Positions 1-64,000 of a DNA stretch of 64,000 nt are shown here, in pieces. The position numbers were made by a program, and so were the translations under genes. How positions within the stretch are numbered: position 1 is the first letter of the stretch; each line of letters begins with the position of its first letter. Location of the stretch: assembly GCA_018401015.1 (NCBI GenBank), contig JAGYLP010000010.1, positions 1 to 64,000 on the forward strand, written 5' to 3'. The DNA comes from Bacteroidales bacterium (lineage in GTDB: Bacteria; Bacteroidota; Bacteroidia; Bacteroidales; M50B96). Below the pieces are notes generated by a model. That model saw only the letters and a program-made list of their open reading frames with translations. It was not told the DNA's origin and ran no database searches.

Positions 1-1
1 A

Positions 2-52
2 GAACAAGGCGATTACACGGGAACCATGACTTTCGAAGTAAAGTATAACTAA
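2..52 (+). CDS. C-terminus of a probable DUF4402-type fimbrial subunit (partial)
   Basis: Only the last 16 codons are in the window; the frame enters from the left and stops with TAA at 50-52. The peptide ends GDYTGTMTFEVKYN. A closing Gly-x-Tyr-Thr-Gly-Thr followed by alternating hydrophobic residues and a terminal Tyr-Asn resembles the last beta strands of DUF4402 / spore-coat-U-like domains, which occur as secreted or fimbrial subunits next to chaperone-usher genes. It lies 99 bases before a PapD-like chaperone on the same strand, which supports a pilin-type subunit. The family call rests on a very short peptide plus context. Confidence 0.5.
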   Translation, partial: EQGDYTGTMTFEVKYN

Positions 53-61
53 TCCTTTTCT

Positions 62-104
62 TTCCGGGCAATGGTTTCCAAATCATTGCCCGGAATTTTC
101 TTTT
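62..104 (+). terminator. Rho-independent terminator between the subunit gene and the chaperone gene
   Basis: A perfect 12-base-pair stem (62-73 with 84-95, core CCGGGCAATG) has a 10-base loop and is followed by TTTTCTTTT. It sits 9 bases after the subunit stop and 48 bases before the chaperone start. If leaky, it would give high subunit expression and lower expression of the assembly machinery downstream. Confidence 0.8.
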
Positions 105-151
105 CGCTCAAAATCAGAAACTAAGTTACATCCCACCTAAAAAAATGAATC

Positions 152-994
152 ATGAAAAAATCACTGCATTCCCTGGTCTCCCTTTGTTTGCTCCTGGTAG
201 CCTCTATTGCGCTTCAAGCCCAGGTTACCATTATGCCAACTTCTATCTTTATTCACGATGCTATGGGAGTGGAGTCGCTGAACATTAGCAACTACTCCGA
301 GACTCCGCAAGAGGTGCGTATCAGCTTCGAATTCTCTTACGCTGGATACGATTCGCTCGGCAACCTGGTTATGGTCGATCACGATACCACCACTGCCGAA
401 CGCTACGGATTAGGTGATTACGTGCGTGCTTTCCCACGAAGCTTTGTGCTTCAGCCAAAGTCGCAACAACTAGTACGTGTTCAGGTGAAACCCATGCGCG
501 ACAAAACCGATGGCACTTATTGGACTCGTATGATTATCAGTAGTAATGCACCGGCCAAGGATATCGAAACCGTTCAAATGGCCGAAGGAGTTGGTACCCG
601 CATCAACTACATCTTTAATCAGAACATTCCGGTGTTCTATAAAAAAGGGAAGGTGAGCACCGGCTTGCAAATCGCTTCGGTCGATGCGCAATTGGGAAAC
701 GAGCAACTCGACGTGGTAGCACGCCTCATTCCACAAGGGAATTCGCCCTACAACGGAAGCGTGCAAGCGCGCATTGTCGATGAAAAAGGCGATTTAGTAG
801 CCGAAAAAGAAACCAATACCGTGGTGTATTTCGAAGCGCTACGTCGCGTAGAGATTCCACTTCCCGAAGCCGGATTGCCCAGCGGTAACTATCAGGTAGA
901 ACTGCTCTACCAAACCCAACGCCGGGATATTGGCACCAAAGAACTTGTTCAGACGGAACCCGTTCGCTACAATTTCCCCCTGAACGTAAAATAA
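152..994 (+). CDS. PapD-like periplasmic pilus chaperone
   Basis: A 280-residue protein with a signal peptide (MKKSLHS then a hydrophobic core ending LQAQ, about residues 1-24). The mature part is beta-rich and fits the two-domain immunoglobulin fold of fimbrial chaperones. An N-terminal domain (about 25-150) contains 'FVLQPKSQQLVRVQVKP', the strand in which these chaperones cap subunits, and 'DGTYWTRMII', similar to the family's D-G-x-Y-x-x-R motif. A second beta domain follows (about 160-280). In the family, the chaperone binds secreted subunits in the periplasm by donor-strand complementation and hands them to the usher. The usher gene follows after 49 bases. Sequence similarity to PapD/FimC is remote, so the call combines motifs and context. 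Confidence 0.8.
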   Translation: MKKSLHSLVSLCLLLVASIALQAQVTIMPTSIFIHDAMGVESLNISNYSETPQEVRISFEFSYAGYDSLGNLVMVDHDTTTAERYGLGDYVRAFPRSFVLQPKSQQLVRVQVKPMRDKTDGTYWTRMIISSNAPAKDIETVQMAEGVGTRINYIFNQNIPVFYKKGKVSTGLQIASVDAQLGNEQLDVVARLIPQGNSPYNGSVQARIVDEKGDLVAEKETNTVVYFEALRRVEIPLPEAGLPSGNYQVELLYQTQRRDIGTKELVQTEPVRYNFPLNVK

Positions 995-1043
995 CCAACC
1001 AGCATGTTTAACTAACCCTATAACCGATAAAAAAAACGAAAAC

Positions 1044-3953
1044 GTGAAAGCTCTTTATTCTCTAACTCTCGCCCTACTGCTGATGACGGCTTCCCGGAGT
1101 CTGATGGCTCAGGACGACGAGTTTTTACTGAGCTTTCGTCATCCTGCTGTAGGTGGTTACTACATCAATGCTTTGTACAACGAGCATGGTGTGTATTTGC
1201 CGGTAGGGGAGTTGTTCGGATTACTTTACATCCCTCTCGAAAAAGGAGAAACCGGCTTCAGCCTGCAAGGAACCTATCCTGAAGAGCTGGAGTTTTTGAT
1301 TGATCCAGCCGGTTTCACCGCTAAAGTTGGTGGAGAAGCTTTCACCTTGGATCCCACGGAAGTACGCATTGGCGAAATGGATTTATTCCTCGCACCCGCC
1401 GTGTACGAACGCTTGTTCGGATTACTCTTCCAGGTCGATATGAGTGCCTTGAGCCTCAGCCTTACCGCTTTGCATGCCCTGCCGGTAGAGGAACGCAAGC
1501 AACGCGAAAGCTTGCGGAAAGAACTGGAACGTCGGCAAGGCGACAAGCGCGATTTCCCTTTGTTATTTCCTCGTCAGCATCAGCGTTTAACCGGTGGAAT
1601 GGTCGATTACGCCCTGGGTTATACCCATGCACAAGGTTCCAATCAAATGAACTATACCTTTTTAGGCGGCATCGAATTATTAGGTGGCGATATTCAGGGT
1701 AGCGCTTTTGGTACTTTAGGCGATCAAACCAATAGTTTGGGTTTTTCGAATTCGAACTGGCGTTTTGTTCCTCGCGATAACCGTTACCTAACTGCCATTC
1801 GGGTAGGGCAGGTGAACTCGACCAGCATTGCTTCCAGTAATTTTATGGGTGTATCGCTCACTAACGATCCGGTAATGCCTCGCCGCGTTTACGATACCTA
1901 CGTAGTGGAAGGAACTACCATTCCCGACTCCGATGTGGAATTATTGGTCAACAATCAATTGGTCGATTATACCAAAACCGATGAGGTAGGGTATTATCGT
2001 TTCAATTATCCCTTGAATTATGGTACCGCTCGTATCAGCACCCGAATTTATACTCCCTCCGGCGAAGTGATTGTAGAAGAACAACAGATTCAGGTTCCCT
2101 TTACGTTTTTACCAGCCGGAGTGATGGCTTACAACGCGCAAGCCGGTTATGTGCTCAACGATAGCACCAACCTGAGCCTCGAGAATCCGTTTCGGATGCA
2201 TGGCGACGTTGCCTACGGTATTACTAGAGCATTAACCGCTAAAGTGGGAGCCGATTGGTCGCCAAACGATACCTTACCTTTTTATTATGGTAGTGTTTCC
2301 ACCCGTTTATTCAATCAGTACTTATTCAATGTAGATTTGGCTCCCGGCCATTTTTCGCGTGCTAGTGCCAGCGTAACTTACGCCAGCAACAAAAGCATTC
2401 AGTTGGTAGCATCCGATTATTATTCCGAAGGAATGTTCAATACGGGTGCCTTGAACCGCGATTTGCAAGCTAGTTTATACTTGCCTTTTCATGTATTTGG
2501 CATGTTTTCCGGTGTACGATTGGGAGCCGACCAACAGTATTTCCTCAACGGTTCTACCGGTACTCAATATCGTTTCGATTTGAATACCCGGATTGGACGG
2601 ACCATTCTTCGTTTGAATTTCCGTGAGCGGGTGATGCAGGATTTGGAGTTGCCGCTGGAGTATGAGCAGAGTCAAGCTTCTCTCGTAATGAATTACAATG
2701 TAGGACGCTCGGCTGGTTTGCCTCCATTTTTACGCGGTATGTTTATTCGTTTGCAAGCCGATTATGCGGTACGCGAGAATCAGCTAGCGCGGGTTGCTTT
2801 ACAATTTAACCGACCCATAGGCAGTCGCGGACGTATTCAGTTCCGTACCGGATACGATTTTGCTAATCAAGGCTTTACTGCACAGGTATTGCTCACACTC
2901 GATTTATCCTTTATTCGTTCCAATACGCAATACACGCATCAAGCTGGGCAATCGAATCTGTCGCAGAATTTGACCGGTTCAATTGGGTTTGATAATGGGA
3001 ATCATCGAATTATTCCGACAAATCGGAATCAGGTTGGTCAATCGGCTGTTTCGGTTCGCGGATTTGTCGATAAGAACGAGAATTTCTTGTACGACGAAGG
3101 CGAGGAGATCGTTCCTATTCGTAGCCTGAGTCTCGATCAGGGAGCTATGCAGCAGTTAGGTTCCGATACCATTTTGCGTATTTCTCAGCTTCAACCATAC
3201 TGGCGCTACAATGTAAGCATCAATCCGAATGCGATTCCCAACCCGATGTTGGCTCCTTTGGTAAATGAATTTTCTTTCGAAGCCGACCCGAATCAGTATA
3301 AACCCATCGATGTACCTTTGTATCGTACAGCCGTGATCGATGGAACCGTAGTTTATGACGAAGGCGATGGTAAGGCAGAACCCTTGGGCGGATTGCGACT
3401 TTTGCTCGAATCGAATTTCACCACCTTTAGCGAAACCATGCGTACTTTTTCTACCGGTGAGTTTTACGCGATGAACATCCTTCCCGGTAGCTATACTTTA
3501 CGAGTTGATCCGGTTCAGTTAGATTTTCTGGGAGCTCAATCGGAGCCTTCTTCCATCAGCATCAATGTAAGTGCTAAGGCTGAAGGTGATTTCATCGAAG
3601 GATTGAATTTTTACCTGAGTCCGAAAACCGATACTCCTCCGGCCGAGCCTGTTAGCGAACCCGATATTCATCAGTTTGATCAGCTTTATTCGCTAAAGAT
3701 TCAGCAGCATGTGCACCATTACGTAAAGGCGCAGGAGTATTTCTACGAGCGTGATTTCCAGAAAGCACGCGACGAAATTGATGCTGCGTTGAATTTCTAT
3801 GCTACCAATGTAGCCCTTGCCTTGAAAGGGACCATTATGTTTGCCTTGGGCGATCGGAACGAAGCGCAGAAATTGTGGGAAGGTGCCCAAAAGAACGATC
3901 CGGATATACAAATACCCGATTCACAGGAATTGGAGAAAATTATTTTGAACTAA
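1044..3953 (+). CDS. Outer-membrane usher-like protein with a C-terminal TPR module
   Basis: A 969-residue protein starting at GTG, the only start that keeps the whole signal peptide (residues 1-22, ending LMAQ). Residues about 25-170 form an N-terminal domain with the look of an usher chaperone-binding domain ('LPVGELFGLL', 'ALPVEER'). Residues about 190-650 are a long series of aromatic amphipathic strands, as in the usher barrel. Within it, about 283-365 resemble the usher plug ('VVEGTTIPDSDVELLVNNQLVDY', then strands rich in Gly and Tyr). Residues about 670-860 contain beta domains, one with an acidic loop DKNENFLYDEGEE. The last 94 residues (about 876-969) are helical and TPR-like. This tail is not part of classical ushers and resembles the lipoprotein at 5979. 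Expected role: a pore in the outer membrane that assembles and exports a fibre; the periplasmic tail could contact the motor proteins encoded next. Confidence 0.8.
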   Translation: MKALYSLTLALLLMTASRSLMAQDDEFLLSFRHPAVGGYYINALYNEHGVYLPVGELFGLLYIPLEKGETGFSLQGTYPEELEFLIDPAGFTAKVGGEAFTLDPTEVRIGEMDLFLAPAVYERLFGLLFQVDMSALSLSLTALHALPVEERKQRESLRKELERRQGDKRDFPLLFPRQHQRLTGGMVDYALGYTHAQGSNQMNYTFLGGIELLGGDIQGSAFGTLGDQTNSLGFSNSNWRFVPRDNRYLTAIRVGQVNSTSIASSNFMGVSLTNDPVMPRRVYDTYVVEGTTIPDSDVELLVNNQLVDYTKTDEVGYYRFNYPLNYGTARISTRIYTPSGEVIVEEQQIQVPFTFLPAGVMAYNAQAGYVLNDSTNLSLENPFRMHGDVAYGITRALTAKVGADWSPNDTLPFYYGSVSTRLFNQYLFNVDLAPGHFSRASASVTYASNKSIQLVASDYYSEGMFNTGALNRDLQASLYLPFHVFGMFSGVRLGADQQYFLNGSTGTQYRFDLNTRIGRTILRLNFRERVMQDLELPLEYEQSQASLVMNYNVGRSAGLPPFLRGMFIRLQADYAVRENQLARVALQFNRPIGSRGRIQFRTGYDFANQGFTAQVLLTLDLSFIRSNTQYTHQAGQSNLSQNLTGSIGFDNGNHRIIPTNRNQVGQSAVSVRGFVDKNENFLYDEGEEIVPIRSLSLDQGAMQQLGSDTILRISQLQPYWRYNVSINPNAIPNPMLAPLVNEFSFEADPNQYKPIDVPLYRTAVIDGTVVYDEGDGKAEPLGGLRLLLESNFTTFSETMRTFSTGEFYAMNILPGSYTLRVDPVQLDFLGAQSEPSSISINVSAKAEGDFIEGLNFYLSPKTDTPPAEPVSEPDIHQFDQLYSLKIQQHVHHYVKAQEYFYERDFQKARDEIDAALNFYATNVALALKGTIMFALGDRNEAQKLWEGAQKNDPDIQIPDSQELEKIILN

Positions 3954-3957
3954 AAGC

Positions 3958-5949
3958 ATGAACAAGACTTTGACATCGATCCATCGGCAACTTTCCCCAG
4001 CGTGGGGGAGAGGTATGGGATTGCTGTGTCTGCTGGTGCTTGTTCTCTCACTTGGTTCCTTATCCGGACAAGATTCGGTAGTAGTTAGCAATCCGCCCCT
4101 CGATTTGGATAAATTCTTTTCTACCGTTTTGTCCGAAGAGAGTCCACAGGAAACCAAAGTTAAGAGCGACAATATTTTATCGACTCAGGTAAGAACCAAG
4201 AAGGTTCAGGAGAATCAGAAACTCGACGATTATCGCTTGAATTTGCTTAAGTTCCGCTACGAAGAGAAATTGCGTAGCACCCTCGATTTATATTTTGATC
4301 CATCGAGTTATTTTGCGACCATCGATTTAGATGTTTCGATTGAGCAGAGCAAAGAGATTCCGACACTGGAAATTGAAACCGGTGAGCCTGACAACACCAG
4401 TTTGCCGGGCATTCCTTTTGTACCGGAGAGTATGCTTAAGGACCGCGATTCACAAAAGAGCGAGGTTGAGCTCGAGGCTGTGATTAAGGATGTGAAAACA
4501 AGTATTAATCAAGTGAAGCTTACTTTGTTAATCGACAGTTCTTTTACCGAAGAGCAAGTGAGTTTAATGCGTACCATGGCTTCGTCCACCCTTAATTTGC
4601 GGCCGGAGCGAGGCGATCAGATTATTATGCGATTGTATGCTTTCCCCGGACGCCAGGAGCCGATGATTCGCTCAACGGTGTCGAACGATTCCTTGCGAGT
4701 GTATTCCGATCGTGATGTGGTAGCAGAAGTGAAAAATTCACCTCAGGAAGACGAACCCACCTTGTCGCGGTCCAATTTATGGATTTGGGTTTTGCTACTC
4801 ATTTTAGCATTTTTCCTTTCCTTGTTTATAGCGAATCTACTGCGCAAACGTCGCACCGACAGCGACGAATCGGCCGTGATGGTTAATCCGGGTCATGCCC
4901 TACAGGCTATTGATGCTCAGTTGCCTGATAGGCGTGTAGCCATGAGTTCCGCTTTCGACGATGAATCGCTCGACCAAATGATGAAAGCCTTCATTGAGAC
5001 CCCTGAACAGATTGCCTACTTGTTTGATCAGTGGATATCTTTATCGGAAAGCAAGGGTGCCCGCAAAGCAGCTCAATTGATTCATTTAACTGACTCTCGT
5101 TTTTTACCCATGCTCGAACCCTTTATGAGCAAGGAAATTTGTGGTTTAGTGAATCGAGCCTACGAGGACCAGCGCGACCTCTTCCTGGAGTTGAGTAATA
5201 TTGAAATACAACGCTTACGATCCGAGTTTGCACATATCTTACGAAGCGAGGTTTTAGGTAATTTGAGCGAATTCCGTTTCCTAAATTATGTGTCGAACGA
5301 TATCATTCTCCGAATTTGCCGAGACTTATCGCATGAGCAGACTGCTATTCTGATTAAAAATCTTCCTACGGAAAAGGCTTCGGAATTGATTAAGAGTTTG
5401 AATCCGCTCAATGCCGGACGCGTTTTATACCTGATTGGTAAAAAGGATTTTTACGATTCGGAAGCATTGAAACAAACTGCTCGTAAAGTTTTTATGGATT
5501 ACGTTCAGTTGAACAATGCTGTGGAGTATAAAGATAAGAACGTGACCTCACTTATAAAGATTATCGAAGATTTACCTGTTGATAATCAGAGTAGTATGTT
5601 GCGAATGCTCAGCGAGCAAGATCCCGATTTATACAACATGGTACGGAAGCATATTTTCACTTGGGATCATATTTTCAGCTTCAGCAACCGCATTCTGCGC
5701 GAGGCTTTGGTTTCGGTCGAAAGTCGCAGCATTGCTTTTGCGATTGTGGACATGCGCGAGGAGCATGCCGATCGACTTTTGCAAATACGCTCCGAGCGTG
5801 AGCAGCAGTTAATCATGGAAATGATTGCCAATCAGGAAATGATTCCCGACGAGGATATTGAAGAAGCCAAATTATTGATTATCCGTACGGTTAAATCGTA
5901 TGTCGATCATGAAAACAGAAGAGATGCGCTGGTTAAATCGGCCTCTTAA
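3958..5949 (+). CDS. FliF-like / FliG-like fusion protein (rotor ring plus switch domain)
   Basis: A 663-residue protein starting 4 bases after the usher stop. Residues 1-37 hold an N-terminal hydrophobic segment (signal peptide or anchor). Residues about 95-235 match the third ring-building domain of FliF: 'YEEKLRSTLDLYF', then 'VKLTLLIDSSFTEEQ' and 'LRPERGDQIIM...FP', the ERGD motif typical of FliF just before its second membrane helix. A transmembrane helix follows (273-293), then RKRR. Residues about 330-405 resemble the FliG N-domain and about 430-520 the FliG middle domain, with HEQTA at 459-463 near the family EHPQ motif. Residues about 540-655 match the FliG C-domain ('MVRKHIFTWDHI', charged helix at 577-590, 'RSEREQQLIMEMI'). 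The first two FliF ring domains are absent. Inferred role: an inner-membrane ring with cytoplasmic torque surface, driven by the MotAB-like pair at 6588-8059. Confidence 0.85.
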   Translation: MNKTLTSIHRQLSPAWGRGMGLLCLLVLVLSLGSLSGQDSVVVSNPPLDLDKFFSTVLSEESPQETKVKSDNILSTQVRTKKVQENQKLDDYRLNLLKFRYEEKLRSTLDLYFDPSSYFATIDLDVSIEQSKEIPTLEIETGEPDNTSLPGIPFVPESMLKDRDSQKSEVELEAVIKDVKTSINQVKLTLLIDSSFTEEQVSLMRTMASSTLNLRPERGDQIIMRLYAFPGRQEPMIRSTVSNDSLRVYSDRDVVAEVKNSPQEDEPTLSRSNLWIWVLLLILAFFLSLFIANLLRKRRTDSDESAVMVNPGHALQAIDAQLPDRRVAMSSAFDDESLDQMMKAFIETPEQIAYLFDQWISLSESKGARKAAQLIHLTDSRFLPMLEPFMSKEICGLVNRAYEDQRDLFLELSNIEIQRLRSEFAHILRSEVLGNLSEFRFLNYVSNDIILRICRDLSHEQTAILIKNLPTEKASELIKSLNPLNAGRVLYLIGKKDFYDSEALKQTARKVFMDYVQLNNAVEYKDKNVTSLIKIIEDLPVDNQSSMLRMLSEQDPDLYNMVRKHIFTWDHIFSFSNRILREALVSVESRSIAFAIVDMREEHADRLLQIRSEREQQLIMEMIANQEMIPDEDIEEAKLLIIRTVKSYVDHENRRDALVKSAS

Positions 5950-5978
5950 ATACAAAAAAGAATAAAGGACAAAAGAAT

Positions 5979-6482
5979 ATGAAAGTTACAGCAACATTAA
6001 AACAAGCGTTTTTCATCCTAACGATAGCACTTATATCGGTTAGTTCGTGTACCACTCAACGATCAACCGCTATTGTCGATTACGGTAAAAGCATGCAAGC
6101 ACCACCCAAACAGGAAGAGGTAGCCGACACACCTGCCTTATTGGCCGATAGTTCCACCGATGGACAATTGGCAATCGACGAGGAGAGTATTCAGCGTTCT
6201 TATATCGAGCGGGCCAATCAGGCATTAAAATATTATTTGAAAGCACAGGTTTCATTCCGAAATAAAAAATACCAGCAAGCACTCGATTTTATCAATTACT
6301 CGCTTAATACAGAATTTACAGCCGATGCTAGTGCTTTGAAAGGAAGTATTCTCTATAAAATGAGTTCAACCCGCGAGGCAGTCGAAGCCTGGAAGCTTGC
6401 TTATGAGACTAATCCGGCCAGTATCAATGCCGATTTGCCCGGTTTCCGCGATGCTTATCAGGCATTTTTGAAAAACCAGTAA
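5979..6482 (+). CDS. TPR-containing lipoprotein
   Basis: A 167-residue protein with an AAGGA ribosome-binding site upstream. The signal sequence ends VSSC, so Cys24 is the probable lipidated residue. The C-terminal half (about 78-165) forms TPR-like helices: 'YYLKAQVSFRNKKYQQALDF' and 'ALKGSILYKMSSTREAVEAW'. This half aligns with the C-terminal module of the usher at 1044-3953 (shared pattern Y-x-K-A-Q, then A-L-K-G-[ST]-I-[ML], then EA-x-x-W/L-W), so the two probably derive from one module. It lies between the FliF/FliG-like gene and the stator genes. Possible roles are a pilotin for the usher or a link between the outer membrane and the rotor; neither is shown by the sequence. Confidence 0.75.
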   Translation: MKVTATLKQAFFILTIALISVSSCTTQRSTAIVDYGKSMQAPPKQEEVADTPALLADSSTDGQLAIDEESIQRSYIERANQALKYYLKAQVSFRNKKYQQALDFINYSLNTEFTADASALKGSILYKMSSTREAVEAWKLAYETNPASINADLPGFRDAYQAFLKNQ

Positions 6483-6587
6483 TTCAATTCCCGACCGGGC
6501 AAGTGAATCCGGTCTTGCATTCCTGATGGAACGGAATGGTGGTGGTGTTTTTTGTTCGAGTAAGTTAAACGGATTGATTCTTCTCCC

Positions 6588-7376
6588 ATGCGCATCAATG
6601 TTTTCAGTATCCTCATTATTGTTTTTTCCCTGAGTATTTTTACCCTCGGACTCCTGGAGGTTTCGGGTATTTATCCCTGGGCTCCCGAATTTAAAGAAAC
6701 GCGCTTTCTGAATCTTCCCAGCTTATTCATCCTGTTAGGTGGCCTCATGAATTATGCAGCGGTTACGCGTCCGCCGAAAGATTTTCTCATCATTTTGCGC
6801 GCCATCGGTATCTATTTTTCCCACGGACGAAACGATCGGGCGGAGCATAAGCGCAGCATCGATACCATCATTTCCTGGCAAAACATGCTCAAAAAAGACC
6901 GGCTCGATTCCCTTACTGTGCTAAGCCGCAAATACCGGAACTCGTTCGAAGGTTATGTTTTCTCCCTCATCCTGACCAATTATTCCTACGATGAGGTGAA
7001 AATTTTAGGAGAACTCGAAATCGATTCCCGCTATCGGAACACCGCAGCCGGCAGTCAAATTTTAGCCCAGCTAGGCAATGCCAGCCCGGCTTTTGGCATG
7101 CTCGGAACACTCATTGGTTTAATTTCCATGATGAACTATTTTGAAGATCCCTTGCAATTGGCTTCGGGGTTAACGGTGGCTCTCATGACGACTCTGTACG
7201 GTCTCGTTTTAGCGCAATTTCTGTGGTATCCGCTTAGTAATAAGCTGAAAAATTATGCACAGATAGAGGCTTACCGAAACAAAATTTATCTGGAAGGGAT
7301 TATCCTCATTGCCAAAAATAGACCCCCACTGTACATTAAAGATTACCTCCGGGCGCTCATAAAAAGCGAAGTATGA
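6588..7376 (+). CDS. MotA-like stator subunit (MotA/TolQ/ExbB proton channel family)
   Basis: A 262-residue membrane protein with four predicted transmembrane helices (about 5-25, 42-60, 166-184 and 190-213) and a cytoplasmic loop between helices 2 and 3, the MotA layout. Helices 3 and 4 carry the family signature: 'GNASPAFGMLGTLIGLISM' with Pro167 and Thr173, a short loop with FEDP, then 'TVALMTTLYGLVLAQFLWYP' with Thr201/Thr202 and Pro215. The pattern, including the '..DP..L..G..VAL..TLYG' linker, is closer to MotA/PomA than to ExbB, TolQ or GldL. It would form the pentameric ring around the MotB-like subunit and press on the FliG-like domain encoded at 3958-5949. The stop overlaps the next start by 4 bases (ATGA), implying translational coupling. 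Confidence 0.88.
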   Translation: MRINVFSILIIVFSLSIFTLGLLEVSGIYPWAPEFKETRFLNLPSLFILLGGLMNYAAVTRPPKDFLIILRAIGIYFSHGRNDRAEHKRSIDTIISWQNMLKKDRLDSLTVLSRKYRNSFEGYVFSLILTNYSYDEVKILGELEIDSRYRNTAAGSQILAQLGNASPAFGMLGTLIGLISMMNYFEDPLQLASGLTVALMTTLYGLVLAQFLWYPLSNKLKNYAQIEAYRNKIYLEGIILIAKNRPPLYIKDYLRALIKSEV

Positions 7377-8059
7377 AAAATCAAACGGAGCCGGACTGGA
7401 AAAACGACACAAACCTCGATGATTCAGGTAATTCCGAATCCCTTTGGATGATTAGTTACCTGGATACGTTTACCCTGTTGTTGGTATTTTTTGTCTTGAT
7501 AACCATTATTACCGGCAAGCAAATGAACTTGACCGAAGCCGAAAAACGGGAGTTAACCAGCTCTTTCACAGGGGAGGAGCATGTAAGGTATCCGCTGCAA
7601 GAACTTTTGCTCGACTTGAACCTTTTGCTGGAAAGCGAAAAAGAGGCCGGAAGAGTGATTATTACCTCCGATGAAAATGAGCTGAGGCTTCAGTTCCCGG
7701 GCAGCTCTTTCTTCTTAAGCGGGGAAGCCAATGTTTTGCCAAACGGAAAAGCAATCTTAGAAAAGATTGTGGGTGTAACCCACCGCTTGAAACATTACCC
7801 GTTTAAAATCGATGTGGAGGGTCATGCCGATAATCGTCCAATTAATTCGTCGGTTTTTCCGAGTAATTGGGAACTGTCGGCGGCACGAGCGGCTAACATC
7901 GTTAAATCTTTTATTGAATCGGGTTACGACCCGAAACGCCTCAAAGCTTCCGGCTATGGCGATACTTTTCCTCTCAAACCCAACGAAGATATTTTAGGTA
8001 ACCCAATTCCCGAAAACCTCGATTTGAACCGTCGCGTGGTGATTCGTTTGTATTTCTGA
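7373..8059 (+). CDS. MotB-like stator subunit with OmpA peptidoglycan-binding domain
   Basis: A 228-residue protein. One transmembrane helix (about 24-46) begins LWMISYLDTFTLLLVFFVLI. This matches the MotB helix W-M-x-S-F-x-D-x-x-T-L-L-L-x-F-F-V-L, and Asp31 stands at the proton-carrying aspartate (Asp32 of Escherichia coli MotB). Residues about 100-228 are an OmpA-like domain ('VEGHADNRPI', 'NWELSAARAANIV', 'ASGYGDTFP', 'NRRVVI') that anchors the stator to peptidoglycan. It overlaps the MotA-like gene by 4 bases and closes the same-strand run. The retained aspartate indicates a working ion channel. MotAB-like pairs also occur in gliding motors (GldLM) and Zorya defence systems; the adjacent FliG-like partner favours a rotary stator here. 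Confidence 0.9.
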   Translation: MKNQTEPDWKNDTNLDDSGNSESLWMISYLDTFTLLLVFFVLITIITGKQMNLTEAEKRELTSSFTGEEHVRYPLQELLLDLNLLLESEKEAGRVIITSDENELRLQFPGSSFFLSGEANVLPNGKAILEKIVGVTHRLKHYPFKIDVEGHADNRPINSSVFPSNWELSAARAANIVKSFIESGYDPKRLKASGYGDTFPLKPNEDILGNPIPENLDLNRRVVIRLYF

Positions 8060-8174
8060 TACCGGGAAGTCCAAACCAAAGCAATTCTAATGTCTTTAAA
8101 TTGGAATCATTCTTTTTTACCGGCCAAGCCTCGAAATCTTCTGGAGCTTGATTGAATTCCTGTATTTTTGATAC

Positions 8175-9392
8175 ATGCTGCTCGGACAAACAGATTATTT
8201 GGTAATTGGCGGTGGAATCATTGGACTTTCCATTGCGCGGGAATTGAATCGACGTGTTCCATCGGCTAAAATTATAGTTTTGGAGAAGGAGACCCAGGTT
8301 GCAGGCCATGCCAGTGGTCGAAACAGCGGTGTGCTCCATGCCGGATTTTATTATACAGCCGATTCGCTCAAGGCAAAATTTACCCGCGACGGAAACCTCG
8401 AAATGCAGGCTTATTGTCGCGAGCATCAGTTGCCGCTGAACCCAAGTCGTAAGGTGGTAGTAGCCCGCAACGAACGTGAATGGGCTACACTTCAAAATCT
8501 CTTGGAGCGGGGGAAAGCCAATGGAGTGAGGGTTTCCCTCATCGACGAAAACGAACTTCGGAGCATCGATCCCAATGTGAAAACTTTTCGCCACGCCTTG
8601 CTTTCGCCCGATACAGCTACCGTTAATCCCACCTTGGTAACGCAGACACTTAAAAATGAATTACGAGCCAAAGGAGTGAAATTTTTGTTCGAGGAGGCAT
8701 ACCGATCGCGGATCGAAGGGAATAAAATCATCACGAGTCTGAATAATGTAATTGAAGCCCGAAAGATTTACAATGCAGCAGGTTTATATGCCGATCAGAT
8801 TGCCCGCGATTTTGGTTTTTCGCACCATTATACCATCATCCCCTTTAAAGGCATCTATTTGAAATACAAGGGAATAAATCCACCAGTTAGCTTGAATGTT
8901 TATCCGGTTCCTAATTTGAAAAACCCTTTTCTAGGCGTTCATTTTACGCTTACGGTAGATGGTGAAGTGAAAATTGGACCTACTTCCATTCCAGCTTTTT
9001 GGCGAGAAAACTACCAAGGTTTCGATCGGTTTAACTTGCTGGAAGTTGGTCGAATACTGGGTTGGGAGGCACGCTTGTTTTTGGAGAATGCCTTCGGATT
9101 TCGCGATTTGGCGCGGGAGGAAGTGAAGAAGTACCGGCGATCTTATTTCGTCGCTTTAGCTTCCTCGATGGTGCATCAACTCGATAGCGATGGCTTTACC
9201 GAATGGGGGAAGCCAGGGATTCGGGCCCAGTTGCTCGATAAACGCAACCACGAGTTGGTAATGGATTTTGTAGTCGAAGGCGATGTTCGATCGGTTCATG
9301 TCTTGAATGCTGTTTCACCGGCTTTTACCGGAGCTTTCCCTTTTGCCCGCTACGTGGTCGAAAATTCCTGGCTAACAAAAACGTCATCCTAA
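8175..9392 (+). CDS. lhgO: L-2-hydroxyglutarate dehydrogenase/oxidase family FAD enzyme
   Basis: A 405-residue protein of the DAO superfamily. The N-terminal dinucleotide-binding motif is 'YLVIGGGIIGLSIA' followed by 'VLEKE', and the LhgO hallmark 'HASGRNSGVLHAGFYY' follows. The C-terminal substrate region has 'KIGPTSIPAF' and a closing 'NAVSPAFTGAFPFA'. In the family it oxidises L-2-hydroxyglutarate to 2-oxoglutarate and passes electrons to the membrane quinone pool. It stands alone, 115 bases after the motor genes, and is probably a separate transcription unit. Length is normal. Confidence 0.88.
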   Translation: MLLGQTDYLVIGGGIIGLSIARELNRRVPSAKIIVLEKETQVAGHASGRNSGVLHAGFYYTADSLKAKFTRDGNLEMQAYCREHQLPLNPSRKVVVARNEREWATLQNLLERGKANGVRVSLIDENELRSIDPNVKTFRHALLSPDTATVNPTLVTQTLKNELRAKGVKFLFEEAYRSRIEGNKIITSLNNVIEARKIYNAAGLYADQIARDFGFSHHYTIIPFKGIYLKYKGINPPVSLNVYPVPNLKNPFLGVHFTLTVDGEVKIGPTSIPAFWRENYQGFDRFNLLEVGRILGWEARLFLENAFGFRDLAREEVKKYRRSYFVALASSMVHQLDSDGFTEWGKPGIRAQLLDKRNHELVMDFVVEGDVRSVHVLNAVSPAFTGAFPFARYVVENSWLTKTSS

Positions 9393-9646
9393 TGAAAGTT
9401 TTTTCTTAATCGCAGAAAGCTATTAACCCAAATCAGGACCTAAGCCTCCCTTTCATGGTTTGTTGAGCTTTCATCGGATAGCCAAATTACAGCCTACCTG
9501 TTTGCCAGGCGATCTATGACGACCATGGCTTGTAAATCCTTCCCGCACATGGCAAGAAAATGAGCGCCGGCTCATTCTTATTCGTATCAGACTTCTCTTT
9601 AGTTCGTTTGTAAAATGTTGATTGATAGACAGAAATTGCTGATTCT

Positions 9647-9672
9647 AGGCGGTAATTCTTCGCCTTTTTTTT
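9647..9672 (+). terminator. Terminator-like hairpin
   Basis: A stem AGGCG/CGCCT (9647-9651 with 9661-9665, extendable by a G-T pair) is followed by seven Ts. It would end transcripts from lhgO or from an unrecognised unit in the preceding gap. The stem is short, so confidence is moderate. Confidence 0.45.
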
Positions 9673-9796
9673 AAGTCGATTATATTGGAAGTCACTGGTG
9701 GAATCCGTATTTTCGTGCCTGTTTTTTTGATGAAGAAATCAGCAATCATACTCATTTTCAAGAGAATTAAATACCACTGCCCCAGGCAGCTACTGA

Positions 9797-9804
9797 TACA
9801 TTTG
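9797..9804 (+). promoter_or_regulatory. Putative -7 element for the DUF349 gene
   Basis: TACATTTG matches the Bacteroidota -7 consensus TAnnTTTG and lies 34 bases before the ATG at 9839. No clear -33 TTTG was found at the usual spacing. Confidence 0.4.
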
Positions 9805-9838
9805 TGTTGAATTCCTGCGGGAAACTAATTTTTTAACC

Positions 9839-12049
9839 ATGTCTGATAATGAAAAGCTCGAGCAGCATACTCCTGCTCCTAACGATTTGAATGCCACCGA
9901 AAACCCATCATCGCTCTCAACGAATGATGCGTCAGTACCGGATGAAACCCCGATTCAGGAAGAAAACGAGGTCCTTTCGACTAACGCCGAACCAGCACTA
10001 AGTTCCTCTCCCAAAGAAGAAGACCTTCAAGCAGTGCCGGATCAATCCGATTCGACCGAACCAGTGGAAGTTGCACCGGTCGATCCAACGTCGGATGAAG
10101 TTGTAAACGAATCGAATACCACGAAAGAGGAAGACGTTCAAGTTCCCGAAGCGGAAAAAGAGGAGGACGTAAAAGAAGCTGATTCACCTGTCTCGGAAGA
10201 AGCTGTTGCTCCTGTTGAGGCCGTTGACTCCGATGCAGAAACCCATGCCGAAGCAGCTTCTGAACCACAGGACGAAGAAAAACACGAGGACGAAGAAGAG
10301 GAAGAGGAACTTGCTGAAGGCCAGGTTGATCTGAATAAGCTGAGTAAGCAGGAATTAGTTGAATTGCTCGAGGAGCAGGTAAATTCGACCCCAATCGAGG
10401 AAATTACCTTCGATGTGGACCGGATTAAATCCTTGTACTACAAAATCTATCGTGCCGAGGTTGAAAACATGCGTCGCGCTTTTATTGCCGAAGGAGGCGA
10501 ATCGGCCGAATTTACCTACGATCCCGACCCACTCGAAGAACGTCTCAAGCAAGCTGTAAGCTTGTTCAAGCGTTTGAAATCGGAGTATATGGCAGCCCAG
10601 GAAAAAATCAAGCTGTTAAATCTGGCACACAAGTTCGAAATAATCGAAAAGATTAAAGAACTGATCAATGGTCAGGAATCCCTCAATAAAACCTTCAACG
10701 ATTTTAAATCCCTTCAACATCAATGGCATGAGGTAGGCCCTATTCCGCAAGGAGAAATGAAGAATCTGTGGGAAACCTATCACCATACCGTTGAGCAGTT
10801 TTACGATTACATTAAAATTAATCGGGAATTACGCGATTTAGATCAAAAGAAGAATTGGGAAGCGAAAGTGGCTATTTGCGAACGAGCCGAAGAACTCTTG
10901 TTGGAGCCTAGTGTGGTTAAAGCATTTAAAGCTTTGCAGGAATTGCACGATCGCTGGCGAGAAATCGGGCCGGTTAGCCCCGAGAAGCGAGAGGAAGTAT
11001 GGCAACGCTTCAAGCAAGCTACCACCACCATCAATAAGAACCATCAGGATTATTTCGAAAACCTGAAGAAAGAGCAACAAACCAATCTTGATGCTAAGCG
11101 CGCTTTGGTCGAAAAAGCTGAAGAACTCGCCGATTTATCCATTCAGGACTTGAAAGAATGGGATAAAAAATCGGAAGAATTACTCGAGCTACAAAAACTT
11201 TGGAAGACGATTGGATTTGCAACGAAGAAGGAGAACAACAAGGTATTCGAAGATTTTCGTACCGCTTGCGATCGATTCTTTGCCAAGAAACGCGAATTTT
11301 TTCAGGAATTTAAAGGAGAACAACAGGAGAACTTGCAGCTTAAAACCGATTTATGTCTTCAGGCCGAAGCCATTAAAGATAGCGACGACTGGAGATCGAC
11401 TTCCCAGGAGCTCATCGCCTTACAAAAGCGCTGGAAAGAAATTGGTCCGGTTCCCAGAAAACATTCCGATGCCCTGTGGAAGCGATTTCGGAGTGCTTGC
11501 AATGCTTTCTTCGACCGTAAGAACAAGCATTTTGAGAACATCGATTCGATTCACGATGAAAACTTGCAGCAAAAATTTGCCTTAATCGACAAGATTAAGT
11601 CTTATGTAAAGTCCGACAGTGCCGAAGAGAATATCGCCGCCTTACGCGAGTTCCAGAACGAATGGAGCGCGATTGGTCATGTTCCTATGAAACAGAAAGA
11701 TAAGGTGCAAGAGGAATATCGCGAAGCCTTATCTGCTCAATACGAAAAACTGAAAATCGACGAAGGAAAACGAAACGTACTTCAGTTCAAGCAAAAGCTC
11801 GAGAACCTTCAGCAAGACGGTCAAGGTGTAAAGAAGAACAAGCAAATGAATTATGAGCGCGATCGCATTCTTAACCGCATTCGGCAGCTTGAAGCAGATA
11901 TTCAGTTACTCGATAACAACATTGGCTTCTTTGCAAAGACCAAAAATGCCGAAAGCCTCATCAACGACGTGAAGCAAAAAATTGAACGAGCCAGGAAACA
12001 AATACAAGTAGAGAAACAAAAACTCGATGTGCTTCATAAATTTGAATAA
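9839..12049 (+). CDS. DUF349 repeat protein with acidic N-terminal region
   Basis: A 736-residue soluble protein. Residues about 1-165 are low-complexity and strongly acidic (Glu, Asp, Pro, Ser, Val). From about 190 on it is helical, with repeated DUF349 units recognisable by the recurring 'W.EIGPVP......W.RF..A....F....' pattern: 'WHEVGPIPQGEMKNLW', 'WREIGPVSPEKREEVW', 'WKTIGFATKKENNKVF', 'WKEIGPVPRKHSDALW', 'WSAIGHVPMKQKDKV'. The last 100 residues are a charged coiled coil. The family is conserved in Bacteroidota and its function is not established. It is monocistronic, between a promoter element and a strong terminator. Confidence 0.85.
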   Translation: MSDNEKLEQHTPAPNDLNATENPSSLSTNDASVPDETPIQEENEVLSTNAEPALSSSPKEEDLQAVPDQSDSTEPVEVAPVDPTSDEVVNESNTTKEEDVQVPEAEKEEDVKEADSPVSEEAVAPVEAVDSDAETHAEAASEPQDEEKHEDEEEEEELAEGQVDLNKLSKQELVELLEEQVNSTPIEEITFDVDRIKSLYYKIYRAEVENMRRAFIAEGGESAEFTYDPDPLEERLKQAVSLFKRLKSEYMAAQEKIKLLNLAHKFEIIEKIKELINGQESLNKTFNDFKSLQHQWHEVGPIPQGEMKNLWETYHHTVEQFYDYIKINRELRDLDQKKNWEAKVAICERAEELLLEPSVVKAFKALQELHDRWREIGPVSPEKREEVWQRFKQATTTINKNHQDYFENLKKEQQTNLDAKRALVEKAEELADLSIQDLKEWDKKSEELLELQKLWKTIGFATKKENNKVFEDFRTACDRFFAKKREFFQEFKGEQQENLQLKTDLCLQAEAIKDSDDWRSTSQELIALQKRWKEIGPVPRKHSDALWKRFRSACNAFFDRKNKHFENIDSIHDENLQQKFALIDKIKSYVKSDSAEENIAALREFQNEWSAIGHVPMKQKDKVQEEYREALSAQYEKLKIDEGKRNVLQFKQKLENLQQDGQGVKKNKQMNYERDRILNRIRQLEADIQLLDNNIGFFAKTKNAESLINDVKQKIERARKQIQVEKQKLDVLHKFE

Positions 12050-12069
12050 AGAATAATCCATCTACTCAT

Positions 12070-12100
12070 AAGGGAAGGGGAGAAATCCCGTTCCCTTTTT
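12070..12100 (+). terminator. Strong Rho-independent terminator after the DUF349 gene
   Basis: A 12-base-pair stem (12070-12081 with 12086-12097, one G-G mismatch) closes a GAAA tetraloop and is followed by a T-run. It lies immediately upstream of a possible GTG start for the next gene at 12101, which argues for the ATG at 12119 instead. Confidence 0.85.
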
Positions 12101-12118
12101 GTGTTTAAAGAAATCTAC

Positions 12119-14428
12119 ATGCTACGAATTATCCTGACTGGTTTGATACCCTTGCTCCTAACGATAGGAATCTATGCGCAAAATGGCTCTATCAAAGGAT
12201 TTGTTTACGATAAAGGCAATGGCGAGCCGGTTATTTTTACCAACGTTTACCTCGAAAATACCACACACGGTATAGCTACCGACGTAAACGGGTACTACAA
12301 CTTATCGCAAGTTCCTCCCGGTAATTACAAGTTAATGGTGAGCTACATTGGATACGAAACCCTCGTACTCCCCATCAGTTTGGGTCCCGACGAAGTGAAA
12401 ACCCAAAACCTATATCTCATTCCATCGAATGTACAAATCGACGATGTAGAAGTTTCGGCCGAACGACAAGAATTGCAAACCGCCGTTCGTACTGCCGTTA
12501 TTAAGGTGTCGCCAAAGCAAATAAGTAAGATCCCTACCATTGGTGCGCAGCCCGATATTGCCCAGTACATGCAAGTACTGCCGGGGGTTGTTTTTACCGG
12601 CGACCAAGGTGGTCAGCTATACATTCGCGGAGGATTACCAATTCAGAATCTGGTTTTGCTCGATGGAATGACGATATACAACCCCTTTCACTCTATTGGT
12701 TTATTCTCTGTTTTCGATAGCGATATCATGCGAAATGCCGACATCTATACCGGTGCTTTCCCTGCTCAATACGGCGGTAGAATATCTTCGGTAATGGATA
12801 TTACCATGCGCGATGGAAACAAACGCAGGCATGCAGGTAAATTCACTACCAACACTTTCGGCTCAAAAATTTTAATGGAAGGACCGCTTCTACGCATGGG
12901 CGATAACGGAAACACCGGCCTAAGCTATATCGTCTCGGCCAAAACCTCTTACCTCGATCAAACTTCTAAAGCGCTTTATTCTTACATCGAGGGTGGCGGT
13001 TTGCCCTTCAGCTTTACCGATATTTATTCCAAAGTGAGCCTCAATTCCAACGGAGGCAGTAAGGTTAGCCTCTTTGGATTTAATTTCCGCGATCAGGTGA
13101 ATTATCGCAACGTTTCCAATCTGGGTTGGAATTCGGCAGGAGCAGGAGCCAACATTGTACTCGTTCCCGGCATGTCGGATTTCCTGATTAAGGCCAACTT
13201 CTCTTATTCGCATTACGATATTCAATTTCAAGAAATTAATCAGCTACCTGCTTACAGTTCCATCGATGGTTTTAAAGCCGGTCTGGATTTCACTTACTTC
13301 TTAGGCGATAATTCCTTCAATTACGGTCTGGAAGCCATGGGTAATGCAACCTCCTACGAGTTTTATAACTCCATTGGTCGGAAAATTGGTTCGGGCGAAG
13401 AGGTAAATACCACTGAATTGGCGGGATATGCCACCTATAAATGGTCGTCGGGTAAATGGCTCGTAGAACCGGGCCTGCGTTTGCACTATTATGCCTTTAT
13501 ACCTTATGCTTCTTTCGAACCGCGTTTAGGTGTTAAGTACAAGTACTCCGACCATTTGCGCTTTAAAATGGGCGCTGGAATTTATTCGCAGAACCTGGTT
13601 TCGGCTATTTCCGATCGCGATGTGGTGAACTTATTCTACGGGTTCCTTTCCGGTTCCTATAACCTTCAGAATGAGTTTCAGGGCAGCGAACCAATTGCCG
13701 ATTTGCAAACCGCTCAGCACCTCATCGGAGGCTTTGAATTTGATTTTAACAAACACTGGATGCTTCAAGTCGAAGGGTACATTAAATATAATCCCCAAAT
13801 TATTGTCCTCAACCGAAACAAGTTATTCAACGATAGTCCCGCTAATATCGATCAACCGGATTACTTTAAAAAAGACTTCATTCTTGAAACCGGAAATGCT
13901 TACGGGGTCGATTTCCTCCTGAAATACGACCACAAGCAAACCTATTTGTGGTTTGTCTATTCGCTTGGCAAGGTTACTCGTTTTGATGGAGTGTACGATT
14001 ATGCTCCTATTTTCGATCGTCGGCATAATGTAAACCTGGTGGCATCGTACATTTTTGGCGATGATTTGAGTTGGGAAATCAACGGTCGCTGGAACCTGGG
14101 TTCGGGTTTTCCAACCCTGCAAAATCAGGGCTTTTACGAGCAACTTACTTTTGCCGATGGCATTGCTGCCGACTACACCTCCGACAATGGATTGGTAGGT
14201 GTCTTGTACACCTCGCTCGATCAGAAAGTTCGCTTACCTTATTACCATCGTTTCGATCTTACCCTCAAACGCGAAATAGCCATTACTACCAACTCGACGC
14301 TGGAGGCAAGTTTCAGTGTAACCAATGTTTATAATCGCGAGAATATTTTTTATTTCGACCGGGTTTCCTACGAACGGGTGAACCAATTACCCATTTTGCC
14401 CAGTCTTGGAGCATCGTACACCTTCTAA
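12119..14428 (+). CDS. TonB-dependent receptor with carboxypeptidase-like N-terminal domain
   Basis: About 770 residues from the ATG at 12119, which begins a good signal peptide (MLRIILTGLIPLLLTIGIYAQ). Residues about 22-105 are a CarboxypepD_reg-like beta domain ('GSIKGFVYDKGNGEPV', 'GYYNLSQVPPGNYKL'). A plug domain follows (about 130-235: 'LPGVVFTGDQGGQLYIRGG', 'VLLDGMTIYNPFH', 'AQYGGRISSVMDI'). The rest is barrel strands ending in 'LGASYTF', with a terminal Phe. It would import a substrate across the outer membrane using TonB energy. No SusD-like partner is adjacent, and the substrate cannot be told from sequence. Confidence 0.9.
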   Translation: MLRIILTGLIPLLLTIGIYAQNGSIKGFVYDKGNGEPVIFTNVYLENTTHGIATDVNGYYNLSQVPPGNYKLMVSYIGYETLVLPISLGPDEVKTQNLYLIPSNVQIDDVEVSAERQELQTAVRTAVIKVSPKQISKIPTIGAQPDIAQYMQVLPGVVFTGDQGGQLYIRGGLPIQNLVLLDGMTIYNPFHSIGLFSVFDSDIMRNADIYTGAFPAQYGGRISSVMDITMRDGNKRRHAGKFTTNTFGSKILMEGPLLRMGDNGNTGLSYIVSAKTSYLDQTSKALYSYIEGGGLPFSFTDIYSKVSLNSNGGSKVSLFGFNFRDQVNYRNVSNLGWNSAGAGANIVLVPGMSDFLIKANFSYSHYDIQFQEINQLPAYSSIDGFKAGLDFTYFLGDNSFNYGLEAMGNATSYEFYNSIGRKIGSGEEVNTTELAGYATYKWSSGKWLVEPGLRLHYYAFIPYASFEPRLGVKYKYSDHLRFKMGAGIYSQNLVSAISDRDVVNLFYGFLSGSYNLQNEFQGSEPIADLQTAQHLIGGFEFDFNKHWMLQVEGYIKYNPQIIVLNRNKLFNDSPANIDQPDYFKKDFILETGNAYGVDFLLKYDHKQTYLWFVYSLGKVTRFDGVYDYAPIFDRRHNVNLVASYIFGDDLSWEINGRWNLGSGFPTLQNQGFYEQLTFADGIAADYTSDNGLVGVLYTSLDQKVRLPYYHRFDLTLKREIAITTNSTLEASFSVTNVYNRENIFYFDRVSYERVNQLPILPSLGASYTF

Positions 14429-14481
14429 TCCTTCGAAATACCTTTTGACGACGACTTTTTTTGAACGATAGTATAAAGTGA

Positions 14482-16089
<1,608 letters not shown>

Positions 16090-16102
16090 TTGAAGCTTAA
16101 CC

Positions 16103-17596
16103 ATGAATAAAGACCAAACCATTGGAATGTTGCTGATAGCCCTGCTTTTTGTGGGCTATATCATTTATACGCAACCGTCCAAAGAAGAATTAGAAGCTGC
16201 CCGCCGCGAACGCGATTCCCTCGCGCTGGTCGAGCAGCTAGCCATTCAGCAGCAAGCACAAAATGCCTTACTGCAAGAAGAACAAGCAAGGCTTGCTCAG
16301 GAAAACCCCGAATTACATCAAGATATCCTGTCGAATAAACTGGAATCGGAATACGGACGATTTGCCAACGCAGCTCAAGGCGACGAGGAGTTTATTACGC
16401 TCGAAAACCAATTGCTTGAACTGAAAATTGCTACCAAAGGCGGATACATTTATTCTGCCCGACTCAAAGATTATCAAACCCACGATTCGCTGCCTCTCGT
16501 GTTATTCAATGGCGATTCAACCTTATTCGGTTTTACATTCTCCACTACCGACCGCCTGGCCATTAATACACAGGATATGTTCTTTAAGCCAGATAGAATG
16601 GAGAAAATCATTCGGGCCGAGAGTAACGAGCAAAGCCTGTCGATGCGCCTGTATGCCGGCGATAATCAATACATCGAGTACCAATACACCCTCCAACCCG
16701 ATAACTATTTAATCGATTTCAATATCGAATTTGTGAATATGGGAGAGGTGATTCCACGAAATGTACGGTATCTAACCCTCAATTGGGCCTACTATGTTCC
16801 CGGTCAGGAAAAAGGATGGAAGTTCGAGAATCAATATACCGGCATTTATTACCGACCTTTTGAACAAGAACCGGAATATTTATCGGAAAGGTCCGATTAC
16901 GAGTCGGAAAACCTGACCACCAGTGCCTCGTGGATTGCCTATAAACAGCAGTTTTTTAGTACTATCCTGGTGGCAAAAGAAGGCTTTAACGGAGCCTACA
17001 TGGAGCATACCGCTCAAGCAGAGAACAGCAAATACCTCAAATACATGCGCTCGGAAATAGGCCTTCCGTACAACGGAACCGGAAACGAGTCCATTGCCAT
17101 GAACTTCTACTTTGGCCCGAATCACTACAACACCTTGAACGATTACGACCAAAAATTCGAAAAACTGATACCGCTAGGCTGGGGAATCTTCGGATGGATT
17201 AACCGCTATGCAGTCATTCTCCTGTTCGACTTCCTGGGGTCGTTCATCAGTAATTATGGTCTGGTGATTCTGCTCTTGACGGTGGTGTTGAAGCTGGTCC
17301 TTTTCCCTTTTACTTACCGGAGTTATCTCTCGACGGCCAAAATGCGGGTGCTGAAGCCTCAAATCGATGAAGCAACCAAAAATATCGGGAAGGACGATCC
17401 CATGGCCAAGCAGCAAAAAACCATGGAGATTTACCGAAAAGCAGGTGTCAGCCCGCTGGGAGGTTGCTTGCCCATGCTTCTGCAAATGCCCATCCTGATT
17501 GCTATGTTCCAGTTTTTCCCGGCTTCGATCGAGCTGCGTCAGAAAAGCTTCCTCTGGGCTACCGACTTATCTTCGTATGACGCCATTGTTTCCTGA
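16103..17596 (+). CDS. yidC: Membrane protein insertase YidC, main part (frame broken near the 3' end)
   Basis: The open frame gives 497 residues of an expected roughly 630. An N-terminal membrane anchor (about 5-22) is followed by a coiled region, a large periplasmic beta domain (about 60-355) and the conserved insertase core: a helix around 'SNYGLVILLLTVVLKLVLFP', 'YRSYLSTAKMRVLKPQ', and 'PLGGCLPMLLQMPILIAMFQF'. It inserts and folds inner-membrane proteins. The frame stops at TGA (17594-17596), where relatives continue through a Trp into the last two membrane helices. Those helices are still present downstream in shifted frames (17597-17992). YidC is essential, so sequence error is more likely than true loss. 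Confidence 0.93.
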   Translation: MNKDQTIGMLLIALLFVGYIIYTQPSKEELEAARRERDSLALVEQLAIQQQAQNALLQEEQARLAQENPELHQDILSNKLESEYGRFANAAQGDEEFITLENQLLELKIATKGGYIYSARLKDYQTHDSLPLVLFNGDSTLFGFTFSTTDRLAINTQDMFFKPDRMEKIIRAESNEQSLSMRLYAGDNQYIEYQYTLQPDNYLIDFNIEFVNMGEVIPRNVRYLTLNWAYYVPGQEKGWKFENQYTGIYYRPFEQEPEYLSERSDYESENLTTSASWIAYKQQFFSTILVAKEGFNGAYMEHTAQAENSKYLKYMRSEIGLPYNGTGNESIAMNFYFGPNHYNTLNDYDQKFEKLIPLGWGIFGWINRYAVILLFDFLGSFISNYGLVILLLTVVLKLVLFPFTYRSYLSTAKMRVLKPQIDEATKNIGKDDPMAKQQKTMEIYRKAGVSPLGGCLPMLLQMPILIAMFQFFPASIELRQKSFLWATDLSSYDAIVS

Positions 17597-17992
17597 CAAC
17601 CAATATCTCCAATCCTCAGTAGCATTTATGGTAATCACATTAGTTTGTTTACCCTCTAATGACTATTTCGACCATCATTTATACCCGAATGAACCAATCG
17701 CAAATGGGCGATGCCACCGCGCAAATGCCGGGTATGAAAACCATGATGTACCTGTTTCCACTCATGATGTTGTTCTGTTCACACAATTATGTTTGGTTTT
17801 TAAGTTATTACTACCTGCTCGCTAACCTGATTACTTTCGGTCAAATGTTCTGATTAAGCGTTTGTGGACGAGGAGGAGATCCTTAAAAAGCTGGAAGCGA
17901 ATAAGAAAAACCAGCCAAGAAATCCAGTTTCCAGGAACGTTTGGAGAAGATGGCTAAAGAGCGTGGTTATCAGCCTCCTAAGAAGAAATAAG
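17597..17992 (+). pseudogene. yidC: Frame-shifted 3' end of yidC
   Basis: Pieces of the YidC C-terminus appear in order but in different frames: 'SSIYGNHISLFTL', then 'MTISTIIYTRMNQSQMGD...MPGMKTMMYLFPLMML' (frame from 17659), then 'LSYYYLLANLITFGQMF', then a basic tail encoded up to TAA at 17990-17992 ('FQERLEKMAKERGYQPPKKK' after correction). Restoring the family sequence needs one added base near 17594 (TGG for TG), one near 17654 (CTCC for CTC), one near 17851 (TTCC for TTC), one near 17862 (TTTT for TTT) and one in the A-run near 17910, plus changes around 17612 and 17775-17800. Such a cluster, mostly in short runs of one base, points to poor local consensus. Confidence 0.85.
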
Positions 17993-18013
17993 CATTCTTT
18001 CAAGCAATATTAA

Positions 18014-18036
18014 GAAGCCTCCGAGAGGGCTTTTTA
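18014..18036 (+). terminator. Rho-independent terminator after yidC
   Basis: AAGCCT (18014-18019) pairs with AGGGCTT, and TTTTT follows, 22 bases after the yidC stop. The stem has a G-T pair or bulge. Confidence 0.65.
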
Positions 18037-18154
18037 TGCATCGTTGGATTGGTTCTGATACATCATTCTGTGCTAATTCTCTGAATTATGAAGTATGGGC
18101 TACTGCAATCGATCATTTGATTCCAATGGTGGGCTGCTATAGCCCCAATATACT

Positions 18155-18230
18155 GAAATCTTGGTAGCAAAAATGATTGGCTATTTGTTTCAAACAAAGT
18201 CCCGTAGGGACGAAATCTTGGTAGCAAAAA
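18155..18230. repeat. Two direct 19-base repeats, 57 bases apart
   Basis: GAAATCTTGGTAGCAAAAA occurs at 18155-18173 and again at 18212-18230. The second copy directly follows the GTCCC-GTA-GGGAC hairpin at 18199-18211. No open frame covers them. Confidence 0.75.
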
Positions 18231-18379
18231 CGAACAAATTACCATTTCAGCTCCGTAGGAGCGACACAAAATAACAATCATGGCTAATGCCCCTCGATAC
18301 CCGAATAGCGTGTCGTTCTCCGTAAATTTCGAGGAATGTTTCTGTCGATAAGCAACGAAGGTTTCGCTCCTACGGAGCT
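18199..18379. repeat. REP-like palindromic elements
   Basis: Three short palindromes share a GTA (or complementary TAC) loop: GTCCC-GTA-GGGAC at 18199-18211, GCTCC-GTA-GGAGC inside 18249-18264, and its inverse inside 18364-18379. The last two form a perfect 16-base inverted repeat about 100 bases apart. Small palindromes of this kind, dispersed between genes, resemble REP elements. No transposase is present in this gap (17993-18527), which otherwise holds only the yidC terminator and no coding frame I can support. Confidence 0.65.
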
Positions 18380-18527
18380 AATGCTGAAACGCAAACATTA
18401 GGCTTGCTGCCCTAAATACCCAGTCCGTTGCCATTAGCATTTCTTACCAGCTTCCCTAAATAAAAATTGATCCCAATCGGGCTGATTGCAGGATTTTTAA
18501 GGTCAAATGGAAGCGCTGTTTTCCGAA

Positions 18528-19481
18528 TTACAAACTTCGCGGTGCAATGAATGATTTGTGAAAAGACTCGGAGAGGGCCGTGAGCACCCTCCGGGTCTGC
18601 TCCTTGGTGAACTTCTTGGGCGGACCCTGCGGGGTGTTGTTCACATCGATGATGTAAATTCGACCATCTGCCCGATGCCGCATCACATCCATTTCTCCAA
18701 AGTCGAAATGCATGTTTTTACAGAACTGATTCATTAATTCAATTTCTTCCGGTGCGAAGAGCTCCTTCGTTTGGTAAATCTCCGCAACTTGAGTGCCTCG
18801 AACGGCAAAGCGATTTTCTTTATCGACATATTTCTTATATACGAAATCGCATACGGTGCCAACCACCGGAACCCGCAAATCGATTACGGTATTCTCTCCC
18901 TCCGAAGAATCAATTAATAGCTGATAAATGTAACCTTCTTCCCATTCCTCCTTCGAAATGGGACCTTGTATGATGTGCCCATCGTGCTTGGCATTGATGT
19001 CGTTCTTCTTCACGATTAAACCCTCGTATTCCATGGGGTTTACCTGTGAGCTGTAGCCAAAAACTTGCTTAAATTGCTCATCGACATGTAGTTTGCTGAT
19101 ATCTCGACTATGAAGATTCACAATGGTCTTTTTTTGCTGAACTTGTTCTAGCATTTCAAACTCCTCCCGGAATGTGAGGTATTCCCAGTACATTCCTGTT
19201 TGAAAGGGGAAATCGGGTCGATTACTGAGGGTGTAGCCTAGTTGGCGGGCTATTTTGTAGAAGGTAGAGCCTCGGCTGGGATAGTGCGGATAAACCAAAA
19301 TAAGTCGGGAACGAAAGCCGGCCCGAATCCAGTTTTTAACAAAGCTTGCAACAAAGCCAATGTCCTTTGCTAAACGCTCTGCCAAAGGCATTCCACGTCG
19401 GTATTTATTAAATATGCCCCGACTATAAGCATGTTTATAATCCATACAAAAAAAGTTTGCGCTAAAGTAATCTTTTCTCAT
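18528..19481 (-). CDS. ATP-grasp-fold protein of unknown substrate
   Basis: A 317-residue soluble protein. The C-terminal third has features of the ATP-grasp catalytic core: 'MHFDFGEMDVMRHRADGRIYIIDVNNTPQGP', where Asp/Glu and Asn residues would bind Mg-ATP, and the preceding 'EGLIVKKNDINAKHDGHIIQGP' resembles the strand that carries the nucleotide-binding Lys. The N-terminal part has 'RLILVYPHYPSRGSTFYKIARQLGY'. ATP-grasp enzymes join a carboxylate to an amine or thiol through an acylphosphate. The neighbours give no hint of substrate. It stands alone on the minus strand. Confidence 0.6.
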   Translation of the reverse strand: MRKDYFSANFFCMDYKHAYSRGIFNKYRRGMPLAERLAKDIGFVASFVKNWIRAGFRSRLILVYPHYPSRGSTFYKIARQLGYTLSNRPDFPFQTGMYWEYLTFREEFEMLEQVQQKKTIVNLHSRDISKLHVDEQFKQVFGYSSQVNPMEYEGLIVKKNDINAKHDGHIIQGPISKEEWEEGYIYQLLIDSSEGENTVIDLRVPVVGTVCDFVYKKYVDKENRFAVRGTQVAEIYQTKELFAPEEIELMNQFCKNMHFDFGEMDVMRHRADGRIYIIDVNNTPQGPPKKFTKEQTRRVLTALSESFHKSFIAPRSL

Positions 19482-19545
19482 TTTGAAGTGTTAGCTGCAA
19501 GGCTTTCCTTTGGATGAAAGTGATTCAAAAGCCCAAAAACTTTCG

Positions 19546-20322
19546 ATGATGGAAATTCTGCTCATTTCGTTGGTTGCATTCGGTGTAGCCATCCTTACCT
19601 TTTTCTCCGGTTTTGGATTGGGAACCTTGCTGGCTCCGGTCATGATGTTCTTTTTTCCGGTAGATGTTGCAATAGCACTCACCGGAATAGTCCATTTTGT
19701 GAATAACCTTTTTAAACTCTTTTTGGTAGGACGACATGCCAATAGGGAAGTGCTGATGCGTTTTGGGATACCGGCAGTTTTAGCTGCAGTAGCTGGTGCT
19801 CTGCTGATGGTACGATTGGCCGGAGCTGAACCCTGGTTTAGTTACCAACTGTTTCAACGAGTGTGGGAGGTTTATCCTCTCAAAGTGCTCATCGGAGTCG
19901 TTCTGTTTATATTTGCCTGGTTCGACCTTCTTCCGGCTTTTTCAAAATTAGAGTTTGGTCGTAAATGGCTTTCGCTGGGGGGCGCCTTGTCGGGTTTTTT
20001 TGGTGGTCTTTCAGGAAATCAAGGTGCTTTACGCGCTGCATTCCTCATAAAGGCTGGGTTGACAAAACAAGCTTTTGTCGGAACAGCAGTGGTGGTGTCA
20101 ACTTTTGTCGATCTGACGCGTTTAGGTATCTATTCCTCGCGCATGGCCGAGGTTGGAGTAAGCGATAATTGGCAGGTGCTCGTATTTGCCAGTTTGTCGG
20201 CAATCTCAGGAGCCATCATCGGCAACCGATTACTTCAAAAGATTAGCTTGCTTTTCCTACAACGATTTGTGGGGACCATGCTTTTATTAATTGCCCTGGC
20301 TTTAATAATGGGTATAATTTAA
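19546..20322 (+). CDS. TSUP family (TauE/SafE) membrane permease
   Basis: About 258 residues from ATG 19546; a TTG at 19510 in frame would add 12 polar residues and is less likely. It is very hydrophobic, with about eight transmembrane helices. The first helix contains 'LLISLVAFGVAILTFFSGFGLGTLLAPVMMFFFP', typical of TSUP/TauE-SafE. A second half-repeat begins near 'LGGALSGFFGGLSGNQGALRAAFL', with the family's G-G-L-x-G-x-x-G motif. Family members export sulfite, sulfonates or similar anions; the substrate here is not known. The methyltransferase gene follows after 18 bases. Confidence 0.8.
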   Translation: MMEILLISLVAFGVAILTFFSGFGLGTLLAPVMMFFFPVDVAIALTGIVHFVNNLFKLFLVGRHANREVLMRFGIPAVLAAVAGALLMVRLAGAEPWFSYQLFQRVWEVYPLKVLIGVVLFIFAWFDLLPAFSKLEFGRKWLSLGGALSGFFGGLSGNQGALRAAFLIKAGLTKQAFVGTAVVVSTFVDLTRLGIYSSRMAEVGVSDNWQVLVFASLSAISGAIIGNRLLQKISLLFLQRFVGTMLLLIALALIMGII

Positions 20323-20340
20323 AACTTTAAAAAAAGAAGA

Positions 20341-20961
20341 ATGAAAGAGTTTTGGAATGAACGCTACAGCGAACCGGGATTTATGTATGGAACGGAACCG
20401 AATCACTTTTTGAGCAATCAACTAGATCGATTAACCCCCGAAACGATTCTTTTTCCGGCCGATGGAGAGGGACGCAATTCGGTTTATGCTGCACGAATGG
20501 GTTGGGAGGTTACGGCATTCGACTACAGCGAGGTAGCCAGGGAAAAAGCGCTTCGCCTGGCTCAGGAGCATGGCGTAGCGGTTGAGTATAGCGTTGGCGA
20601 TATGCTGCAGAATCCTTTCCCCGATCGACAATTCAAAGCCCTGGCAGCGATTTTTACTCATTTCCACGACGATCAAAAACCGGCACTATTGGCTTTGTAC
20701 GATCGTTGGATTGCTCCGGGCGGACTCCTTATCATGGAAGTGTTTTCCAAGCGACAGATTCATTACCAGGAGATTAACCCCCAATCGGGCGGGCCTCGCG
20801 ATGTGAAAATGCTCTTCTCCTTGCATCAGCTCGAAGAGGCATTTAGTCATTATGCCTTCGAAGTAATTCGTGAAACAGAAACCGAATTGCGCGAAGGCCT
20901 GCATCATGTAGGAAAATCGTCGGTGATTCAAATAGTGGCTAGAAAACCATTGAGCTTTTAG
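20341..20961 (+). CDS. SAM-dependent methyltransferase (class I, TehB-like)
   Basis: A 206-residue protein. Motif I is 'ILFPADGEGRNSVYAARMGWEVTAFDYS', with the acidic residue ending beta 2 (FDYS), followed by 'VGDMLQNPFPDRQF' and 'PGGLLIMEVFSK'. The opening 'FWNERYSEPGFMYGTEPN' is characteristic of the TehB/thiopurine methyltransferase-like group. The substrate is unknown. It follows the TSUP permease by 18 bases and is probably cotranscribed. Confidence 0.85.
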   Translation: MKEFWNERYSEPGFMYGTEPNHFLSNQLDRLTPETILFPADGEGRNSVYAARMGWEVTAFDYSEVAREKALRLAQEHGVAVEYSVGDMLQNPFPDRQFKALAAIFTHFHDDQKPALLALYDRWIAPGGLLIMEVFSKRQIHYQEINPQSGGPRDVKMLFSLHQLEEAFSHYAFEVIRETETELREGLHHVGKSSVIQIVARKPLSF

Positions 20962-20994
20962 TATTTTTATCCCTTCATTTAAGCCAACCTAATT

Positions 20995-21753
20995 ATGAGA
21001 CAAAAAATAGTCGCCGGAAACTGGAAAATGAATACTTCCATCGCATCCGGATTAGAACTTGCCCAAGCCGTTAAAACAGGACTTGAAGGCAAATCATTGA
21101 ATGATGTAAAACTCATTCTAGCCCCTCCATTTACTCACTTACACGCCATAGAAGAGATGATTAAGGATAGTCCGCTCGGACTAGCTGCACAGAATACTGC
21201 CTCCGAAAAGTCGGGAGCATATACCGGCGAAGTTTCTGCCGAAATGCTCGCATCGGCCGGTGTCGGTTATGTTATTCTAGGGCATTCGGAGCGCCGCAAA
21301 TACTACCACGAAACCGACGAACTATTGGTTCAAAAGCTTACCCGAGTGCTCGAAGCAGGGTTAACTCCCATCTTTTGCATTGGCGAAGAACTAGAAGACC
21401 GTGAAAAAGGGAATCATTTTGAACTGGTGAAATCGCAGTTGAAAAATGGCTTATTTCATTGTAGTCCGGAGGATTTTGCAAAAGTAATCATTGCTTACGA
21501 ACCAGTATGGGCCATTGGAACAGGGTTAACAGCCAGTCCCGAACAAGCTGAAGAAATGCATGCTTTTATCCGCGAAGAATTATCTAAAGCCTTTGGAGTT
21601 GAGAAAGCAAACGCTTGTAGTATGCTGTATGGTGGTAGTTGCAAGGCATCGAATGCCCGCGAATTGTTCGCCCAACCGAATGTCGATGGTGGACTTATTG
21701 GCGGAGCTTCCTTGCAAGCCGACGAGTTTATTCGAATTGCTGAATCCTTTTAA
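20995..21753 (+). CDS. tpiA: Triosephosphate isomerase
   Basis: A 252-residue TIM barrel of normal length. The active-site residues are present: Lys11 in 'AGNWKMN', His97 in 'ILGHSERR', Glu169 in '[11 protein letters not shown]', and the phosphate-binding '[11 protein letters not shown]' and 'GLIGGASL'. It interconverts dihydroxyacetone phosphate and glyceraldehyde 3-phosphate. It heads a run of overlapping genes; its last base is the first base of the next ATG. Confidence 0.97.
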
Positions 21754-22562
21754 TGCATTTTAGTTCGAATATTCGGTTCCTGCGTAAACGCAAGCAATTA
21801 ACGCAGTTAAATCTGGCCCAATTACTTGGAATCACGCGCTCTAGCCTCAATGGCTACGAGAACGATATTGCGCGTCCGTCGCTGGAAACCCTCATTGAAT
21901 TTTCCCATTTTTTTAAAATCTCCATCGATAATCTCCTTAAAATCGACCTGAGTAAGCTCAGCGAACTAAACCTTCAACAATTGGAAAGCGGGGGAGATCC
22001 TTACGTACGTGGAACGCAACTGCGCGTGCTCACCACAACGGTTAACTCCGAGAATAAGGAAAATGTCGAAATGGTGAACGAAAAAGCAAAAGCCGGTTAT
22101 GCAACCGGTTTTGCCGACCCGGAATACATCAGCGAGCTGCCTCGTTATTCGCTCCCCCTCCTGTCGGGGAACAAAAAATACCGAAGCTTTCAAATTACCG
22201 GCGATAGTATGTTACCCATCCCTGAAGGTGCATGGATAACTGCCGAGTTTATCCAGGACTGGTCGAGTCTTAAACCGGGAGAACTAGTTGTCGTCCTCAC
22301 CCTTCAGGAGGGAATCGTGTTTAAAAAAATTGCTTCCCTCAAGGCGGAAGAATCGCTTTTAATTTTGGAGTCGCTCAATCCTGCTTATTCTGCGCTCGAA
22401 ATTCATTGGAGCGATATTCGCGAAATATGGAAGTTCACCCATTTCCTCTCTTCTAAAATACCGGAATCTATTCTCCCGGAAGATTCGTTGAACCAGGCCG
22501 TTTTGGTCTTGAAGAAAGATATCGATTGGATTAAAAAGCAACTAAAGCAATCGGGAAGGTGA
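21753..22562 (+). CDS. XRE-type repressor with S24/LexA-like C-terminal domain
   Basis: A 269-residue protein. Residues about 4-60 form a helix-turn-helix ('LRKRKQLTQLNLAQLLGITRSSLNGYENDIARPS'). The C-terminal part (about 110-235) resembles LexA/S24 peptidases: a candidate Ala-Gly cleavage site in 'EKAKAGYATGF', the Ser of 'FQITGDSMLPI' and the Lys of 'GIVFKKIA'. This domain order is common in Bacteroidota, where targets are mostly unknown. Its start overlaps the tpiA stop by one base, and it precedes a periplasmic protease gene with a 4-base overlap. An RecA-triggered response is possible but not shown. Confidence 0.85.
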   Translation: MHFSSNIRFLRKRKQLTQLNLAQLLGITRSSLNGYENDIARPSLETLIEFSHFFKISIDNLLKIDLSKLSELNLQQLESGGDPYVRGTQLRVLTTTVNSENKENVEMVNEKAKAGYATGFADPEYISELPRYSLPLLSGNKKYRSFQITGDSMLPIPEGAWITAEFIQDWSSLKPGELVVVLTLQEGIVFKKIASLKAEESLLILESLNPAYSALEIHWSDIREIWKFTHFLSSKIPESILPEDSLNQAVLVLKKDIDWIKKQLKQSGR

Positions 22563-24154
22563 GCAAAATACTTTTAGTTATTACGCTGTGCTGCATCAGT
22601 TTGTTAGCAGGGTCGGGCTTATCCAGAGCTCAGTCCTGGTCGAAATTGGATGCCTTTCATGGCTTGCTCCAAAAACATTATGTAGATACGGTGGATACCA
22701 ACGAGTTAATCGAAGCTGCTATTCGAGCCGAATTGCGTAAACTCGATCCACATTCCATGTACTTTAATCCGGAGGAGTTCAAGGCTGTTAACGAGCGATT
22801 GAAAGGAAACTACGAAGGAATCGGGGTGCAATACGTGATGGTAAACGACACGCTCATCATTACCCATATTATTCACGGAGGACCCGCTTTTTTGGCAGGC
22901 TTGCAGGGAGGCGATCGAATCATTGCTGTGAATCAGGATACACTGGCTGGAGTTCCGCATTCTCATGCCGACATACGTTCTAAGTTAGCTGGGGAACGTG
23001 GGTCATCACTCTCGGTGCTCATCGATCGGGCTGGCTATTCGGATTTGCTCGAATTTCAGCTCACCCGCGACAAAATTCCAGTCAAAAGCATCGAAACGGT
23101 CTATTGGCTAAACGATTCCACTGCTTACATTAAGCTATCTCGATTTGGGGCAACAACGAGCCGGGAGTGGAAAAGAATGCTCCGAAAACAAAATCTAGAG
23201 GAAGCCAAAGCGCTCATTCTCGATGTTCAGTCCAATGGAGGTGGCTACCTCAATGCTGCGGTCGATCTGGTAAATGAATTCCTGGAGGAAAACCAACTCA
23301 TCGTGTATACAGAGGGGCGCGGGCTTAAACAGCAACTTAGCTTGGCCGATAAACGGGGGAAAATGCGCTCGGTACGTCTAGCAATCTTAGTCGATGAACG
23401 CAGTGCATCGGCCTCCGAAATTTTGGCAGGAGCTATTCAAGACTGGGATAGGGGAATTGTGCTTGGTCGACGCAGCTTCGGGAAAGGCTCGGTGCAACGT
23501 CAGTTTGTCCTCGACGATCAATCGGCTGTGCGAATAACGGTCGCCCAGTATTTTACCCCATCTGGTCGTTCTATTCAAAAAGCTTATAACGGTAATTTAT
23601 CCGATTACCACAACGAGGTAAGCCAGCGTTTACAATCGGGGGAGCTATTTACACCCGATTATCCACAAGAGAATTTGACCGAATTGAAAACCCTTCGGCA
23701 GGAGCGAAGCATTTGGGCCGGAGGTGGTATTCAACCCGATGTTTTCGTTCCTCTCGATTCGATTTGGATCAATGATGCCTGGCAAAGCTTGCAACGAAAA
23801 GCCTTGCTCTTGCCCATTGCTGTTCAATTTATCGATCAGCAGCGCGATTCCTTGCTTCAGAATTATCCCGATATAGCCACTTTTCAAGCATCTTTTAAGC
23901 AGGAAGAGGCATTGTGGTACTTCGCACTTTCGGAATTAAAGCAAGATTTACCTTCGGAAGAAATTGCCAATCTTCCGGCTCTTAAATCGGCTATTCTTCT
24001 TCGCTTGCGAGTCCAAATCGCTTCGGCCTTGTATGGCCGCGAAGAGGCTATTCGAATTGAAAATGAAGAGAATAGAGCCTTAACCAAAGCTCTTGAGTTA
24101 ATCAACAATCCCAAAGTATATCGGTCAATTTTACAAGGAGAATACACACCATGA
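22559..24154 (+). CDS. S41 family C-terminal processing peptidase
   Basis: A 531-residue protein starting at GTG inside the GTGA overlap with the repressor gene. A signal peptide (about 1-24, ending SRAQ) sends it to the periplasm. A PDZ domain (about 85-165) contains 'GIGVQYVMVNDTLIITHIIHGGPAFLAGLQGGDRI'. The S41 core follows ('SNGGGYLNAAVDLVNEFL'), with the catalytic Ser in 'SASASEI' and Lys in 'RRSFGKGSVQ'. It cuts proteins near their C-termini. The last 150 residues are helical. It overlaps pnuC by 4 bases. Confidence 0.92.
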   Translation: MSKILLVITLCCISLLAGSGLSRAQSWSKLDAFHGLLQKHYVDTVDTNELIEAAIRAELRKLDPHSMYFNPEEFKAVNERLKGNYEGIGVQYVMVNDTLIITHIIHGGPAFLAGLQGGDRIIAVNQDTLAGVPHSHADIRSKLAGERGSSLSVLIDRAGYSDLLEFQLTRDKIPVKSIETVYWLNDSTAYIKLSRFGATTSREWKRMLRKQNLEEAKALILDVQSNGGGYLNAAVDLVNEFLEENQLIVYTEGRGLKQQLSLADKRGKMRSVRLAILVDERSASASEILAGAIQDWDRGIVLGRRSFGKGSVQRQFVLDDQSAVRITVAQYFTPSGRSIQKAYNGNLSDYHNEVSQRLQSGELFTPDYPQENLTELKTLRQERSIWAGGGIQPDVFVPLDSIWINDAWQSLQRKALLLPIAVQFIDQQRDSLLQNYPDIATFQASFKQEEALWYFALSELKQDLPSEEIANLPALKSAILLRLRVQIASALYGREEAIRIENEENRALTKALELINNPKVYRSILQGEYTP

Positions 24155-24729
24155 TCGATTGGATAGTGCTCAATTGGCTCGAGTTATTGGGATTTGTATC
24201 AGCCTTGATTTACCTGTTCTTTTCCGTAAAACAGCATGTTTGGGTCTGGCCCTGGGGAATCATTACCAGCGCAGCCTATGTGTTTTTCTATCTGGAATCG
24301 CGCTTATACGCTATTGGAGTGTTGAATGTGTACTACGTGGCCGTGAGCTTCTATGGCTGGTACAACTGGAGAAAAGGAAATCCGGAAAGTGATGGTGACT
24401 TGCCGGTCACTCGAGTTCGAGCTAAGGATTGGTTGGCCTACTTGCTAGCTGGTAGCTTGCTTACTTTGGGGATGTATGTCGTTTTGAGTCGTTATACCGA
24501 TTCGCCGGTTCCATGGGCCGATTCCTTCATCACCGCCTTGAGTGTCCTGGCTACCTGGATGCTTACCAAAAAGAAGCTTGAGAATTGGTTGCTTTGGCTG
24601 GTGGCCGATAGCTTTGCGGTCGCGATTTATTTCGAGCAAAAGCTGTTTCTCACCGCCATTCTATTCGTCATCTATTCAGCAATGACCTTAGTAGGTTATC
24701 GTGCCTGGAGAAAAACCATGCGAGTATGA
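24151..24729 (+). CDS. pnuC: Nicotinamide riboside transporter PnuC
   Basis: A 192-residue membrane protein with about seven helices. The PnuC motifs 'VKQHVWVWPWGIITSAAYVFFYLESRLY' and 'NVYYVAVSFYGWYNW' are clear, as is the repeat-half 'ENWLLWLVADSFAVAIYFEQKLFLTAILFVIYS'. It moves nicotinamide riboside across the inner membrane by facilitated diffusion. It overlaps both neighbours (ATGA each side), and the next gene encodes the kinase that traps the substrate. Confidence 0.93.
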   Translation: MIDWIVLNWLELLGFVSALIYLFFSVKQHVWVWPWGIITSAAYVFFYLESRLYAIGVLNVYYVAVSFYGWYNWRKGNPESDGDLPVTRVRAKDWLAYLLAGSLLTLGMYVVLSRYTDSPVPWADSFITALSVLATWMLTKKKLENWLLWLVADSFAVAIYFEQKLFLTAILFVIYSAMTLVGYRAWRKTMRV

Positions 24730-25247
24730 AGCACGATTCTTCAATTATTGCGCTTTGTGGCCCCGAATCGACTGGCAAAAGCACACTTTCTAACTATCTT
24801 GCATCAGCTTTCGATGCTTATCTTATCGATGAAATTGCTCGTCGGTATGTGGAGAAACTTCCCCTTCCGTACACTTACTCCGATGTGGAGCAAATTGCTC
24901 AACTGCAAATAGCTGCCTTGGAAGAGGCATTACGCAGCGAACCTAAACTCATTGTTATGGATACCTGGCTGATCATTACGAAAGTTTGGTTTCAGGTTGT
25001 TTACGGAAACTACCCTAATTGGCTCGACGAGGCGATTCGACGTGTTCCCATCGACCACTACTTGCTGTGTGCTCCCGATATCCCCTGGGTGTACGACCCG
25101 GTTCGTGAAAATCCCGACATTCGGGAGGAGCTGTTTCAACGGTATTTAGCCGAGATTCAACATTATGGCTTTTCCATTACTGTGATTGAAGGGGATTTCG
25201 AAAACCGCCAACGAACCGCCTCGACCCTTGTGTCATCCCTTATTTAA
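24726..25247 (+). CDS. NadR-like ribosylnicotinamide kinase (P-loop ATPase)
   Basis: A 173-residue protein. The P-loop 'IALCGPESTGKSTLSNYLA' is followed by 'DEIARRYVEKLPLPYTYSDVEQIAQLQ' and a Walker B-like 'LIVMDTWLIITKVWF'. The DIPW/YDPVRENP segment is typical of the C-terminal kinase domain of NadR. The adenylyltransferase and DNA-binding domains of full NadR are absent. With the overlapping pnuC gene it forms a nicotinamide riboside uptake and phosphorylation module feeding NAD synthesis. Confidence 0.87.
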   Translation: MKHDSSIIALCGPESTGKSTLSNYLASAFDAYLIDEIARRYVEKLPLPYTYSDVEQIAQLQIAALEEALRSEPKLIVMDTWLIITKVWFQVVYGNYPNWLDEAIRRVPIDHYLLCAPDIPWVYDPVRENPDIREELFQRYLAEIQHYGFSITVIEGDFENRQRTASTLVSSLI

Positions 25248-25284
25248 AGGAGAGGAGACTTCTTTTTACTTCCTGGTTATGATG

Positions 25285-25325
25285 AAAAAAACCTTGCCCC
25301 TTTTTTCGAAAGGCAAGGTTTCATA
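25285..25325 (-). terminator. Bidirectional terminator between the pnuC operon and ppa
   Basis: A 10-base-pair perfect stem (AAACCTTGCC at 25289-25298 with GGCAAGGTTT at 25312-25321). On the minus strand the stem runs into seven Ts (plus-strand As at 25285-25291), so it is strongest for ppa. It also lies 38 bases after the kinase gene on the plus strand. Confidence 0.8.
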
Positions 25326-25418
25326 GTCGCTTTGAGACGAAAGCTAATTCATAATCGCCTATATACTATGCTAATATCTAGGTGATTATAGATGTTTTTT
25401 CGAAATGAAAAAAATGAT

Positions 25419-26090
25419 TTATTCTCCGAACATCGATTCCAGGTTATTAAACTTGATGTTGTAGTCCTTCATGGATTCTTTAATCACTTCGCGTGCGGTT
25501 TCCGATCCATAGGTGTGGGTAATTTCGGCATTTCGTTTATCCTGACCGGGCATGTCTTTGTAGGTAAGGAAATAGTGTCGCAGCCGCTCAACCACCAAGC
25601 CGGGTAGATCGCTTATTTCTTTGTAGTTCTCGTAAACAGTATCGTTGTTTAAAACGGCAATGATTTTATCGTCGGCTTCGTTTCCATCGATCATCCGAAA
25701 GCCGCCAATGGGCCGTGCTCGTGCAATGATATTCCCGTGAGCAATGGTTTTTTCCGTAAGGATACAAATATCCAGCGGGTCGCAATCGCCAACAATGTCG
25801 GGCCGATCCAGTGCATCGATGCTGATTTGTGCCACCGATTTAGCACAATAGGTTTGAGGGATAAAACCATACAGTGCGGGGATTACATTCGAAAATTTTT
25901 GCGGACGATCAATTCTCAGGTATCCACTATCCTTATCGACCTCGTATTTAACGGTATCGGTGGGGACCATTTCGATAAAGGACATGACAATTTCGGGGGC
26001 TTCGATGCCGATATCGATACCATGCCAGGGATGACTTTTGTAGCGTAAGCCCATGAGTCGACCAATTTGGTCCATGATGTTACTTCTCAT
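25419..26090 (-). CDS. ppa: Inorganic pyrophosphatase (family I)
   Basis: A 223-residue soluble enzyme. The metal-binding signature 'GDCDPLDICIL' is intact, together with 'KYEVDKDSGYLRIDRP', 'ALYGFIPQTYC' and 'DDKIIAVLNND'. It hydrolyses pyrophosphate to two phosphates and so pulls biosynthetic reactions forward. The product is somewhat longer than E. coli Ppa (about 175 residues), as in many Bacteroidota. A -7 promoter element lies 50 bases upstream and a strong terminator downstream. Confidence 0.94.
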   Translation of the reverse strand: MRSNIMDQIGRLMGLRYKSHPWHGIDIGIEAPEIVMSFIEMVPTDTVKYEVDKDSGYLRIDRPQKFSNVIPALYGFIPQTYCAKSVAQISIDALDRPDIVGDCDPLDICILTEKTIAHGNIIARARPIGGFRMIDGNEADDKIIAVLNNDTVYENYKEISDLPGLVVERLRHYFLTYKDMPGQDKRNAEITHTYGSETAREVIKESMKDYNIKFNNLESMFGE

Positions 26091-26139
26091 GTTTGGAAAA
26101 TAATTTTGTTAGTGATTAAAGCGTGTATGTTTTGAACGA

Positions 26140-26147
26140 CAAAATTA
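26140..26147 (-). promoter_or_regulatory. Putative -7 element for ppa
   Basis: TAATTTTG on the minus strand fits TAnnTTTG and lies about 50 bases before the ppa start, in the gap between rnz and ppa. No clear -33 element was seen. Confidence 0.35.
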
Positions 26148-26151
26148 GGGT

Positions 26152-27105
26152 TTATTCTTCCCATTTGCAGGGGATTTCGAAACTTTTCCCATCCTCGGCA
26201 AGTTCAACATGCGGAAAGATCGATTGCGTTTCTTCGAGAAAGGGGGTGAGGTTTTTATATCGGGAGGAAAAGTGCCCAATAATTAGTTTTGCTACACCGG
26301 CTTTTTGAGCAAATTCAGCTGCCTGGAGGGTAGTTGAATGACCGGTTTGGTGCGCAAAATCTTTTTTCTCTTCCAGGAAAGTGGCTTCGTGGTACAGCAG
26401 ATCGGCTCCAGCTACTTCCGAAATCCATTCATCGTGGTAGGCTGTATCGGCATAGTAAACGTAGGTTCTGGCTTTTCGTCGGCCCAGGATCAATTGTTTA
26501 TTGGGGATAATGCGACCGTTTTCGCGGACAATATCTTCTCCGCTTCGAGCTGCATGAATTTCCGGAATAGTAAGTTTAGCCTGTTGAATGGCCGATTTAT
26601 TCAAATTGTACAAATGTTCCTTTTCAGTGAATTTGAAACCGTAGCAGGCAATTCGATGTTTCATCGGGATAGCCATTACTTTCAGGAAATCGTTCTCGAA
26701 AATCCATTCAGGTGCTGCGTTTTTCAATTCGTTGAATTCAATCGGGTAGGAGAGTCCATCCTGGGTGGAAGTGAATACCTGAAGTAGTATCTTTTTCAAA
26801 CCCGGAGGAGAGAAAATTTGGAGTGGATGTTTGCGTCCGAGCAAAGAGAAGGTCGATAACAGACCGAAGAGTCCGTAGAAATGGTCGCCATGCAAATGGC
26901 TGATGAAAATTTGGTTGATTTTACCTAATCGGGCTCGGTATTTACGGAGTTGGATTTGGGTTCCTTCGCCGCAATCGATTAAAAAAAACCGCTCACGTAT
27001 GTTCAGTACCTGAGCGGTTGGATTTCTTTCGGAAGTTGGCAGTGCCGAGCTGCTCCCTAAAATGGTCAGTTTGAAATCGGAGGCAAGCAAGTGCTTATCG
27101 TTCAT
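26152..27105 (-). CDS. rnz: Ribonuclease Z
   Basis: A 317-residue metallo-beta-lactamase-fold protein. The zinc motif 'SHLHGDHFYG' gives His70, His72, Asp74 and His75. Other motifs are 'GSSSALPTSERNPTAQ' near the start, 'YYADTAYHDEW' and the C-terminal 'IGHFSSRYK'. The enzyme trims tRNA 3' ends in the cytoplasm. It begins 1 base after the STAS gene upstream, so both probably share a transcript with S1. Confidence 0.93.
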   Translation of the reverse strand: MNDKHLLASDFKLTILGSSSALPTSERNPTAQVLNIRERFFLIDCGEGTQIQLRKYRARLGKINQIFISHLHGDHFYGLFGLLSTFSLLGRKHPLQIFSPPGLKKILLQVFTSTQDGLSYPIEFNELKNAAPEWIFENDFLKVMAIPMKHRIACYGFKFTEKEHLYNLNKSAIQQAKLTIPEIHAARSGEDIVRENGRIIPNKQLILGRRKARTYVYYADTAYHDEWISEVAGADLLYHEATFLEEKKDFAHQTGHSTTLQAAEFAQKAGVAKLIIGHFSSRYKNLTPFLEETQSIFPHVELAEDGKSFEIPCKWEE

Positions 27106-27106
27106 T

Positions 27107-27451
27107 TCAGGACTTCAAATAGTGTTGAGCTTCTTCGGGGTTGTTAGCCAACAGGAAGGTATCGCTGAGCTGCGAAATAGCCAAAAAGTTTTTAAAGTTT
27201 TCCGAGGCACCAATTAACACCAGTTTAGCTTGTACTTGCTCCAAGAGACGTTGTCCGAAGTGCAAGGCACTAATTCCGTTAATGTCGCAGTGCTGGCATT
27301 GATCCAGGTGCAAGAATAGGTTTTTAGGGGCATCGGATTGTAAAAAACTCACAAAACTGGCTTTAAGCTCGGATGCTTTAGTAGCATCCAGAGGCCCGGC
27401 TTGCAGCCGGGCTTCCGAATACCAGTTCGTTTTGGAAATTTCCAGCAACAT
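27107..27451 (-). CDS. STAS-domain protein without the phosphorylatable serine
   Basis: A 114-residue single-domain protein with the alternating strand/helix pattern of anti-sigma-factor antagonists. The key loop reads 'CDINGISALHFGQRLL'; classical SpoIIAA-type proteins have Asp-Ser-Ser-Gly there, and here both serines are replaced (Ile, Asn). It therefore is unlikely to be switched by serine phosphorylation. It lies between rpsA (8-base gap) and rnz (1-base gap). No partner kinase or sigma factor is in the window. Confidence 0.75.
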   Translation of the reverse strand: MLLEISKTNWYSEARLQAGPLDATKASELKASFVSFLQSDAPKNLFLHLDQCQHCDINGISALHFGQRLLEQVQAKLVLIGASENFKNFLAISQLSDTFLLANNPEEAQHYLKS

Positions 27452-27459
27452 GCGCTAGT

Positions 27460-29583
27460 CTATTCCTCTTGTTTGTTGTCTTTCTTACTTTCTCTTTCTT
27501 CTAATTTTTTACGAGCTTCTTGCTCCATTTCAGATTTAAGAGAAGCCAGGTCGGAGGCAATGTCGCCCAAGGTAGTTTTTTCCAAACTATCGGTAACTGC
27601 TTTCATACCTTTTTTAGTGGATTTATCCGCAGCACTTTTTTCGTTTTCTTCTTCCATGCGCTTGTCATCTTCGAAGGTACGGCTGTGCGAAAGGATAATC
27701 TTCTTGTTCGTTTTGGAGAATTCAATCACCTTGAAGGGTAATTTCTCATCCACTTTGGCCGGCGAACCATCTTCTTTCACCAAATGGCGTGGGGTAGCAA
27801 AACCTTCCACTCCGTAAGGCAGGGTAATGATGGCACCTTTGTCGAAAATCTCCATAATGGTTCCTTCGTGAATTGAATTTACCGAGAAGACCGTTTCGAA
27901 CACTTCCCATGGATTTTCTTCCAGTTGTTTGTGTCCAAGGCTTAAACGACGATTCTCTTTGTCGATATCCAACACCACTACTTCAATGCTTTCACCAATT
28001 GCGGTAAATTCAGCAGGATGCTTGATTTTTTTCGTCCAGGATAAGTCGGAAATGTGAATCAATCCGTCAACACCTTCTTCAATCTCTACAAAAATACCAA
28101 AGCCGGTAAAATTGCGGACAGTCGCTTGGTGTTTGCTTCCTTTCGAATACAGGTTATCGATGCTATCCCAGGGATCAGTTTTTAGTTGCTTGATACCAAG
28201 CGACATTTTGCGTTCTTCGCGATCGAGGGTCAAAATAACAGCCTCTACCATATCGCCTACTTTCATGAACTCCTGGGCGCTGCGTAAGTGCTGCGACCAC
28301 GACATTTCGGATACGTGAATTAATCCTTCTACACCGGGAGCAATTTCGATAAAGGCACCGTAATCGGCTAATACAACCACCTTACCGGTTACTTTATCGC
28401 CTACTTTAAGCTCGGTGTCTAAAGAATCCCATGGATGAGGAGTTAATTGCTTCAAACCTAATGCGATACGTTTCTTCGCATCGTCGAAATCGAGAATTAC
28501 AACGTTTAATTTTTGGTCTAATTCGACAATCTCTTCCGGATGGTTCACGCGGCCCCACGAAAGGTCGGTAATGTGAATTAATCCGTCTACACCACCCAGG
28601 TCGATGAATACACCGTAAGAGGTAATGTTTTTGACGATTCCCTGAAGAACTTGTCCTTTCTCCAAACGGGCAATGATTTCTTTTTTCTGTTGCTCGAGCT
28701 CTTCTTCAATAAGTGCTTTGTGCGAAACAACCACGTTACGGAATTCCTGGTTAATCTTAACCACCTTGAATTCCATGGTTTTTTCAACATAAATGTCGTA
28801 ATCGCGGATAGGTTTCACATCGATTTGCGAACCGGGTAAGAAGGCCTCGATGCCGAATACATCGACAATCATACCGCCTTTGGTACGACATTTAATAAAT
28901 CCTTTGATGATTTCGTCGTTTTCGAGGGCTTTATTAACACGATCCCATGATTGAAGCGCGCGGGCTTTTTTGTGCGATAGTAATAATTGTCCACTCTTGT
29001 CTTCCTGACTCTCAACAAACACCTCTACGGTGTCGCCAACTTTCAGTTCAGGATTGTAACGGAATTCATTCAAGCTAACGATACCTTCCGATTTGAATCC
29101 AATGTTGATAACCACTTCGCGTTTGTTCATGGCTACAACTGTTCCATCAACCACTTGGTGCTCTTGAATGGTCGATAAGGTTTCGTCGTACTTTTCGTAG
29201 GTTTCGTCTTTCGATTTGTTGCTGAAGCCTACACTGTCTTTTTCGTAAGCATCCCAGTTGAATTCATCGAGGGGCACATTGTGATTGCTGTAGTCGAAAG
29301 CATTCAGCTCAACCTCATCTTCGTCTTCTACTTCTTCCTCTTCTTCTTCCTCTTCTACTACTTCTTCCTCTTCTTCTTCAACTTCTTCAACTGCTTCTTC
29401 AACTTCCTCCTCTACCAACTCTTCGTCGGGAATAACCGGAGTTTCTTCGTCAACAATCTCTTCTTCGAGTAAGCTCTTAGGATCAATGGCTTCCTCTTTT
29501 ACTACACGTTTGATTTTTTTTTCATCCAATTCTTCGTCTTTTTTGACTTTCGCTTTGGACTTGTTTTCGTTTTCGTTAATCAT
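27460..29583 (-). CDS. rpsA: 30S ribosomal protein S1
   Basis: A 707-residue protein. Residues about 1-115 are very acidic (long Glu runs with Val and Asp, coded around 29300-29500). Six S1/OB domains follow, seen as repeats of 'G..V.G.V......G.....G..G....S' with signatures such as 'GVFIDLGGVDGLIHITDLSW', 'YGAFIEIAPGVEGLIHVSEMSW' and 'FGIFVEIEEGVDGLIHISDLSW'. A charged C-terminal tail closes it. S1 helps mRNA bind the small ribosomal subunit, and it may carry extra weight in a phylum where Shine-Dalgarno pairing is rarely used. Confidence 0.95.
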   Translation of the reverse strand: MINENENKSKAKVKKDEELDEKKIKRVVKEEAIDPKSLLEEEIVDEETPVIPDEELVEEEVEEAVEEVEEEEEEVVEEEEEEEEVEDEDEVELNAFDYSNHNVPLDEFNWDAYEKDSVGFSNKSKDETYEKYDETLSTIQEHQVVDGTVVAMNKREVVINIGFKSEGIVSLNEFRYNPELKVGDTVEVFVESQEDKSGQLLLSHKKARALQSWDRVNKALENDEIIKGFIKCRTKGGMIVDVFGIEAFLPGSQIDVKPIRDYDIYVEKTMEFKVVKINQEFRNVVVSHKALIEEELEQQKKEIIARLEKGQVLQGIVKNITSYGVFIDLGGVDGLIHITDLSWGRVNHPEEIVELDQKLNVVILDFDDAKKRIALGLKQLTPHPWDSLDTELKVGDKVTGKVVVLADYGAFIEIAPGVEGLIHVSEMSWSQHLRSAQEFMKVGDMVEAVILTLDREERKMSLGIKQLKTDPWDSIDNLYSKGSKHQATVRNFTGFGIFVEIEEGVDGLIHISDLSWTKKIKHPAEFTAIGESIEVVVLDIDKENRRLSLGHKQLEENPWEVFETVFSVNSIHEGTIMEIFDKGAIITLPYGVEGFATPRHLVKEDGSPAKVDEKLPFKVIEFSKTNKKIILSHSRTFEDDKRMEEENEKSAADKSTKKGMKAVTDSLEKTTLGDIASDLASLKSEMEQEARKKLEERESKKDNKQEE

Positions 29584-29687
29584 TTAAGTTTAAATAAATT
29601 AATGAGTTAGACAATATGTTACTAAATCGGCGGCGAAAGTAGTAAAATATATTGTAAGTCCTTAGTAATTAGGACTGTTTTTTATGC

Positions 29688-29742
29688 AAAAAAACCTCCC
29701 GGCGTGGCAAGCATCGTAGCGTTTAAACCAAACCGGAAGGTT
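29688..29742 (-). terminator. Terminator downstream of the ornithine carbamoyltransferase gene
   Basis: On the minus strand AACCTTCCGG (29742-29733) pairs with CCGGGAGGTT (29702-29693) with one mismatch, and seven Ts follow (plus-strand As at 29688-29694). The loop is long (30 bases). It ends the arc unit before the rpsA promoter region. Confidence 0.6.
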
Positions 29743-29795
29743 AGCCGTTTTTAGGTTCGGATTTAGAAAAAGCGAACCAAGTTAAGTGCTTTGAA

Positions 29796-30797
29796 TTAAG
29801 ACCCTAACGTAGCAACCATAACTGCTTTTATCGTGTGTAGTCTATTTTCGGCCTCGTCGAAGACAATGGAGTGAGCCGATTCGAATACTTCTTCGCTTAC
29901 TTCCATTTCGGAAATACCGAATTTCTGGTAAATCTCTTCGCCAACAGCTGTTTCACGATTGTGGAAAGCGGGTAAGCAATGCATGAATTTCACGTTTGGA
30001 TTACCGGTTTTCTGAATCATCGACATGTTCACCTGGTAGGGTGTCATCAGCTTGATACGACGTTCCCATTCTGCTTCGGGTTCACCCATCGATACCCAAA
30101 CATCGGTGTAAAGGAAATCGACTCCCTTCACTCCTTCGTCCACCGAGTCGGTAACAGTGATGGTTGCTCCGGTTTCTTTGGCAATTTCTAAGCAGGTGGC
30201 AATTAATTCTGGGTCCGGATGAAGTTCTTTCGGAGCCACTGCCCGGAAGTCCATTCCCATCTTGGCAGCTCCCACCATGAGGGAATTACCCATGTTGTTG
30301 CGGGCATCGCCCAGGTAGGCAAAAGCCACTTTGTTCAAAGGTTTGTCGCTGTGCTCCATCATGGTGAGGAAGTCGGCAAGAATTTGAGTTGGATGAAATT
30401 CATTGGTTAACCCATTCCAAACCGGCACCCCTGCGTACTTAGCAAGCTCTTCAACAATGTGTTGTCCATAACCACGATACTCAATGCCATCGTACATCCG
30501 ACCCAGCACGCGGGCGGTATCTTTCATGCTTTCTTTTTTACCCATTTGAGAGCCCGATGGACCTAAATACGTAACATGTGCACCCTGGTCGAGGGCTGCT
30601 ACTTCGAAAGCACAACGTGTACGGGTAGAGTCTTTTTCGAATAACAAGACAATGTTCTTTCCTTCCAATCGCTTTTGTTCGGTGCCTGCGTACTTGGCTC
30701 GTTTTAAATCGGACGATAAGTCGAGTAAGAATTTGATCTCCTGTGGAGTAAAGTCGAGTAACTTTACAAAACTTCTGTTTCTAAGATTAAATGCCAT
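29796..30797 (-). CDS. Ornithine carbamoyltransferase
   Basis: A 333-residue enzyme. The carbamoyl-phosphate site 'STRTR' is at residues 57-61 and the ornithine-side '[10 protein letters not shown]' is intact, with '[20 protein letters not shown]' between. Length and the '[17 protein letters not shown]' segment fit the family. It interconverts ornithine plus carbamoyl phosphate and citrulline. The carbamate kinase reading frame 28 bases upstream on the same strand suggests the catabolic role (ArcB), making ATP from carbamoyl phosphate; an anabolic role (ArgF) cannot be excluded. No arginine deiminase gene is in the window. Confidence 0.92.
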
Positions 30798-30825
30798 GGC
30801 TTTATGAATTTAAATGTTCTGAAAA

Positions 30826-31766
30826 TTATACAATGGTAATGCGGGTTCCGCCATCGTCCACTCCTAGAAGGGTGGTTTTCGTAATGATGGAATCTTTCCC
30901 GGTATTTTTAGTGAAATCGATGGCTGCTCGTATTTTCGGAGCCATACTTCCTTCGGCAAAATGCCCTTCGTCGAGGTATTGTTTTGCCGTAGCGATGCTC
31001 ATGCGGTCGATGGTTTTTTCCTGAGGAGTGTTGAAGTGGATACATACTTTAGGAACATCGGTGAGGATAAACAGCTTGTCGGCATTAATCTGACGAGCCA
31101 GCAAGGACGAAGCGAGATCTTTATCGATAACCGCATCGATTCCCTGCAAACGATTTTCCTCCTTGTAATAGCTTGGAATTCCTCCGCCTCCAACAGCAAT
31201 CACGATTTGTCCTTCGCGGGCAATGCGTTCAATGGTAGATCGATTCGAAATGGCTCGTGGTTTTAATAGCCTACTTTGCGCCATCCTCTTCCGCGCGGAT
31301 CTTCGGCGAAAATAGAACCGTTCTCGGCAGTCATTTTCTCGGCATTCTCCTTGGTGTAATAGGGACCAACCGGTTTCGTAGGATTTTGGAAAGCCGGATC
31401 GTCTTTGTTAACCAATACCTGCGTAATGATGGTGAGGATTTCACGGTCCATGTCGTTGGCCATCAGTACATTTTTCATTTGCTGTTCAATTACGTAACCG
31501 ATAAATCCTTGCGAATAGGCTACGGAAATATCGAGAGGCATATCGGGCAAGCCATATACCTGATTTCCGGCAGCATTGGCCAACATAATATTCCCTACTT
31601 GTGGTCCATTACCATGCGTAATGACCAGATTGTAATCCCTGTTTATTAGCTTGATAAGGGTTTCACAAGCGGCATAGGCATTGGCCTCCTGATCTTCGAT
31701 GGTTCCTCGTTGTCCATCCTGTATAAGCGCATTGCCTCCAAAGGCTACTACAGCTAATTTGCTCAT
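30826..31766 (-). pseudogene. arcC: Carbamate kinase, frame-broken into two parts
   Basis: The N-terminal part (31766-31263) reads 'MSKLAVVAFGGNALIQDGQRGT', 'ITHGNGPQVGNI' and 'EDPRGRGWRKV', then stops. The C-terminal part continues in another frame (to 30826) with 'PRAISNRSTIERIAREGQIVIAVGGGGIPSYY' and 'GSMAPKIRAAIDF'. In relatives these are joined by a short Pro-rich linker after 'GWRKV', so about four bases (one modulo three) are missing near 31265-31275. All other family motifs are present. The enzyme transfers phosphate between carbamoyl phosphate and ADP. Either a recent frameshift or a sequence error; the yidC lesions in the same window favour error. Confidence 0.87.
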
Positions 31767-31810
31767 AAAAAACGTTTTAGTTTAAATTGTCATTTTCTTC
31801 AATGAGCTTT

Positions 31811-31838
31811 CAAAGCTAAGAATTTTGAGGATATTCAA
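31811..31838 (-). promoter_or_regulatory. Putative promoter of the carbamate kinase / ornithine carbamoyltransferase unit
   Basis: On the minus strand TTG (31838-31836) is followed after 17 bases by TAGCTTTG (31818-31811), a perfect TAnnTTTG, 44 bases before the arcC start. The same TAGCTTTG occurs before the nucleotide-sugar cluster at 38287-38294. Confidence 0.45.
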
Positions 31839-31875
31839 TCGGAATTTCGACCTGCTATAGAGCGAACTATTTTTC

Positions 31876-31883
31876 TATTTTTG
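31876..31883 (+). promoter_or_regulatory. Putative -7 element for the gene at 31899
   Basis: TATTTTTG fits TAnnTTTG and ends 15 bases before ATG 31899. It overlaps a possible TTG start at 31881, which argues against that longer start. Confidence 0.35.
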
Positions 31884-31898
31884 GCGAAAAGAGCTTTT

Positions 31899-32384
31899 AT
31901 GGAAACTAATTGGAAAACCTTAATCCTGGCCGAATTCGATAAGCAACGGAGTTTATTACACAAACGCGACGTAAGTTTTTATCAATTAGCGCGTTTCGAA
32001 CGAGCCATTGAAAAAATTGCGGAACATGCACCCCAATGCGATTCCTGTAAAAAACACCAGGTTGAACTTTCGGAGTTTGTTCCGGATATTGCAAAACATA
32101 TCAATGGTAGCGCCAAACAAAAACGTCGGTACGAAAACGAAATGGAAAAACTCATCAAACATTTGCGTTTGGAACACCAGGTTTTTCCTGCCTACTATCA
32201 GGTTTACCTCATCACCTCGAAAGGATTTGCCATTGGATTGGCTGTTGGCTTCTTGCTGGCTTTTCTCTTCCCGGCTTACTTTCAACCGCTCTGGATTTCT
32301 TCTACCATAGCGGGTTTGGTAATATCTTATTTTATCGGAAACGCGAAAGACATGGCCTCACGACGCAAAAAAAAGGTAATCTAA
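31899..32384 (+). CDS. Small membrane protein of unknown function
   Basis: A 161-residue protein from ATG 31899. The N-terminal 95 residues are charged and helical, with a Cys pair (CDSC, residues 47-50) that could bind metal or form a disulfide. Two hydrophobic helices follow (about 104-122 and 128-145: 'GFAIGLAVGFLLAFLFP', 'PLWISSTIAGLVISYFIG'), then a basic tail. I do not recognise a family. It is transcribed away from the arc genes and ends 3 bases before the convergent yjbQ gene. Confidence 0.7.
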   Translation: METNWKTLILAEFDKQRSLLHKRDVSFYQLARFERAIEKIAEHAPQCDSCKKHQVELSEFVPDIAKHINGSAKQKRRYENEMEKLIKHLRLEHQVFPAYYQVYLITSKGFAIGLAVGFLLAFLFPAYFQPLWISSTIAGLVISYFIGNAKDMASRRKKKVI

Positions 32385-32387
32385 GCT

Positions 32388-32804
32388 TTACTCTCCAATT
32401 ATTTTAACCAGAACTCGCTTTCGGCGCTTGCCATCGAATTCGCCGTAAAAGATTTGTTCCCATGGACCGAAATCCAAGGCACCCTCGGTAATGGCTACCA
32501 CCACTTCTCGTCCCATAATGGTTCGCTTCAGATGCGCATCGGCATTATCTTCAAAGCTATTGTGGTGATAATAGGAGTGAGGCTTTTCGGGAGCTAGTTT
32601 CTCTAACCAGATTTCATAATCCTGATGAAGGCCCGATTCATCGTCGTTGATAAACACACTGGAGGTAATGTGCATTGCATTCACTAATACCAATCCCTCT
32701 TTGATGCCACTTTCGCGCAAACATGTAATTACCTGGCTGGTAATATTGACTAACTTCCGGCGCGATTCGGTTTTAAACCAGAGTTCTTTTCGATAGGATT
32801 TCAT
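32388..32804 (-). CDS. YjbQ family protein (UPF0047)
   Basis: A 138-residue protein. The family signatures '[25 protein letters not shown]', '[45 protein letters not shown]' and a C-terminal '[11 protein letters not shown]' are all present. Some members show weak thiamine-phosphate synthase activity; the true role is unsettled. It is the last gene of the minus-strand cluster, 55 bases after the small zinc-finger-like gene. Confidence 0.9.
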
Positions 32805-32859
32805 ACGTTCGTTAATTCAATGTTCAGTTAAAAATTGGCTTAGGGGTAAACTGATTGGA

Positions 32860-33120
32860 TTAAGAGGAGCGTGTCTTATTCCCGCTTTCCTTCTCTTTCA
32901 GCGTGGGAGAGGGCCAACGCCCGTCGGGACATTTACTCAGCGGACTTCTGCTCTTGGCCGGAATGTAGCAACCACACAAATTGCAATGCAAATAGATGCT
33001 CACTCCGGCATGCGGGCAAATAGCGCAAATTGCTTCGCGTTCCTGCGCCATTTGCTCGATAGCCGGATTCCCAAATAATAGATTCCTGAAGCCGGAAAAT
33101 ATTTCAGATATCCGCGACAT
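32860..33120 (-). CDS. Small cysteine-rich (zinc-ribbon-like) protein
   Basis: An 86-residue protein with Cys at 32, 35, 46, 49, 51 and 64 (CAIC, CNLCGC and KCPDGRW). The spacing fits a zinc-binding ribbon, and the 'C..CGC....K.....CP.G.W' layout recalls small DUF6171-type proteins often found in phages. The function is unknown. It starts 9 bases after the phosphomutase gene and is probably translated from the same transcript. Confidence 0.65.
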   Translation of the reverse strand: MSRISEIFSGFRNLLFGNPAIEQMAQEREAICAICPHAGVSIYLHCNLCGCYIPAKSRSPLSKCPDGRWPSPTLKEKESGNKTRSS

Positions 33121-33129
33121 ATAACCTGT

Positions 33130-34869
33130 TTAAAGGATATTCAATTCTTGAATGATCCCGTTAATTTTTTGCATTAATTCTGCTTGTAATCGCTCGTAAT
33201 CAGTCGCTTGGCTCATTTTTGTGCGTACGCTGAAGTAGAACTTAATTTTAGGTTCCGTACCCGACGGACGCAAAGAGACTTTTGTTCCATCTTGGGTAAT
33301 GAACTGCAATACGTTCGATTTGGGAAGGTTAATCCGATACCGTAATTCGCTGATTTGATCGTAGCTAACCTGTTCCTGATAATCGTGAATCAACATTATT
33401 TCCGACCCTCCCAAAGTATGTGGTGGAGCAGAGCGGAAACGATTCATCATAGCCTGAATTTCTTCAGCTCCCGATTTGCCTTTACGAGTAATGGAGATTA
33501 AATGCTCCTGAAAGAGACCAAATTCTTGGTAAATTTCGATTAATAGCTGGTAAAGGCTTTTGCCTTTGTTCTTGGCCCAGGCAGTCAACTCGGCAACCAG
33601 CGCACAAGCCGAAACAGAATCTTTGTCTCGAACAAAGTCGCCAGCCAAATAGCCGTATGATTCTTCTCCTCCTCCAATGTATTTTTTCTCTCCTTCGAAT
33701 TTCCGGATTATATCGGCAATGAACTTGAATCCGGTTAGCACTTCGAATAATTCGACCTCATATTTATCCGCCATGAGGTTAATTAAGTCGGTGGTTACAA
33801 TGGTTTTAACCATGAACTCCTTGCCGGTAAGCTTATTCCGCTCCGACCATTGGCTTAGGAGGTAATAGGAAAGTAAAACGGCTGTTTGATTGCCATTAAC
33901 CAGAATGTATTCTCCTTGGTTATTCTTTATCGCAATACCAATCCGATCTCCATCGGGGTCGCTGGCCATTACTAATTCGGCATCTACTTCGCGTGCCCGC
34001 TCAATAGCCATGCTGAGTGCTTCGGCTTCTTCCGGGTTAGGGGAAACCACTGTTGGGAAATTACCATCGACTACATCCTGAGCTGGCACGTTGAATACTT
34101 GAGTAAATCCAAATTTACGCAAAGCAGCAGGAACCAGCATGCCGGTTGTTCCATGAATGGGAGTATAAACAATCTTCAAATCGTGTTGAGCCTGAATGGC
34201 TTCCGGGTTCAGCGAGAGCTCTTTAACCGCATTCAGGAATTCCTCGTCGAAGGATTCGCCCAGCACCTCGACTAACTGAGGATTGCGTTCAAACTTTATT
34301 TCCGATAAGTTAACCTTGCCGGCTTCGTTTACCACATTTTGATCGTGAGGAGCAATAAGCTGACTCCCATCGTTCCAATACGCTTTGAATCCATTGTATT
34401 CTTTTGGATTATGCGAGGCGGTAATTACCACGCCACTTTGACAGTTGAGCCGGCGAATGGCGAAGGATAATTCCGGCGTAGGACGCAAATCTTCAAATAG
34501 ATAAACTTTAATGCCATTAGCCGAAAAAATATCGGCTACTGTATCGGTAAAGAATCGGCTGTTGTTTCTACAATCGTGAGCAATAGCAACCGAAATTTGC
34601 TCGAGTTGAGCGAATTCTTTTTTCAGGTAATTGGCCAAGCCTTGGGTTGCCAAACCAATGGTGTACTTATTCATCCGATTGGTACCTGCACCCATGATGC
34701 CACGGAGGCCACCGGTCCCGAATTCTAAGTCTTTGTAAAAACTATCGATTAGGAGGTCTTCCTTTCCTTCGAGCATTTCTTTTACCGTCTGACGGGTTTC
34801 CTCATCGAATGGAGGATTCAACCAAGCTTGTGCTCTTTCTTTTACTTGAGCTAACAAATTATTAGTCAT
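33130..34869 (-). CDS. Phosphoglucomutase/phosphomannomutase family enzyme
   Basis: A 579-residue alpha-D-phosphohexomutase. The catalytic phosphoserine lies in 'GVVITASHNPKEYNGFKAYW', the metal loop in 'VMASDPDGDRIGIA', the sugar-binding loop in 'YIGGGEESYGYLAGDFVRDKD' and the phosphate-binding loop in 'LRPSGTEPKIKFYFS'. It converts glucose 6-phosphate and glucose 1-phosphate (possibly mannose phosphates also). Placed 18 bases after rfbD, it could supply glucose 1-phosphate to RfbA in the same cluster. Confidence 0.93.
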   Translation of the reverse strand: MTNNLLAQVKERAQAWLNPPFDEETRQTVKEMLEGKEDLLIDSFYKDLEFGTGGLRGIMGAGTNRMNKYTIGLATQGLANYLKKEFAQLEQISVAIAHDCRNNSRFFTDTVADIFSANGIKVYLFEDLRPTPELSFAIRRLNCQSGVVITASHNPKEYNGFKAYWNDGSQLIAPHDQNVVNEAGKVNLSEIKFERNPQLVEVLGESFDEEFLNAVKELSLNPEAIQAQHDLKIVYTPIHGTTGMLVPAALRKFGFTQVFNVPAQDVVDGNFPTVVSPNPEEAEALSMAIERAREVDAELVMASDPDGDRIGIAIKNNQGEYILVNGNQTAVLLSYYLLSQWSERNKLTGKEFMVKTIVTTDLINLMADKYEVELFEVLTGFKFIADIIRKFEGEKKYIGGGEESYGYLAGDFVRDKDSVSACALVAELTAWAKNKGKSLYQLLIEIYQEFGLFQEHLISITRKGKSGAEEIQAMMNRFRSAPPHTLGGSEIMLIHDYQEQVSYDQISELRYRINLPKSNVLQFITQDGTKVSLRPSGTEPKIKFYFSVRTKMSQATDYERLQAELMQKINGIIQELNIL

Positions 34870-34887
34870 ATGAATATGAATTTAAAA

Positions 34888-35763
34888 TTATCGAACAGGG
34901 TAAAGTAGGAACAAGGCTTGATGCAAGCTCTTTTTCCAGTGGGGGATACTTAATCCGTACCGTTGCTTAATTTTCTCTTTGTTGAGAACACTGTAAAATG
35001 GTCGTGGAGTGGGAGTAGGATAATCCTTACTTTCTATGGGAACGACCGTATTTTTAATCTTCACCACATCGAATATTTCCTGTGCAAAATCATACCAGGA
35101 ACAAACTCCCTCGTTGCTGTAGTGAAAGATTTCGCGACCAAGATGAATCTTTTCGCCGTTTAAATCTTGTTGTACCATGTGAATGATGGCTATGGCCAAA
35201 TCGTAGGCATAGGTGGGTGTTCCAATTTGATCGAAGACCACCCGAACGGTTTGTTTATCGCGTCCTAATCGGAGCATGGTTTTGACGAAATTGTGTCCAT
35301 AAACCCCATATAACCAGCTTGTTCTGACAATGATGGCATGGGTGTCGCTGTTTAGGATAGCTTCTTCGCCAGCTCTTTTCGACTTCCCATAAACTCCTTG
35401 AGGACGAGGTTCATCTTCTTCCGTGTAGGGAGTAAAATGGGCTCCATCGAACACATAGTCGGTGGAAACGTGCAAGAGCTTGGTGTGTGTCGAACAGGCT
35501 TTCAGGATATCAGCAACGGCACCTTCGTTTAATCGAAATGCCAGCTCAGCCTCCTCTTCGGCTCGATCTACCGCTGTGTAGGCAGCACAATTGATTACCC
35601 AATCGAATTGTGTTTGAAAATAGTGTTCGATTGACTCCGATTGGCTTAAATCAAGTTCCTCGATGTCGGCAAAACTCCATTGAAATGATTGATTATTGGA
35701 GCAAATATTTTTGATTTCGGTTCCTAATTGACCATTGGCCCCTAATACTAAGATATGTGGCAT
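34888..35763 (-). CDS. rfbD: dTDP-4-dehydrorhamnose reductase
   Basis: A 291-residue short-chain dehydrogenase-like enzyme. It has the nucleotide-binding 'LVLGANGQLGTEI', 'INCAAYTAVDRAEEEAELAF', 'STDYVFDGAHFTPYTEEDEPRPQGVYGKSKRAGE' (YxxxK pair) and 'IVRTSWLYG'. It carries out the last step to dTDP-L-rhamnose. It follows rfbC by 12 bases in the order rfbA, rfbC, rfbD. Confidence 0.95.
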   Translation of the reverse strand: MPHILVLGANGQLGTEIKNICSNNQSFQWSFADIEELDLSQSESIEHYFQTQFDWVINCAAYTAVDRAEEEAELAFRLNEGAVADILKACSTHTKLLHVSTDYVFDGAHFTPYTEEDEPRPQGVYGKSKRAGEEAILNSDTHAIIVRTSWLYGVYGHNFVKTMLRLGRDKQTVRVVFDQIGTPTYAYDLAIAIIHMVQQDLNGEKIHLGREIFHYSNEGVCSWYDFAQEIFDVVKIKNTVVPIESKDYPTPTPRPFYSVLNKEKIKQRYGLSIPHWKKSLHQALFLLYPVR

Positions 35764-35775
35764 GGGTTCTATGAG

Positions 35776-36327
35776 TTAAAAGAAGTTTTTATCGGCTTCG
35801 GTAAAGCTCGGAAGCACTTTGTCTTTTGCTGAAACAATCGCCTTCTCGGGATCGACCTGCCAATCGATGTTTAGCATGGGGTCGTTAAAGGCAATACCCC
35901 GTTCGGCATCGGGACGATAATAATTATCGCATTTATATTGAAAAATGGCTTGTTCGCTAAGCACGGAGAATCCATGAGCAAAGCCACGTGGAATGAGCAA
36001 TTGGTATTTGCTTTGAGCATTGAGTTCGAAAGCTTGCCATTTTCCATAGGTCTCCGAATTTTGACGCAAATCGACTACCACATCGAGTATTTTCCCTTCA
36101 ATTACGCGAACCAATTTGGCTTGAGCAAAGGGAGCCAGTTGATAATGCAAGCCACGAATCACTCCATAACTCGATTTGGATTCATTGTCCTGAACAAATT
36201 GATAATCTAATCCGGCTTCCTCCAATACGCGGATGCTAAAACTTTCGAAAAAATAGCCTCTATCGTCTTCGAAGATGCGTGGCTTGAGCAGAAATACGTC
36301 TCTTAAATCGGTTTCAATGATTGTCAT
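35776..36327 (-). CDS. rfbC: dTDP-4-dehydrorhamnose 3,5-epimerase
   Basis: A 183-residue cupin-fold enzyme. Recognisable segments are 'PRIFEDDRGYFFESFS', 'FVQDNESKSSYGVIRGLHYQ' with the catalytic His, 'VVDLRQNSETYGKW' and 'LLIPRGFAHGFSVLSE'. It epimerises C3 and C5 of dTDP-4-keto-6-deoxyglucose. Normal length. Confidence 0.96.
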   Translation of the reverse strand: MTIIETDLRDVFLLKPRIFEDDRGYFFESFSIRVLEEAGLDYQFVQDNESKSSYGVIRGLHYQLAPFAQAKLVRVIEGKILDVVVDLRQNSETYGKWQAFELNAQSKYQLLIPRGFAHGFSVLSEQAIFQYKCDNYYRPDAERGIAFNDPMLNIDWQVDPEKAIVSAKDKVLPSFTEADKNFF

Positions 36328-36400
36328 AGTTCGAAAAAATAATACACGTGTATAAGAAGGAAAAGTCGTCGTTAAAAGGATTAGACATCTTCCGCAGGTT

Positions 36401-37285
36401 TTAACTGAGCGGTTTAATCAAACCATCGGCTACCTTGAGGAGATACTGGCCATATTGGTTTTTACTCATGACCAATGCTTGTTCTCGTAATTGGTCGGCA
36501 TTGATGTAGCCTTTGCCAAAAGCAATTTCTTCGATACAAGCTACTTTCAATCCTTGTCGGTGCTCAATGGTGGCAATGAAATTCGAGGCTTCCAGCAGCG
36601 ATTCATGCGTGCCGGTATCCAACCAAGCCATTCCCCGACCCAATACTTTCAGACTGATTCGGTTTTCTTTTAAATAGAGTGCATTGAGGTCGGTTATTTC
36701 CAATTCTCCGCGTGCACTGGGTTTTAAATTTTTTGCTTTCTCTACTACATCGTTCGAGTAAAAGTAGAGACCGGTAACGGCATAATTCGATTTGGGCTGT
36801 TTCGGTTTTTCTTCCAGGCTGATAACCCGACCTTCGGCGTCAAATTCAGCTACACCATAGCGTTCCGGATCGTTAACGAAGTAGCCGAAAACGATCGCTC
36901 CGTCTTCGATTCGGGATGCATCTTGCACGATTTTGGAAAAATTATACCCATAAAAAATATTGTCTCCTAAAATAAGACACACGGAATCGTTTCCAATAAA
37001 GGACTCACCGATGATAAATGCCTGGGCAAGTCCGTCGGGACTGGGCTGTTCGGCATACTCTAATTGGATTCCCAGTTGCGATCCATCGCCAAGTAAGTGT
37101 CGGTACAGAGGTAAATCATGAGGAGTAGAAATGATGAGGATTTCCCGAATTCCAGCCAGCATAAGCACCGATAAGGGGTAATAAATCATGGGCTTGTCGT
37201 AGATGGGGAGGATTTGCTTGGAGATGGCTTTCGTAAGTGGGTAGAGCCGGGTGCCGGATCCACCGGCTAAAATAATTCCTTTCAT
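36401..37285 (-). CDS. rfbA: Glucose-1-phosphate thymidylyltransferase
   Basis: A 294-residue nucleotidyltransferase with '[16 protein letters not shown]', '[19 protein letters not shown]', 'ILGDNIFYG' and '[18 protein letters not shown]'. It makes dTDP-glucose from dTTP and glucose 1-phosphate. It overlaps the upstream SDR gene by 4 bases, so both are cotranslated. Confidence 0.96.
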
Positions 37286-38244
37286 AGTTCTCGATGGTTA
37301 GGGATGATTTGGGTTTTAAAATAGTTTATGGTATGCTGTAATCCTTCGTTTAAGGCAATTTCGGGTTGCCAACCGTTCAAAAGGTGTTGAGCTAATTCAA
37401 TGTTCGGACGTCGGTTAACCGGATCGTCTTGAGGGAGGGCTTTGAACAGTAGCGTTGAATTGGACTGAGTAAGTTCCAGGATTTTTTTTGCCAGATCGAT
37501 GATTCTGATTTCGTTGCAATTACCGAGGTTAACCGGTCCGGTAACCGAGTCGGCAGTATTCATAAGTCGGATGAGTCCGTCTATCAGATCGTCGATGTAT
37601 TGAAACGAGCGGGTTTGCTCTCCGTTACCAAATAAGGTGATCGGTTCCCCTTTGAGCGCCTGAAGAATGAAGTTCGAAACCACGCGTCCGTCGTCCATCG
37701 ACATGCGCGGACCATACGTATTAAAGATGCGTGCAATTTTGATTCGTACCCCATTCATGTCGTGATAGTTCATGAAGAGCGTTTCGGCGCATCGCTTCCC
37801 TTCGTCGTAACTGGCGCGCGGACCAATCGGGTTAACGTTTCCCCAATAGGATTCGGGTTGCGGTTGAACAGCTGGGTCGCCATAGACTTCGGAAGTAGAG
37901 GCTTGAAGAATTTTAGCTTTGGTGCGTTTGGCTAATCCCAGCATGTTGATCGATCCCAAAACCGAGGTTTTAATTGTTTTGATGGCATTGAATCGGTAAT
38001 GAACCGGAGAAGCCGGACAAGCCAGATTGTAGATTTCGTCTACCTCGGCATAGTAGGGTAGGGTAATGTCGTGGCGGACAGTTTCAAACTTCCGGTAATC
38101 CTGCAAATGACGAATATTCTCCTTACTACCGGTGTAGTAATTATCGAGGGAAATGACCTCATTTCCGTCTTTCAGGAGTTGCTCGCACAAATGTGAACCA
38201 ACAAAACCGGCACCGCCTGTAACCAGAATTTTTTTACTACTCAC
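37282..38244 (-). CDS. UDP-glucuronate decarboxylase-like SDR (extended NAD-dependent epimerase family)
   Basis: About 320 residues from GTG 38244 (begins [19 protein letters not shown]). The longer TTG start at 38289 overlaps a promoter element and adds a non-family extension. Motifs: Rossmann '[10 protein letters not shown]', '[29 protein letters not shown]', '[10 protein letters not shown]', and '[16 protein letters not shown]' with the YxxxK pair. 'ACPASPxHY' and 'GPRAxYDEGKR' are the hallmarks of UDP-xylose synthase-type decarboxylases rather than of RfbB. It would turn UDP-glucuronate into UDP-xylose. It heads the rfbACD cluster, where rfbB might be expected. Confidence 0.88.
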
Positions 38245-38286
38245 CCTTAATTTGTTTATGCATTTATTGGTAGTATTTCGATTCGC

Positions 38287-38294
38287 CAAAGCTA
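38287..38294 (-). promoter_or_regulatory. Putative -7 element of the nucleotide-sugar cluster
   Basis: TAGCTTTG on the minus strand is a perfect TAnnTTTG 42 bases before GTG 38244. It supports the shorter start of the SDR gene. Confidence 0.45.
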
Positions 38295-38394
38295 TTTAAA
38301 ATGGCTGAAATAAACTATGCTTATTCACTAGGCATCGTTCGTAAATTCTCTTGAAATCTTTATAGTAGGCTCGGAAATCTAGCTCAAAATATCT

Positions 38395-38402
38395 TACATT
38401 TG
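38395..38402 (+). promoter_or_regulatory. Putative -7 element for the gene at 38443
   Basis: TACATTTG matches TAnnTTTG and ends 40 bases before the ATG. The same octamer precedes the DUF349 gene at a similar distance. Confidence 0.45.
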
Positions 38403-38442
38403 AAACTTTCAAAATAGTTTCTAAATCCTTAACTCATCCATT

Positions 38443-39135
38443 ATGAAGAATTTATTTTCTATCCTTATTTTCATGAGCTTAGTTTTAAGTCAATCGCTAC
38501 TTGTTGCTCAAGACCCCGCCACTTTTACCGGAATGATCGATTACGATATGATTGTTGAAGGAGGTGAATTATCTGCTGCTGAAAGAGCTCAGGCCGAAAG
38601 CACCATTTCAATGCTCATTGGCGATGGTTACATGAAAAAGACAACACAAAATATTATGGCTAACAGTACGGAAATTCTAATGCCCGATTCGGTAGTCATC
38701 ATTTTTGATCAAATGGGACAGCAATTTGCTTTTGGGCTCGGACCCGATTTTATTCAAGCCAACGATAGCGCTCAGGATGCAGCGTGGAATGAGGTTAAGG
38801 ATAAAATTTCTTACGAATTTTTAAACGAAAGCAAAGAAGTAGCCGGAGTAAACTGTAAAAAAGCCGTTTATGAACTCGATGGCAATTACTACGACGTATT
38901 TTACACCGATGAATACATTTTCGACGAAAAAGTAGGCAACGATGTTAATCTTCGTGGAATTAAAGGAGTAGCACTCGAATATTCCATTCCCCTGCCCGGT
39001 CAGGATGGTGCCAGCGTGAAGGTTACTGCCAAAAAATTTAAATTCAAAAAGAAAGTTTCTCCCAAAAAATTTGCGGTACCTTCCGGAATTGAAGTTCAAA
39101 CAGGGGAGCAACTTCGGAAGATGATGGGAATGTAA
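38443..39135 (+). CDS. Secreted protein, DUF4412-like
   Basis: A 230-residue protein with a signal peptide (about 1-23, ending LLVAQ). The mature part opens with 'FTGMIDYDMIVEGGEL' and carries 'GYMKKTTQNIM...STEILMPDS', 'AGVNCKKAVYELDGNYYDVFYTDEYI' and a basic segment 'KVTAKKFKFKKKVSPKKFAVPSG'. This arrangement fits DUF4412, a periplasmic or surface beta-sandwich family of unknown role in Bacteroidota, related in layout to LolA/LppX-type carriers. It ends 3 bases before ftsK. Confidence 0.65.
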   Translation: MKNLFSILIFMSLVLSQSLLVAQDPATFTGMIDYDMIVEGGELSAAERAQAESTISMLIGDGYMKKTTQNIMANSTEILMPDSVVIIFDQMGQQFAFGLGPDFIQANDSAQDAAWNEVKDKISYEFLNESKEVAGVNCKKAVYELDGNYYDVFYTDEYIFDEKVGNDVNLRGIKGVALEYSIPLPGQDGASVKVTAKKFKFKKKVSPKKFAVPSGIEVQTGEQLRKMMGM

Positions 39136-39138
39136 TTT

Positions 39139-41544
39139 ATGGCGAAGTCGCAAAGCAAAAAAAAATCCCCTAATTCCTCGTGGATCGCTTTTCTAAAAGA
39201 TCATCGCTTTCACCTGAGTCTGGGGATTTTTTTACTCATAGTAACACTTATTCTTACCTTAGCTCTGGTCTCATTTCTCTTTACCTGGAGAATCGATCAG
39301 AGCATCGAATGGTCCAATCTATTCGTAAACCGCGAAGTACAAGCTGCTAACTGGTCGTCGAAAATTGGGGCCATTCTCGCCAATACATTAATCAACAAAT
39401 GGTTCGGACTCGCGTCCTTTTCCATCCCGTTCCTAATCGGACTGATTGGTCTTAGGTTGTTAGATATTAAATTTTTACCCCTTGGACCTACCTTGCGGAA
39501 CGTCCTTTTTATTAGTATTTGGTTTTCCATTTTTTTAGCTTTTTTATTTGGCGATGCAAACGGCTATTTCGGGAGCGGACCCGGCGGGGAACATGGACTC
39601 TTCATGGCCTCCTGGCTTACAACCCTCATTGGCTCTGTAGGAACTTTTTTCCTGCTATTGCTCATCCTTTTTGTCTTCCTTGTATTCGCTTACCCGGGAT
39701 TCTTACCTTTTTTAAAAGATAAGATCGCTGCGCTTCGAAATAAACAACAACAAGTAAAAGCCCCCATTAACGCCTCCTCCAACCAAACTGGTTTCGTCCC
39801 AGCCGATTTAAACGAACCCGATCTCACCATCGAAATCCCGGAAGAAGAACTTGCGCAAGACCAAGATAAACGCCCGGAACTAAAATCAAAAAACCTTCTG
39901 GAAGACCTCGACGATTTCGAAGTGGCTAAACCGGAGGAAGAAGAAAGTTTGCCTTTGCCGGAGGCTTTTACCCCGGAAAACAGCGACCTAAATGCTGATT
40001 TCGATTCCGATGAAGAGGAAGAGTTACCGGAAGAAATGGGAGAGTATGACCCAACCCTCGACTTGTCCGATTTTCAAATGCCGGGCTTTGAAATCCTGGA
40101 AGATCATCGAAGCGATAGCTCCGAAGTAAGTAAAGATGAACTCTTGTACAACAAAAACAAGATTATCGAAACCCTTCAGAACTATAAGATCAAAATTGAA
40201 AAAATTAAGGCAACAATTGGCCCTACCATTACCCTCTATGAGATTGTGCCGGCTCCGGGTATTCGCATTGCAAAAATTAAAAATCTGGAAGATGATATCG
40301 CCATGAGCCTCGCGGCGCTGGGAATTCGAATCATTGCTCCCATGCCAGGCAAAGGCACCATTGGCATAGAAGTTCCCAACCAAAACCCGGAAATCGTTTC
40401 GATGCGGTCGATTCTTGCTTCATCTAAATATCAGGATACGAAATTCGACCTGCCTGTCGCGCTCGGCAAGACTATTAGCAACGAAACCTTCGTTTTCGAC
40501 TTAACGAAAATGCCCCATCTTCTCGTAGCCGGTGCTACCGGACAAGGAAAGTCGGTTGGTTTGAATGCTATTATTGCTTCCATCCTGTATAAAAAACATC
40601 CAAGCGAAGTGAAATTTGTGTTAGTCGATCCTAAAAAGGTGGAGCTAACCTTATACACCGCCATCGAGAAACACTACCTGGCTAAACTGCCGGAATCCGA
40701 CGAAGCGATTATTACCGATACGCAAAAAGTAGTTCAAACCCTGAACTCTTTAACCGTGGAAATGGATAATCGCTACAATCTGCTTAAGAAAGCCCATGTA
40801 CGAAACATCAAAGAATACAATGCAAAATTTCGCGATCGAAGGTTAAATCCGGAAAAAGGGCATCGTTTCCTACCTTACATCGTGCTAATCATCGACGAGT
40901 TTGCCGATTTAATCATGACCGCCGGAAAAGAAATCGAAATGCCCATTGCCCGGATTGCCCAATTAGCCCGTGCTATTGGTATTCATCTGATTATTGCTAC
41001 TCAACGTCCCTCCACGAATATTATTACCGGTGTAATTAAAGCCAATTTCCCCGCCCGGATTGCTTTTCGGGTGTCGAGTATGATCGACTCCCGAACGATT
41101 TTGGATACACCGGGTGCGAATCAACTCATCGGTCGAGGCGATTTGCTCTTTTCCACCGGAGGCGACCTGGTGCGTGTTCAATGTGCTTTCATCGATACTC
41201 CTGAACTGGAGCGTTTGGCCGAGTACATAGGCAACCAGCGAGCGTTCCCGGAACCCTACCTTTTACCCGAATACGAAGGGGAAGGTGGAAACGAAGTGGG
41301 TGAAGTGGATTTGAGCAAACGCGATGAACTATTCGACGATGCTGCTCGTCTTATCGTGATGCATCAACAGGGAAGTACATCGCTTATTCAGCGAAAATTT
41401 AGCATCGGGTATAATCGTGCCGGACGGATCATGGATCAATTGGAAGCTGCCGGGATCGTGGGCGGATCGGAAGGTAGCAAACCTCGTCAGGTCCTCTATC
41501 AGGATGAATATTCGCTGGAACATTTTTTAAAATCCTTAAATTAA
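39139..41544 (+). CDS. ftsK: DNA translocase FtsK
   Basis: An 801-residue protein. Four N-terminal membrane helices (about 26-190) anchor it at the division site. An acidic linker follows (about 210-310), then the motor domain: Walker A 'GATGQGKSVGLNAI' with Lys471, 'KFVLVDPKKVELTLY', Walker B 'IVLIIDEFADLIMTAGKE' and 'HLIIATQRPS'. The C-terminal gamma winged helix ('DDAARLIVMHQQGSTSLIQRKFSIGYNRAGRIMDQLE') recognises KOPS-type polar sequences. It pumps chromosome ends across the septum. The LolA-like gene follows after 5 bases. Confidence 0.96.
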   Translation: MAKSQSKKKSPNSSWIAFLKDHRFHLSLGIFLLIVTLILTLALVSFLFTWRIDQSIEWSNLFVNREVQAANWSSKIGAILANTLINKWFGLASFSIPFLIGLIGLRLLDIKFLPLGPTLRNVLFISIWFSIFLAFLFGDANGYFGSGPGGEHGLFMASWLTTLIGSVGTFFLLLLILFVFLVFAYPGFLPFLKDKIAALRNKQQQVKAPINASSNQTGFVPADLNEPDLTIEIPEEELAQDQDKRPELKSKNLLEDLDDFEVAKPEEEESLPLPEAFTPENSDLNADFDSDEEEELPEEMGEYDPTLDLSDFQMPGFEILEDHRSDSSEVSKDELLYNKNKIIETLQNYKIKIEKIKATIGPTITLYEIVPAPGIRIAKIKNLEDDIAMSLAALGIRIIAPMPGKGTIGIEVPNQNPEIVSMRSILASSKYQDTKFDLPVALGKTISNETFVFDLTKMPHLLVAGATGQGKSVGLNAIIASILYKKHPSEVKFVLVDPKKVELTLYTAIEKHYLAKLPESDEAIITDTQKVVQTLNSLTVEMDNRYNLLKKAHVRNIKEYNAKFRDRRLNPEKGHRFLPYIVLIIDEFADLIMTAGKEIEMPIARIAQLARAIGIHLIIATQRPSTNIITGVIKANFPARIAFRVSSMIDSRTILDTPGANQLIGRGDLLFSTGGDLVRVQCAFIDTPELERLAEYIGNQRAFPEPYLLPEYEGEGGNEVGEVDLSKRDELFDDAARLIVMHQQGSTSLIQRKFSIGYNRAGRIMDQLEAAGIVGGSEGSKPRQVLYQDEYSLEHFLKSLN

Positions 41545-41549
41545 TCGGA

Positions 41550-42242
41550 ATGAAAAGCTGGATTCTCGCATTACTCGCTGTAATGCTCATGTTGCAGACA
41601 CAGAGTCAAGGTTTAGAAGTGATTAAAGATCCCGAAGCCAAAGCATTAATCGATGAATTACTGACCAAAGCGAATTCCTGGGATGCAATCTATGCGGAGT
41701 TTTCCTTCACTTTTGAAGATGAGCAAGAGCAGGTTAAAGACAGTTACGATGGATTGGCCTGGATTAAAGGGGAACAATATAAGCTGGCTTTGATGGGGCA
41801 AACTATTTTTTGCGATGGCTCAAGTATTTATACCATGCTCGAGGATGTGGGCGAAGTGAATATAACCACCCGTGATACCCTCGACGATTCGTTTTTAAAT
41901 AATCCTCGAAAACTGTTTACCGGATACGAGGAGCATTATAAATACAAGTACTTGAAAGAATATACCAGCAATGGCAGCCAGTTGGTCGAAATTGAGCTTT
42001 ACCCAAAGAATCTCGACCAAGGTTTGCTTCCGGAAAACGGACAAGGCATCGATGTGTCGAAAATTCATTTTTTAGTCGATAAAACACATTTGGAACTCCT
42101 CTCGGTGCATTATTTCGGGAAGCAGGGGACCAATTTCAAGGTTAAATTCAACCTCCTCGAGCAAAGAAAACTGGACGATTCATTCTTCCAATTTCGCATA
42201 GAAGATTATCCTCAAGTAGAGGTCTACGATTTAAGGGATTAA
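41550..42242 (+). CDS. LolA-like outer-membrane lipoprotein carrier
   Basis: A 230-residue secreted protein (signal peptide about 1-20). The mature part has the LolA pattern: an amphipathic helix ('KALIDELLTKANSWDAIYAEFSFTF'), then beta strands with 'GLAWIKGEQYKLALMGQTIFCDGSSIYTML'. In the family it carries lipoproteins through the periplasm from LolCDE to the outer membrane. It is coupled to ftsK by a 5-base gap; this ftsK-lolA order is common in Bacteroidota. It converges with the M16 gene. Confidence 0.85.
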   Translation: MKSWILALLAVMLMLQTQSQGLEVIKDPEAKALIDELLTKANSWDAIYAEFSFTFEDEQEQVKDSYDGLAWIKGEQYKLALMGQTIFCDGSSIYTMLEDVGEVNITTRDTLDDSFLNNPRKLFTGYEEHYKYKYLKEYTSNGSQLVEIELYPKNLDQGLLPENGQGIDVSKIHFLVDKTHLELLSVHYFGKQGTNFKVKFNLLEQRKLDDSFFQFRIEDYPQVEVYDLRD

Positions 42243-42245
42243 TGA

Positions 42246-43529
42246 TCAGCTTTTTTTGCCTACAGTTACCACCTGCAGTTCGTCAATATCCCAATGTCGA
42301 TTCGCTATTTCCATCAGTTGTCGGGAATCAATCTCGTCTATTGTCTTGATGGTTCTCTCGATATGATCAAAATCAAGGTCGTTTATCAGTAAGTTTTTAA
42401 GTTGATCCGATGCGGTAAACACTCCATCGAGGTTCCGTTGTATTCGTCCTTTCCAATAGTTCTTAACCCGAATCAACTCCGCAGTGCTAACTGCCTCGTT
42501 CTGCAGCTTCCGCAATTCCAGGAAACTTTGCTCAATGGTGTCGTTGGTAAAAGCAGTTCCTACTTCGGTACTGATACACCAATAGGTGGCGTGCTTTAAG
42601 GGTGCAAAAAAGGAGTTAATCCCATAGGTATAAGCTTTCTCTTCGCGAATATTCTTCATCAATCTACTTCCAAAATACCCCCCGTAAATCAGATTCAGTA
42701 GCTGAGCTCCGGCATAATCGGGATGATTTCGGTCGATGCTGATTTTGCCTATTCGCAAAGCTGTTTGAAGTGCCTCTTCCTTATCAAGATGAATGTTTTT
42801 AGAAGCATCAAATGTTGGAATTGTGGGTAGTTCCTGGTTTAAGTTTGACAAATTGGGAAAACCGGCTAAACCGTCCTCCAGCCATTGGTTAATCTGCGGT
42901 GGAATTTTGCCGGCCAAAACAATTGCTATAGGCTGCTGATGGTAATTCGATTCAAAAAATTGGACCAGGTCCTTGCGTTGAATCTGATCGTAATCGGCTG
43001 CTTCGGCCTGATTACCATACGGATGATTTTTTCCAAAAAGGGCGGTTAAAAATGCTCGTTTAGCCAGGAAGCTGACCTTGTTTTGATTGATTTGAAAGTC
43101 TTGCTTTTTCTTTTCCCGGAGTGTTTCCAGTTCATCCTCCGGGAAATGAGCATGTCGAAGCACCTCCCATAAAATATTCAGGCTTTCTTCCATGTTCCGG
43201 CTCAAACTGTATAAATTAAGCGAGGAAGAATCGTAATCGATACCGGAAAATAAATAAGAACCGAGTGAGTCAATTTTCTCAGCAAGCTCAAACGAATTGA
43301 AATGAGTTGTACCTTCGGTAATCAACTCGCTCGTAAAGCGGCTTACCAAATTCTTAGGCTGATAGATAATCCCTCCCGGATAAATCAATTCGAGTTTTAA
43401 AACTTCTATTTGGTCGTCGGGTAGGGTGTAAACCGGTATCCCTTTCGAGGTGTTAAATCGTTGGGGAGCCGGTAAGTTGATGTGTTCTATGGTTTGAAAT
43501 TCAGGTGCCAGGTGTCTATTCGTCATCAT
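42246..43529 (-). CDS. M16 family protein lacking the HXXEH zinc motif
   Basis: A 427-residue protein with the two-domain M16 fold: an N-terminal part ('LIYPGGIIYQPKNLVSRFTSELITEGTTHFNSFELAEKIDSLGS') and a middle repeat ('YGNQAEAADYDQIQRKDLVQFFESNYH'). Active members have His-x-x-Glu-His before 'GT..+'; here the position reads TSELITEGTTHF, so zinc cannot bind in the usual way. It resembles the catalytically silent partner in two-subunit M16 proteases. The active partner usually lies next door, but none is in this window. No signal peptide is evident. Confidence 0.87.
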   Translation of the reverse strand: MMTNRHLAPEFQTIEHINLPAPQRFNTSKGIPVYTLPDDQIEVLKLELIYPGGIIYQPKNLVSRFTSELITEGTTHFNSFELAEKIDSLGSYLFSGIDYDSSSLNLYSLSRNMEESLNILWEVLRHAHFPEDELETLREKKKQDFQINQNKVSFLAKRAFLTALFGKNHPYGNQAEAADYDQIQRKDLVQFFESNYHQQPIAIVLAGKIPPQINQWLEDGLAGFPNLSNLNQELPTIPTFDASKNIHLDKEEALQTALRIGKISIDRNHPDYAGAQLLNLIYGGYFGSRLMKNIREEKAYTYGINSFFAPLKHATYWCISTEVGTAFTNDTIEQSFLELRKLQNEAVSTAELIRVKNYWKGRIQRNLDGVFTASDQLKNLLINDLDFDHIERTIKTIDEIDSRQLMEIANRHWDIDELQVVTVGKKS

Positions 43530-43601
43530 GCTATTATATCTTGATTTAATTTCAGTTTAGTTAAAAGTTAATTCGTTGGACTATACTTGTTTTACTCCCA
43601 T

Positions 43602-44801
43602 TCATCGAAAAGGTATCGCATACCCCAAACCAAGCTCCAGGAAATCGGCTCGTCCAAAATGAGCTTTTAATCCAAAATGAGCCAACCAGTTCGGATGAAA
43701 ATAAAACCGTAAAGCAATCCGGTTAAACAGCGAGGTATCGTCGTTGTAATTTTCCACGAGATAATGACCCAACTGAAGGTTAAACATCACTTTCCCGAAA
43801 AAGATTCCATAAGAAACATGCGCTCCCAATCGCCAATAATCCGTCCATCCTTCTGTCGGAATGGCTCGATTCCTCATTAAGTCAAGTAAACTGCCGTCGA
43901 AAAAGCCATCGAATCCAAATCCCCATTGGTATTTCGCATTGATTCTTCGCTCCAGATTTATGATGGTGCTGTTCGTAAAGTATTTTCTTCCACCTGCCGG
44001 ATCTATTTCTTTTATCCCGCAACCGTTAATCACACTCATTTCCCAATAAGGATCGGATTGGATGCTTCGCTGTCTGTTGCTGCTCAGCTTAACCGGGCTT
44101 TTCCCGTAAGCAAGGGTAAGATCCCAGGTTAAAAAATTCAGGCCTAAATTCGGACGTGCCCAGGAAGCATTGGAGAAATGATGAAATGAAAGGCCGGTTC
44201 CAAGTTGTCCGTTTGGGTGAATTTGTAAGCGATACTGAAGACTGAATCGGAGGAAAATCGTGTGGTGCGAACCGCTTGCCAGGTTGTTGTAATTCTCCTG
44301 CGGATGAAAAATTTTACTCAAATACCCATAGCCGAATCGAACCTGGTAATCGATTCCATGAACCGGGTGGTTCCAAATGGGAACTTTGATTAATCCACTC
44401 AGGCTGTGACCGTTTCCCAGAATACTCTCATTCCCGGTTTGAAGATAAGCGTAACTTAAGCCGATTTTGGGATTTCGGTACAGTCGATGCCACCCTTTAG
44501 CATATAGCAAACGAAACCAGGAAATTTCGAGGTTTTGAGCCGGTTTTTCCGGAAGCGATTGAATCGTTTCCCGATGTGCCCACAGAAATCCCCATCCATA
44601 ACCCACTTCGAATTGGTCGAAACGAATTGCTGTAACTGGTTCCCAAAGGTCAGCTCTCGGGAATTGCTTTTGACTAACTAGCGATAGCGCAGCGAGATTA
44701 AGAAGAAGGCAGAATCCGACGCAGGCAAGGGTTCTTCGCAGGGAGTTATGTTTTGTTTTAATAGGCTGATTATTAGTTGGGTAGAGCTTATTCTTTCTCA
44801 T
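43602..44801 (-). CDS. PagL-like acyloxyacyl hydrolase (lipid A deacylase)
   Basis: About 399 residues from ATG 44801, chosen because it precedes a signal anchor ('TLACVGFCLLLNLAALSLVSQ'). Longer starts run deep into the ATPase gene. The second half is a beta-barrel. The PagL motif is visible as 'LSFHHFSNASWARPNLGLNF', with the His-x-Ser catalytic pair and the Asn. In the family it removes an ester-linked acyl chain from lipid A in the outer membrane. The protein is longer than classical PagL (about 150-190 residues), with N- and C-terminal barrel-like extensions, as in Bacteroidota relatives. It overlaps the ftsE gene by 14 bases. Confidence 0.8.
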   Translation of the reverse strand: MRKNKLYPTNNQPIKTKHNSLRRTLACVGFCLLLNLAALSLVSQKQFPRADLWEPVTAIRFDQFEVGYGWGFLWAHRETIQSLPEKPAQNLEISWFRLLYAKGWHRLYRNPKIGLSYAYLQTGNESILGNGHSLSGLIKVPIWNHPVHGIDYQVRFGYGYLSKIFHPQENYNNLASGSHHTIFLRFSLQYRLQIHPNGQLGTGLSFHHFSNASWARPNLGLNFLTWDLTLAYGKSPVKLSSNRQRSIQSDPYWEMSVINGCGIKEIDPAGGRKYFTNSTIINLERRINAKYQWGFGFDGFFDGSLLDLMRNRAIPTEGWTDYWRLGAHVSYGIFFGKVMFNLQLGHYLVENYNDDTSLFNRIALRFYFHPNWLAHFGLKAHFGRADFLELGLGYAIPFR

Positions 44802-45504
44802 TTTGAAAATGCTCGAGGTCGGTTGGAGTAAAAGCAGCCACTTCGTGTACTTTTCCCTGTTCGCATTGAATGATTTTAGACGGAAATTTCTCAATGATGG
44901 GATAATCGTGAGTAGCCACAACGACGGCTTTCCCAGCTTTTCGAATTTCCCACAATAGGCTCAAAATCGATTCGGCTGTTTCCGGATCGAGATTGCCTGT
45001 TGGCTCATCGGCCAGGACAATTTCCGGGTTGTTCAATAAAGCGCGCGCTATTACAACCCGTTGCTGTTCTCCTCCCGAAAGTTGGTGAGGCATTTTATGC
45101 GCTTTATCGGATAGTTCAACTTTCGAGAGCATTTCCATTATCCGTGCATCCATTAATTTTTTCTTTTTCCAACCGGTGGCTCGAAGCACGAACAAAAGAT
45201 TTTCATAAATCGAACGGTCGCTAAGCAATTGAAAATCTTGAAAAACGATTCCAATCTTCCTCCGGAGAAAGGGGATTTCTCTTTTCCGAATCGAATGGAT
45301 GGAGTAGGAGGCAGCTTCAATTTCGCCGTCGAATTGCGACAATTCAGCATAAATTGCTTTCAGGAAGCTCGATTTACCGCTTCCCACTTTCCCAATCAAA
45401 TAAACTAATTCCCCGGAATGGATACTCAGGTTGATGTCCGATAAAATCTTTTCCCCTCCCTGGTAAAGGTGAACGTTCTTAAACTCAATTACTTTATCAC
45501 TCAT
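44788..45504 (-). CDS. ftsE: Cell-division ABC ATPase FtsE
   Basis: A 238-residue ABC ATPase. Walker A '[13 protein letters not shown]', Q-loop '[20 protein letters not shown]', signature 'LSGGEQQRV' and Walker B '[12 protein letters not shown]' are intact. '[16 protein letters not shown]' and the short length are typical of FtsE. It normally works with the permease FtsX to regulate peptidoglycan hydrolases at the septum. No ftsX is adjacent, which is usual for Bacteroidota. A -7 promoter element lies 40 bases upstream. Confidence 0.85.
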
Positions 45505-45543
45505 GTTGAAGCTTTTTTCCGCGGTTTATGGTATTGATTGGCA

Positions 45544-45551
45544 CAAAAGTA
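45544..45551 (-). promoter_or_regulatory. Putative -7 element of the ftsE/pagL-like unit
   Basis: TACTTTTG on the minus strand matches TAnnTTTG and lies 39 bases before the ftsE start. No convincing -33 was found. Confidence 0.45.
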
Positions 45552-45687
45552 ACATTTATCGTACTTGCCTAAACCCCATCATACTATAATTCCGTAATGA
45601 ACAGTTCTTTGTTAACAAGAAGTTAGCGCACTTCCTGCTCACTGAGAGTTTGTTTTTATCTTTACAACAATCATTAATGATGTGGAT

Positions 45688-48600
45688 ATGAAGTCTATTT
45701 TGCTCAAAATTAGCATAATAGCAGGTATGTTGCTGCCTGCTGTTTCGACCCTTTTTTCTCAAGAACCGATTTTAAATAACGACACTGAACGCCTCTTTTA
45801 CGAAGCTTCCTCTTTCTACGAAAAAGGGATGTACGTAAATGCTCGCAAAGTGTTTGAAGAGGTCGTTGATGAACTCGATAATAATCAGTCAATTATGCTG
45901 ATAGATGCCCGTTACTACGTTGCCAAATGCGCGCTCTTGATGGACGAACGGGATGCGGAGTATATTTTGAAGCAATTCTCACTTGCTTACCCAAACGATT
46001 CGCGGGTAAATGATCTCTACTTCGAAATGGGCCGATTGCAGTTTATGAAGAAAAAATACCCCAAATCCATCAATTGGTTCGAACTGGTCGATAAAACCGC
46101 ACTTTCTTTCCAAGATCGGATGCATTATCACTTCGAACTAGGCTACAGCTACTTCGCCAAAGAAGAATACGAACCAGCGCGAATTGCATTCTACGAAATA
46201 AAAGACTTAGCAGGCGAGTATTATGCCACCGCCAATTATTATTACGGGCACATCGCGTATTTGACTGAAGATTATCAAACCGCTCTCAATGCTTTCGAAC
46301 GCATTGCAAGTGAACCCGATTTCTCCAACATCGTCCCTTTCTACCTCATTCAAATTTATTTCATTCAAGGCGATTACGAAAAAATCAAAACCTTGGGACC
46401 CGAACTGATGGAGAAATCTTCCGAAGCACGTGCGGTAGAGATTGTTCGCCTGATTGGTGAAGCCTATTTTCACACCCGTGAATTTGAGCAAGCAATTCCT
46501 TATCTGCAAGCTTATAAAGATCACACTGAATCATACAGTCGCGACGATATTTATCAGCTTGCCTATGCTTACTATCAGACCAAGGATTGGCAAAATGCTA
46601 TCGAGAATTTTGAAAAGCTCACCCGTGGAGAAAGTGAATTAACTCAAAACGCCTATTTCCACCTGGCCGATTGCTATTTGCAAATCGACGATAAGCAAAA
46701 AGCGGGAATGGCTTTTGGTGCTGCCGCTACCATGCCTTACGATGAAGTGATTGCAGAAGAATCGCTCTTTAATCAAGCTAAATTAAGCTTCGACATGTCG
46801 TATTCTCCCTTTAATCAAACCATTCGACTGTTCGATGAGTTTTTGCGAAAGTACCCCAATAGTCTGTATCGCGATATGGCCTACGATTATTTGGTCAAAG
46901 TATTCATGGCCACTCGTAATTACGATGAGGCACTTACCTATCTTGAAAAAATCGAGGAGAAAAACGACCCAATCAAGACAGCTTATCAGCGTGCTGCTTA
47001 TTTCCGTGCTGTCGAATACTTTATCGATAATGATTTTGATCGTGCCGTTTTAACTTTCGAGAAATCCTTGCGCTACGGTCACCTCAATCCTTCGCTTAAA
47101 TCGCAGGCGCATTATTGGACTGCCGAAGCGCATTATCGCTTAGGATACTATCCAAAGGCCATCGATTGGTATCAGAAATTCATGAACCTCGCATCATCGG
47201 TGAATCAACCCGAATATCCATCGGCATTCTATAACACCGCTTATGCTCATTTTCAGCTTAAAGACTACGATCAAGCCATTCTGTGGTTTCGTCGCTTCCT
47301 AAATAGGGAATCGAAAGCAGAAGTACTCAAGTCCGACGCGACCATTCGTTTGGCCGATTGCTACTACAAAACTCGTCAGTTCGACGAGGGGATTCGGTAT
47401 TATGATTTGGCCATTAAACAAGCACCGGAAAAAGCCGATTATGCTAGTTATCAAAAAGCAATTTCCTATGGTTTGTTGCGCGAATACGATAAGAAAAACT
47501 GGGTGCTGCGCCAAATGATTGAGCAACATACCAATTCCAAATACCGGGTAGATGCTTTGTTTCAGTTGGGTCGGTCGTATCAGGATTTAAACGACCTTAA
47601 CCCTGCGATTGCTGCCTATCGACAGTTAGCTGAGGAGTTTCCAAACAGCACTTATGTTACTCAAGCCTATAATCAAATTGGATTAATTTATTACAATCTG
47701 GATCAATCTGAAGAGGCCTTGGAGGTTTACAAATGGGTAGTGGATAGTTTCCCTCAATCGCCCGACGCGATTACCGCACTGGAAAGTATTGAGCGCATTT
47801 ACCTCGAGAATAACCGCGAACAGGAATATTTTGCCTGGCGCGATGGCTTGCAAGGTGTTTCAAAACTGAGCATCAATGAGAAGGACTCTATTTCCTACCT
47901 AACTGCCGAAAAATTCTATATGCGTTCGCAATTTGAACAAGCTGCTCAGGCTTTTGCCAATTACATTCGCGATTTTGCCGATGGCGCCTGGATCATCGAA
48001 GCGCACTACTACAAGGCCGATTGCCATCGTCGACTAAATCAAGATAAGCCGGCCTTTGAATCGTATGCTTTCGTAGCTTCTCGTTCCATGAATTCTTTTA
48101 CCGAAGAATCCCTGGTTCAAGCAGCCCGAATCAGTATGAAATGGGATGATTACCCGCTGGCACTAGCCTATTATAAAAAGTTGGAGAGCATGGCCGGTAA
48201 TAAAGAGTATTTGGTTGAGTCGCGCATTGCTCAAATGCAGTGTCATTATCATTTGGAGCAGTGGGAAGAGGCAATTTTGTCGGCTAATGTGGTGCTTATA
48301 TCCGACCTGGTTCCCGACAAAACAAAGAGCGAAGCCCATTTCATTCTGGGGAAATCATTTTTAGCAAACGATGATTTGTCATCTGCTATCAATGAATTCA
48401 AATACCTGGAATCCATGACTCAAAGCATTTTGGGGGCAGAGGCACGTTATCGAATCGCAGAAATTTTATTCGCTCAGCAAAAATACGACGAATGCGAGCA
48501 GGAAATTCTCGATTTTAATCAAACCAACACCCCCCATCAATTCTGGCTAGCGAAAGCAATTGTGCTTCTTTCCGATGTTTACCTGGCCAAAAAAGATTAT

Positions 48601-49050
48601 TTCCAGGCACGCCATACACTCGAAAGCATTATTCAGTTTTATGCTGTACCTACCGATGGCATTATTGAAAGTGCTCAGGAACGATTGCAGATCATCTTGC
48701 GAAAAGAAGAGGAAGAAACCCTCTTTAAACATGAATTGGATAAAGCCGCGGTCAAGGATTCAGTCAGTTTGGAGTTGGATTCAGCTTCAGATTCGAAAGA
48801 GGGAATCGATTCTAACGAGTTGATGGAAAATCCTGAAGAGGAAACTACACCTACTGAGGGATTTGACACCCTTTCGATCGATTCTGACGCAAATAATCTG
48901 GTTATTCCGCCAACTGAGGAGGAAATAGACCAACCCGCCGAGGAAGAACTTCCGCAACCTCCTGTTGACGAGGAAACCGACGAAGCGATAGAACATTCCG
49001 GGAATGAGGACGAAACTGAGGCTAATGAGGAGGGTGCAAGCGATGAATAA
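45688..49050 (+). CDS. Large secreted TPR protein
   Basis: About 1120 residues from ATG 45688 (a GTG lies two codons upstream). A signal peptide covers about the first 25 residues (ending TLFSQ). Then come roughly 25 TPR or TPR-like repeats to about residue 1010, recognisable by recurring 'A.Y......A...F......P' patterns ('EYFIDNDFDRAVLTFEKSLRYGHLN', 'AQAFANYIRDFADG'). The last 100 residues are acidic and Pro-rich. It is likely a periplasmic or outer-membrane-associated scaffold. It overlaps the reading frame upstream of the barrel gene at 49112, and the two are probably cotranscribed. I do not recognise a named homologue. Confidence 0.85.
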   Translation: MKSILLKISIIAGMLLPAVSTLFSQEPILNNDTERLFYEASSFYEKGMYVNARKVFEEVVDELDNNQSIMLIDARYYVAKCALLMDERDAEYILKQFSLAYPNDSRVNDLYFEMGRLQFMKKKYPKSINWFELVDKTALSFQDRMHYHFELGYSYFAKEEYEPARIAFYEIKDLAGEYYATANYYYGHIAYLTEDYQTALNAFERIASEPDFSNIVPFYLIQIYFIQGDYEKIKTLGPELMEKSSEARAVEIVRLIGEAYFHTREFEQAIPYLQAYKDHTESYSRDDIYQLAYAYYQTKDWQNAIENFEKLTRGESELTQNAYFHLADCYLQIDDKQKAGMAFGAAATMPYDEVIAEESLFNQAKLSFDMSYSPFNQTIRLFDEFLRKYPNSLYRDMAYDYLVKVFMATRNYDEALTYLEKIEEKNDPIKTAYQRAAYFRAVEYFIDNDFDRAVLTFEKSLRYGHLNPSLKSQAHYWTAEAHYRLGYYPKAIDWYQKFMNLASSVNQPEYPSAFYNTAYAHFQLKDYDQAILWFRRFLNRESKAEVLKSDATIRLADCYYKTRQFDEGIRYYDLAIKQAPEKADYASYQKAISYGLLREYDKKNWVLRQMIEQHTNSKYRVDALFQLGRSYQDLNDLNPAIAAYRQLAEEFPNSTYVTQAYNQIGLIYYNLDQSEEALEVYKWVVDSFPQSPDAITALESIERIYLENNREQEYFAWRDGLQGVSKLSINEKDSISYLTAEKFYMRSQFEQAAQAFANYIRDFADGAWIIEAHYYKADCHRRLNQDKPAFESYAFVASRSMNSFTEESLVQAARISMKWDDYPLALAYYKKLESMAGNKEYLVESRIAQMQCHYHLEQWEEAILSANVVLISDLVPDKTKSEAHFILGKSFLANDDLSSAINEFKYLESMTQSILGAEARYRIAEILFAQQKYDECEQEILDFNQTNTPHQFWLAKAIVLLSDVYLAKKDYFQARHTLESIIQFYAVPTDGIIESAQERLQIILRKEEEETLFKHELDKAAVKDSVSLELDSASDSKEGIDSNELMENPEEETTPTEGFDTLSIDSDANNLVIPPTEEEIDQPAEEELPQPPVDEETDEAIEHSGNEDETEANEEGASDE

Positions 49051-49111
49051 TAAAGGACGGAACAAGCAAACGATTAGGATTAGTCGTTATTTAACTCAAA
49101 ATCAAATTACT

Positions 49112-50821
49112 ATGAGAATTGGATTTGCATTTAGTGTTTTCTTGCTATTGAGCTTGGGCTGGAACATTTCCTCTTTGGCTCAGGACGATATTGTGAATAT
49201 TACCCGAACCTACGAACCGACTATTTCTGAGGCTCGCAAGCTTGATTTTCGACCAACCATTCAGGATACCTTGCAGGTTCAACCCTCGTTCGACTATCGG
49301 ATTGTACCTGTTCAGTTAAGGATGAGTTTCCGACCGGAACCAATTCGGGCAGCAAAGCTTATTCCCTCGCGCGAGGAATACCGATATGGCAACTTTATCC
49401 GTCTTGGCTTTGGAACGAATATTTCTCCCCTGGTCGATGTGCGGTTGTTCCATACGTATAAACGAAGCTGGAAGCTTGGGTTGGAAGCGAAACACGAATC
49501 GGCTTTCCCGAAATTCTCCCTCAACGACCAGGATTATTATCCTCACTTTAACCGATCCGAATTGAAGTTGTCGGGAATTCGTTTCCATCACCGCAATCAA
49601 ATTCGAACCGAGATTGGATTTGTAAGCGAAGGGGCGCCCTTCTATGGATTCGATTTCGATTCAGGAATTATTCCGGCCTTCGACTCACTCAGTAATCGGC
49701 AAGTTTCCGTGTTGAATGCTGCCGCTCAATTCAAAAGCCTTAACTTATCACGTAATTATTTCAAAGTTGATTACGCTTTCGATTATTATTTCCTTTTCGA
49801 TAATGCTGAAACCCGTGAGCATGGGGTGAGTTTGGGCGCTATGGCTACCAAAGGACTTCGATCCTACGATTTAAATCTTCCGCTGAAATTGGAACTTTTC
49901 CATTGGACTAACCCCGATTCAACACGCACCAACGTGAATATTCGTTTTAATCCATTTATTAGCAAAGAAAAAGATGAGTGGAAAGCTATTTTGGGGCTGA
50001 ATTCGGCAACGAAGCTGGATGCCAACGATGAATGGCGCTTTTTCATTTATCCCAATCTACAATTTGAATTTGCTTTAGCCGAGGAATACTTGCATTCTTA
50101 CTTTGGTTTTACAGGGGAAATGAAAGATAATTTCTTCTTTTCAACGTATTCCGATAATCCCTTTGTGAGCGGATCCTATTGGTTAAAGCCAACTGAAATC
50201 AGAAAAAATATCTTCGTCGGGGTGCGCGGATTAATCACCTCTCAGCTCAAGTATCATGTGAAAGCAAGCTATTTGGAATATCGCGATTTGATGCTCTATC
50301 GTGGCGAATGGAATACCATGAACACCTATCAATTCCAACCATTATACACGAATGCCGACCGCTTTAATGGATTGCTCGAAGTTAGCTACTCTTTCAAAAA
50401 CGATCTGCAAGTGGGCTTGGTGCTGAACTACGATCAGTACTTTTCCTTTTCACAACCACAAGAGTTTCCCGGTAGTACGATTGAATCGGCCTTTTTTATT
50501 CCGAACTGGAATGGAAACTTATTTGCCCGCTACGATTACAATCAATACCTGAGCTTTTCGACCGATTTTACCTTCCTGTCTAACCGAACTGCGCTGAACT
50601 TATCCACTTATGATCCTCTTGGGATGCCCATCCTTCCAATCTTTATGGAAGAAAATTTAGGCGAGGTTTATCAATGGAATCTCGGAGTCGATTATAAATA
50701 CAACTCCAAGGTTACTGCCTTCCTGAAGCTGGAAAATTTGCTCGGGCAGAAATACTGGATTTACGATAATTATCCTTCGCAAGGTTTTCGAGCCAGGATT
50801 GGGGTGAGCTATTTCTTTTAA
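49112..50821 (+). CDS. Outer-membrane beta-barrel protein (TonB-receptor-like barrel)
   Basis: About 569 residues from ATG 49112, which begins a signal peptide ('MRIGFAFSVFLLLSLGWNISSLAQ'). After a short proline-containing segment ('YEPTISEARKLDFRPTIQDTL') the protein is a series of aromatic amphipathic strands and ends 'RARIGVSYFF'. The last strands ('VTAFLKLENLLGQKYWIYDNYPSQGFRARIG') resemble the closing strands of TonB-dependent receptors, but no plug domain or TonB box was recognised. It follows the TPR protein directly, suggesting a joint envelope function. Confidence 0.8.
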   Translation: MRIGFAFSVFLLLSLGWNISSLAQDDIVNITRTYEPTISEARKLDFRPTIQDTLQVQPSFDYRIVPVQLRMSFRPEPIRAAKLIPSREEYRYGNFIRLGFGTNISPLVDVRLFHTYKRSWKLGLEAKHESAFPKFSLNDQDYYPHFNRSELKLSGIRFHHRNQIRTEIGFVSEGAPFYGFDFDSGIIPAFDSLSNRQVSVLNAAAQFKSLNLSRNYFKVDYAFDYYFLFDNAETREHGVSLGAMATKGLRSYDLNLPLKLELFHWTNPDSTRTNVNIRFNPFISKEKDEWKAILGLNSATKLDANDEWRFFIYPNLQFEFALAEEYLHSYFGFTGEMKDNFFFSTYSDNPFVSGSYWLKPTEIRKNIFVGVRGLITSQLKYHVKASYLEYRDLMLYRGEWNTMNTYQFQPLYTNADRFNGLLEVSYSFKNDLQVGLVLNYDQYFSFSQPQEFPGSTIESAFFIPNWNGNLFARYDYNQYLSFSTDFTFLSNRTALNLSTYDPLGMPILPIFMEENLGEVYQWNLGVDYKYNSKVTAFLKLENLLGQKYWIYDNYPSQGFRARIGVSYFF

Positions 50822-50840
50822 AATTGAAATTAGACCCTTG

Positions 50841-50879
50841 AAAAAGCGGAATTCGATTCAGTTCGGGTTTCGCTTTTTT
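50841..50879 (+). terminator. Terminator after the TPR/barrel unit
   Basis: AAAAAGCGGAA (50841-50851) pairs with TTTCGCTTTTT (50868-50878) through 11 pairs, one of them G-T, and ends in a T-run. It lies 20 bases after the barrel stop. Confidence 0.75.
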
Positions 50880-51022
50880 AATGGTTTGAAGTCGAATTCA
50901 GGGTCTATTCTTGATTTGTGTAAGTTTTTTATCCTCATTTGAATAAAGTTGAATTAGTTTTTTACTTTTAAAGGCCGATTTATAGTCATTCTATCGTTCT
51001 ACTTCGAAATAACTTACCTGCT

Positions 51023-51568
51023 ATGAAAATTGTTAAGCTGATTCTGCTCGCTATTGGTGTGATAGTGGCATTGATATTTCTGCTGGCTGCTTTTGTCCCA
51101 CGAGAAATGAGTGTAACCCGAAGCAAATTGATTGTAGTACCATACGATATAGTGTATCAAAATTGCGTAAGTCTGGAAGCTCACAATGTGTGGTCTCCGT
51201 GGAACGAACGTGATCCTAACATTGAAATTCGTTTCGAAGGGGTCGACGGACAGGTTGGCTCACGCTATCATTGGAAAGGCAACAAGGATGTAGGGGAGGG
51301 TTATGAAGAACTAACCGCCATTTCGGATCAGCTTATCGAGACTAAGCTTCAATTCCTAGAGCCATGGGAATCAGAAGCGACTACTTCGCTCAAATTGGAG
51401 CCAACTGCCGAGGGTATCCTGGTCCATTGGTCCTTTTATAGCGAGAGTGCTTATCCGATGAACATTATGAATCTTTTAGTAGAATCGCAATTGGCTCCCG
51501 ATTTTGAATATGGTTTGAATAAGCTGCACGACTTGTGCATTCAACAAGAAGCTGCCACCCTGGAATAA
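51023..51568 (+). CDS. SRPBCC (START-like) domain protein with N-terminal membrane helix
   Basis: A 181-residue protein. One membrane helix (about 4-26) is followed by a polyketide-cyclase/START-like domain: 'VVPYDIVYQNCVSLEAHNVWSPWNERDPNIEIRFEGVDGQVGSRYHWKGNKDVGEGYEEL' is the typical first half, and a long C-terminal helix closes the cavity. The family binds hydrophobic ligands; this member's ligand is not known. It appears monocistronic. Confidence 0.8.
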   Translation: MKIVKLILLAIGVIVALIFLLAAFVPREMSVTRSKLIVVPYDIVYQNCVSLEAHNVWSPWNERDPNIEIRFEGVDGQVGSRYHWKGNKDVGEGYEELTAISDQLIETKLQFLEPWESEATTSLKLEPTAEGILVHWSFYSESAYPMNIMNLLVESQLAPDFEYGLNKLHDLCIQQEAATLE

Positions 51569-51594
51569 AGCTTCCAAATCCTTAATATTTTCAA

Positions 51595-51602
51595 TACTTT
51601 TG
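51595..51602 (+). promoter_or_regulatory. Putative -7 element for lysC
   Basis: TACTTTTG fits TAnnTTTG and ends 28 bases before the lysC ATG. No clear -33 element. Confidence 0.4.
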
Positions 51603-51630
51603 ACCTTCACTCTAATGCTCAAGTCATTTT

Positions 51631-52899
51631 ATGAAGGTCTTTAAGTTTGGTGGAGCTTCCTTGCGAGAGGCTCAATCCTTTCATAATCTTTTCTCTATTG
51701 TAAGTACCGAAAGCGGTCGTTTGATAATTGTCGTTTCTGCTATTGGAAAAACGACCAATCTATTGGAGTCCATCCTAAAAGCTTATTTAAATCAATCGCA
51801 AGAGCTTAACCATCTAGTGAGGGTATTGCGGAAACAGCATTTCGATTTGGCCGAAGCCCTCTTTCCGGCCAATCATCCGGTATTTACAGCATTATCCGAT
51901 TTATTAGCCCGTTTGGAGGAAGATCTGCGGCAACCCCCCGGAACCCAATACGATTACGAATACGATCGCTTAGTTAGCTATGGAGAACTACTGTCAAGTA
52001 TCATAGCCGTTCAGTTTTTAAGCTGGAAAGGACTTTCCGTTGCCTGGCTCGATGTGCGAGAACTGATCGTATCGGATGAAATGCATCGCGATTCAACCGT
52101 CCGGTGGACGGAAACCGAAGCCAATCGACATAAAATAGACGACCTTTCAGCGCAAATGATCCTTACGCAAGGATTTATAGCCGCCTCTCCTTCAGGAGCA
52201 ACCACCACTCTCGGTCGTGAAGGTTCGGACTATTCAGCAGCCATCATCGCTTCGCTAGTTCAAGCCGAATCCATGACCGTTTGGAAGGATGTTGCCGGAA
52301 TTTTTACCGGCGATCCGGCTCGTTATCCTGCCGCCGATTTGATTCCGGAATTGAGTTATTCCGAAGCAATGGAATTAAGTTATTATGGTGCAAAAGTGAT
52401 TCACCCTAAGACGATTAAGCCGCTTCAGAATAAGAAAATTCCTCTTTTTGTAAAATCTTTCCTTCAAGCATCGAATCCCGGAACATGCATTCATTCCGAA
52501 TCAAGGGTCGAAGTGATTCCCCCCATCGTAATCCATAAAGAAAATCAAGTACTGCTCTCGATTGTTCCGCACGACTACAGTTTTATTCGGGAAAAACACC
52601 TGAGCACTATTTTTGGAATTTTTGCCGATAAGCGGGTTACCATCAATGTATCCGAGAACGCTGCCTTGAGTTTTTCGGTTTGCGTCGATAACGATAGCCA
52701 TCGCATCCCGCACCTGCTGCAAGCCTTGAAAAAAGATTATAGCGTAAGGTTTAATACGGATTGTGAACTGCTTACCATACGTCATTATTCCGATGAAGCC
52801 GATGTATTGAATAAATTCATCGAAGGGAAGAAAATATTACTTGAGCAGCGCAATCGGACTACGGTGCGTTGGGTACTGAAACAAGGTGAAAAGGCATGA
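51631..52899 (+). CDS. lysC: Aspartate kinase
   Basis: A 422-residue monofunctional kinase. 'KFGGASLREA' begins the amino-acid-kinase fold, with 'IIVVSAIGKTTNLLE', 'YGELLSSIIAV' and 'TTLGREGSDYSAAIIA' for ATP and aspartate binding, and 'SYSEAMELSYYGAKVIHPKT'. The C-terminal part (about 300-420) fits ACT-type regulatory domains. It phosphorylates aspartate in the route to lysine, threonine and methionine. The stop overlaps the next start by 4 bases. Confidence 0.93.
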   Translation: MKVFKFGGASLREAQSFHNLFSIVSTESGRLIIVVSAIGKTTNLLESILKAYLNQSQELNHLVRVLRKQHFDLAEALFPANHPVFTALSDLLARLEEDLRQPPGTQYDYEYDRLVSYGELLSSIIAVQFLSWKGLSVAWLDVRELIVSDEMHRDSTVRWTETEANRHKIDDLSAQMILTQGFIAASPSGATTTLGREGSDYSAAIIASLVQAESMTVWKDVAGIFTGDPARYPAADLIPELSYSEAMELSYYGAKVIHPKTIKPLQNKKIPLFVKSFLQASNPGTCIHSESRVEVIPPIVIHKENQVLLSIVPHDYSFIREKHLSTIFGIFADKRVTINVSENAALSFSVCVDNDSHRIPHLLQALKKDYSVRFNTDCELLTIRHYSDEADVLNKFIEGKKILLEQRNRTTVRWVLKQGEKA

Positions 52900-53510
52900 G
52901 TATCAACGACGAATATCGAACTTTGGAGAAGCTATCAACTGGTGTTTATAAAGAAAAGGGCAGTAAATTCCTGGCATTTGCTTATCCGGTTTATTCCGAA
53001 GATGAAATTAAACAGATCCTGGACAACCTGCGAAAAGAGTATTACGATGCCCGTCATCACTGTTATGCCTGGCGATTGGGTCCGGAAGGGGAACCGTATC
53101 GAATCAACGACGATGGCGAACCCGGGGGTACAGCAGGTAAACCCATTCATGGTCAATTGCTTTCGCATAATCTTTCGAATATTTTAATCGTAGTGATTCG
53201 TTACTTTGGAGGAGTCAAATTAGGGGTGAGCGGATTAATCCATGCATATAGGACAGCCGCTTCGGATGCCATTGAACAAGGTCGGATCCTTTCCAAAACG
53301 GTTAACGAAGTGTACCAGATTCAGTTTGACTATTTGGCCATGAACGAGGTGATGAAAGTAATTAAAGACTATAATTTGCAGGTTTCCAATCAACAATTCG
53401 ACTTAGCTTGCCGGCTGGAATGGTCGCATCGGCAGTCGGAGGTTGAATTCATTCTGAGCTTATTTGAAAAAATTGAATCGGTCCGATGGGAATTTTTGCG
53501 CAAGGTGTAA
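52896..53510 (+). CDS. YigZ/IMPACT family protein
   Basis: A 204-residue protein. The family core 'KEKGSKFLAFAYPVYSEDEIKQILDNLRKEYYDARHHCYAWRLG', 'NDDGEPGGTAGKPIHGQL' and 'VIRYFGGVKLGVSGLIHAYRTAA' is complete, with the C-terminal ferredoxin-like domain (DUF1949-type) after about residue 140. Its biochemical role is not settled. It is translated with lysC through an ATGA overlap. Confidence 0.93.
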   Translation: MSINDEYRTLEKLSTGVYKEKGSKFLAFAYPVYSEDEIKQILDNLRKEYYDARHHCYAWRLGPEGEPYRINDDGEPGGTAGKPIHGQLLSHNLSNILIVVIRYFGGVKLGVSGLIHAYRTAASDAIEQGRILSKTVNEVYQIQFDYLAMNEVMKVIKDYNLQVSNQQFDLACRLEWSHRQSEVEFILSLFEKIESVRWEFLRKV

Positions 53511-53657
53511 AGTTTACCTGTTGCGAAGCATTCAAAGTGCCTCGGTCTCATCGACGAAACTTCGGAATAATCGACTATTTTGCAACTTTTTACATTTTAT
53601 CCATATTCCTACGAATGAAACTGTATCAACCCCAATAATTTTTTACCCTTATTACCT

Positions 53658-54680
53658 ATGAAGACATACCGAATCATTACCCTCAACGAGTTCATTATTG
53701 AACGACAGTCGGAATTTCCTTATGCAAAAGGAGAATTAACCCGGCTATTACACCACGTAGGAATTGCCGCTAAAATCGTTCATAAGAAAGTGAATAAAGC
53801 AGGATTAGTCGATATTTTGGGCGAAGTAGGATCAACCAATGTGCAAGGCGAAAGCCAAAAGAAACTGGATGTGTTTGCCGATGAGCAGTTCATTTGGGCC
53901 ATGCGCGCAAGCAGTGAATGTTGCGGAATTGCTTCCGAAGAAAACGAAGGAACCATTTATTTCGACGATAGTTTGTCGAAAGATGGAAATTATATTTTCT
54001 GCATGGATCCGCTCGATGGTTCTTCGAATATCGATGTGAATGTTTCGATTGGGACCATCTTTTCTATTTACCGTCGGGTTTCTCCTCGAGGAACGAAACC
54101 TCGTTTGGAAGATTTTCTTCAACCGGGTGTGCAACAGGTGGCCGCCGGATACGTCATTTACGGTTCATCCACCATGTTGGTTTACACCACCGGAAAAGGA
54201 GTTAACGGTTTTACACTCGATACGTCTATTGGTGAATTTTGTCTATCGCACGAACAAATTTCTACTCCTGAACAAGGGCAGCTATATTCCATTAACGAAG
54301 GGAATTATGTTCATTTCCCCATGGGAGTGAAAAAATACATTAAGTATTGTCAGGAAAAGGACGATGACAGTAATCGGCCCTACTCATCGCGTTACATTGG
54401 TTCTTTGGTGGCCGATTTCCACCGGAATTTAATGAAGGGCGGAATTTTTATGTATCCTCAAACCGCTGCTTCTCCGCAAGGGAAATTGCGTTTGGTGTAT
54501 GAGTGTAATCCGATTGCTTTCCTGGCCGAACAAGCTGGCGGAAAAGCTACCGACGGTAAGCAACGCATTTTAGAAATCGTTCCCAAACACCTTCATGAGC
54601 GCTCTCCATTCTATGTCGGGTCAACGAATATGGTTGAAAAGGTCGAAGAGTTTATTGAACAGAACCCCGACAATTTATAG
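53658..54680 (+). CDS. fbp: Fructose-1,6-bisphosphatase class I
   Basis: A 340-residue enzyme. The metal site '[24 protein letters not shown]' is intact, with 'ASEENEGT' before it, '[22 protein letters not shown]' and '[18 protein letters not shown]'. It hydrolyses fructose 1,6-bisphosphate in gluconeogenesis. It is monocistronic with a strong terminator. Confidence 0.97.
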
Positions 54681-54682
54681 GG

Positions 54683-54718
54683 AAAAAGCTCAAACCATTG
54701 GTTTGAGCTTTTTTTTTT
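54683..54718 (+). terminator. Bidirectional terminator after fbp
   Basis: A perfect 14-base-pair stem (AAAAAGCTCAAACC at 54683-54696 with its complement at 54700-54713) has a 3-base loop and is followed by more Ts. The A-run on its left makes it work for the convergent minus-strand unit as well. Confidence 0.92.
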
Positions 54719-55454
54719 AGAACCGGATGCCAGCCCGGAGGGTCAGCCCATTCTTGTATTCAGTAAATTGGCTGGTTCCACTGGCAACCCCAATCCATGA
54801 TAATGGCAGGTTCTCCAGGTAGATGGTTACCCGGTTTTGGTTGATTTCGTAACCCAATTGCAGGAAGAATTCTCGTTGAAACAGGTTTTTCTCGATTCCA
54901 ACAGATAAGCCCAGCAAAAAGCCTCCTTCTTCCCGGAAGGTTCTATTATCCAGGTGATTACTCCCGGTATAATCGCGGTAGAAATTCTGGTAATTAAACA
55001 ACCAGCCACCATCGGCCTGTAAAAATACTCGCTGTTTTCCGAGTTGCCTCTGAAATCGCAAGCTGCCGTAAGCAGGTATCAGAAATACATTCCGGTACTC
55101 GAGTCGGGTATAGAAATACTCCTCGAAAAAACTTCCATTCAATCCGGTGCTTAGTCCTGCCTCGAGCCACGGAAATAGTCGATACGAAACGCCAAACTCC
55201 ATTCCCATTATCGGATTATGATAGGGGTTTATACGATGAAATTGAAGAGCCGGAGCCGACTCCTTAATCTGAAGGGATTGAAATTGAGCCGATTCAATCG
55301 ATACCTTGCTCAGGAAGTTGAAATGCCATTCCCACGGGCTTTTTTTGGGTGTAATTTGAATGTTCTCCTGACTCTTGCTCGATAGCGGCAATGAAAACAG
55401 AATGGCTAGCAAAAGTAGCGTATGAAGGGCTTTCCCGCGTAAATGAGTTGTCAT
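54717..55454 (-). CDS. Outer-membrane beta-barrel protein of unknown function
   Basis: A 245-residue protein with a signal peptide (about 1-28, ending SSKSQ) and alternating strands with aromatic girdles ('GMEFGVSYRLFPWLEAGLSTGLNG', 'FLLGLSVGIEKNLF'), ending 'LRAGIRF' with terminal Phe. This fits a small barrel of about eight to ten strands. I do not recognise a family. Its start overlaps the recG stop by 4 bases, so it is translated from the recG transcript. Confidence 0.75.
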   Translation of the reverse strand: MTTHLRGKALHTLLLLAILFSLPLSSKSQENIQITPKKSPWEWHFNFLSKVSIESAQFQSLQIKESAPALQFHRINPYHNPIMGMEFGVSYRLFPWLEAGLSTGLNGSFFEEYFYTRLEYRNVFLIPAYGSLRFQRQLGKQRVFLQADGGWLFNYQNFYRDYTGSNHLDNRTFREEGGFLLGLSVGIEKNLFQREFFLQLGYEINQNRVTIYLENLPLSWIGVASGTSQFTEYKNGLTLRAGIRF

Positions 55455-57550
55455 GATATGTCTCTCCAGTTAAATGTTTGAATGGGCTGATCGTTTAGGT
55501 AGTGTTTAAGCCGGGCGTGATGGGTTGCCGAGAGGTTCGGGTCGTGGTTTAGGATTTTTTCCGCAAAGCCTCTGGCGTATTCCACCAATTGGCCGTCTTG
55601 TCGGAGATTGGCAATTTTTAAGTCGAAGGCTAAACCGCTTTGTTGGGTTCCGTCCATATCGCCCGGACCACGTAATTTTAAATCCTGTTCGGCTATCTCG
55701 AAACCGTCGTTGCTATCGACCATGATTTGTAACCTTTTGCGTCCTTCGTCGGATAAAGCATAGGAGCTTACCAACAAACAATAACTTTGTTCTCCGCCTC
55801 GTCCTACTCTTCCTCGAAGCTGATGGAGTTGCGACAAGCCAAATCGTTCGGCACTTTCGATAATCATCACGGTCGCATTGGGAACATCGACCCCAACTTC
55901 AATCACGGTCGTGGCGAGTAAAATTTGTGTTTCGCCTCGTTTAAAACGCTGCATTTCAAACTCTTTATCTTCAGCCTTCATTTTACCATGAACCACGCTA
56001 ACCTGATAATTGGGAGGAGGAAAATCGCGTAAAATGCTTTGGAAACCATCCTCCAGGTCTTTGTAATCCATCTTCTCCGACTCCTTGATGAGTGGATAAA
56101 CGATGTAAATTTGTCTGCCTGCCTGAATCTGCTTTCGCATAAAACCAATGAGCTCCAACCGTTTCGAATCGTAAATATGCCGGGTAATAATCGGCTTGCG
56201 TCCGGGCGGTAACTCATCAATTACCGATACATCGAGATCGCCGTAAAAGGTCATGTGCAGGGTGCGGGGAATGGGTGTAGCAGTCATCACTAAGACATGG
56301 GGGAAGAGGTTACTTTTGGTCCACAAGCGGGCGCGCTGAGCTACGCCAAATCGATGCTGCTCGTCGATGATGACCAGACCTAATTTTTTGAAATTCACCG
56401 TTTCTTCTAACAAGGCATGGGTTCCAACAATAATTGGCAAACTCCCTTCTTCGAGTCCGCTCAAAATTGGAACTCGATCTTTCTTTTTCGTGGAACCGGT
56501 TAGGAGTTCAATTTGAACGGGCAATTCACCCAGGAATTTCTTGAGCGAATGATAATGTTGGGTTGCGAGAATCTCGGTAGGCGCCATCAGGCAAGTTTGA
56601 TAATCGTTATCGATGGCCAACAACATGCACATGAGTGCAACCATGGTCTTGCCGCTTCCAACATCGCCTTGTAACAGTCGATTCATTTGTTTGCCGCTTT
56701 TTAAGTCGGCACGAATCTCTTTGATTACTCGCTTTTGCGCTCCGGTAAGGGAGAAGGGTAGGTGTTCCTGATAAAACTGCAGAAAAAGTTTGCCAACTTT
56801 TTCCAATGGAATGCCTATGTTTTCCTGTGTCCTTAAATTCTTACGATGCAATAACTGAAGTTGAAGAAGAAATAATTCCTCAAACTTGAGTCGAAACCGA
56901 GCTTTTTCCAACTGCTGCGCGCTTTCGGGGAAGTGGATCGCAAGCAAAGCATCGTTTAACGGCATCAGCTTTAGTTTTCGAATCATGTAATCCGGTAAGG
57001 ATTCAGGAATTTGACCATAAAGTTCATCGAGCATTTGCTTCTGAAGCTTCAAGATGGCTTTTGAATTCAAATACTCATTTTTCATCTTTTCCGAAGTGAG
57101 ATACATCGGTTGTAAATTAACGGTAACTGGCCCTTGGCTTGGGCGATAGACTTCTAACTCCGGATGCACAAAGTTCCAATCGTTTTGGTAGCGCGAGGGC
57201 TTCCCAAACAAGACGTATTCAACACCGGGTTTTATGTTTTGGAGAATGTACTTGATTCCTTTAAACCACACTACATCAATTTGTTGGTTGCCATCGGAAA
57301 ATACCCCGACAAGGCGTTGGTTGCGAGCTTTTCCAACGGTCGAGAAGGTTTTAAAACTACCTCGGATTTGCAGGTAATGCGTATCGGAAACTAGTTCGGA
57401 AAGTTGATAGAATCGAGAACGATCGATATGTCGGTAGGGAAAATAATAGAGTAAGTCGCGATATTTAAAAACCCCCAGCTCTTTGGATAGTACTTCCGCC
57501 TTTCGGGGCCCCACACCTGGAAGGTATTGAATATCTTTATTCAGAATCAA
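55451..57550 (-). CDS. recG: ATP-dependent DNA helicase RecG
   Basis: A 699-residue helicase. It starts at TTG 57550: an in-frame stop lies just upstream, and the first residues 'NKDIQYLPGVGPRKAEVL' are the usual RecG beginning. The wedge/OB domain covers about 60-160. Helicase motifs follow: 'LLQGDVGSGKTMVALM', 'MAPTEILATQHYHSL', 'VIIDEQHRFG', 'MTATPIPRTL', 'VGVDVPNATVMIIESAERFGLSQLHQLRGRVGRG'. It regresses stalled replication forks and branch-migrates Holliday junctions. Confidence 0.96.
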   Translation of the reverse strand: MILNKDIQYLPGVGPRKAEVLSKELGVFKYRDLLYYFPYRHIDRSRFYQLSELVSDTHYLQIRGSFKTFSTVGKARNQRLVGVFSDGNQQIDVVWFKGIKYILQNIKPGVEYVLFGKPSRYQNDWNFVHPELEVYRPSQGPVTVNLQPMYLTSEKMKNEYLNSKAILKLQKQMLDELYGQIPESLPDYMIRKLKLMPLNDALLAIHFPESAQQLEKARFRLKFEELFLLQLQLLHRKNLRTQENIGIPLEKVGKLFLQFYQEHLPFSLTGAQKRVIKEIRADLKSGKQMNRLLQGDVGSGKTMVALMCMLLAIDNDYQTCLMAPTEILATQHYHSLKKFLGELPVQIELLTGSTKKKDRVPILSGLEEGSLPIIVGTHALLEETVNFKKLGLVIIDEQHRFGVAQRARLWTKSNLFPHVLVMTATPIPRTLHMTFYGDLDVSVIDELPPGRKPIITRHIYDSKRLELIGFMRKQIQAGRQIYIVYPLIKESEKMDYKDLEDGFQSILRDFPPPNYQVSVVHGKMKAEDKEFEMQRFKRGETQILLATTVIEVGVDVPNATVMIIESAERFGLSQLHQLRGRVGRGGEQSYCLLVSSYALSDEGRKRLQIMVDSNDGFEIAEQDLKLRGPGDMDGTQQSGLAFDLKIANLRQDGQLVEYARGFAEKILNHDPNLSATHHARLKHYLNDQPIQTFNWRDIS

Positions 57551-57879
57551 TTAGCTTGAATTAATGTGTTGAGAAATAGGATTTGAAAGATAGAAAATCT
57601 TTGTCGCTTTGGTTTGCTTCGTTTACTTTAGATACGCTGGAAAATGAAGTTTTTTCAATGCCTTGTTTTAGTGGGAATTGCCTTTGATTTAGTGTATCGG
57701 TTTCTTTTTCTGGTTAATAGCTGTTGGGTTGAGGTGGAAGTAAACCGGTTCGTATGGATAATTTGAAAATCAAACAGCAAAAAATACGCGACCATTCAAC
57801 CCAAGTAAATGGGGTTTCTTGATGGCAAGGCTTGTAATTTTTTCCATAGGAAAACTCGATTTCACTTGAATTAAACAGG
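57551..57879. other. 329-base divergent intergenic region
   Basis: It separates recG (minus) from the transport operon (plus). I see no terminator, no RNA gene and no perfect promoter element. A 40-codon hydrophobic open frame (57644-57766) is present but unsupported. Confidence 0.5.
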
Positions 57880-59055
57880 ATGCGGATACGATTTACCTGG
57901 TTGTTGCTGATAAACTTTTCTGTACTGGTTCAAGCGCAGCATTCGGTAATCCTGGAGGGTGATATAAATACTACCGGAATTTATCGTTTTGAAGATGAAC
58001 CCTCGGGTTTGCTCGGAGGTCGTTATTTGCCGGGGTTGAAGGGTGCTATTTATGCGAATGACAATCATCAATTCGAATTTGAAGTAAGTGGAAATCTGAG
58101 CTATGCTTACTTTTTTCAGGACGGAAAGGAATCACCTCCGGCTAATTATTCCCTTCAGCCTTATCGAGCCTTTTTGGCCTATTCCGGTAAAAACTGGGAA
58201 ATTCGAACCGGCCTGCAAACCATTAGTTTTGGTTCAGCGGTTCTGCTACGTCCGCTCATGTGGTTCGAGACCCTCGATCCGCGTGATCCAATGCGACTGG
58301 CCGAAGGAGTTTGGGGTGGTTTAGGTCGATACTATTTTTCGAATAACATCAACCTATGGGCTTGGGTACTCTACGGTAATCGATCGCTGAAAGGCTGGGA
58401 GCAAGTAACAAGCGATTACAAGATTCCTGAATGGGGAGGAAGAGTGCAGATACCACTGCCTTTGGGAGAAGCTGCTCTTGCTTATCACAATCGAAGCTTA
58501 CTTCCTGCAGAGGGAGTACTTGGAGCCCACGCCAAAGAGCATCGCGTAGGTTTTGATGCAAAAGTAGATGCTTTGCTTGGGCTTTGGGTCGAGTATTCCG
58601 GGTCAGCTGTGCCTCAGGCTAGTTGGATGAACAAGCATTGGATGAATCTTGGTACCGATTATACTTTCCCCCTGGGAAATGGATTAGGATTGATGATGGA
58701 ACAATTATCGCTCAATTACCGCAGAACTCCAGAAACTCAATCGGAATGGTCTAGTTTCAGCCTCTTGAGCCTTCAGTATAAAATCAACTGGTTCGCACAG
58801 ATTCAATCCATGGTTTATTATGACTGGACCTTGCAAAACTGGTATCAGTTCTGGAATTTTTCGTATCAGTATAAAAGTACCAACTGGTTTTTATTGCTTT
58901 ACTTTAATCCGGATGTGCCTTTTGTGCCCGGAAACCGTCCCGACGAGGTCTCATTTGCCGGAAATGGGATTCAGTTGATGATGATTTACAAACACCGCAG
59001 TCAAAAAGATTTCAAGAATAGGCGGCTGAAAGAGCTCATTCCTTTTTTACTTTAA
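57880..59055 (+). CDS. Outer-membrane beta-barrel protein, first gene of an ABC transport operon
   Basis: A 391-residue protein with a signal peptide (about 1-19, ending VQAQ). The mature part is beta-barrel throughout: 'QFEFEVSGNLSYAYFF', 'PYRAFLAYSGKNWEIRTGLQTISFGSAVLLRPLMWFETLDPRDP', 'FNFSYQYKSTNWFLLLYFNP'. The 'R.GLQ.I.FG....L.P....D.LDPRD' segment resembles DUF1302-type and related porin-like barrels. The ABC ATPase gene follows after 12 bases. Likely an outer-membrane partner of the permease complex below. Confidence 0.75.
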   Translation: MRIRFTWLLLINFSVLVQAQHSVILEGDINTTGIYRFEDEPSGLLGGRYLPGLKGAIYANDNHQFEFEVSGNLSYAYFFQDGKESPPANYSLQPYRAFLAYSGKNWEIRTGLQTISFGSAVLLRPLMWFETLDPRDPMRLAEGVWGGLGRYYFSNNINLWAWVLYGNRSLKGWEQVTSDYKIPEWGGRVQIPLPLGEAALAYHNRSLLPAEGVLGAHAKEHRVGFDAKVDALLGLWVEYSGSAVPQASWMNKHWMNLGTDYTFPLGNGLGLMMEQLSLNYRRTPETQSEWSSFSLLSLQYKINWFAQIQSMVYYDWTLQNWYQFWNFSYQYKSTNWFLLLYFNPDVPFVPGNRPDEVSFAGNGIQLMMIYKHRSQKDFKNRRLKELIPFLL

Positions 59056-59067
59056 CATGTACTTATT

Positions 59068-59775
59068 ATGCCAGAAACCATCATTCAGGTTGACAATCTG
59101 ATTAAGCAATTCCCTGTGGGGAAGGGATTCTTTACCGCCTTGGACAATATCTGTTTAAGGATTGAGTCGGGTGAATTTGCCGGTTTAATTGGACCCAGTG
59201 GTTCGGGGAAAACCACCTTGCTTAACATCCTCGGATCGCTCGATTCACCCAGCTCCGGCGAAGCGCTGGTTTTGAATAAGTCGATTGGCAAACTAGGGGC
59301 TAAAGAGGCAGCTGATTTGCGCAAAGAAGCCATTGGGTTTATTTTTCAAACCTACAATCTACTTCCGGTACATACAGTGTATGAGAATGTTGAGTTTCCG
59401 CTTTTGTTGCTTAAAAGGACAAAGAAGGAAAGAAACTTACAAGTAGAGGAAGCCTTGGAGTGGGTTGGGCTTCAATCAAAACGCAATTCGCGTCCCAATG
59501 AGTTGTCGGGTGGTGAAAGTCAGCGGGTTGCCATTGCTCGAGCCATGGTAAAACGTCCGAAATTGGTCCTGGCCGATGAGCCTACGGCGAATCTCGATGC
59601 CAAAAACTCTTTCCATGTGCTCGATACCATGAAAGAACTGAACGAACGCCTGGGTGTCACTTTTTTGTTTGCCACGCACGACGATAAAGTGATTCAATAC
59701 CTGCGTCGCATCATTGAATTAAACGATGGGCAGATTGCCAGGGATTATACGCCGGAAAAAAATATCCAATCATGA
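59068..59775 (+). CDS. ABC transporter ATPase (LolD/MacB type)
   Basis: A 235-residue ATPase: Walker A 'GPSGSGKTTLLNILGSLDSPSSGE', Q-loop 'IGFIFQTYNLLPVHTVYENVEFPL', signature 'LSGGESQRVAIARAM', Walker B 'LVLADEPTANLD', H-loop 'FATHDD'. 'FQTYNLLPVHTVYENVE' is typical of LolD/MacB-class ATPases that power mechanotransmission rather than substrate import. It is coupled to the first permease by a 4-base overlap. Confidence 0.92.
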   Translation: MPETIIQVDNLIKQFPVGKGFFTALDNICLRIESGEFAGLIGPSGSGKTTLLNILGSLDSPSSGEALVLNKSIGKLGAKEAADLRKEAIGFIFQTYNLLPVHTVYENVEFPLLLLKRTKKERNLQVEEALEWVGLQSKRNSRPNELSGGESQRVAIARAMVKRPKLVLADEPTANLDAKNSFHVLDTMKELNERLGVTFLFATHDDKVIQYLRRIIELNDGQIARDYTPEKNIQS

Positions 59776-60962
59776 AATTAGCCATTTACATTGCTTTCAA
59801 AAATTTGTTGGGAGCAGGGTTGCGAACCTGGATTAACGTACTGGTTCTTTCATTTTCCTTCGTTGCTATCATTTGGATAAAAGGAATCATGTTAGGCTGG
59901 GACCATCAGGCTAAATCGCAACTCATCGAGTGGGAGATTGGCCACGGTCAATATTGGCACACCAATTACGATCCGAACGATTCATTCACCTGGGACGATT
60001 CTCATGCCAGTCCTTCCGATACCTTAATCAACGCTATTAGGGAAGGTCGATATGCAGCCATCTTCGTCGCACAGGGGGTGATTTACCCCGAAGGACGAAT
60101 GGTCCCGGTTTGTTTAAAAGGAATCAATACCACACAACAGGTTTTAAAACTACCTACCTCTTTTCTTATTCGGGAGGAGAATATCCAGAGCAGCGCTATT
60201 CCGGTAATGATGGGAGCCTACATGGCTAATGCTTGTCAACTAAAAGAAGGCGACCAATTCCTCGTACGATGGAGAGATATGGATGGGGTGTTCGATGCCC
60301 GCGAAATGGAATTGGTCAAAGTGTTCGCTACGCCCGTCCCAACAGTCGATGCCGGCCAGATTTGGCTCGATTGCTCAAGGCTGCAGAATATGATGGGGCT
60401 CAACAACGAAATTACCCTGCTTAGTATACCCTCATACGAGTCGAACGAACTACTTTTCTCCAACGAATTTCAGTTCAAGTCGATAGAATTTCTCCTGTCC
60501 GATATCGAAAAAATGGTTCAAATGAAGTCGAAAGGGCAATCGGTTTTTTATCTCGTTTTGCTAGTTCTGGCTATGTTGGCGATTTTTGATACCCAAGTAC
60601 TTTCTGTATTCAAGCGTCGCAGGGAAATAGGAACCTACATTGCCCTCGGCTATACCCGAAGCGAAGTAGTTCGATTATTTACCATAGAAGGAGGCGTTTA
60701 TGCCTTGTTGGCTTCAGCTTTGGCGCTGGTATATGGTTATCCTTTTCTGCTGTGGCAATATCGAAACGGATTTAAAATGCCGGTCGATGTAGCCGAATTT
60801 GGCATAGCGGGTAGTAATCATATCTATCCTCTTTTTTCATTGGCTTTAATACTCGGAACCTTTTTGCTGATCGCTTTTACGACGCTCCTGGTGAGTTATT
60901 TGCCGGCGCGAAAAATTGCGGCATTAAATCCTGCAGAAACATTAAAGGGGAGGTTGTCATGA
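59772..60962 (+). CDS. LolC/E-MacB type ABC permease (first)
   Basis: A 396-residue protein: one N-terminal helix (about 15-37), a large periplasmic MacB_PCD-like domain (about 40-250), then three helices (about 257-280, 300-325, 355-382) forming the FtsX domain. The coupling region 'FKRRREIGTYIALGYTRSEVVRLFTIEGGVYALLASALALVYG' is the family signature, and the C-terminus 'YLPARKIAALNPAETLKGRL' is typical. Works with the ATPase upstream and the second permease, which it overlaps by 4 bases. Confidence 0.9.
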   Translation: MKLAIYIAFKNLLGAGLRTWINVLVLSFSFVAIIWIKGIMLGWDHQAKSQLIEWEIGHGQYWHTNYDPNDSFTWDDSHASPSDTLINAIREGRYAAIFVAQGVIYPEGRMVPVCLKGINTTQQVLKLPTSFLIREENIQSSAIPVMMGAYMANACQLKEGDQFLVRWRDMDGVFDAREMELVKVFATPVPTVDAGQIWLDCSRLQNMMGLNNEITLLSIPSYESNELLFSNEFQFKSIEFLLSDIEKMVQMKSKGQSVFYLVLLVLAMLAIFDTQVLSVFKRRREIGTYIALGYTRSEVVRLFTIEGGVYALLASALALVYGYPFLLWQYRNGFKMPVDVAEFGIAGSNHIYPLFSLALILGTFLLIAFTTLLVSYLPARKIAALNPAETLKGRLS

Positions 60963-62236
60963 TTAGGTTTATTCTAAGAGGTTTACTGCGCGATAGAAGT
61001 CGCAGCACCATTCCTTTGTTAGTCGTTGCGGTAGGTGTGAGCCTAAGTGTCTTTATGCATGCTTATGTGACTGGAATTATGGGCGATATGGTCCGCCAAT
61101 CGGCTCATTACTCCGAAGGGCATGTCAAAGTGCTTACTCGCCCTTATGCTGAAATGGCCCATTTGAATCCAATCGATTTGTCCATCCTAAATGCATCGGA
61201 ACTTGAAGAAGTCCTCGTGCGTCAGTACCCTGAATTGGATTGGGTTCATCGAATCAACTTCAGTGCTTTAGTCGATGTGCCCGATAGTTTGGGCGAAACG
61301 AAAGAACAGGGACCTGCCTTTGTGATGGGGCTGGATTTACTTTCGGATAAATCGACCGAAATTAAGCGGCTGCATCTTACAGAGGCCCTGATTCGGGGGC
61401 GCTTGCCACAACACGCAGGGGAAGTGTTACTGTCGGAGCAATTTGCTAAAAAGCTGGCAATCAAAGTAGGTGAGGAGTTTACTCTGATTGCTGCCACCGT
61501 TTACGGCAATATGGCCTATGTCAATTTCACCATGTCGGGGACGATTCACCATGGTTCACCTGCCTTCGACCGGGGTAGTATACTGCTCGATCTAACTTCT
61601 GCTCGGGATTTCTTAGGCATGGAGGAGGGTAGTGCGCAGATTTTGGGATTTTTTGCTGATGGATTTTATCATGATGACAAAGCACTGGAAATGAAAAATT
61701 CCTTTAATACGCTAAAAGAAGGTGAAACGGAGGATGAATATGAGCCAATCATGTTGTGCCTTGTCGATAACCCTACCATGGCCCTATATCTTGGATTAGG
61801 TTCCCAAATGGGAATGTGGATAAGCTTGGTTTTTTTGCTTACCATGTCGTTGGTACTCTGGAATGCCGGATTGCTTGGTGGTTTGCGTCGCTATCAGGAA
61901 TTTGGAATCAGACTGGCCATAGGAGAGGAAAAAAGCCATGTGTATCGTTCTCTGTTATGGGAATCGCTTGCTGTGGGAACTCTGGGAAGTACTGTCGGCA
62001 CTGCAATTGGACTCTTTTTTGCCTATCTTCTTCAGCATTATGGCTTGAATATCGAGGCTTTCTCCGAAAATGCAAGCCAGTCGGTTATGATGCCGGGTAT
62101 CATTCGTGCTCGTATTACTCCTGTCGATTTCTATATCGGGTTTGTCCCTGGTCTTGTTTCGACTTTAATTGGCGCGGGCTTGGCCGGAATAGGGGTCTAT
62201 CGAAGAGAAACGGCGCGTTTGATGAATGAACTGTAA
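60959..62236 (+). CDS. LolC/E-MacB type ABC permease (second)
   Basis: A 425-residue protein with the same layout as its neighbour: an N-terminal helix (about 15-37), a periplasmic domain (about 40-275), three C-terminal helices. The FtsX-type coupling helix reads 'LLGGLRRYQEFGIRLAIGEEKSHVYRSLLWESLAVGTLGSTVGTAIG'. With the other permease it would make a heterodimer like LolC-LolE. It overlaps the LolA-like gene by 11 bases. Confidence 0.9.
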   Translation: MIRFILRGLLRDRSRSTIPLLVVAVGVSLSVFMHAYVTGIMGDMVRQSAHYSEGHVKVLTRPYAEMAHLNPIDLSILNASELEEVLVRQYPELDWVHRINFSALVDVPDSLGETKEQGPAFVMGLDLLSDKSTEIKRLHLTEALIRGRLPQHAGEVLLSEQFAKKLAIKVGEEFTLIAATVYGNMAYVNFTMSGTIHHGSPAFDRGSILLDLTSARDFLGMEEGSAQILGFFADGFYHDDKALEMKNSFNTLKEGETEDEYEPIMLCLVDNPTMALYLGLGSQMGMWISLVFLLTMSLVLWNAGLLGGLRRYQEFGIRLAIGEEKSHVYRSLLWESLAVGTLGSTVGTAIGLFFAYLLQHYGLNIEAFSENASQSVMMPGIIRARITPVDFYIGFVPGLVSTLIGAGLAGIGVYRRETARLMNEL

Positions 62237-63017
62237 TCCACAAAATGAAATGATGATGATTCGATTGTTTGTACCTTTTAATTGGAAGAATTTGCTCATT
62301 ATTATTGGATTCTTCTCGATTACCACCTTCTTAAATGCTCAAATTACTCCAGCAGAAGTATTGGAGCGGGTGGACGCTAATTTGTCGGCTAATACGCGGG
62401 TCTTTGTATCTGAAATGACGATTCATGGGAAACGTTTTTCGCAGACGCTTCAATCGAAGACCTACTCGGCAGGGAATTCAAAAGCTTTTACCGAATACTT
62501 GAGCCCCGCCAGAGAAGCTGGAACGAAGTTGCTCATGCTGGATGATAAATTGTGGATTTACACCCCATCCTCCGACCGAACCATTCAATTGTCGGGTCAC
62601 ATGCTTAAACAATCGGTAATGGGATCCGATTTAAGCTATGAAGATTTGATGTCCGATACGAAGTTGACCGAAGAATATGAAGTGGTGAACATGCTAACGG
62701 AAATTTATCAAGACCGAACAACTTATTTGATGGAGCTTGTTGCTCGAACCGAGGCTCAATCCTATGCTCGCCGGAAAATGTGGATCGATGCAGAGTATTT
62801 TGTACCGGTTAAAGAAGAACTCTATGCGAAGAGCGGCCAACTGCTGAAACAAGCAAGTATGAGTGACTTAAAACAAATCCAAGGTCGTTGGTTTCCGACT
62901 CAAATGGTCTATCGCGATATGCTGAAGAATGGAAAAGGGACTGAATTTCGTATCCTATCCATGGAATTTAATCAAGCAATTCCGGAGCATTTATTTTCAA
63001 AAGCTGTATTGCGTTAA
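62226..63017 (+). CDS. LolA/LppX-like outer-membrane lipoprotein-sorting protein (COG2834 type)
   Basis: A 263-residue protein; an internal ATG at 62250 would leave a neater signal peptide. A hydrophobic segment ends 'TTFLNAQ'. The mature part has 'ITPAEVLERVDANLSANTRVFVSEMTIHGKRFSQTL', 'YLSPAREAGTKLLMLDDKLWIYTPSSDRTIQLSGHMLKQSVMGSDLSYEDLM' and 'MWIDAEYFVPVKEELYAKSGQLLKQ', the pattern of the COG2834 family related to LolA. Expected to carry a lipid or lipoprotein through the periplasm between the ABC complex and the outer membrane. Confidence 0.87.
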   Translation: MNCNPQNEMMMIRLFVPFNWKNLLIIIGFFSITTFLNAQITPAEVLERVDANLSANTRVFVSEMTIHGKRFSQTLQSKTYSAGNSKAFTEYLSPAREAGTKLLMLDDKLWIYTPSSDRTIQLSGHMLKQSVMGSDLSYEDLMSDTKLTEEYEVVNMLTEIYQDRTTYLMELVARTEAQSYARRKMWIDAEYFVPVKEELYAKSGQLLKQASMSDLKQIQGRWFPTQMVYRDMLKNGKGTEFRILSMEFNQAIPEHLFSKAVLR

Positions 63018-63069
63018 GCTATTTCTGCTGAAGGAATTTTAAATTAGCCGGTCAAATTTCGGAGGCTAA

Positions 63070-64000
63070 ATGTTATTCAATTCCTTCCCATTTCTAATCT
63101 TCCTCCCCTTAGTGGTGATGCTGTATTACTTCATTGCCCCTAAGTTTCGCTATATATTCTTGTTGATGGCAAGTTATTATTTCTATGCCTCATGGAATGT
63201 TCATTATCTCTGGCTGATTCTGTTTACCACCGCAGTCGATTATGGCATAGGAATCGGACTGGAGAAGACCGAAAACCCTCTCCAACGGAAATTACTCCTA
63301 TGGACCGCTCTTGTTTCGAATTTAGGCCTGTTGTTCTTCTTCAAATATTACCATTTCGCAACCGATACCATTCAATCCATCGGTGAACCTTTTAACCTGT
63401 TTCAGCAATTACCTGAATTAAAGGTTTTGTTGCCGGTTGGAATTTCCTTTTATACTTTCCAGGCTTTAAGTTATGTAGTGGAAGTGTATTGGGGCAAGGA
63501 ACAAGCAGAACGGCATCCAGGTTATTTTGCCTTGTATATCGTTTACTTCCCGCAATTAGTGGCAGGACCTATTGAACGCTATTCTCGACTAGCACCCCAA
63601 TTGAAAGCAAATCACGGTTTTAACTACGATAACATTCGTCAAGGTCTGCAATTGGTGCTCTTTGGTTTGTTCGTTAAAATGGTCGTGGCTGATAATCTTG
63701 CACCATTTGCCGATTCCATCTTTTCAAACCCAGCCGACTATCATTCCGCCTCAATCTTTACCGGAATATTCTTCTATTCCTTTCAGATTTATGCTGATTT
63801 CTACGGATACTCTACTATCGCTGTGGGAGCTGCGCTCATGATGGGCGTGAAAATTATGGATAACTTCAAAACACCTTACTTGTCGCGAAGCATAGCGGAA
63901 TTCTGGAAACGGTGGCATATTTCGCTATCAACCTGGTTTCGCGATTATGTTTTCATCCCAATGGGCGGAAGCCGGGTAAATCGAAGCAGACTGTTTTGGA
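63070..64000 (+). CDS. MBOAT family O-acyltransferase (AlgI/DltB-like), cut by the window end
   Basis: The frame starts at ATG 63070 and runs off the window (about 310 residues visible of an expected 470-500). It begins 'MLFNSFPFLIFLPLVVMLYY', typical of AlgI-like proteins, and has 'NLGLLFFFKYYHF', 'LLPVGISFYTFQALSYVVEVYWG', 'YIVYFPQLVAGPIERYSRL' and 'AEFWKRWHISLSTWFRDYVFIPMGG'. The His in 'KRWHISLS' is a conserved MBOAT residue; the second, catalytic His should lie beyond the window. Members acetylate polysaccharides or load D-alanine at the cell surface, usually with a secreted transferase partner. Substrate unknown. Confidence 0.92.
   Translation, partial: MLFNSFPFLIFLPLVVMLYYFIAPKFRYIFLLMASYYFYASWNVHYLWLILFTTAVDYGIGIGLEKTENPLQRKLLLWTALVSNLGLLFFFKYYHFATDTIQSIGEPFNLFQQLPELKVLLPVGISFYTFQALSYVVEVYWGKEQAERHPGYFALYIVYFPQLVAGPIERYSRLAPQLKANHGFNYDNIRQGLQLVLFGLFVKMVVADNLAPFADSIFSNPADYHSASIFTGIFFYSFQIYADFYGYSTIAVGAALMMGVKIMDNFKTPYLSRSIAEFWKRWHISLSTWFRDYVFIPMGGSRVNRSRLFW

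Follow-up and report, generated by a model that had tools for sequence, protein, structure and literature searches.

A conserved gene set linking a flagellar-type rotor and stator to a TPR-tailed usher suggests a powered surface fiber in Bacteroidota

Among described systems, the flagellar motor (FliF-FliG-FliM-FliN with MotA-MotB), chaperone-usher pili (type 1/FimD and P/PapC), the GldLM motor of type IX secretion (T9SS) and gliding, and the ExbBD-TonB and TolQR-TolA systems are closest to the locus reported here. Classical chaperone-usher assembly requires no motor. With the flagellar motor the locus shares a FliF RBM3 domain, a complete FliG, MotA, MotB with an OmpA anchor, and the ion-channel residues; it differs in that FliF and FliG are fused, RBM1 and RBM2 are absent, FliM/N and the FlhA export gate are missing from the genome, and an usher replaces the rod as partner. 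A predicted FimD-like plugged barrel with C-terminal domains, a putative PapD-like chaperone, and small secreted candidate subunits within the same operon recall chaperone-usher pili, whereas the C-terminal TPR tail of the usher, the ion-driven motor in the operon, and the DUF4402-like subunits set the locus apart from them. What it shares with GldLM, also of Bacteroidota, is an ion-driven inner-membrane motor whose action would reach an outer-membrane system through the periplasm. However, GldL and GldM are not FliF, FliG, or MotAB (by profile and structure, the motor genes studied here are MotA, MotB, and FliG), and in the outer membrane they are paired with SprA, not with an usher. MotAB-family stators also work on outer-membrane proteins in ExbBD-TonB and TolQR-TolA, but these systems have no FliF/FliG rotor and use a single TonB or TolA transducer. 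The parts of the locus belong to known families; the machine that they form matches no described kind known to us. A search of open-access papers for a flagellar rotor or stator in combination with an usher, a chaperone, Bacteroidetes, or gliding found no such system, and none of this make-up was known to the first-pass annotation.

The window, i.e., the whole stretch of DNA analyzed, comprises 64,000 nucleotides of contig JAGYLP010000010.1 from a Bacteroidales bacterium whose genome (2.88 Mb) is 99% complete. Seven genes lie consecutively on the forward strand, separated by 99, 49, 4, 29, 105, and -4 bases, with every gene and gap as initially described. Because base 1 of the window is also base 1 of the contig, the upstream fiber-subunit genes are cut off, and the first of the seven genes is truncated, leaving the C-terminal end of a DUF4402-like fiber subunit (positions 2 to 52) that reads EQGDYTGTMTFEVKYN followed by a stop. 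The downstream neighbors, an FAD oxidoreductase (positions 8175 to 9392) and a DUF349 protein (9839 to 12049), are unrelated.

The gene at positions 3958 to 5949 encodes a protein of 663 residues in which Pfam detects FliG_C (E = 2.8e-12). A profile built from 18 homologs retrieves solved structures of FliG (8.5e-29) and FliF (0.008), and the homologs themselves carry FliG_C (18/18), FliG_M (14/18), and YscJ_FliF_C (11/18; best E = 1e-5). In other genomes, the same profile picks up FliF-like genes (domain E values of 1.6e-7 to 1e-4) that adjoin flagellar fliG. In the AlphaFold2 model, residues 91 to 227 form a helix-strand-strand-helix-strand domain, followed by a transmembrane helix (269 to 302) and by FliG helices from residue 335 onward. 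Residues 85 to 230 (positions 4210 to 4647) match the RBM3 ring domain of FliF (8z5v_A; Z = 14.1, rmsd of 2.0 over 94 residues). Residues 366 to 653 (positions 5053 to 5916), spanning the FliG N, M, and C domains, match full-length FliG (8wiw_3; Z = 15.9), and residues 568 to 653 match the C-terminal FliG domain as solved in complex with MotAB (8ucs_H; Z = 12.0, rmsd of 1.8). By its predicted structure the product is thus a FliF-FliG fusion, as first proposed; of FliF it retains RBM3 along with the second transmembrane helix, and RBM1 and RBM2 are absent. Its predicted layout is a signal sequence (probably cleavable, judging from the residues), a periplasmic RBM3 domain, one transmembrane helix, and a cytoplasmic FliG. 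In an unrooted tree with some long branches, a branch with an SH-aLRT of 99 separates the FliG domains of the fusions from flagellar FliG. No relatives of the FliF/FliG protein were found in a search of viral contigs.

The stator genes overlap by four bases. The MotA-type subunit (262 residues; positions 6588 to 7376) matches MotA_ExbB (E = 4.7e-19) and solved flagellar MotA (8gqy; 1.6e-25); the pore motif SPAFGMLGT and MTT.YG are kept among homologs, with conserved TM3/TM4 pore residues. The MotB-type subunit (228 residues; positions 7373 to 8059) matches MotB_plug (E = 3.3e-7) and has a peptidoglycan-binding OmpA domain (E = 2e-14), and its membrane Asp31 and Trp25 are invariant in 18 homologs. 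These matches and the conserved ion-channel residues bear out the MotA-like and MotB-like identities given at first reading. Two other MotA/ExbB-family genes in the genome sit with ExbD-like genes, one of them also with a TonB-like gene, and the MotA of the window is therefore the only one of the flagellar type.

The usher (969 residues; positions 1044 to 3953) was assigned from its predicted structure; Pfam gives no usher match for the window copy. Its AlphaFold2 model (pLDDT of 84) retrieves FimD with Foldseek (E = 4.6e-30) and aligns with FimD/PapC over residues 176 to 760 in VIA (Z = 25.3; the next unrelated barrel reaches 15.6). The predicted structure settles the protein as an usher of the FimD/PapC type, with TPR helices added at residues 875 to 968 (positions 3666 to 3947), where Pfam reports a TPR_2 match; an usher with a TPR tail was what had been claimed. 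Directly upstream, the gene at positions 152 to 994 encodes a product of 280 residues in which PapD_N falls below the cutoff (E = 0.0036). PapD_N is found in 3 of 15 homologs (best E = 6.7e-4), a comparison of the chaperone profile with solved PDB structures gave no match, and in almost all related loci the gene directly precedes that of the usher. The weak PapD_N match and this constant place hint at a PapD-like periplasmic chaperone. Only the last 16 residues of the fiber subunit lie in the window, ending in GDYTGTMTFEVKYN; subunits at the same position in related loci share an end of this type, and small secreted proteins upstream in those loci give weak DUF4402 matches. Searches run without a positive control found no DUF4402-like subunits elsewhere in the genome. 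Between rotor and stator genes lies a TPR lipoprotein (167 residues; positions 5979 to 6482; TPR_21, E = 3.2e-6), whose lipobox Cys24 is invariant among the aligned homologs.

Neither FlhA (PF00771) nor FliM/FliN (PF01052) was found in the source genome, with positive controls for both (E. coli and others for the latter), and FliG is present in one copy; the genome thus holds no flagellar set with FlhA and FliM/N that could use these proteins. Rod, hook, and filament genes are not among the genes of the operon. Among the 31 genomes that carry the motor, 23 have neither FlhA nor FliM/N, and the remaining 8 encode both away from the fusion locus. A degenerate flagellum was rejected as a candidate: the export and switch genes (FlhA and FliM/N) were not found, the genes are intact and conserved, and the FliG lineage is separate.

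A class-level search of 395 genomes yielded five further genomes, all in one other family. The four examined in full have the order subunits-chaperone-usher-FliFG-TPR lipoprotein-MotA-MotB at roughly 15 to 41% identity. Loci with this order span family f57, Balneolaceae (family f91), family f89, and an Ignavibacteriae MAG (L090); a cultured nonpathogenic strain, Balneola sp. EhC07 (L096), has the locus. An arrangement that persists where protein identity is down to 15 to 40% is conserved far beyond chance, and the linkage of usher and motor proposed from the window recurs in several families and phyla. In Balneolaceae and family f98, the FliFG-TPR-MotA-MotB set also occurs without an usher or chaperone, an arrangement not foreseen in the first-pass annotation; some Balneolaceae genomes contain both kinds of locus. 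The usher-free set adjoins a secreted protein of about 360 to 390 residues, which matches nothing in Pfam or the PDB and, judging from its sequence, probably forms a barrel in the outer membrane and has a periplasmic domain. Trees of FliFG, MotA, and MotB split into the same locus types, with the usher-free kinds as separate groups, which argues that the three genes were inherited together. The occurrence of the same motor beside a different putative outer-membrane protein indicates that it is a separate module.

The usher tail belongs to this module. A search with the usher only gave 57 loci, to which the window and three further loci were added; five loci were cut too soon to be scored. Among testable loci, TPR-tailed ushers are followed by the motor in 22 of 22 cases and untailed ushers in 0 of 34, in a set where motor-linked ushers supplied both the tail profile and the alignment used to search for ushers, and where the four loci from outside the scan were picked as motor loci. 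On the tree of usher bodies, tail and motor changed at least nine times, and 9/9 independent pairs agree (sign test, P = 0.0039). Motor-free ushers stop near residue 880 or bear a SPOR domain instead, and a Pfam scan of six of them found no TPR. With tail and motor gene adjacent, a single recombination could gain or lose both, which weakens the argument from co-occurrence without removing it; whether or not single recombination events were involved, tail and motor go together.

Both the parts and their coupling are well supported, and we consider it somewhat probable that they form a machine spanning the envelope, with a rotary motor of flagellar type that is coupled to a chaperone-usher fiber and delivers torque to the usher or the fiber. 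By homology, MotA5MotB2 stators, held to peptidoglycan by the OmpA domain of MotB, would pass ions and turn. They would push the FliG part of a FliF-FliG ring, which the structures suggest to have its FliG in the cytoplasm and its RBM3 domains as a small periplasmic ring. Because FliM and FliN are absent, the motor would run in one direction, without switching. The C terminus of the usher and the RBM3 domain both lie in the periplasm, which makes the usher TPR tail and the periplasmic TPR lipoprotein natural links that may join the rotor to the outer-membrane usher. The usher would assemble and hold a DUF4402-type fiber, and torque would twist, move, or rotate the usher or fiber. Fusion of FliF to FliG does not preclude rotation: a Salmonella fusion-deletion mutant, cited in PMC9389320, still rotates. 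Against the model, it is hard to see how a FliF-type ring would span the periplasm to a single usher in the absence of a rod, and the motor also occurs without an usher, so that driving a fiber is not its only role. The cut-off fiber-subunit genes and the weak chaperone match also weigh against it. From the original proposal of a powered or rotating usher fiber, the parts, their linkage, and the lack of FlhA and FliM/N in the genome have stood; rotation and force on the fiber are what we infer from them. More tentatively, and with somewhat less than even confidence, we suggest a rotating pilus, in which the ion-driven FliF-FliG/MotAB motor spins the chaperone-usher fiber or its usher, as one form of a modular motor coupled to at least two outer-membrane systems without type III export.

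The motor might instead power assembly or secretion by the usher, for example through opening of the plug or drawing subunits out, and leave the finished fiber alone, much as GldLM serves type IX secretion. Close usher relatives are motor-free in many genomes (34 loci) and classical chaperone-usher assembly works without a motor, so the core assembly step does not need one; this reading is unlikely. It does have a precedent in the T9SS, likewise of Bacteroidota, which runs on an ion-powered motor (PMC8986121 and PMC9127263), and proteins with T9SS tails are encoded upstream of several motor loci, both usher-bearing and usher-free.

Still less probable is a gliding or crawling device, in which the usher-fiber complex would serve as an adhesin carried along the envelope in place of spinning at a fixed site. 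A FliG-type ring is a fixed-axis rotor, and we know of no gliding motor with FliF or FliG. Other MotAB-like motors do behave in this way (Agl-Glt and GldLM-SprB; PMC9389320), and large surface proteins with T9SS tails are encoded near usher-free motor loci. A load sensor, in which fiber tension would alter the engagement of rotor and stator and signal surface contact, could draw on the load response of flagellar stators (PMC9389320). We regard it as improbable to a high degree, given that no signaling domain was found in the operon and that the conserved ion-channel residues suggest a powered function. Flagellar remnants do persist in some lineages, but a chance neighborhood, or a decayed flagellum beside an ordinary fimbrial operon, is scarcely credible in view of the strict order across such divergent loci, the intact reading frames and pore residues, the branch separating the fusions from flagellar FliG, and the coupling of usher tail and motor.

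A motor coupled across the envelope to an usher-borne fiber remains our preferred reading. One survey reports rotor proteins in the absence of filaments from 11% of nonmotile species and proposes that these proteins could serve another function (PMC12199754); the locus offers a concrete alternative for part of that group. If the reading is correct, the three ion-driven rotary machines that a 2022 review lists (PMC9127263) would gain another member, and the system would be the first chaperone-usher system with an energy source known to us. The locus indicates that a flagellar rotor-stator core exists separately from type III export, a point relevant to the evolutionary assembly of the flagellum. 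Its conserved gene set, carried by some Bacteroidota without flagella and by relatives of theirs, points to a powered surface fiber of a kind not described before.

Motor loci lacking an usher were found in Balneolaceae (L055:8514-13564, L058:5679-10711, L059:8347-13404, L064:5627-10886, and L069:7829-12892), where they encode FliFG (the FliF-FliG fusion rotor protein), a putative outer-membrane protein of ~360-390 aa without a known family, a TPR protein, MotA, and MotB. At L055, genes for surface proteins with T9SS tails lie 5' of the motor genes. A third gene arrangement is seen in motor loci of family f98 (L065:8269-13706, L066:5156-10402, and L068:4435-9714), in which genes for the putative outer-membrane protein and a TPR protein precede MotA-MotB-FliFG.

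The usher-linked motors of Balneolaceae include MotB proteins of 501-627 aa, far above the usual length (L053:5665-7356, L057:11247-13130, and L060:11539-13044), and that of L053 contains three SPOR domains. SPOR domains also occur on the tails of some motor-free ushers, whereas those of L053 are borne by MotB. The window genome encodes a distant second usher at one end of contig C39 (L134:8454-10913), which has neither a TPR tail nor a motor. Within the window (45682-50821), the gene for a 1122-aa TPR protein overlaps another whose 605-aa product matches no Pfam family.

Several usher-motor loci carry genes for T9SS-sorted surface proteins immediately 5' of the fibre subunits (L013:17387-19000, L014:18136-19899, and L063:3-2228). 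These proteins might serve the usher-motor system as cargo or as adhesins.

Follow-up and report, generated by a model that had tools for sequence, protein, structure and literature searches.

What does a flagellar-type rotor protein do in an operon that encodes a chaperone-usher pilus? The locus that raises this question lies at the start of the window, the 64,000-nucleotide stretch of Bacteroidales contig JAGYLP010000010.1 analysed here, where a preliminary description had read one gene as a FliF-like ring and a FliG-like switch fused in a single polypeptide. Evidence drawn from HMMs, PDB fold matches and ~30 related loci bears on this identity, and a natural FliF(RBM3+TM)-FliG chain adjoining MotA and MotB is confirmed by sequence profiles and the predicted fold as well as by conservation within the family and the genomic context. 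It is about an even call whether an ion-driven MotAB stator works this one-chain rotor, coupled through TPR proteins to a chaperone-usher pilus that it most likely rotates.

The genes form a tight, co-directional run with small gaps or overlaps, in the order pilin, PapD-like chaperone, usher with a TPR tail, FliF-FliG fusion, TPR lipoprotein, MotA and MotB. The window starts at the contig start and the pilin gene is cut there, leaving its C-terminus alone inside the window. The features are as follows.

2-52, + strand: 3' end of the pilin gene, ...EQGDYTGTMTFEVKYN* (from translation), with a Y-x-G-...-YN C-terminal motif
62-95, + strand: terminator-like hairpin between pilin and chaperone genes, 15 pairs and a T-rich tail (consensus match only)
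152-994, + strand: PapD-like periplasmic pilus chaperone with moderate support, 280 aa (PapD_N E 0.0036, below cut-off; position beside the usher)
1044-3953, + strand: outer-membrane usher of the FimD/PapC type by fold match, 969 aa, GTG start, TPR tail at ~878-955
3958-5949, + strand: FliF-FliG fusion rotor protein, 663 aa, ATG start (HMMs, PDB fold matches, relatives)
5979-6482, + strand: TPR lipoprotein, 167 aa (Pfam TPR_21 above cut-off; C24 is a candidate lipid site)
6588-7376, + strand: MotA-type stator A subunit, 262 aa (MotA_ExbB E 4.7e-19)
7373-8059, + strand: MotB-type stator B subunit, 228 aa, with a plug (MotB_plug E 3.3e-7) and an OmpA peptidoglycan-binding domain (OmpA E 2e-14)

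The window's genome, which is 99% complete, contains no FlhA-family (FHIPEP) gene and no YscJ_FliF-family gene, so the operon is not flagellar. FliM and FliN are also absent from the operon.

The gene at 3958-5949 is a real, single open reading frame of 663 residues. Its product can be divided into a signal or anchor helix (residues 15-32), an RBM3 domain (~85-230), a transmembrane helix (~270-302) and a FliG-like region (363-654) that includes a torque helix (607-624). An AlphaFold2 model built from nine family members has a mean pLDDT of 63, a modest confidence, and for this reason only its local folds are used here. In this model helix 15-32 leads into a stretch with little order. Next come helix 91-112 and strand 118-130, an insert without a model (130-179), and then strand 179-193, helix 198-211 and strand 221-227. 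A long helix that crosses the membrane (270-302) precedes the remaining part (332-662), which is entirely helical. The order helix-strand-insert-strand-helix-strand is that of FliF RBM3, which model residues 83-230 match with Z 13.5 at 3.2 Å over 101 residues (VIA-align). Pfam YscJ_FliF_C matches 6 of the 9 family members (best 1e-5) and Pfam does not detect the FliF half of the window protein taken singly; its ERGD aligns on the RGD motif of FliF. The RBM3-like domain with ERGD and the single transmembrane helix that had been proposed are thus both upheld, the latter by the modelled helix between the RBM3 domain and the FliG-like half. The proposed absence of the first two FliF ring domains also held, since the RBM1/RBM2 region (PF01514, YscJ_FliF) has no match in the fusion or elsewhere in the window's genome. 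The suggestion that the periplasmic ring must consequently be much smaller does not follow, because RBM3 alone forms 33-34-mers in flagella.

The FliG assignment of the C-terminal half is supported by several kinds of comparison. Pfam FliG_C matches the window protein above its cut-off (E 2.8e-12) and all nine family members, the TIGR00207 fliG model matches at E 7.8e-10 (38.6 bits, under the model cut-off of 226.7 bits), and sequence comparison finds FliG of PDB entry 3hjl at E 4.7e-7. A profile of the nine family members matches FliG 1lkv in the PDB at E 8.5e-14. The fold agrees, with model residues 363-654 matching FliG 6-324 at Z 12.6 and FliG_C alone giving Z 13.0 at 1.8 Å over 88 residues (VIA-align; Foldseek was also run on the model). 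The FliG-like segments expected after the membrane helix are therefore a full-length FliG-like region, and the outcome named in advance as a refutation, the lack of any FliG match to the C-terminal 330 residues, is ruled out by the Pfam, TIGR00207 and PDB matches. The phrase 'minimal one-chain rotor' aptly describes this RBM3, transmembrane and FliG fusion beside MotA and MotB.

A FliG_C match is by itself weak evidence for a motor, since the domain also ends GH57 glycosidases. FliG_C also matches proteins in a further 23 genomes of the order; these were considered as fusion relatives and rejected, as those examined were GH57 glycosidases with a C-terminal FliG_C-like domain. Such proteins occur at L028:8685-10280 and ~20 other loci (Glyco_hydro_57 E ~1e-77 and FliG_C E ~1e-14 in the three tested), and their genes adjoin those for a conserved ~650-aa protein and a probable glycosyltransferase.

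More specific are the charged residues of the torque helix, which alignment to FliG places at residues 607-624, with R611, R614, E615 and E621. The helix proposed earlier, with Arg578, Arg581, Glu582 and Arg590, contains those residues but is the one that precedes the torque helix. All 24 fusion proteins examined have a basic residue at the position of E. coli FliG R281 (window R614) and an acidic residue at that of D288 or D289 (window E621), and alignment to E. coli FliG shows that K264 and R297 are not retained. Alignments A1 and A7 show no variation in the motif RxxREQ (611-616); elsewhere it has one-residue exceptions in the type II loci described below and is replaced by another sequence in type III. 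The HEQTA motif had been placed correctly near the FliG EHPQ site, but EHPQ, the FliM-binding motif, is not itself conserved in types I-III.

Judged on sequence criteria, the gene pair at 6588-8059 qualifies as a MotA/MotB stator; ion conduction by a 5:2 assembly has not been shown. Among NCBIfam models, the A subunit matches those of the flagellar MotA/PomA type at up to E 1.8e-30, versus 0.011 for TolQ and 0.029 for ExbB. The equivalents of MotA P173 and P222 are invariant in all relatives, the R90 position is basic in types I and II, and the E98 equivalent is retained in type II only, having been lost in type I. The proton-site Asp of MotB (E. coli D32; window D31) is present in every relative. 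In type I loci of family f202 the MotB protein is lengthened to 500-630 aa (L132:5443-6957, L143:11808-13535), and the one tested, from L143, has C-terminal SPOR domains (PF05036 E 2.7e-14).

The usher encoded beside this motor is identified by its fold. An AlphaFold model of the 1044-3953 product, compared with the PDB by Foldseek, has only ushers as its best 19 matches (E 3.4e-22), and the top 15 rows of a VIA comparison are FimD or PapC (Z 23.9 over 408 residues; best other barrel Z 15.6). On this predicted fold the protein is an usher, a barrel with a plug region; with sequence alone, the usher profile matches E. coli ushers only weakly (E 0.018, probability 3%). Support for a PapD-like chaperone at 152-994 is moderate: alignment of 14 family members with 5 E. 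coli K-12 chaperones gives E 1.3e-4 and a probability of 54% (hhalign), and the gene always adjoins the usher gene in the loci compared. The pilin end at 2-52 and its relatives carry the expected C-terminal chaperone-binding strand with a penultimate aromatic residue, and the motif is common to small secreted proteins encoded 5' of the chaperone in related loci. An aromatic residue is last or penultimate in 101 of 140 such proteins, compared with 67 of 513 other ORFs. The hairpin at 62-95 possibly lowers expression of the downstream genes relative to the pilin; terminator-like sites across the region are not more numerous than expected by chance.

The usher's TPR tail and the TPR lipoprotein are homologous (hhalign E 1.6e-11). 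The lipoprotein is likely a periplasmic linker, and its Cys and TPR are conserved in 8 family members. The same genome contains a second, apparently motorless chaperone-usher system spread over two contigs (L159, C14:1-14000; L160:8454-10913 on C39), with a 3556-aa adhesin that has laminin-G-like, GEVED, SprB-repeat and T9SS sorting domains. DUF4402, tried as a pilin finder, identified no pilins in this genome, and a pilin found by a family profile on contig C14 belongs to this second system.

Searches for the fusion protein identified it in 6 of 395 genomes at class level and, at E < 1e-20, in 23 of 395 of the phylum, where ~350-aa FliG matches were taken as ordinary flagellar FliG and left out; among 393 genomes of the order, only the window's own has a full-length one. 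A single-sequence query with the fusion found no matches among genome contigs, and a search of them with an usher alignment worked. The essentials of the operon recur in at least four Bacteroidota families and in three layouts. Type I has the order chaperone, TPR-tailed usher, fusion, TPR lipoprotein, MotA, MotB and is found in the window, a Bacteroidales MAG (L066), Algoriphagus marincola DSM 16067 (L086) and families f168, f200 and f202. Type II (f202), which often shares a genome with type I, has no usher and encodes the fusion, a ~360-aa secreted protein (a possible small barrel), a TPR lipoprotein, MotA and MotB. Type III (f209) also lacks an usher and encodes a ~370-aa secreted protein, a TPR protein, MotA, MotB and the fusion. 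Usher-free motor cassettes at L140:8828-13815 and L147:5656-10902 carry a conserved secreted partner of ~360-375 aa, and type II, in which MotA R90 and E98 are both present, is closest to flagellar stators. The usher of a motorised f200 locus (L135:3893-8494) has 1533 aa and is far longer than others. In a FliG tree the fusions split from flagellar FliG with 99/99 support; rooting on flagellar FliG gives the branching order flagellar FliG, III, II, I, and long branches make the inner placements unsure.

The modules of this system occur, and are lost, together. In 20 of 20 complete loci the usher TPR tail goes with the ring protein (one contig is counted twice). The tail is absent from all 26 usher loci that have no motor; among these is a second usher locus in A. 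marincola, a species that thus holds one tailed, motorised locus and one tail-less, motorless one. MotA accompanies the fusion in 29 of the 30 FliG-bearing loci not cut by a contig end; the exception is L064, where neither MotA nor MotB was found in the neighbourhood of the fusion. At two further loci (L150:9357-10388 and L167:9219-10187) an RBM3-TM protein lies beside a TPR usher without the FliG half and without MotA and MotB, and the L167 protein has gained an N-terminal peptidoglycan-binding LysM domain (E 3.9e-13), as if a rotor had been turned into a fixed anchor. From these counts, the FliG half is found where the stator is, and the RBM3 half where the TPR linker and the usher are, a pattern that matches expectation if FliG takes the force of MotAB and the ring hands it to the usher. 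The counts are not independent, because many loci are related and one contig was counted twice.

These observations can be assembled into a proposed mechanism. MotA/MotB stators would be anchored on peptidoglycan through the OmpA domain of MotB, ions would pass at MotB D31, and the stator would exert its force on the torque helix in the FliG half of the fusion (R614, E621). The fusion would form a ring with periplasmic RBM3 domains, one transmembrane helix per subunit and FliG domains facing the cytoplasm, and would presumably turn in one direction without a chemotactic switch, since FliM and FliN are missing from the operon and the fusion no longer has the FliM-binding motif. Ring and usher may be linked by the TPR lipoprotein and the homologous usher tail, and by such a link the work of the motor would reach the usher and a pilus with a tip adhesin, most likely as rotation. 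The composition of this machine is well supported: sequence, predicted fold and comparative genomics show the parts, the conservation of their order and of their active residues, and the co-occurrence and co-loss of modules. That a ring assembles, which ion is used, that the parts are physically coupled and that they rotate are inferences, as is the biological purpose, be it surface movement, active adhesion or stirring.

Several considerations weigh against a pilus motor. To our knowledge, chaperone-usher pili normally work without an ion-driven motor, and neither rotation nor even a pilus has been shown here by experiment; the E98 equivalent of MotA is gone in type I, and L064 has no MotA/MotB nearby. 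It is possible, though unlikely, that the motor instead powers pilus assembly or retraction, with a FliFG moved by the proton motive force opening or gating the usher in the manner of ExbBD-TonB and without continuous rotation of the fibre. Usher and motor do share an operon, the TPR tail is on the C-terminal, periplasmic side of the usher (the side is inferred from FimD), and coupling of proton motive force to the outer membrane is a known principle (TonB, T9SS). However, close sister ushers function without motor or TPR tail at 26 loci, which makes energised assembly less likely, the FliG domain and torque-helix charges imply a tangentially driven ring, and types II and III keep the motor without an usher.

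Of a different kind is the proposal, which we regard as rather improbable, that the motor carries usher and adhesin laterally or along the cell surface, as GldLM does with SprB, and does not spin them in place. The operon has no track protein and flagellar RBM3 rings are closed circles, yet Bacteroidota are largely without flagellar motility and commonly glide (PMC13104615), and the adhesin of the second, motorless usher cluster has SprB repeats and a T9SS sorting tail; GldLM-like lateral movement cannot be excluded. Weaker still is the case for a fixed basal scaffold, load sensor or decaying remnant in which FliG/MotAB torque has been lost. Replacement of the motor by a fixed anchor at some loci (the LysM domain of L167), loss of E98 in type I and sequence identities of only 16-24% would fit such decay, but lineages that have diverged far retain the ion-site Asp, both channel prolines, the R281 and D288/289 positions and the peptidoglycan-binding domain, and FliG and MotAB are lost jointly, not piecemeal.

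Comparison with known systems places the rotating-pilus reading in context. The RBM3 ring domain, charged FliG torque helix and MotA/MotB with its Asp, prolines, plug and peptidoglycan anchor are shared with the flagellar motor, whereas here FliF and FliG form one chain, the FliG halves are a separate clade (the 99/99 split), the output is an outer-membrane usher, and RBM1/RBM2, the FliM-binding motif, export apparatus, rod, hook and filament are absent from the operon. Chlamydiaceae also have a natural FliF-FliG fusion in a host without flagella, described with few flagellar genes only, which are thought to serve the injectisome (Bergeron 2016, PMC4768692). Of FliG, the chlamydial protein has just the middle domain; it retains an RBM2-like domain and is without RBM3 or the FliG torque domain (PMC4768692), while the fusion described here has RBM3, a full FliG with its torque domain, and MotAB. 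Engineered FliF-FliG fusions (Salmonella fusions; Vibrio S-ring structures 8z4d/8z4g, PMC11481574) likewise make a one-chain rotor subunit and can form rings, but are artificial, contain full FliF and act inside a flagellum.

The pilus genes resemble FimC/FimD and PapD/PapC in their probable chaperone, an usher fold that includes a pore and a plug region, pilins that end in an aromatic motif, and a tip adhesin; classical systems have neither the usher TPR tail nor an operon-encoded rotary motor. The GldLM/T9SS gliding motor of the same phylum is also an ion-driven inner-membrane motor that acts on outer-membrane or surface proteins but is without FliG or an RBM3 ring; GldLM resembles MotAB without being homologous, and a 2026 gliding review mentions neither FliG nor ushers (PMC13104615). 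A MotAB phylogeny over 205 genomes tied torque-interface stators to flagella (PMC12505986). No description of a flagellar-type motor joined to a chaperone-usher system was found in the open-access literature searched, which did not cover preprints and most subscription journals; the kinds of component are known, and the combined machine appears not to have been described previously.

Rotor proteins of the flagellar kind in bacteria that lack flagella are a recognised puzzle. A survey that found FliG, FliM or FliN in 11% of non-motile species without filament proteins suggested an unknown alternative function for them (PMC12199754), and this operon offers a concrete alternative role for such orphan rotor proteins, that of a stripped rotor and stator on a pilus. 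It represents a natural minimal torque generator of three proteins and joins two machines that were not known to be joined. The chances seem evenly balanced that these loci define a new class of rotary surface machine, in which a MotAB-driven FliF-FliG rotor is an interchangeable module that turns chaperone-usher pili in type I and drives another outer-membrane partner in types II and III, and which may descend from the flagellar motor or branch beside it, independently of the flagellar export apparatus. The system bears on the origin or re-use of the flagellar motor, and its presence in Algoriphagus marincola DSM 16067, a cultured type strain, makes direct testing possible.
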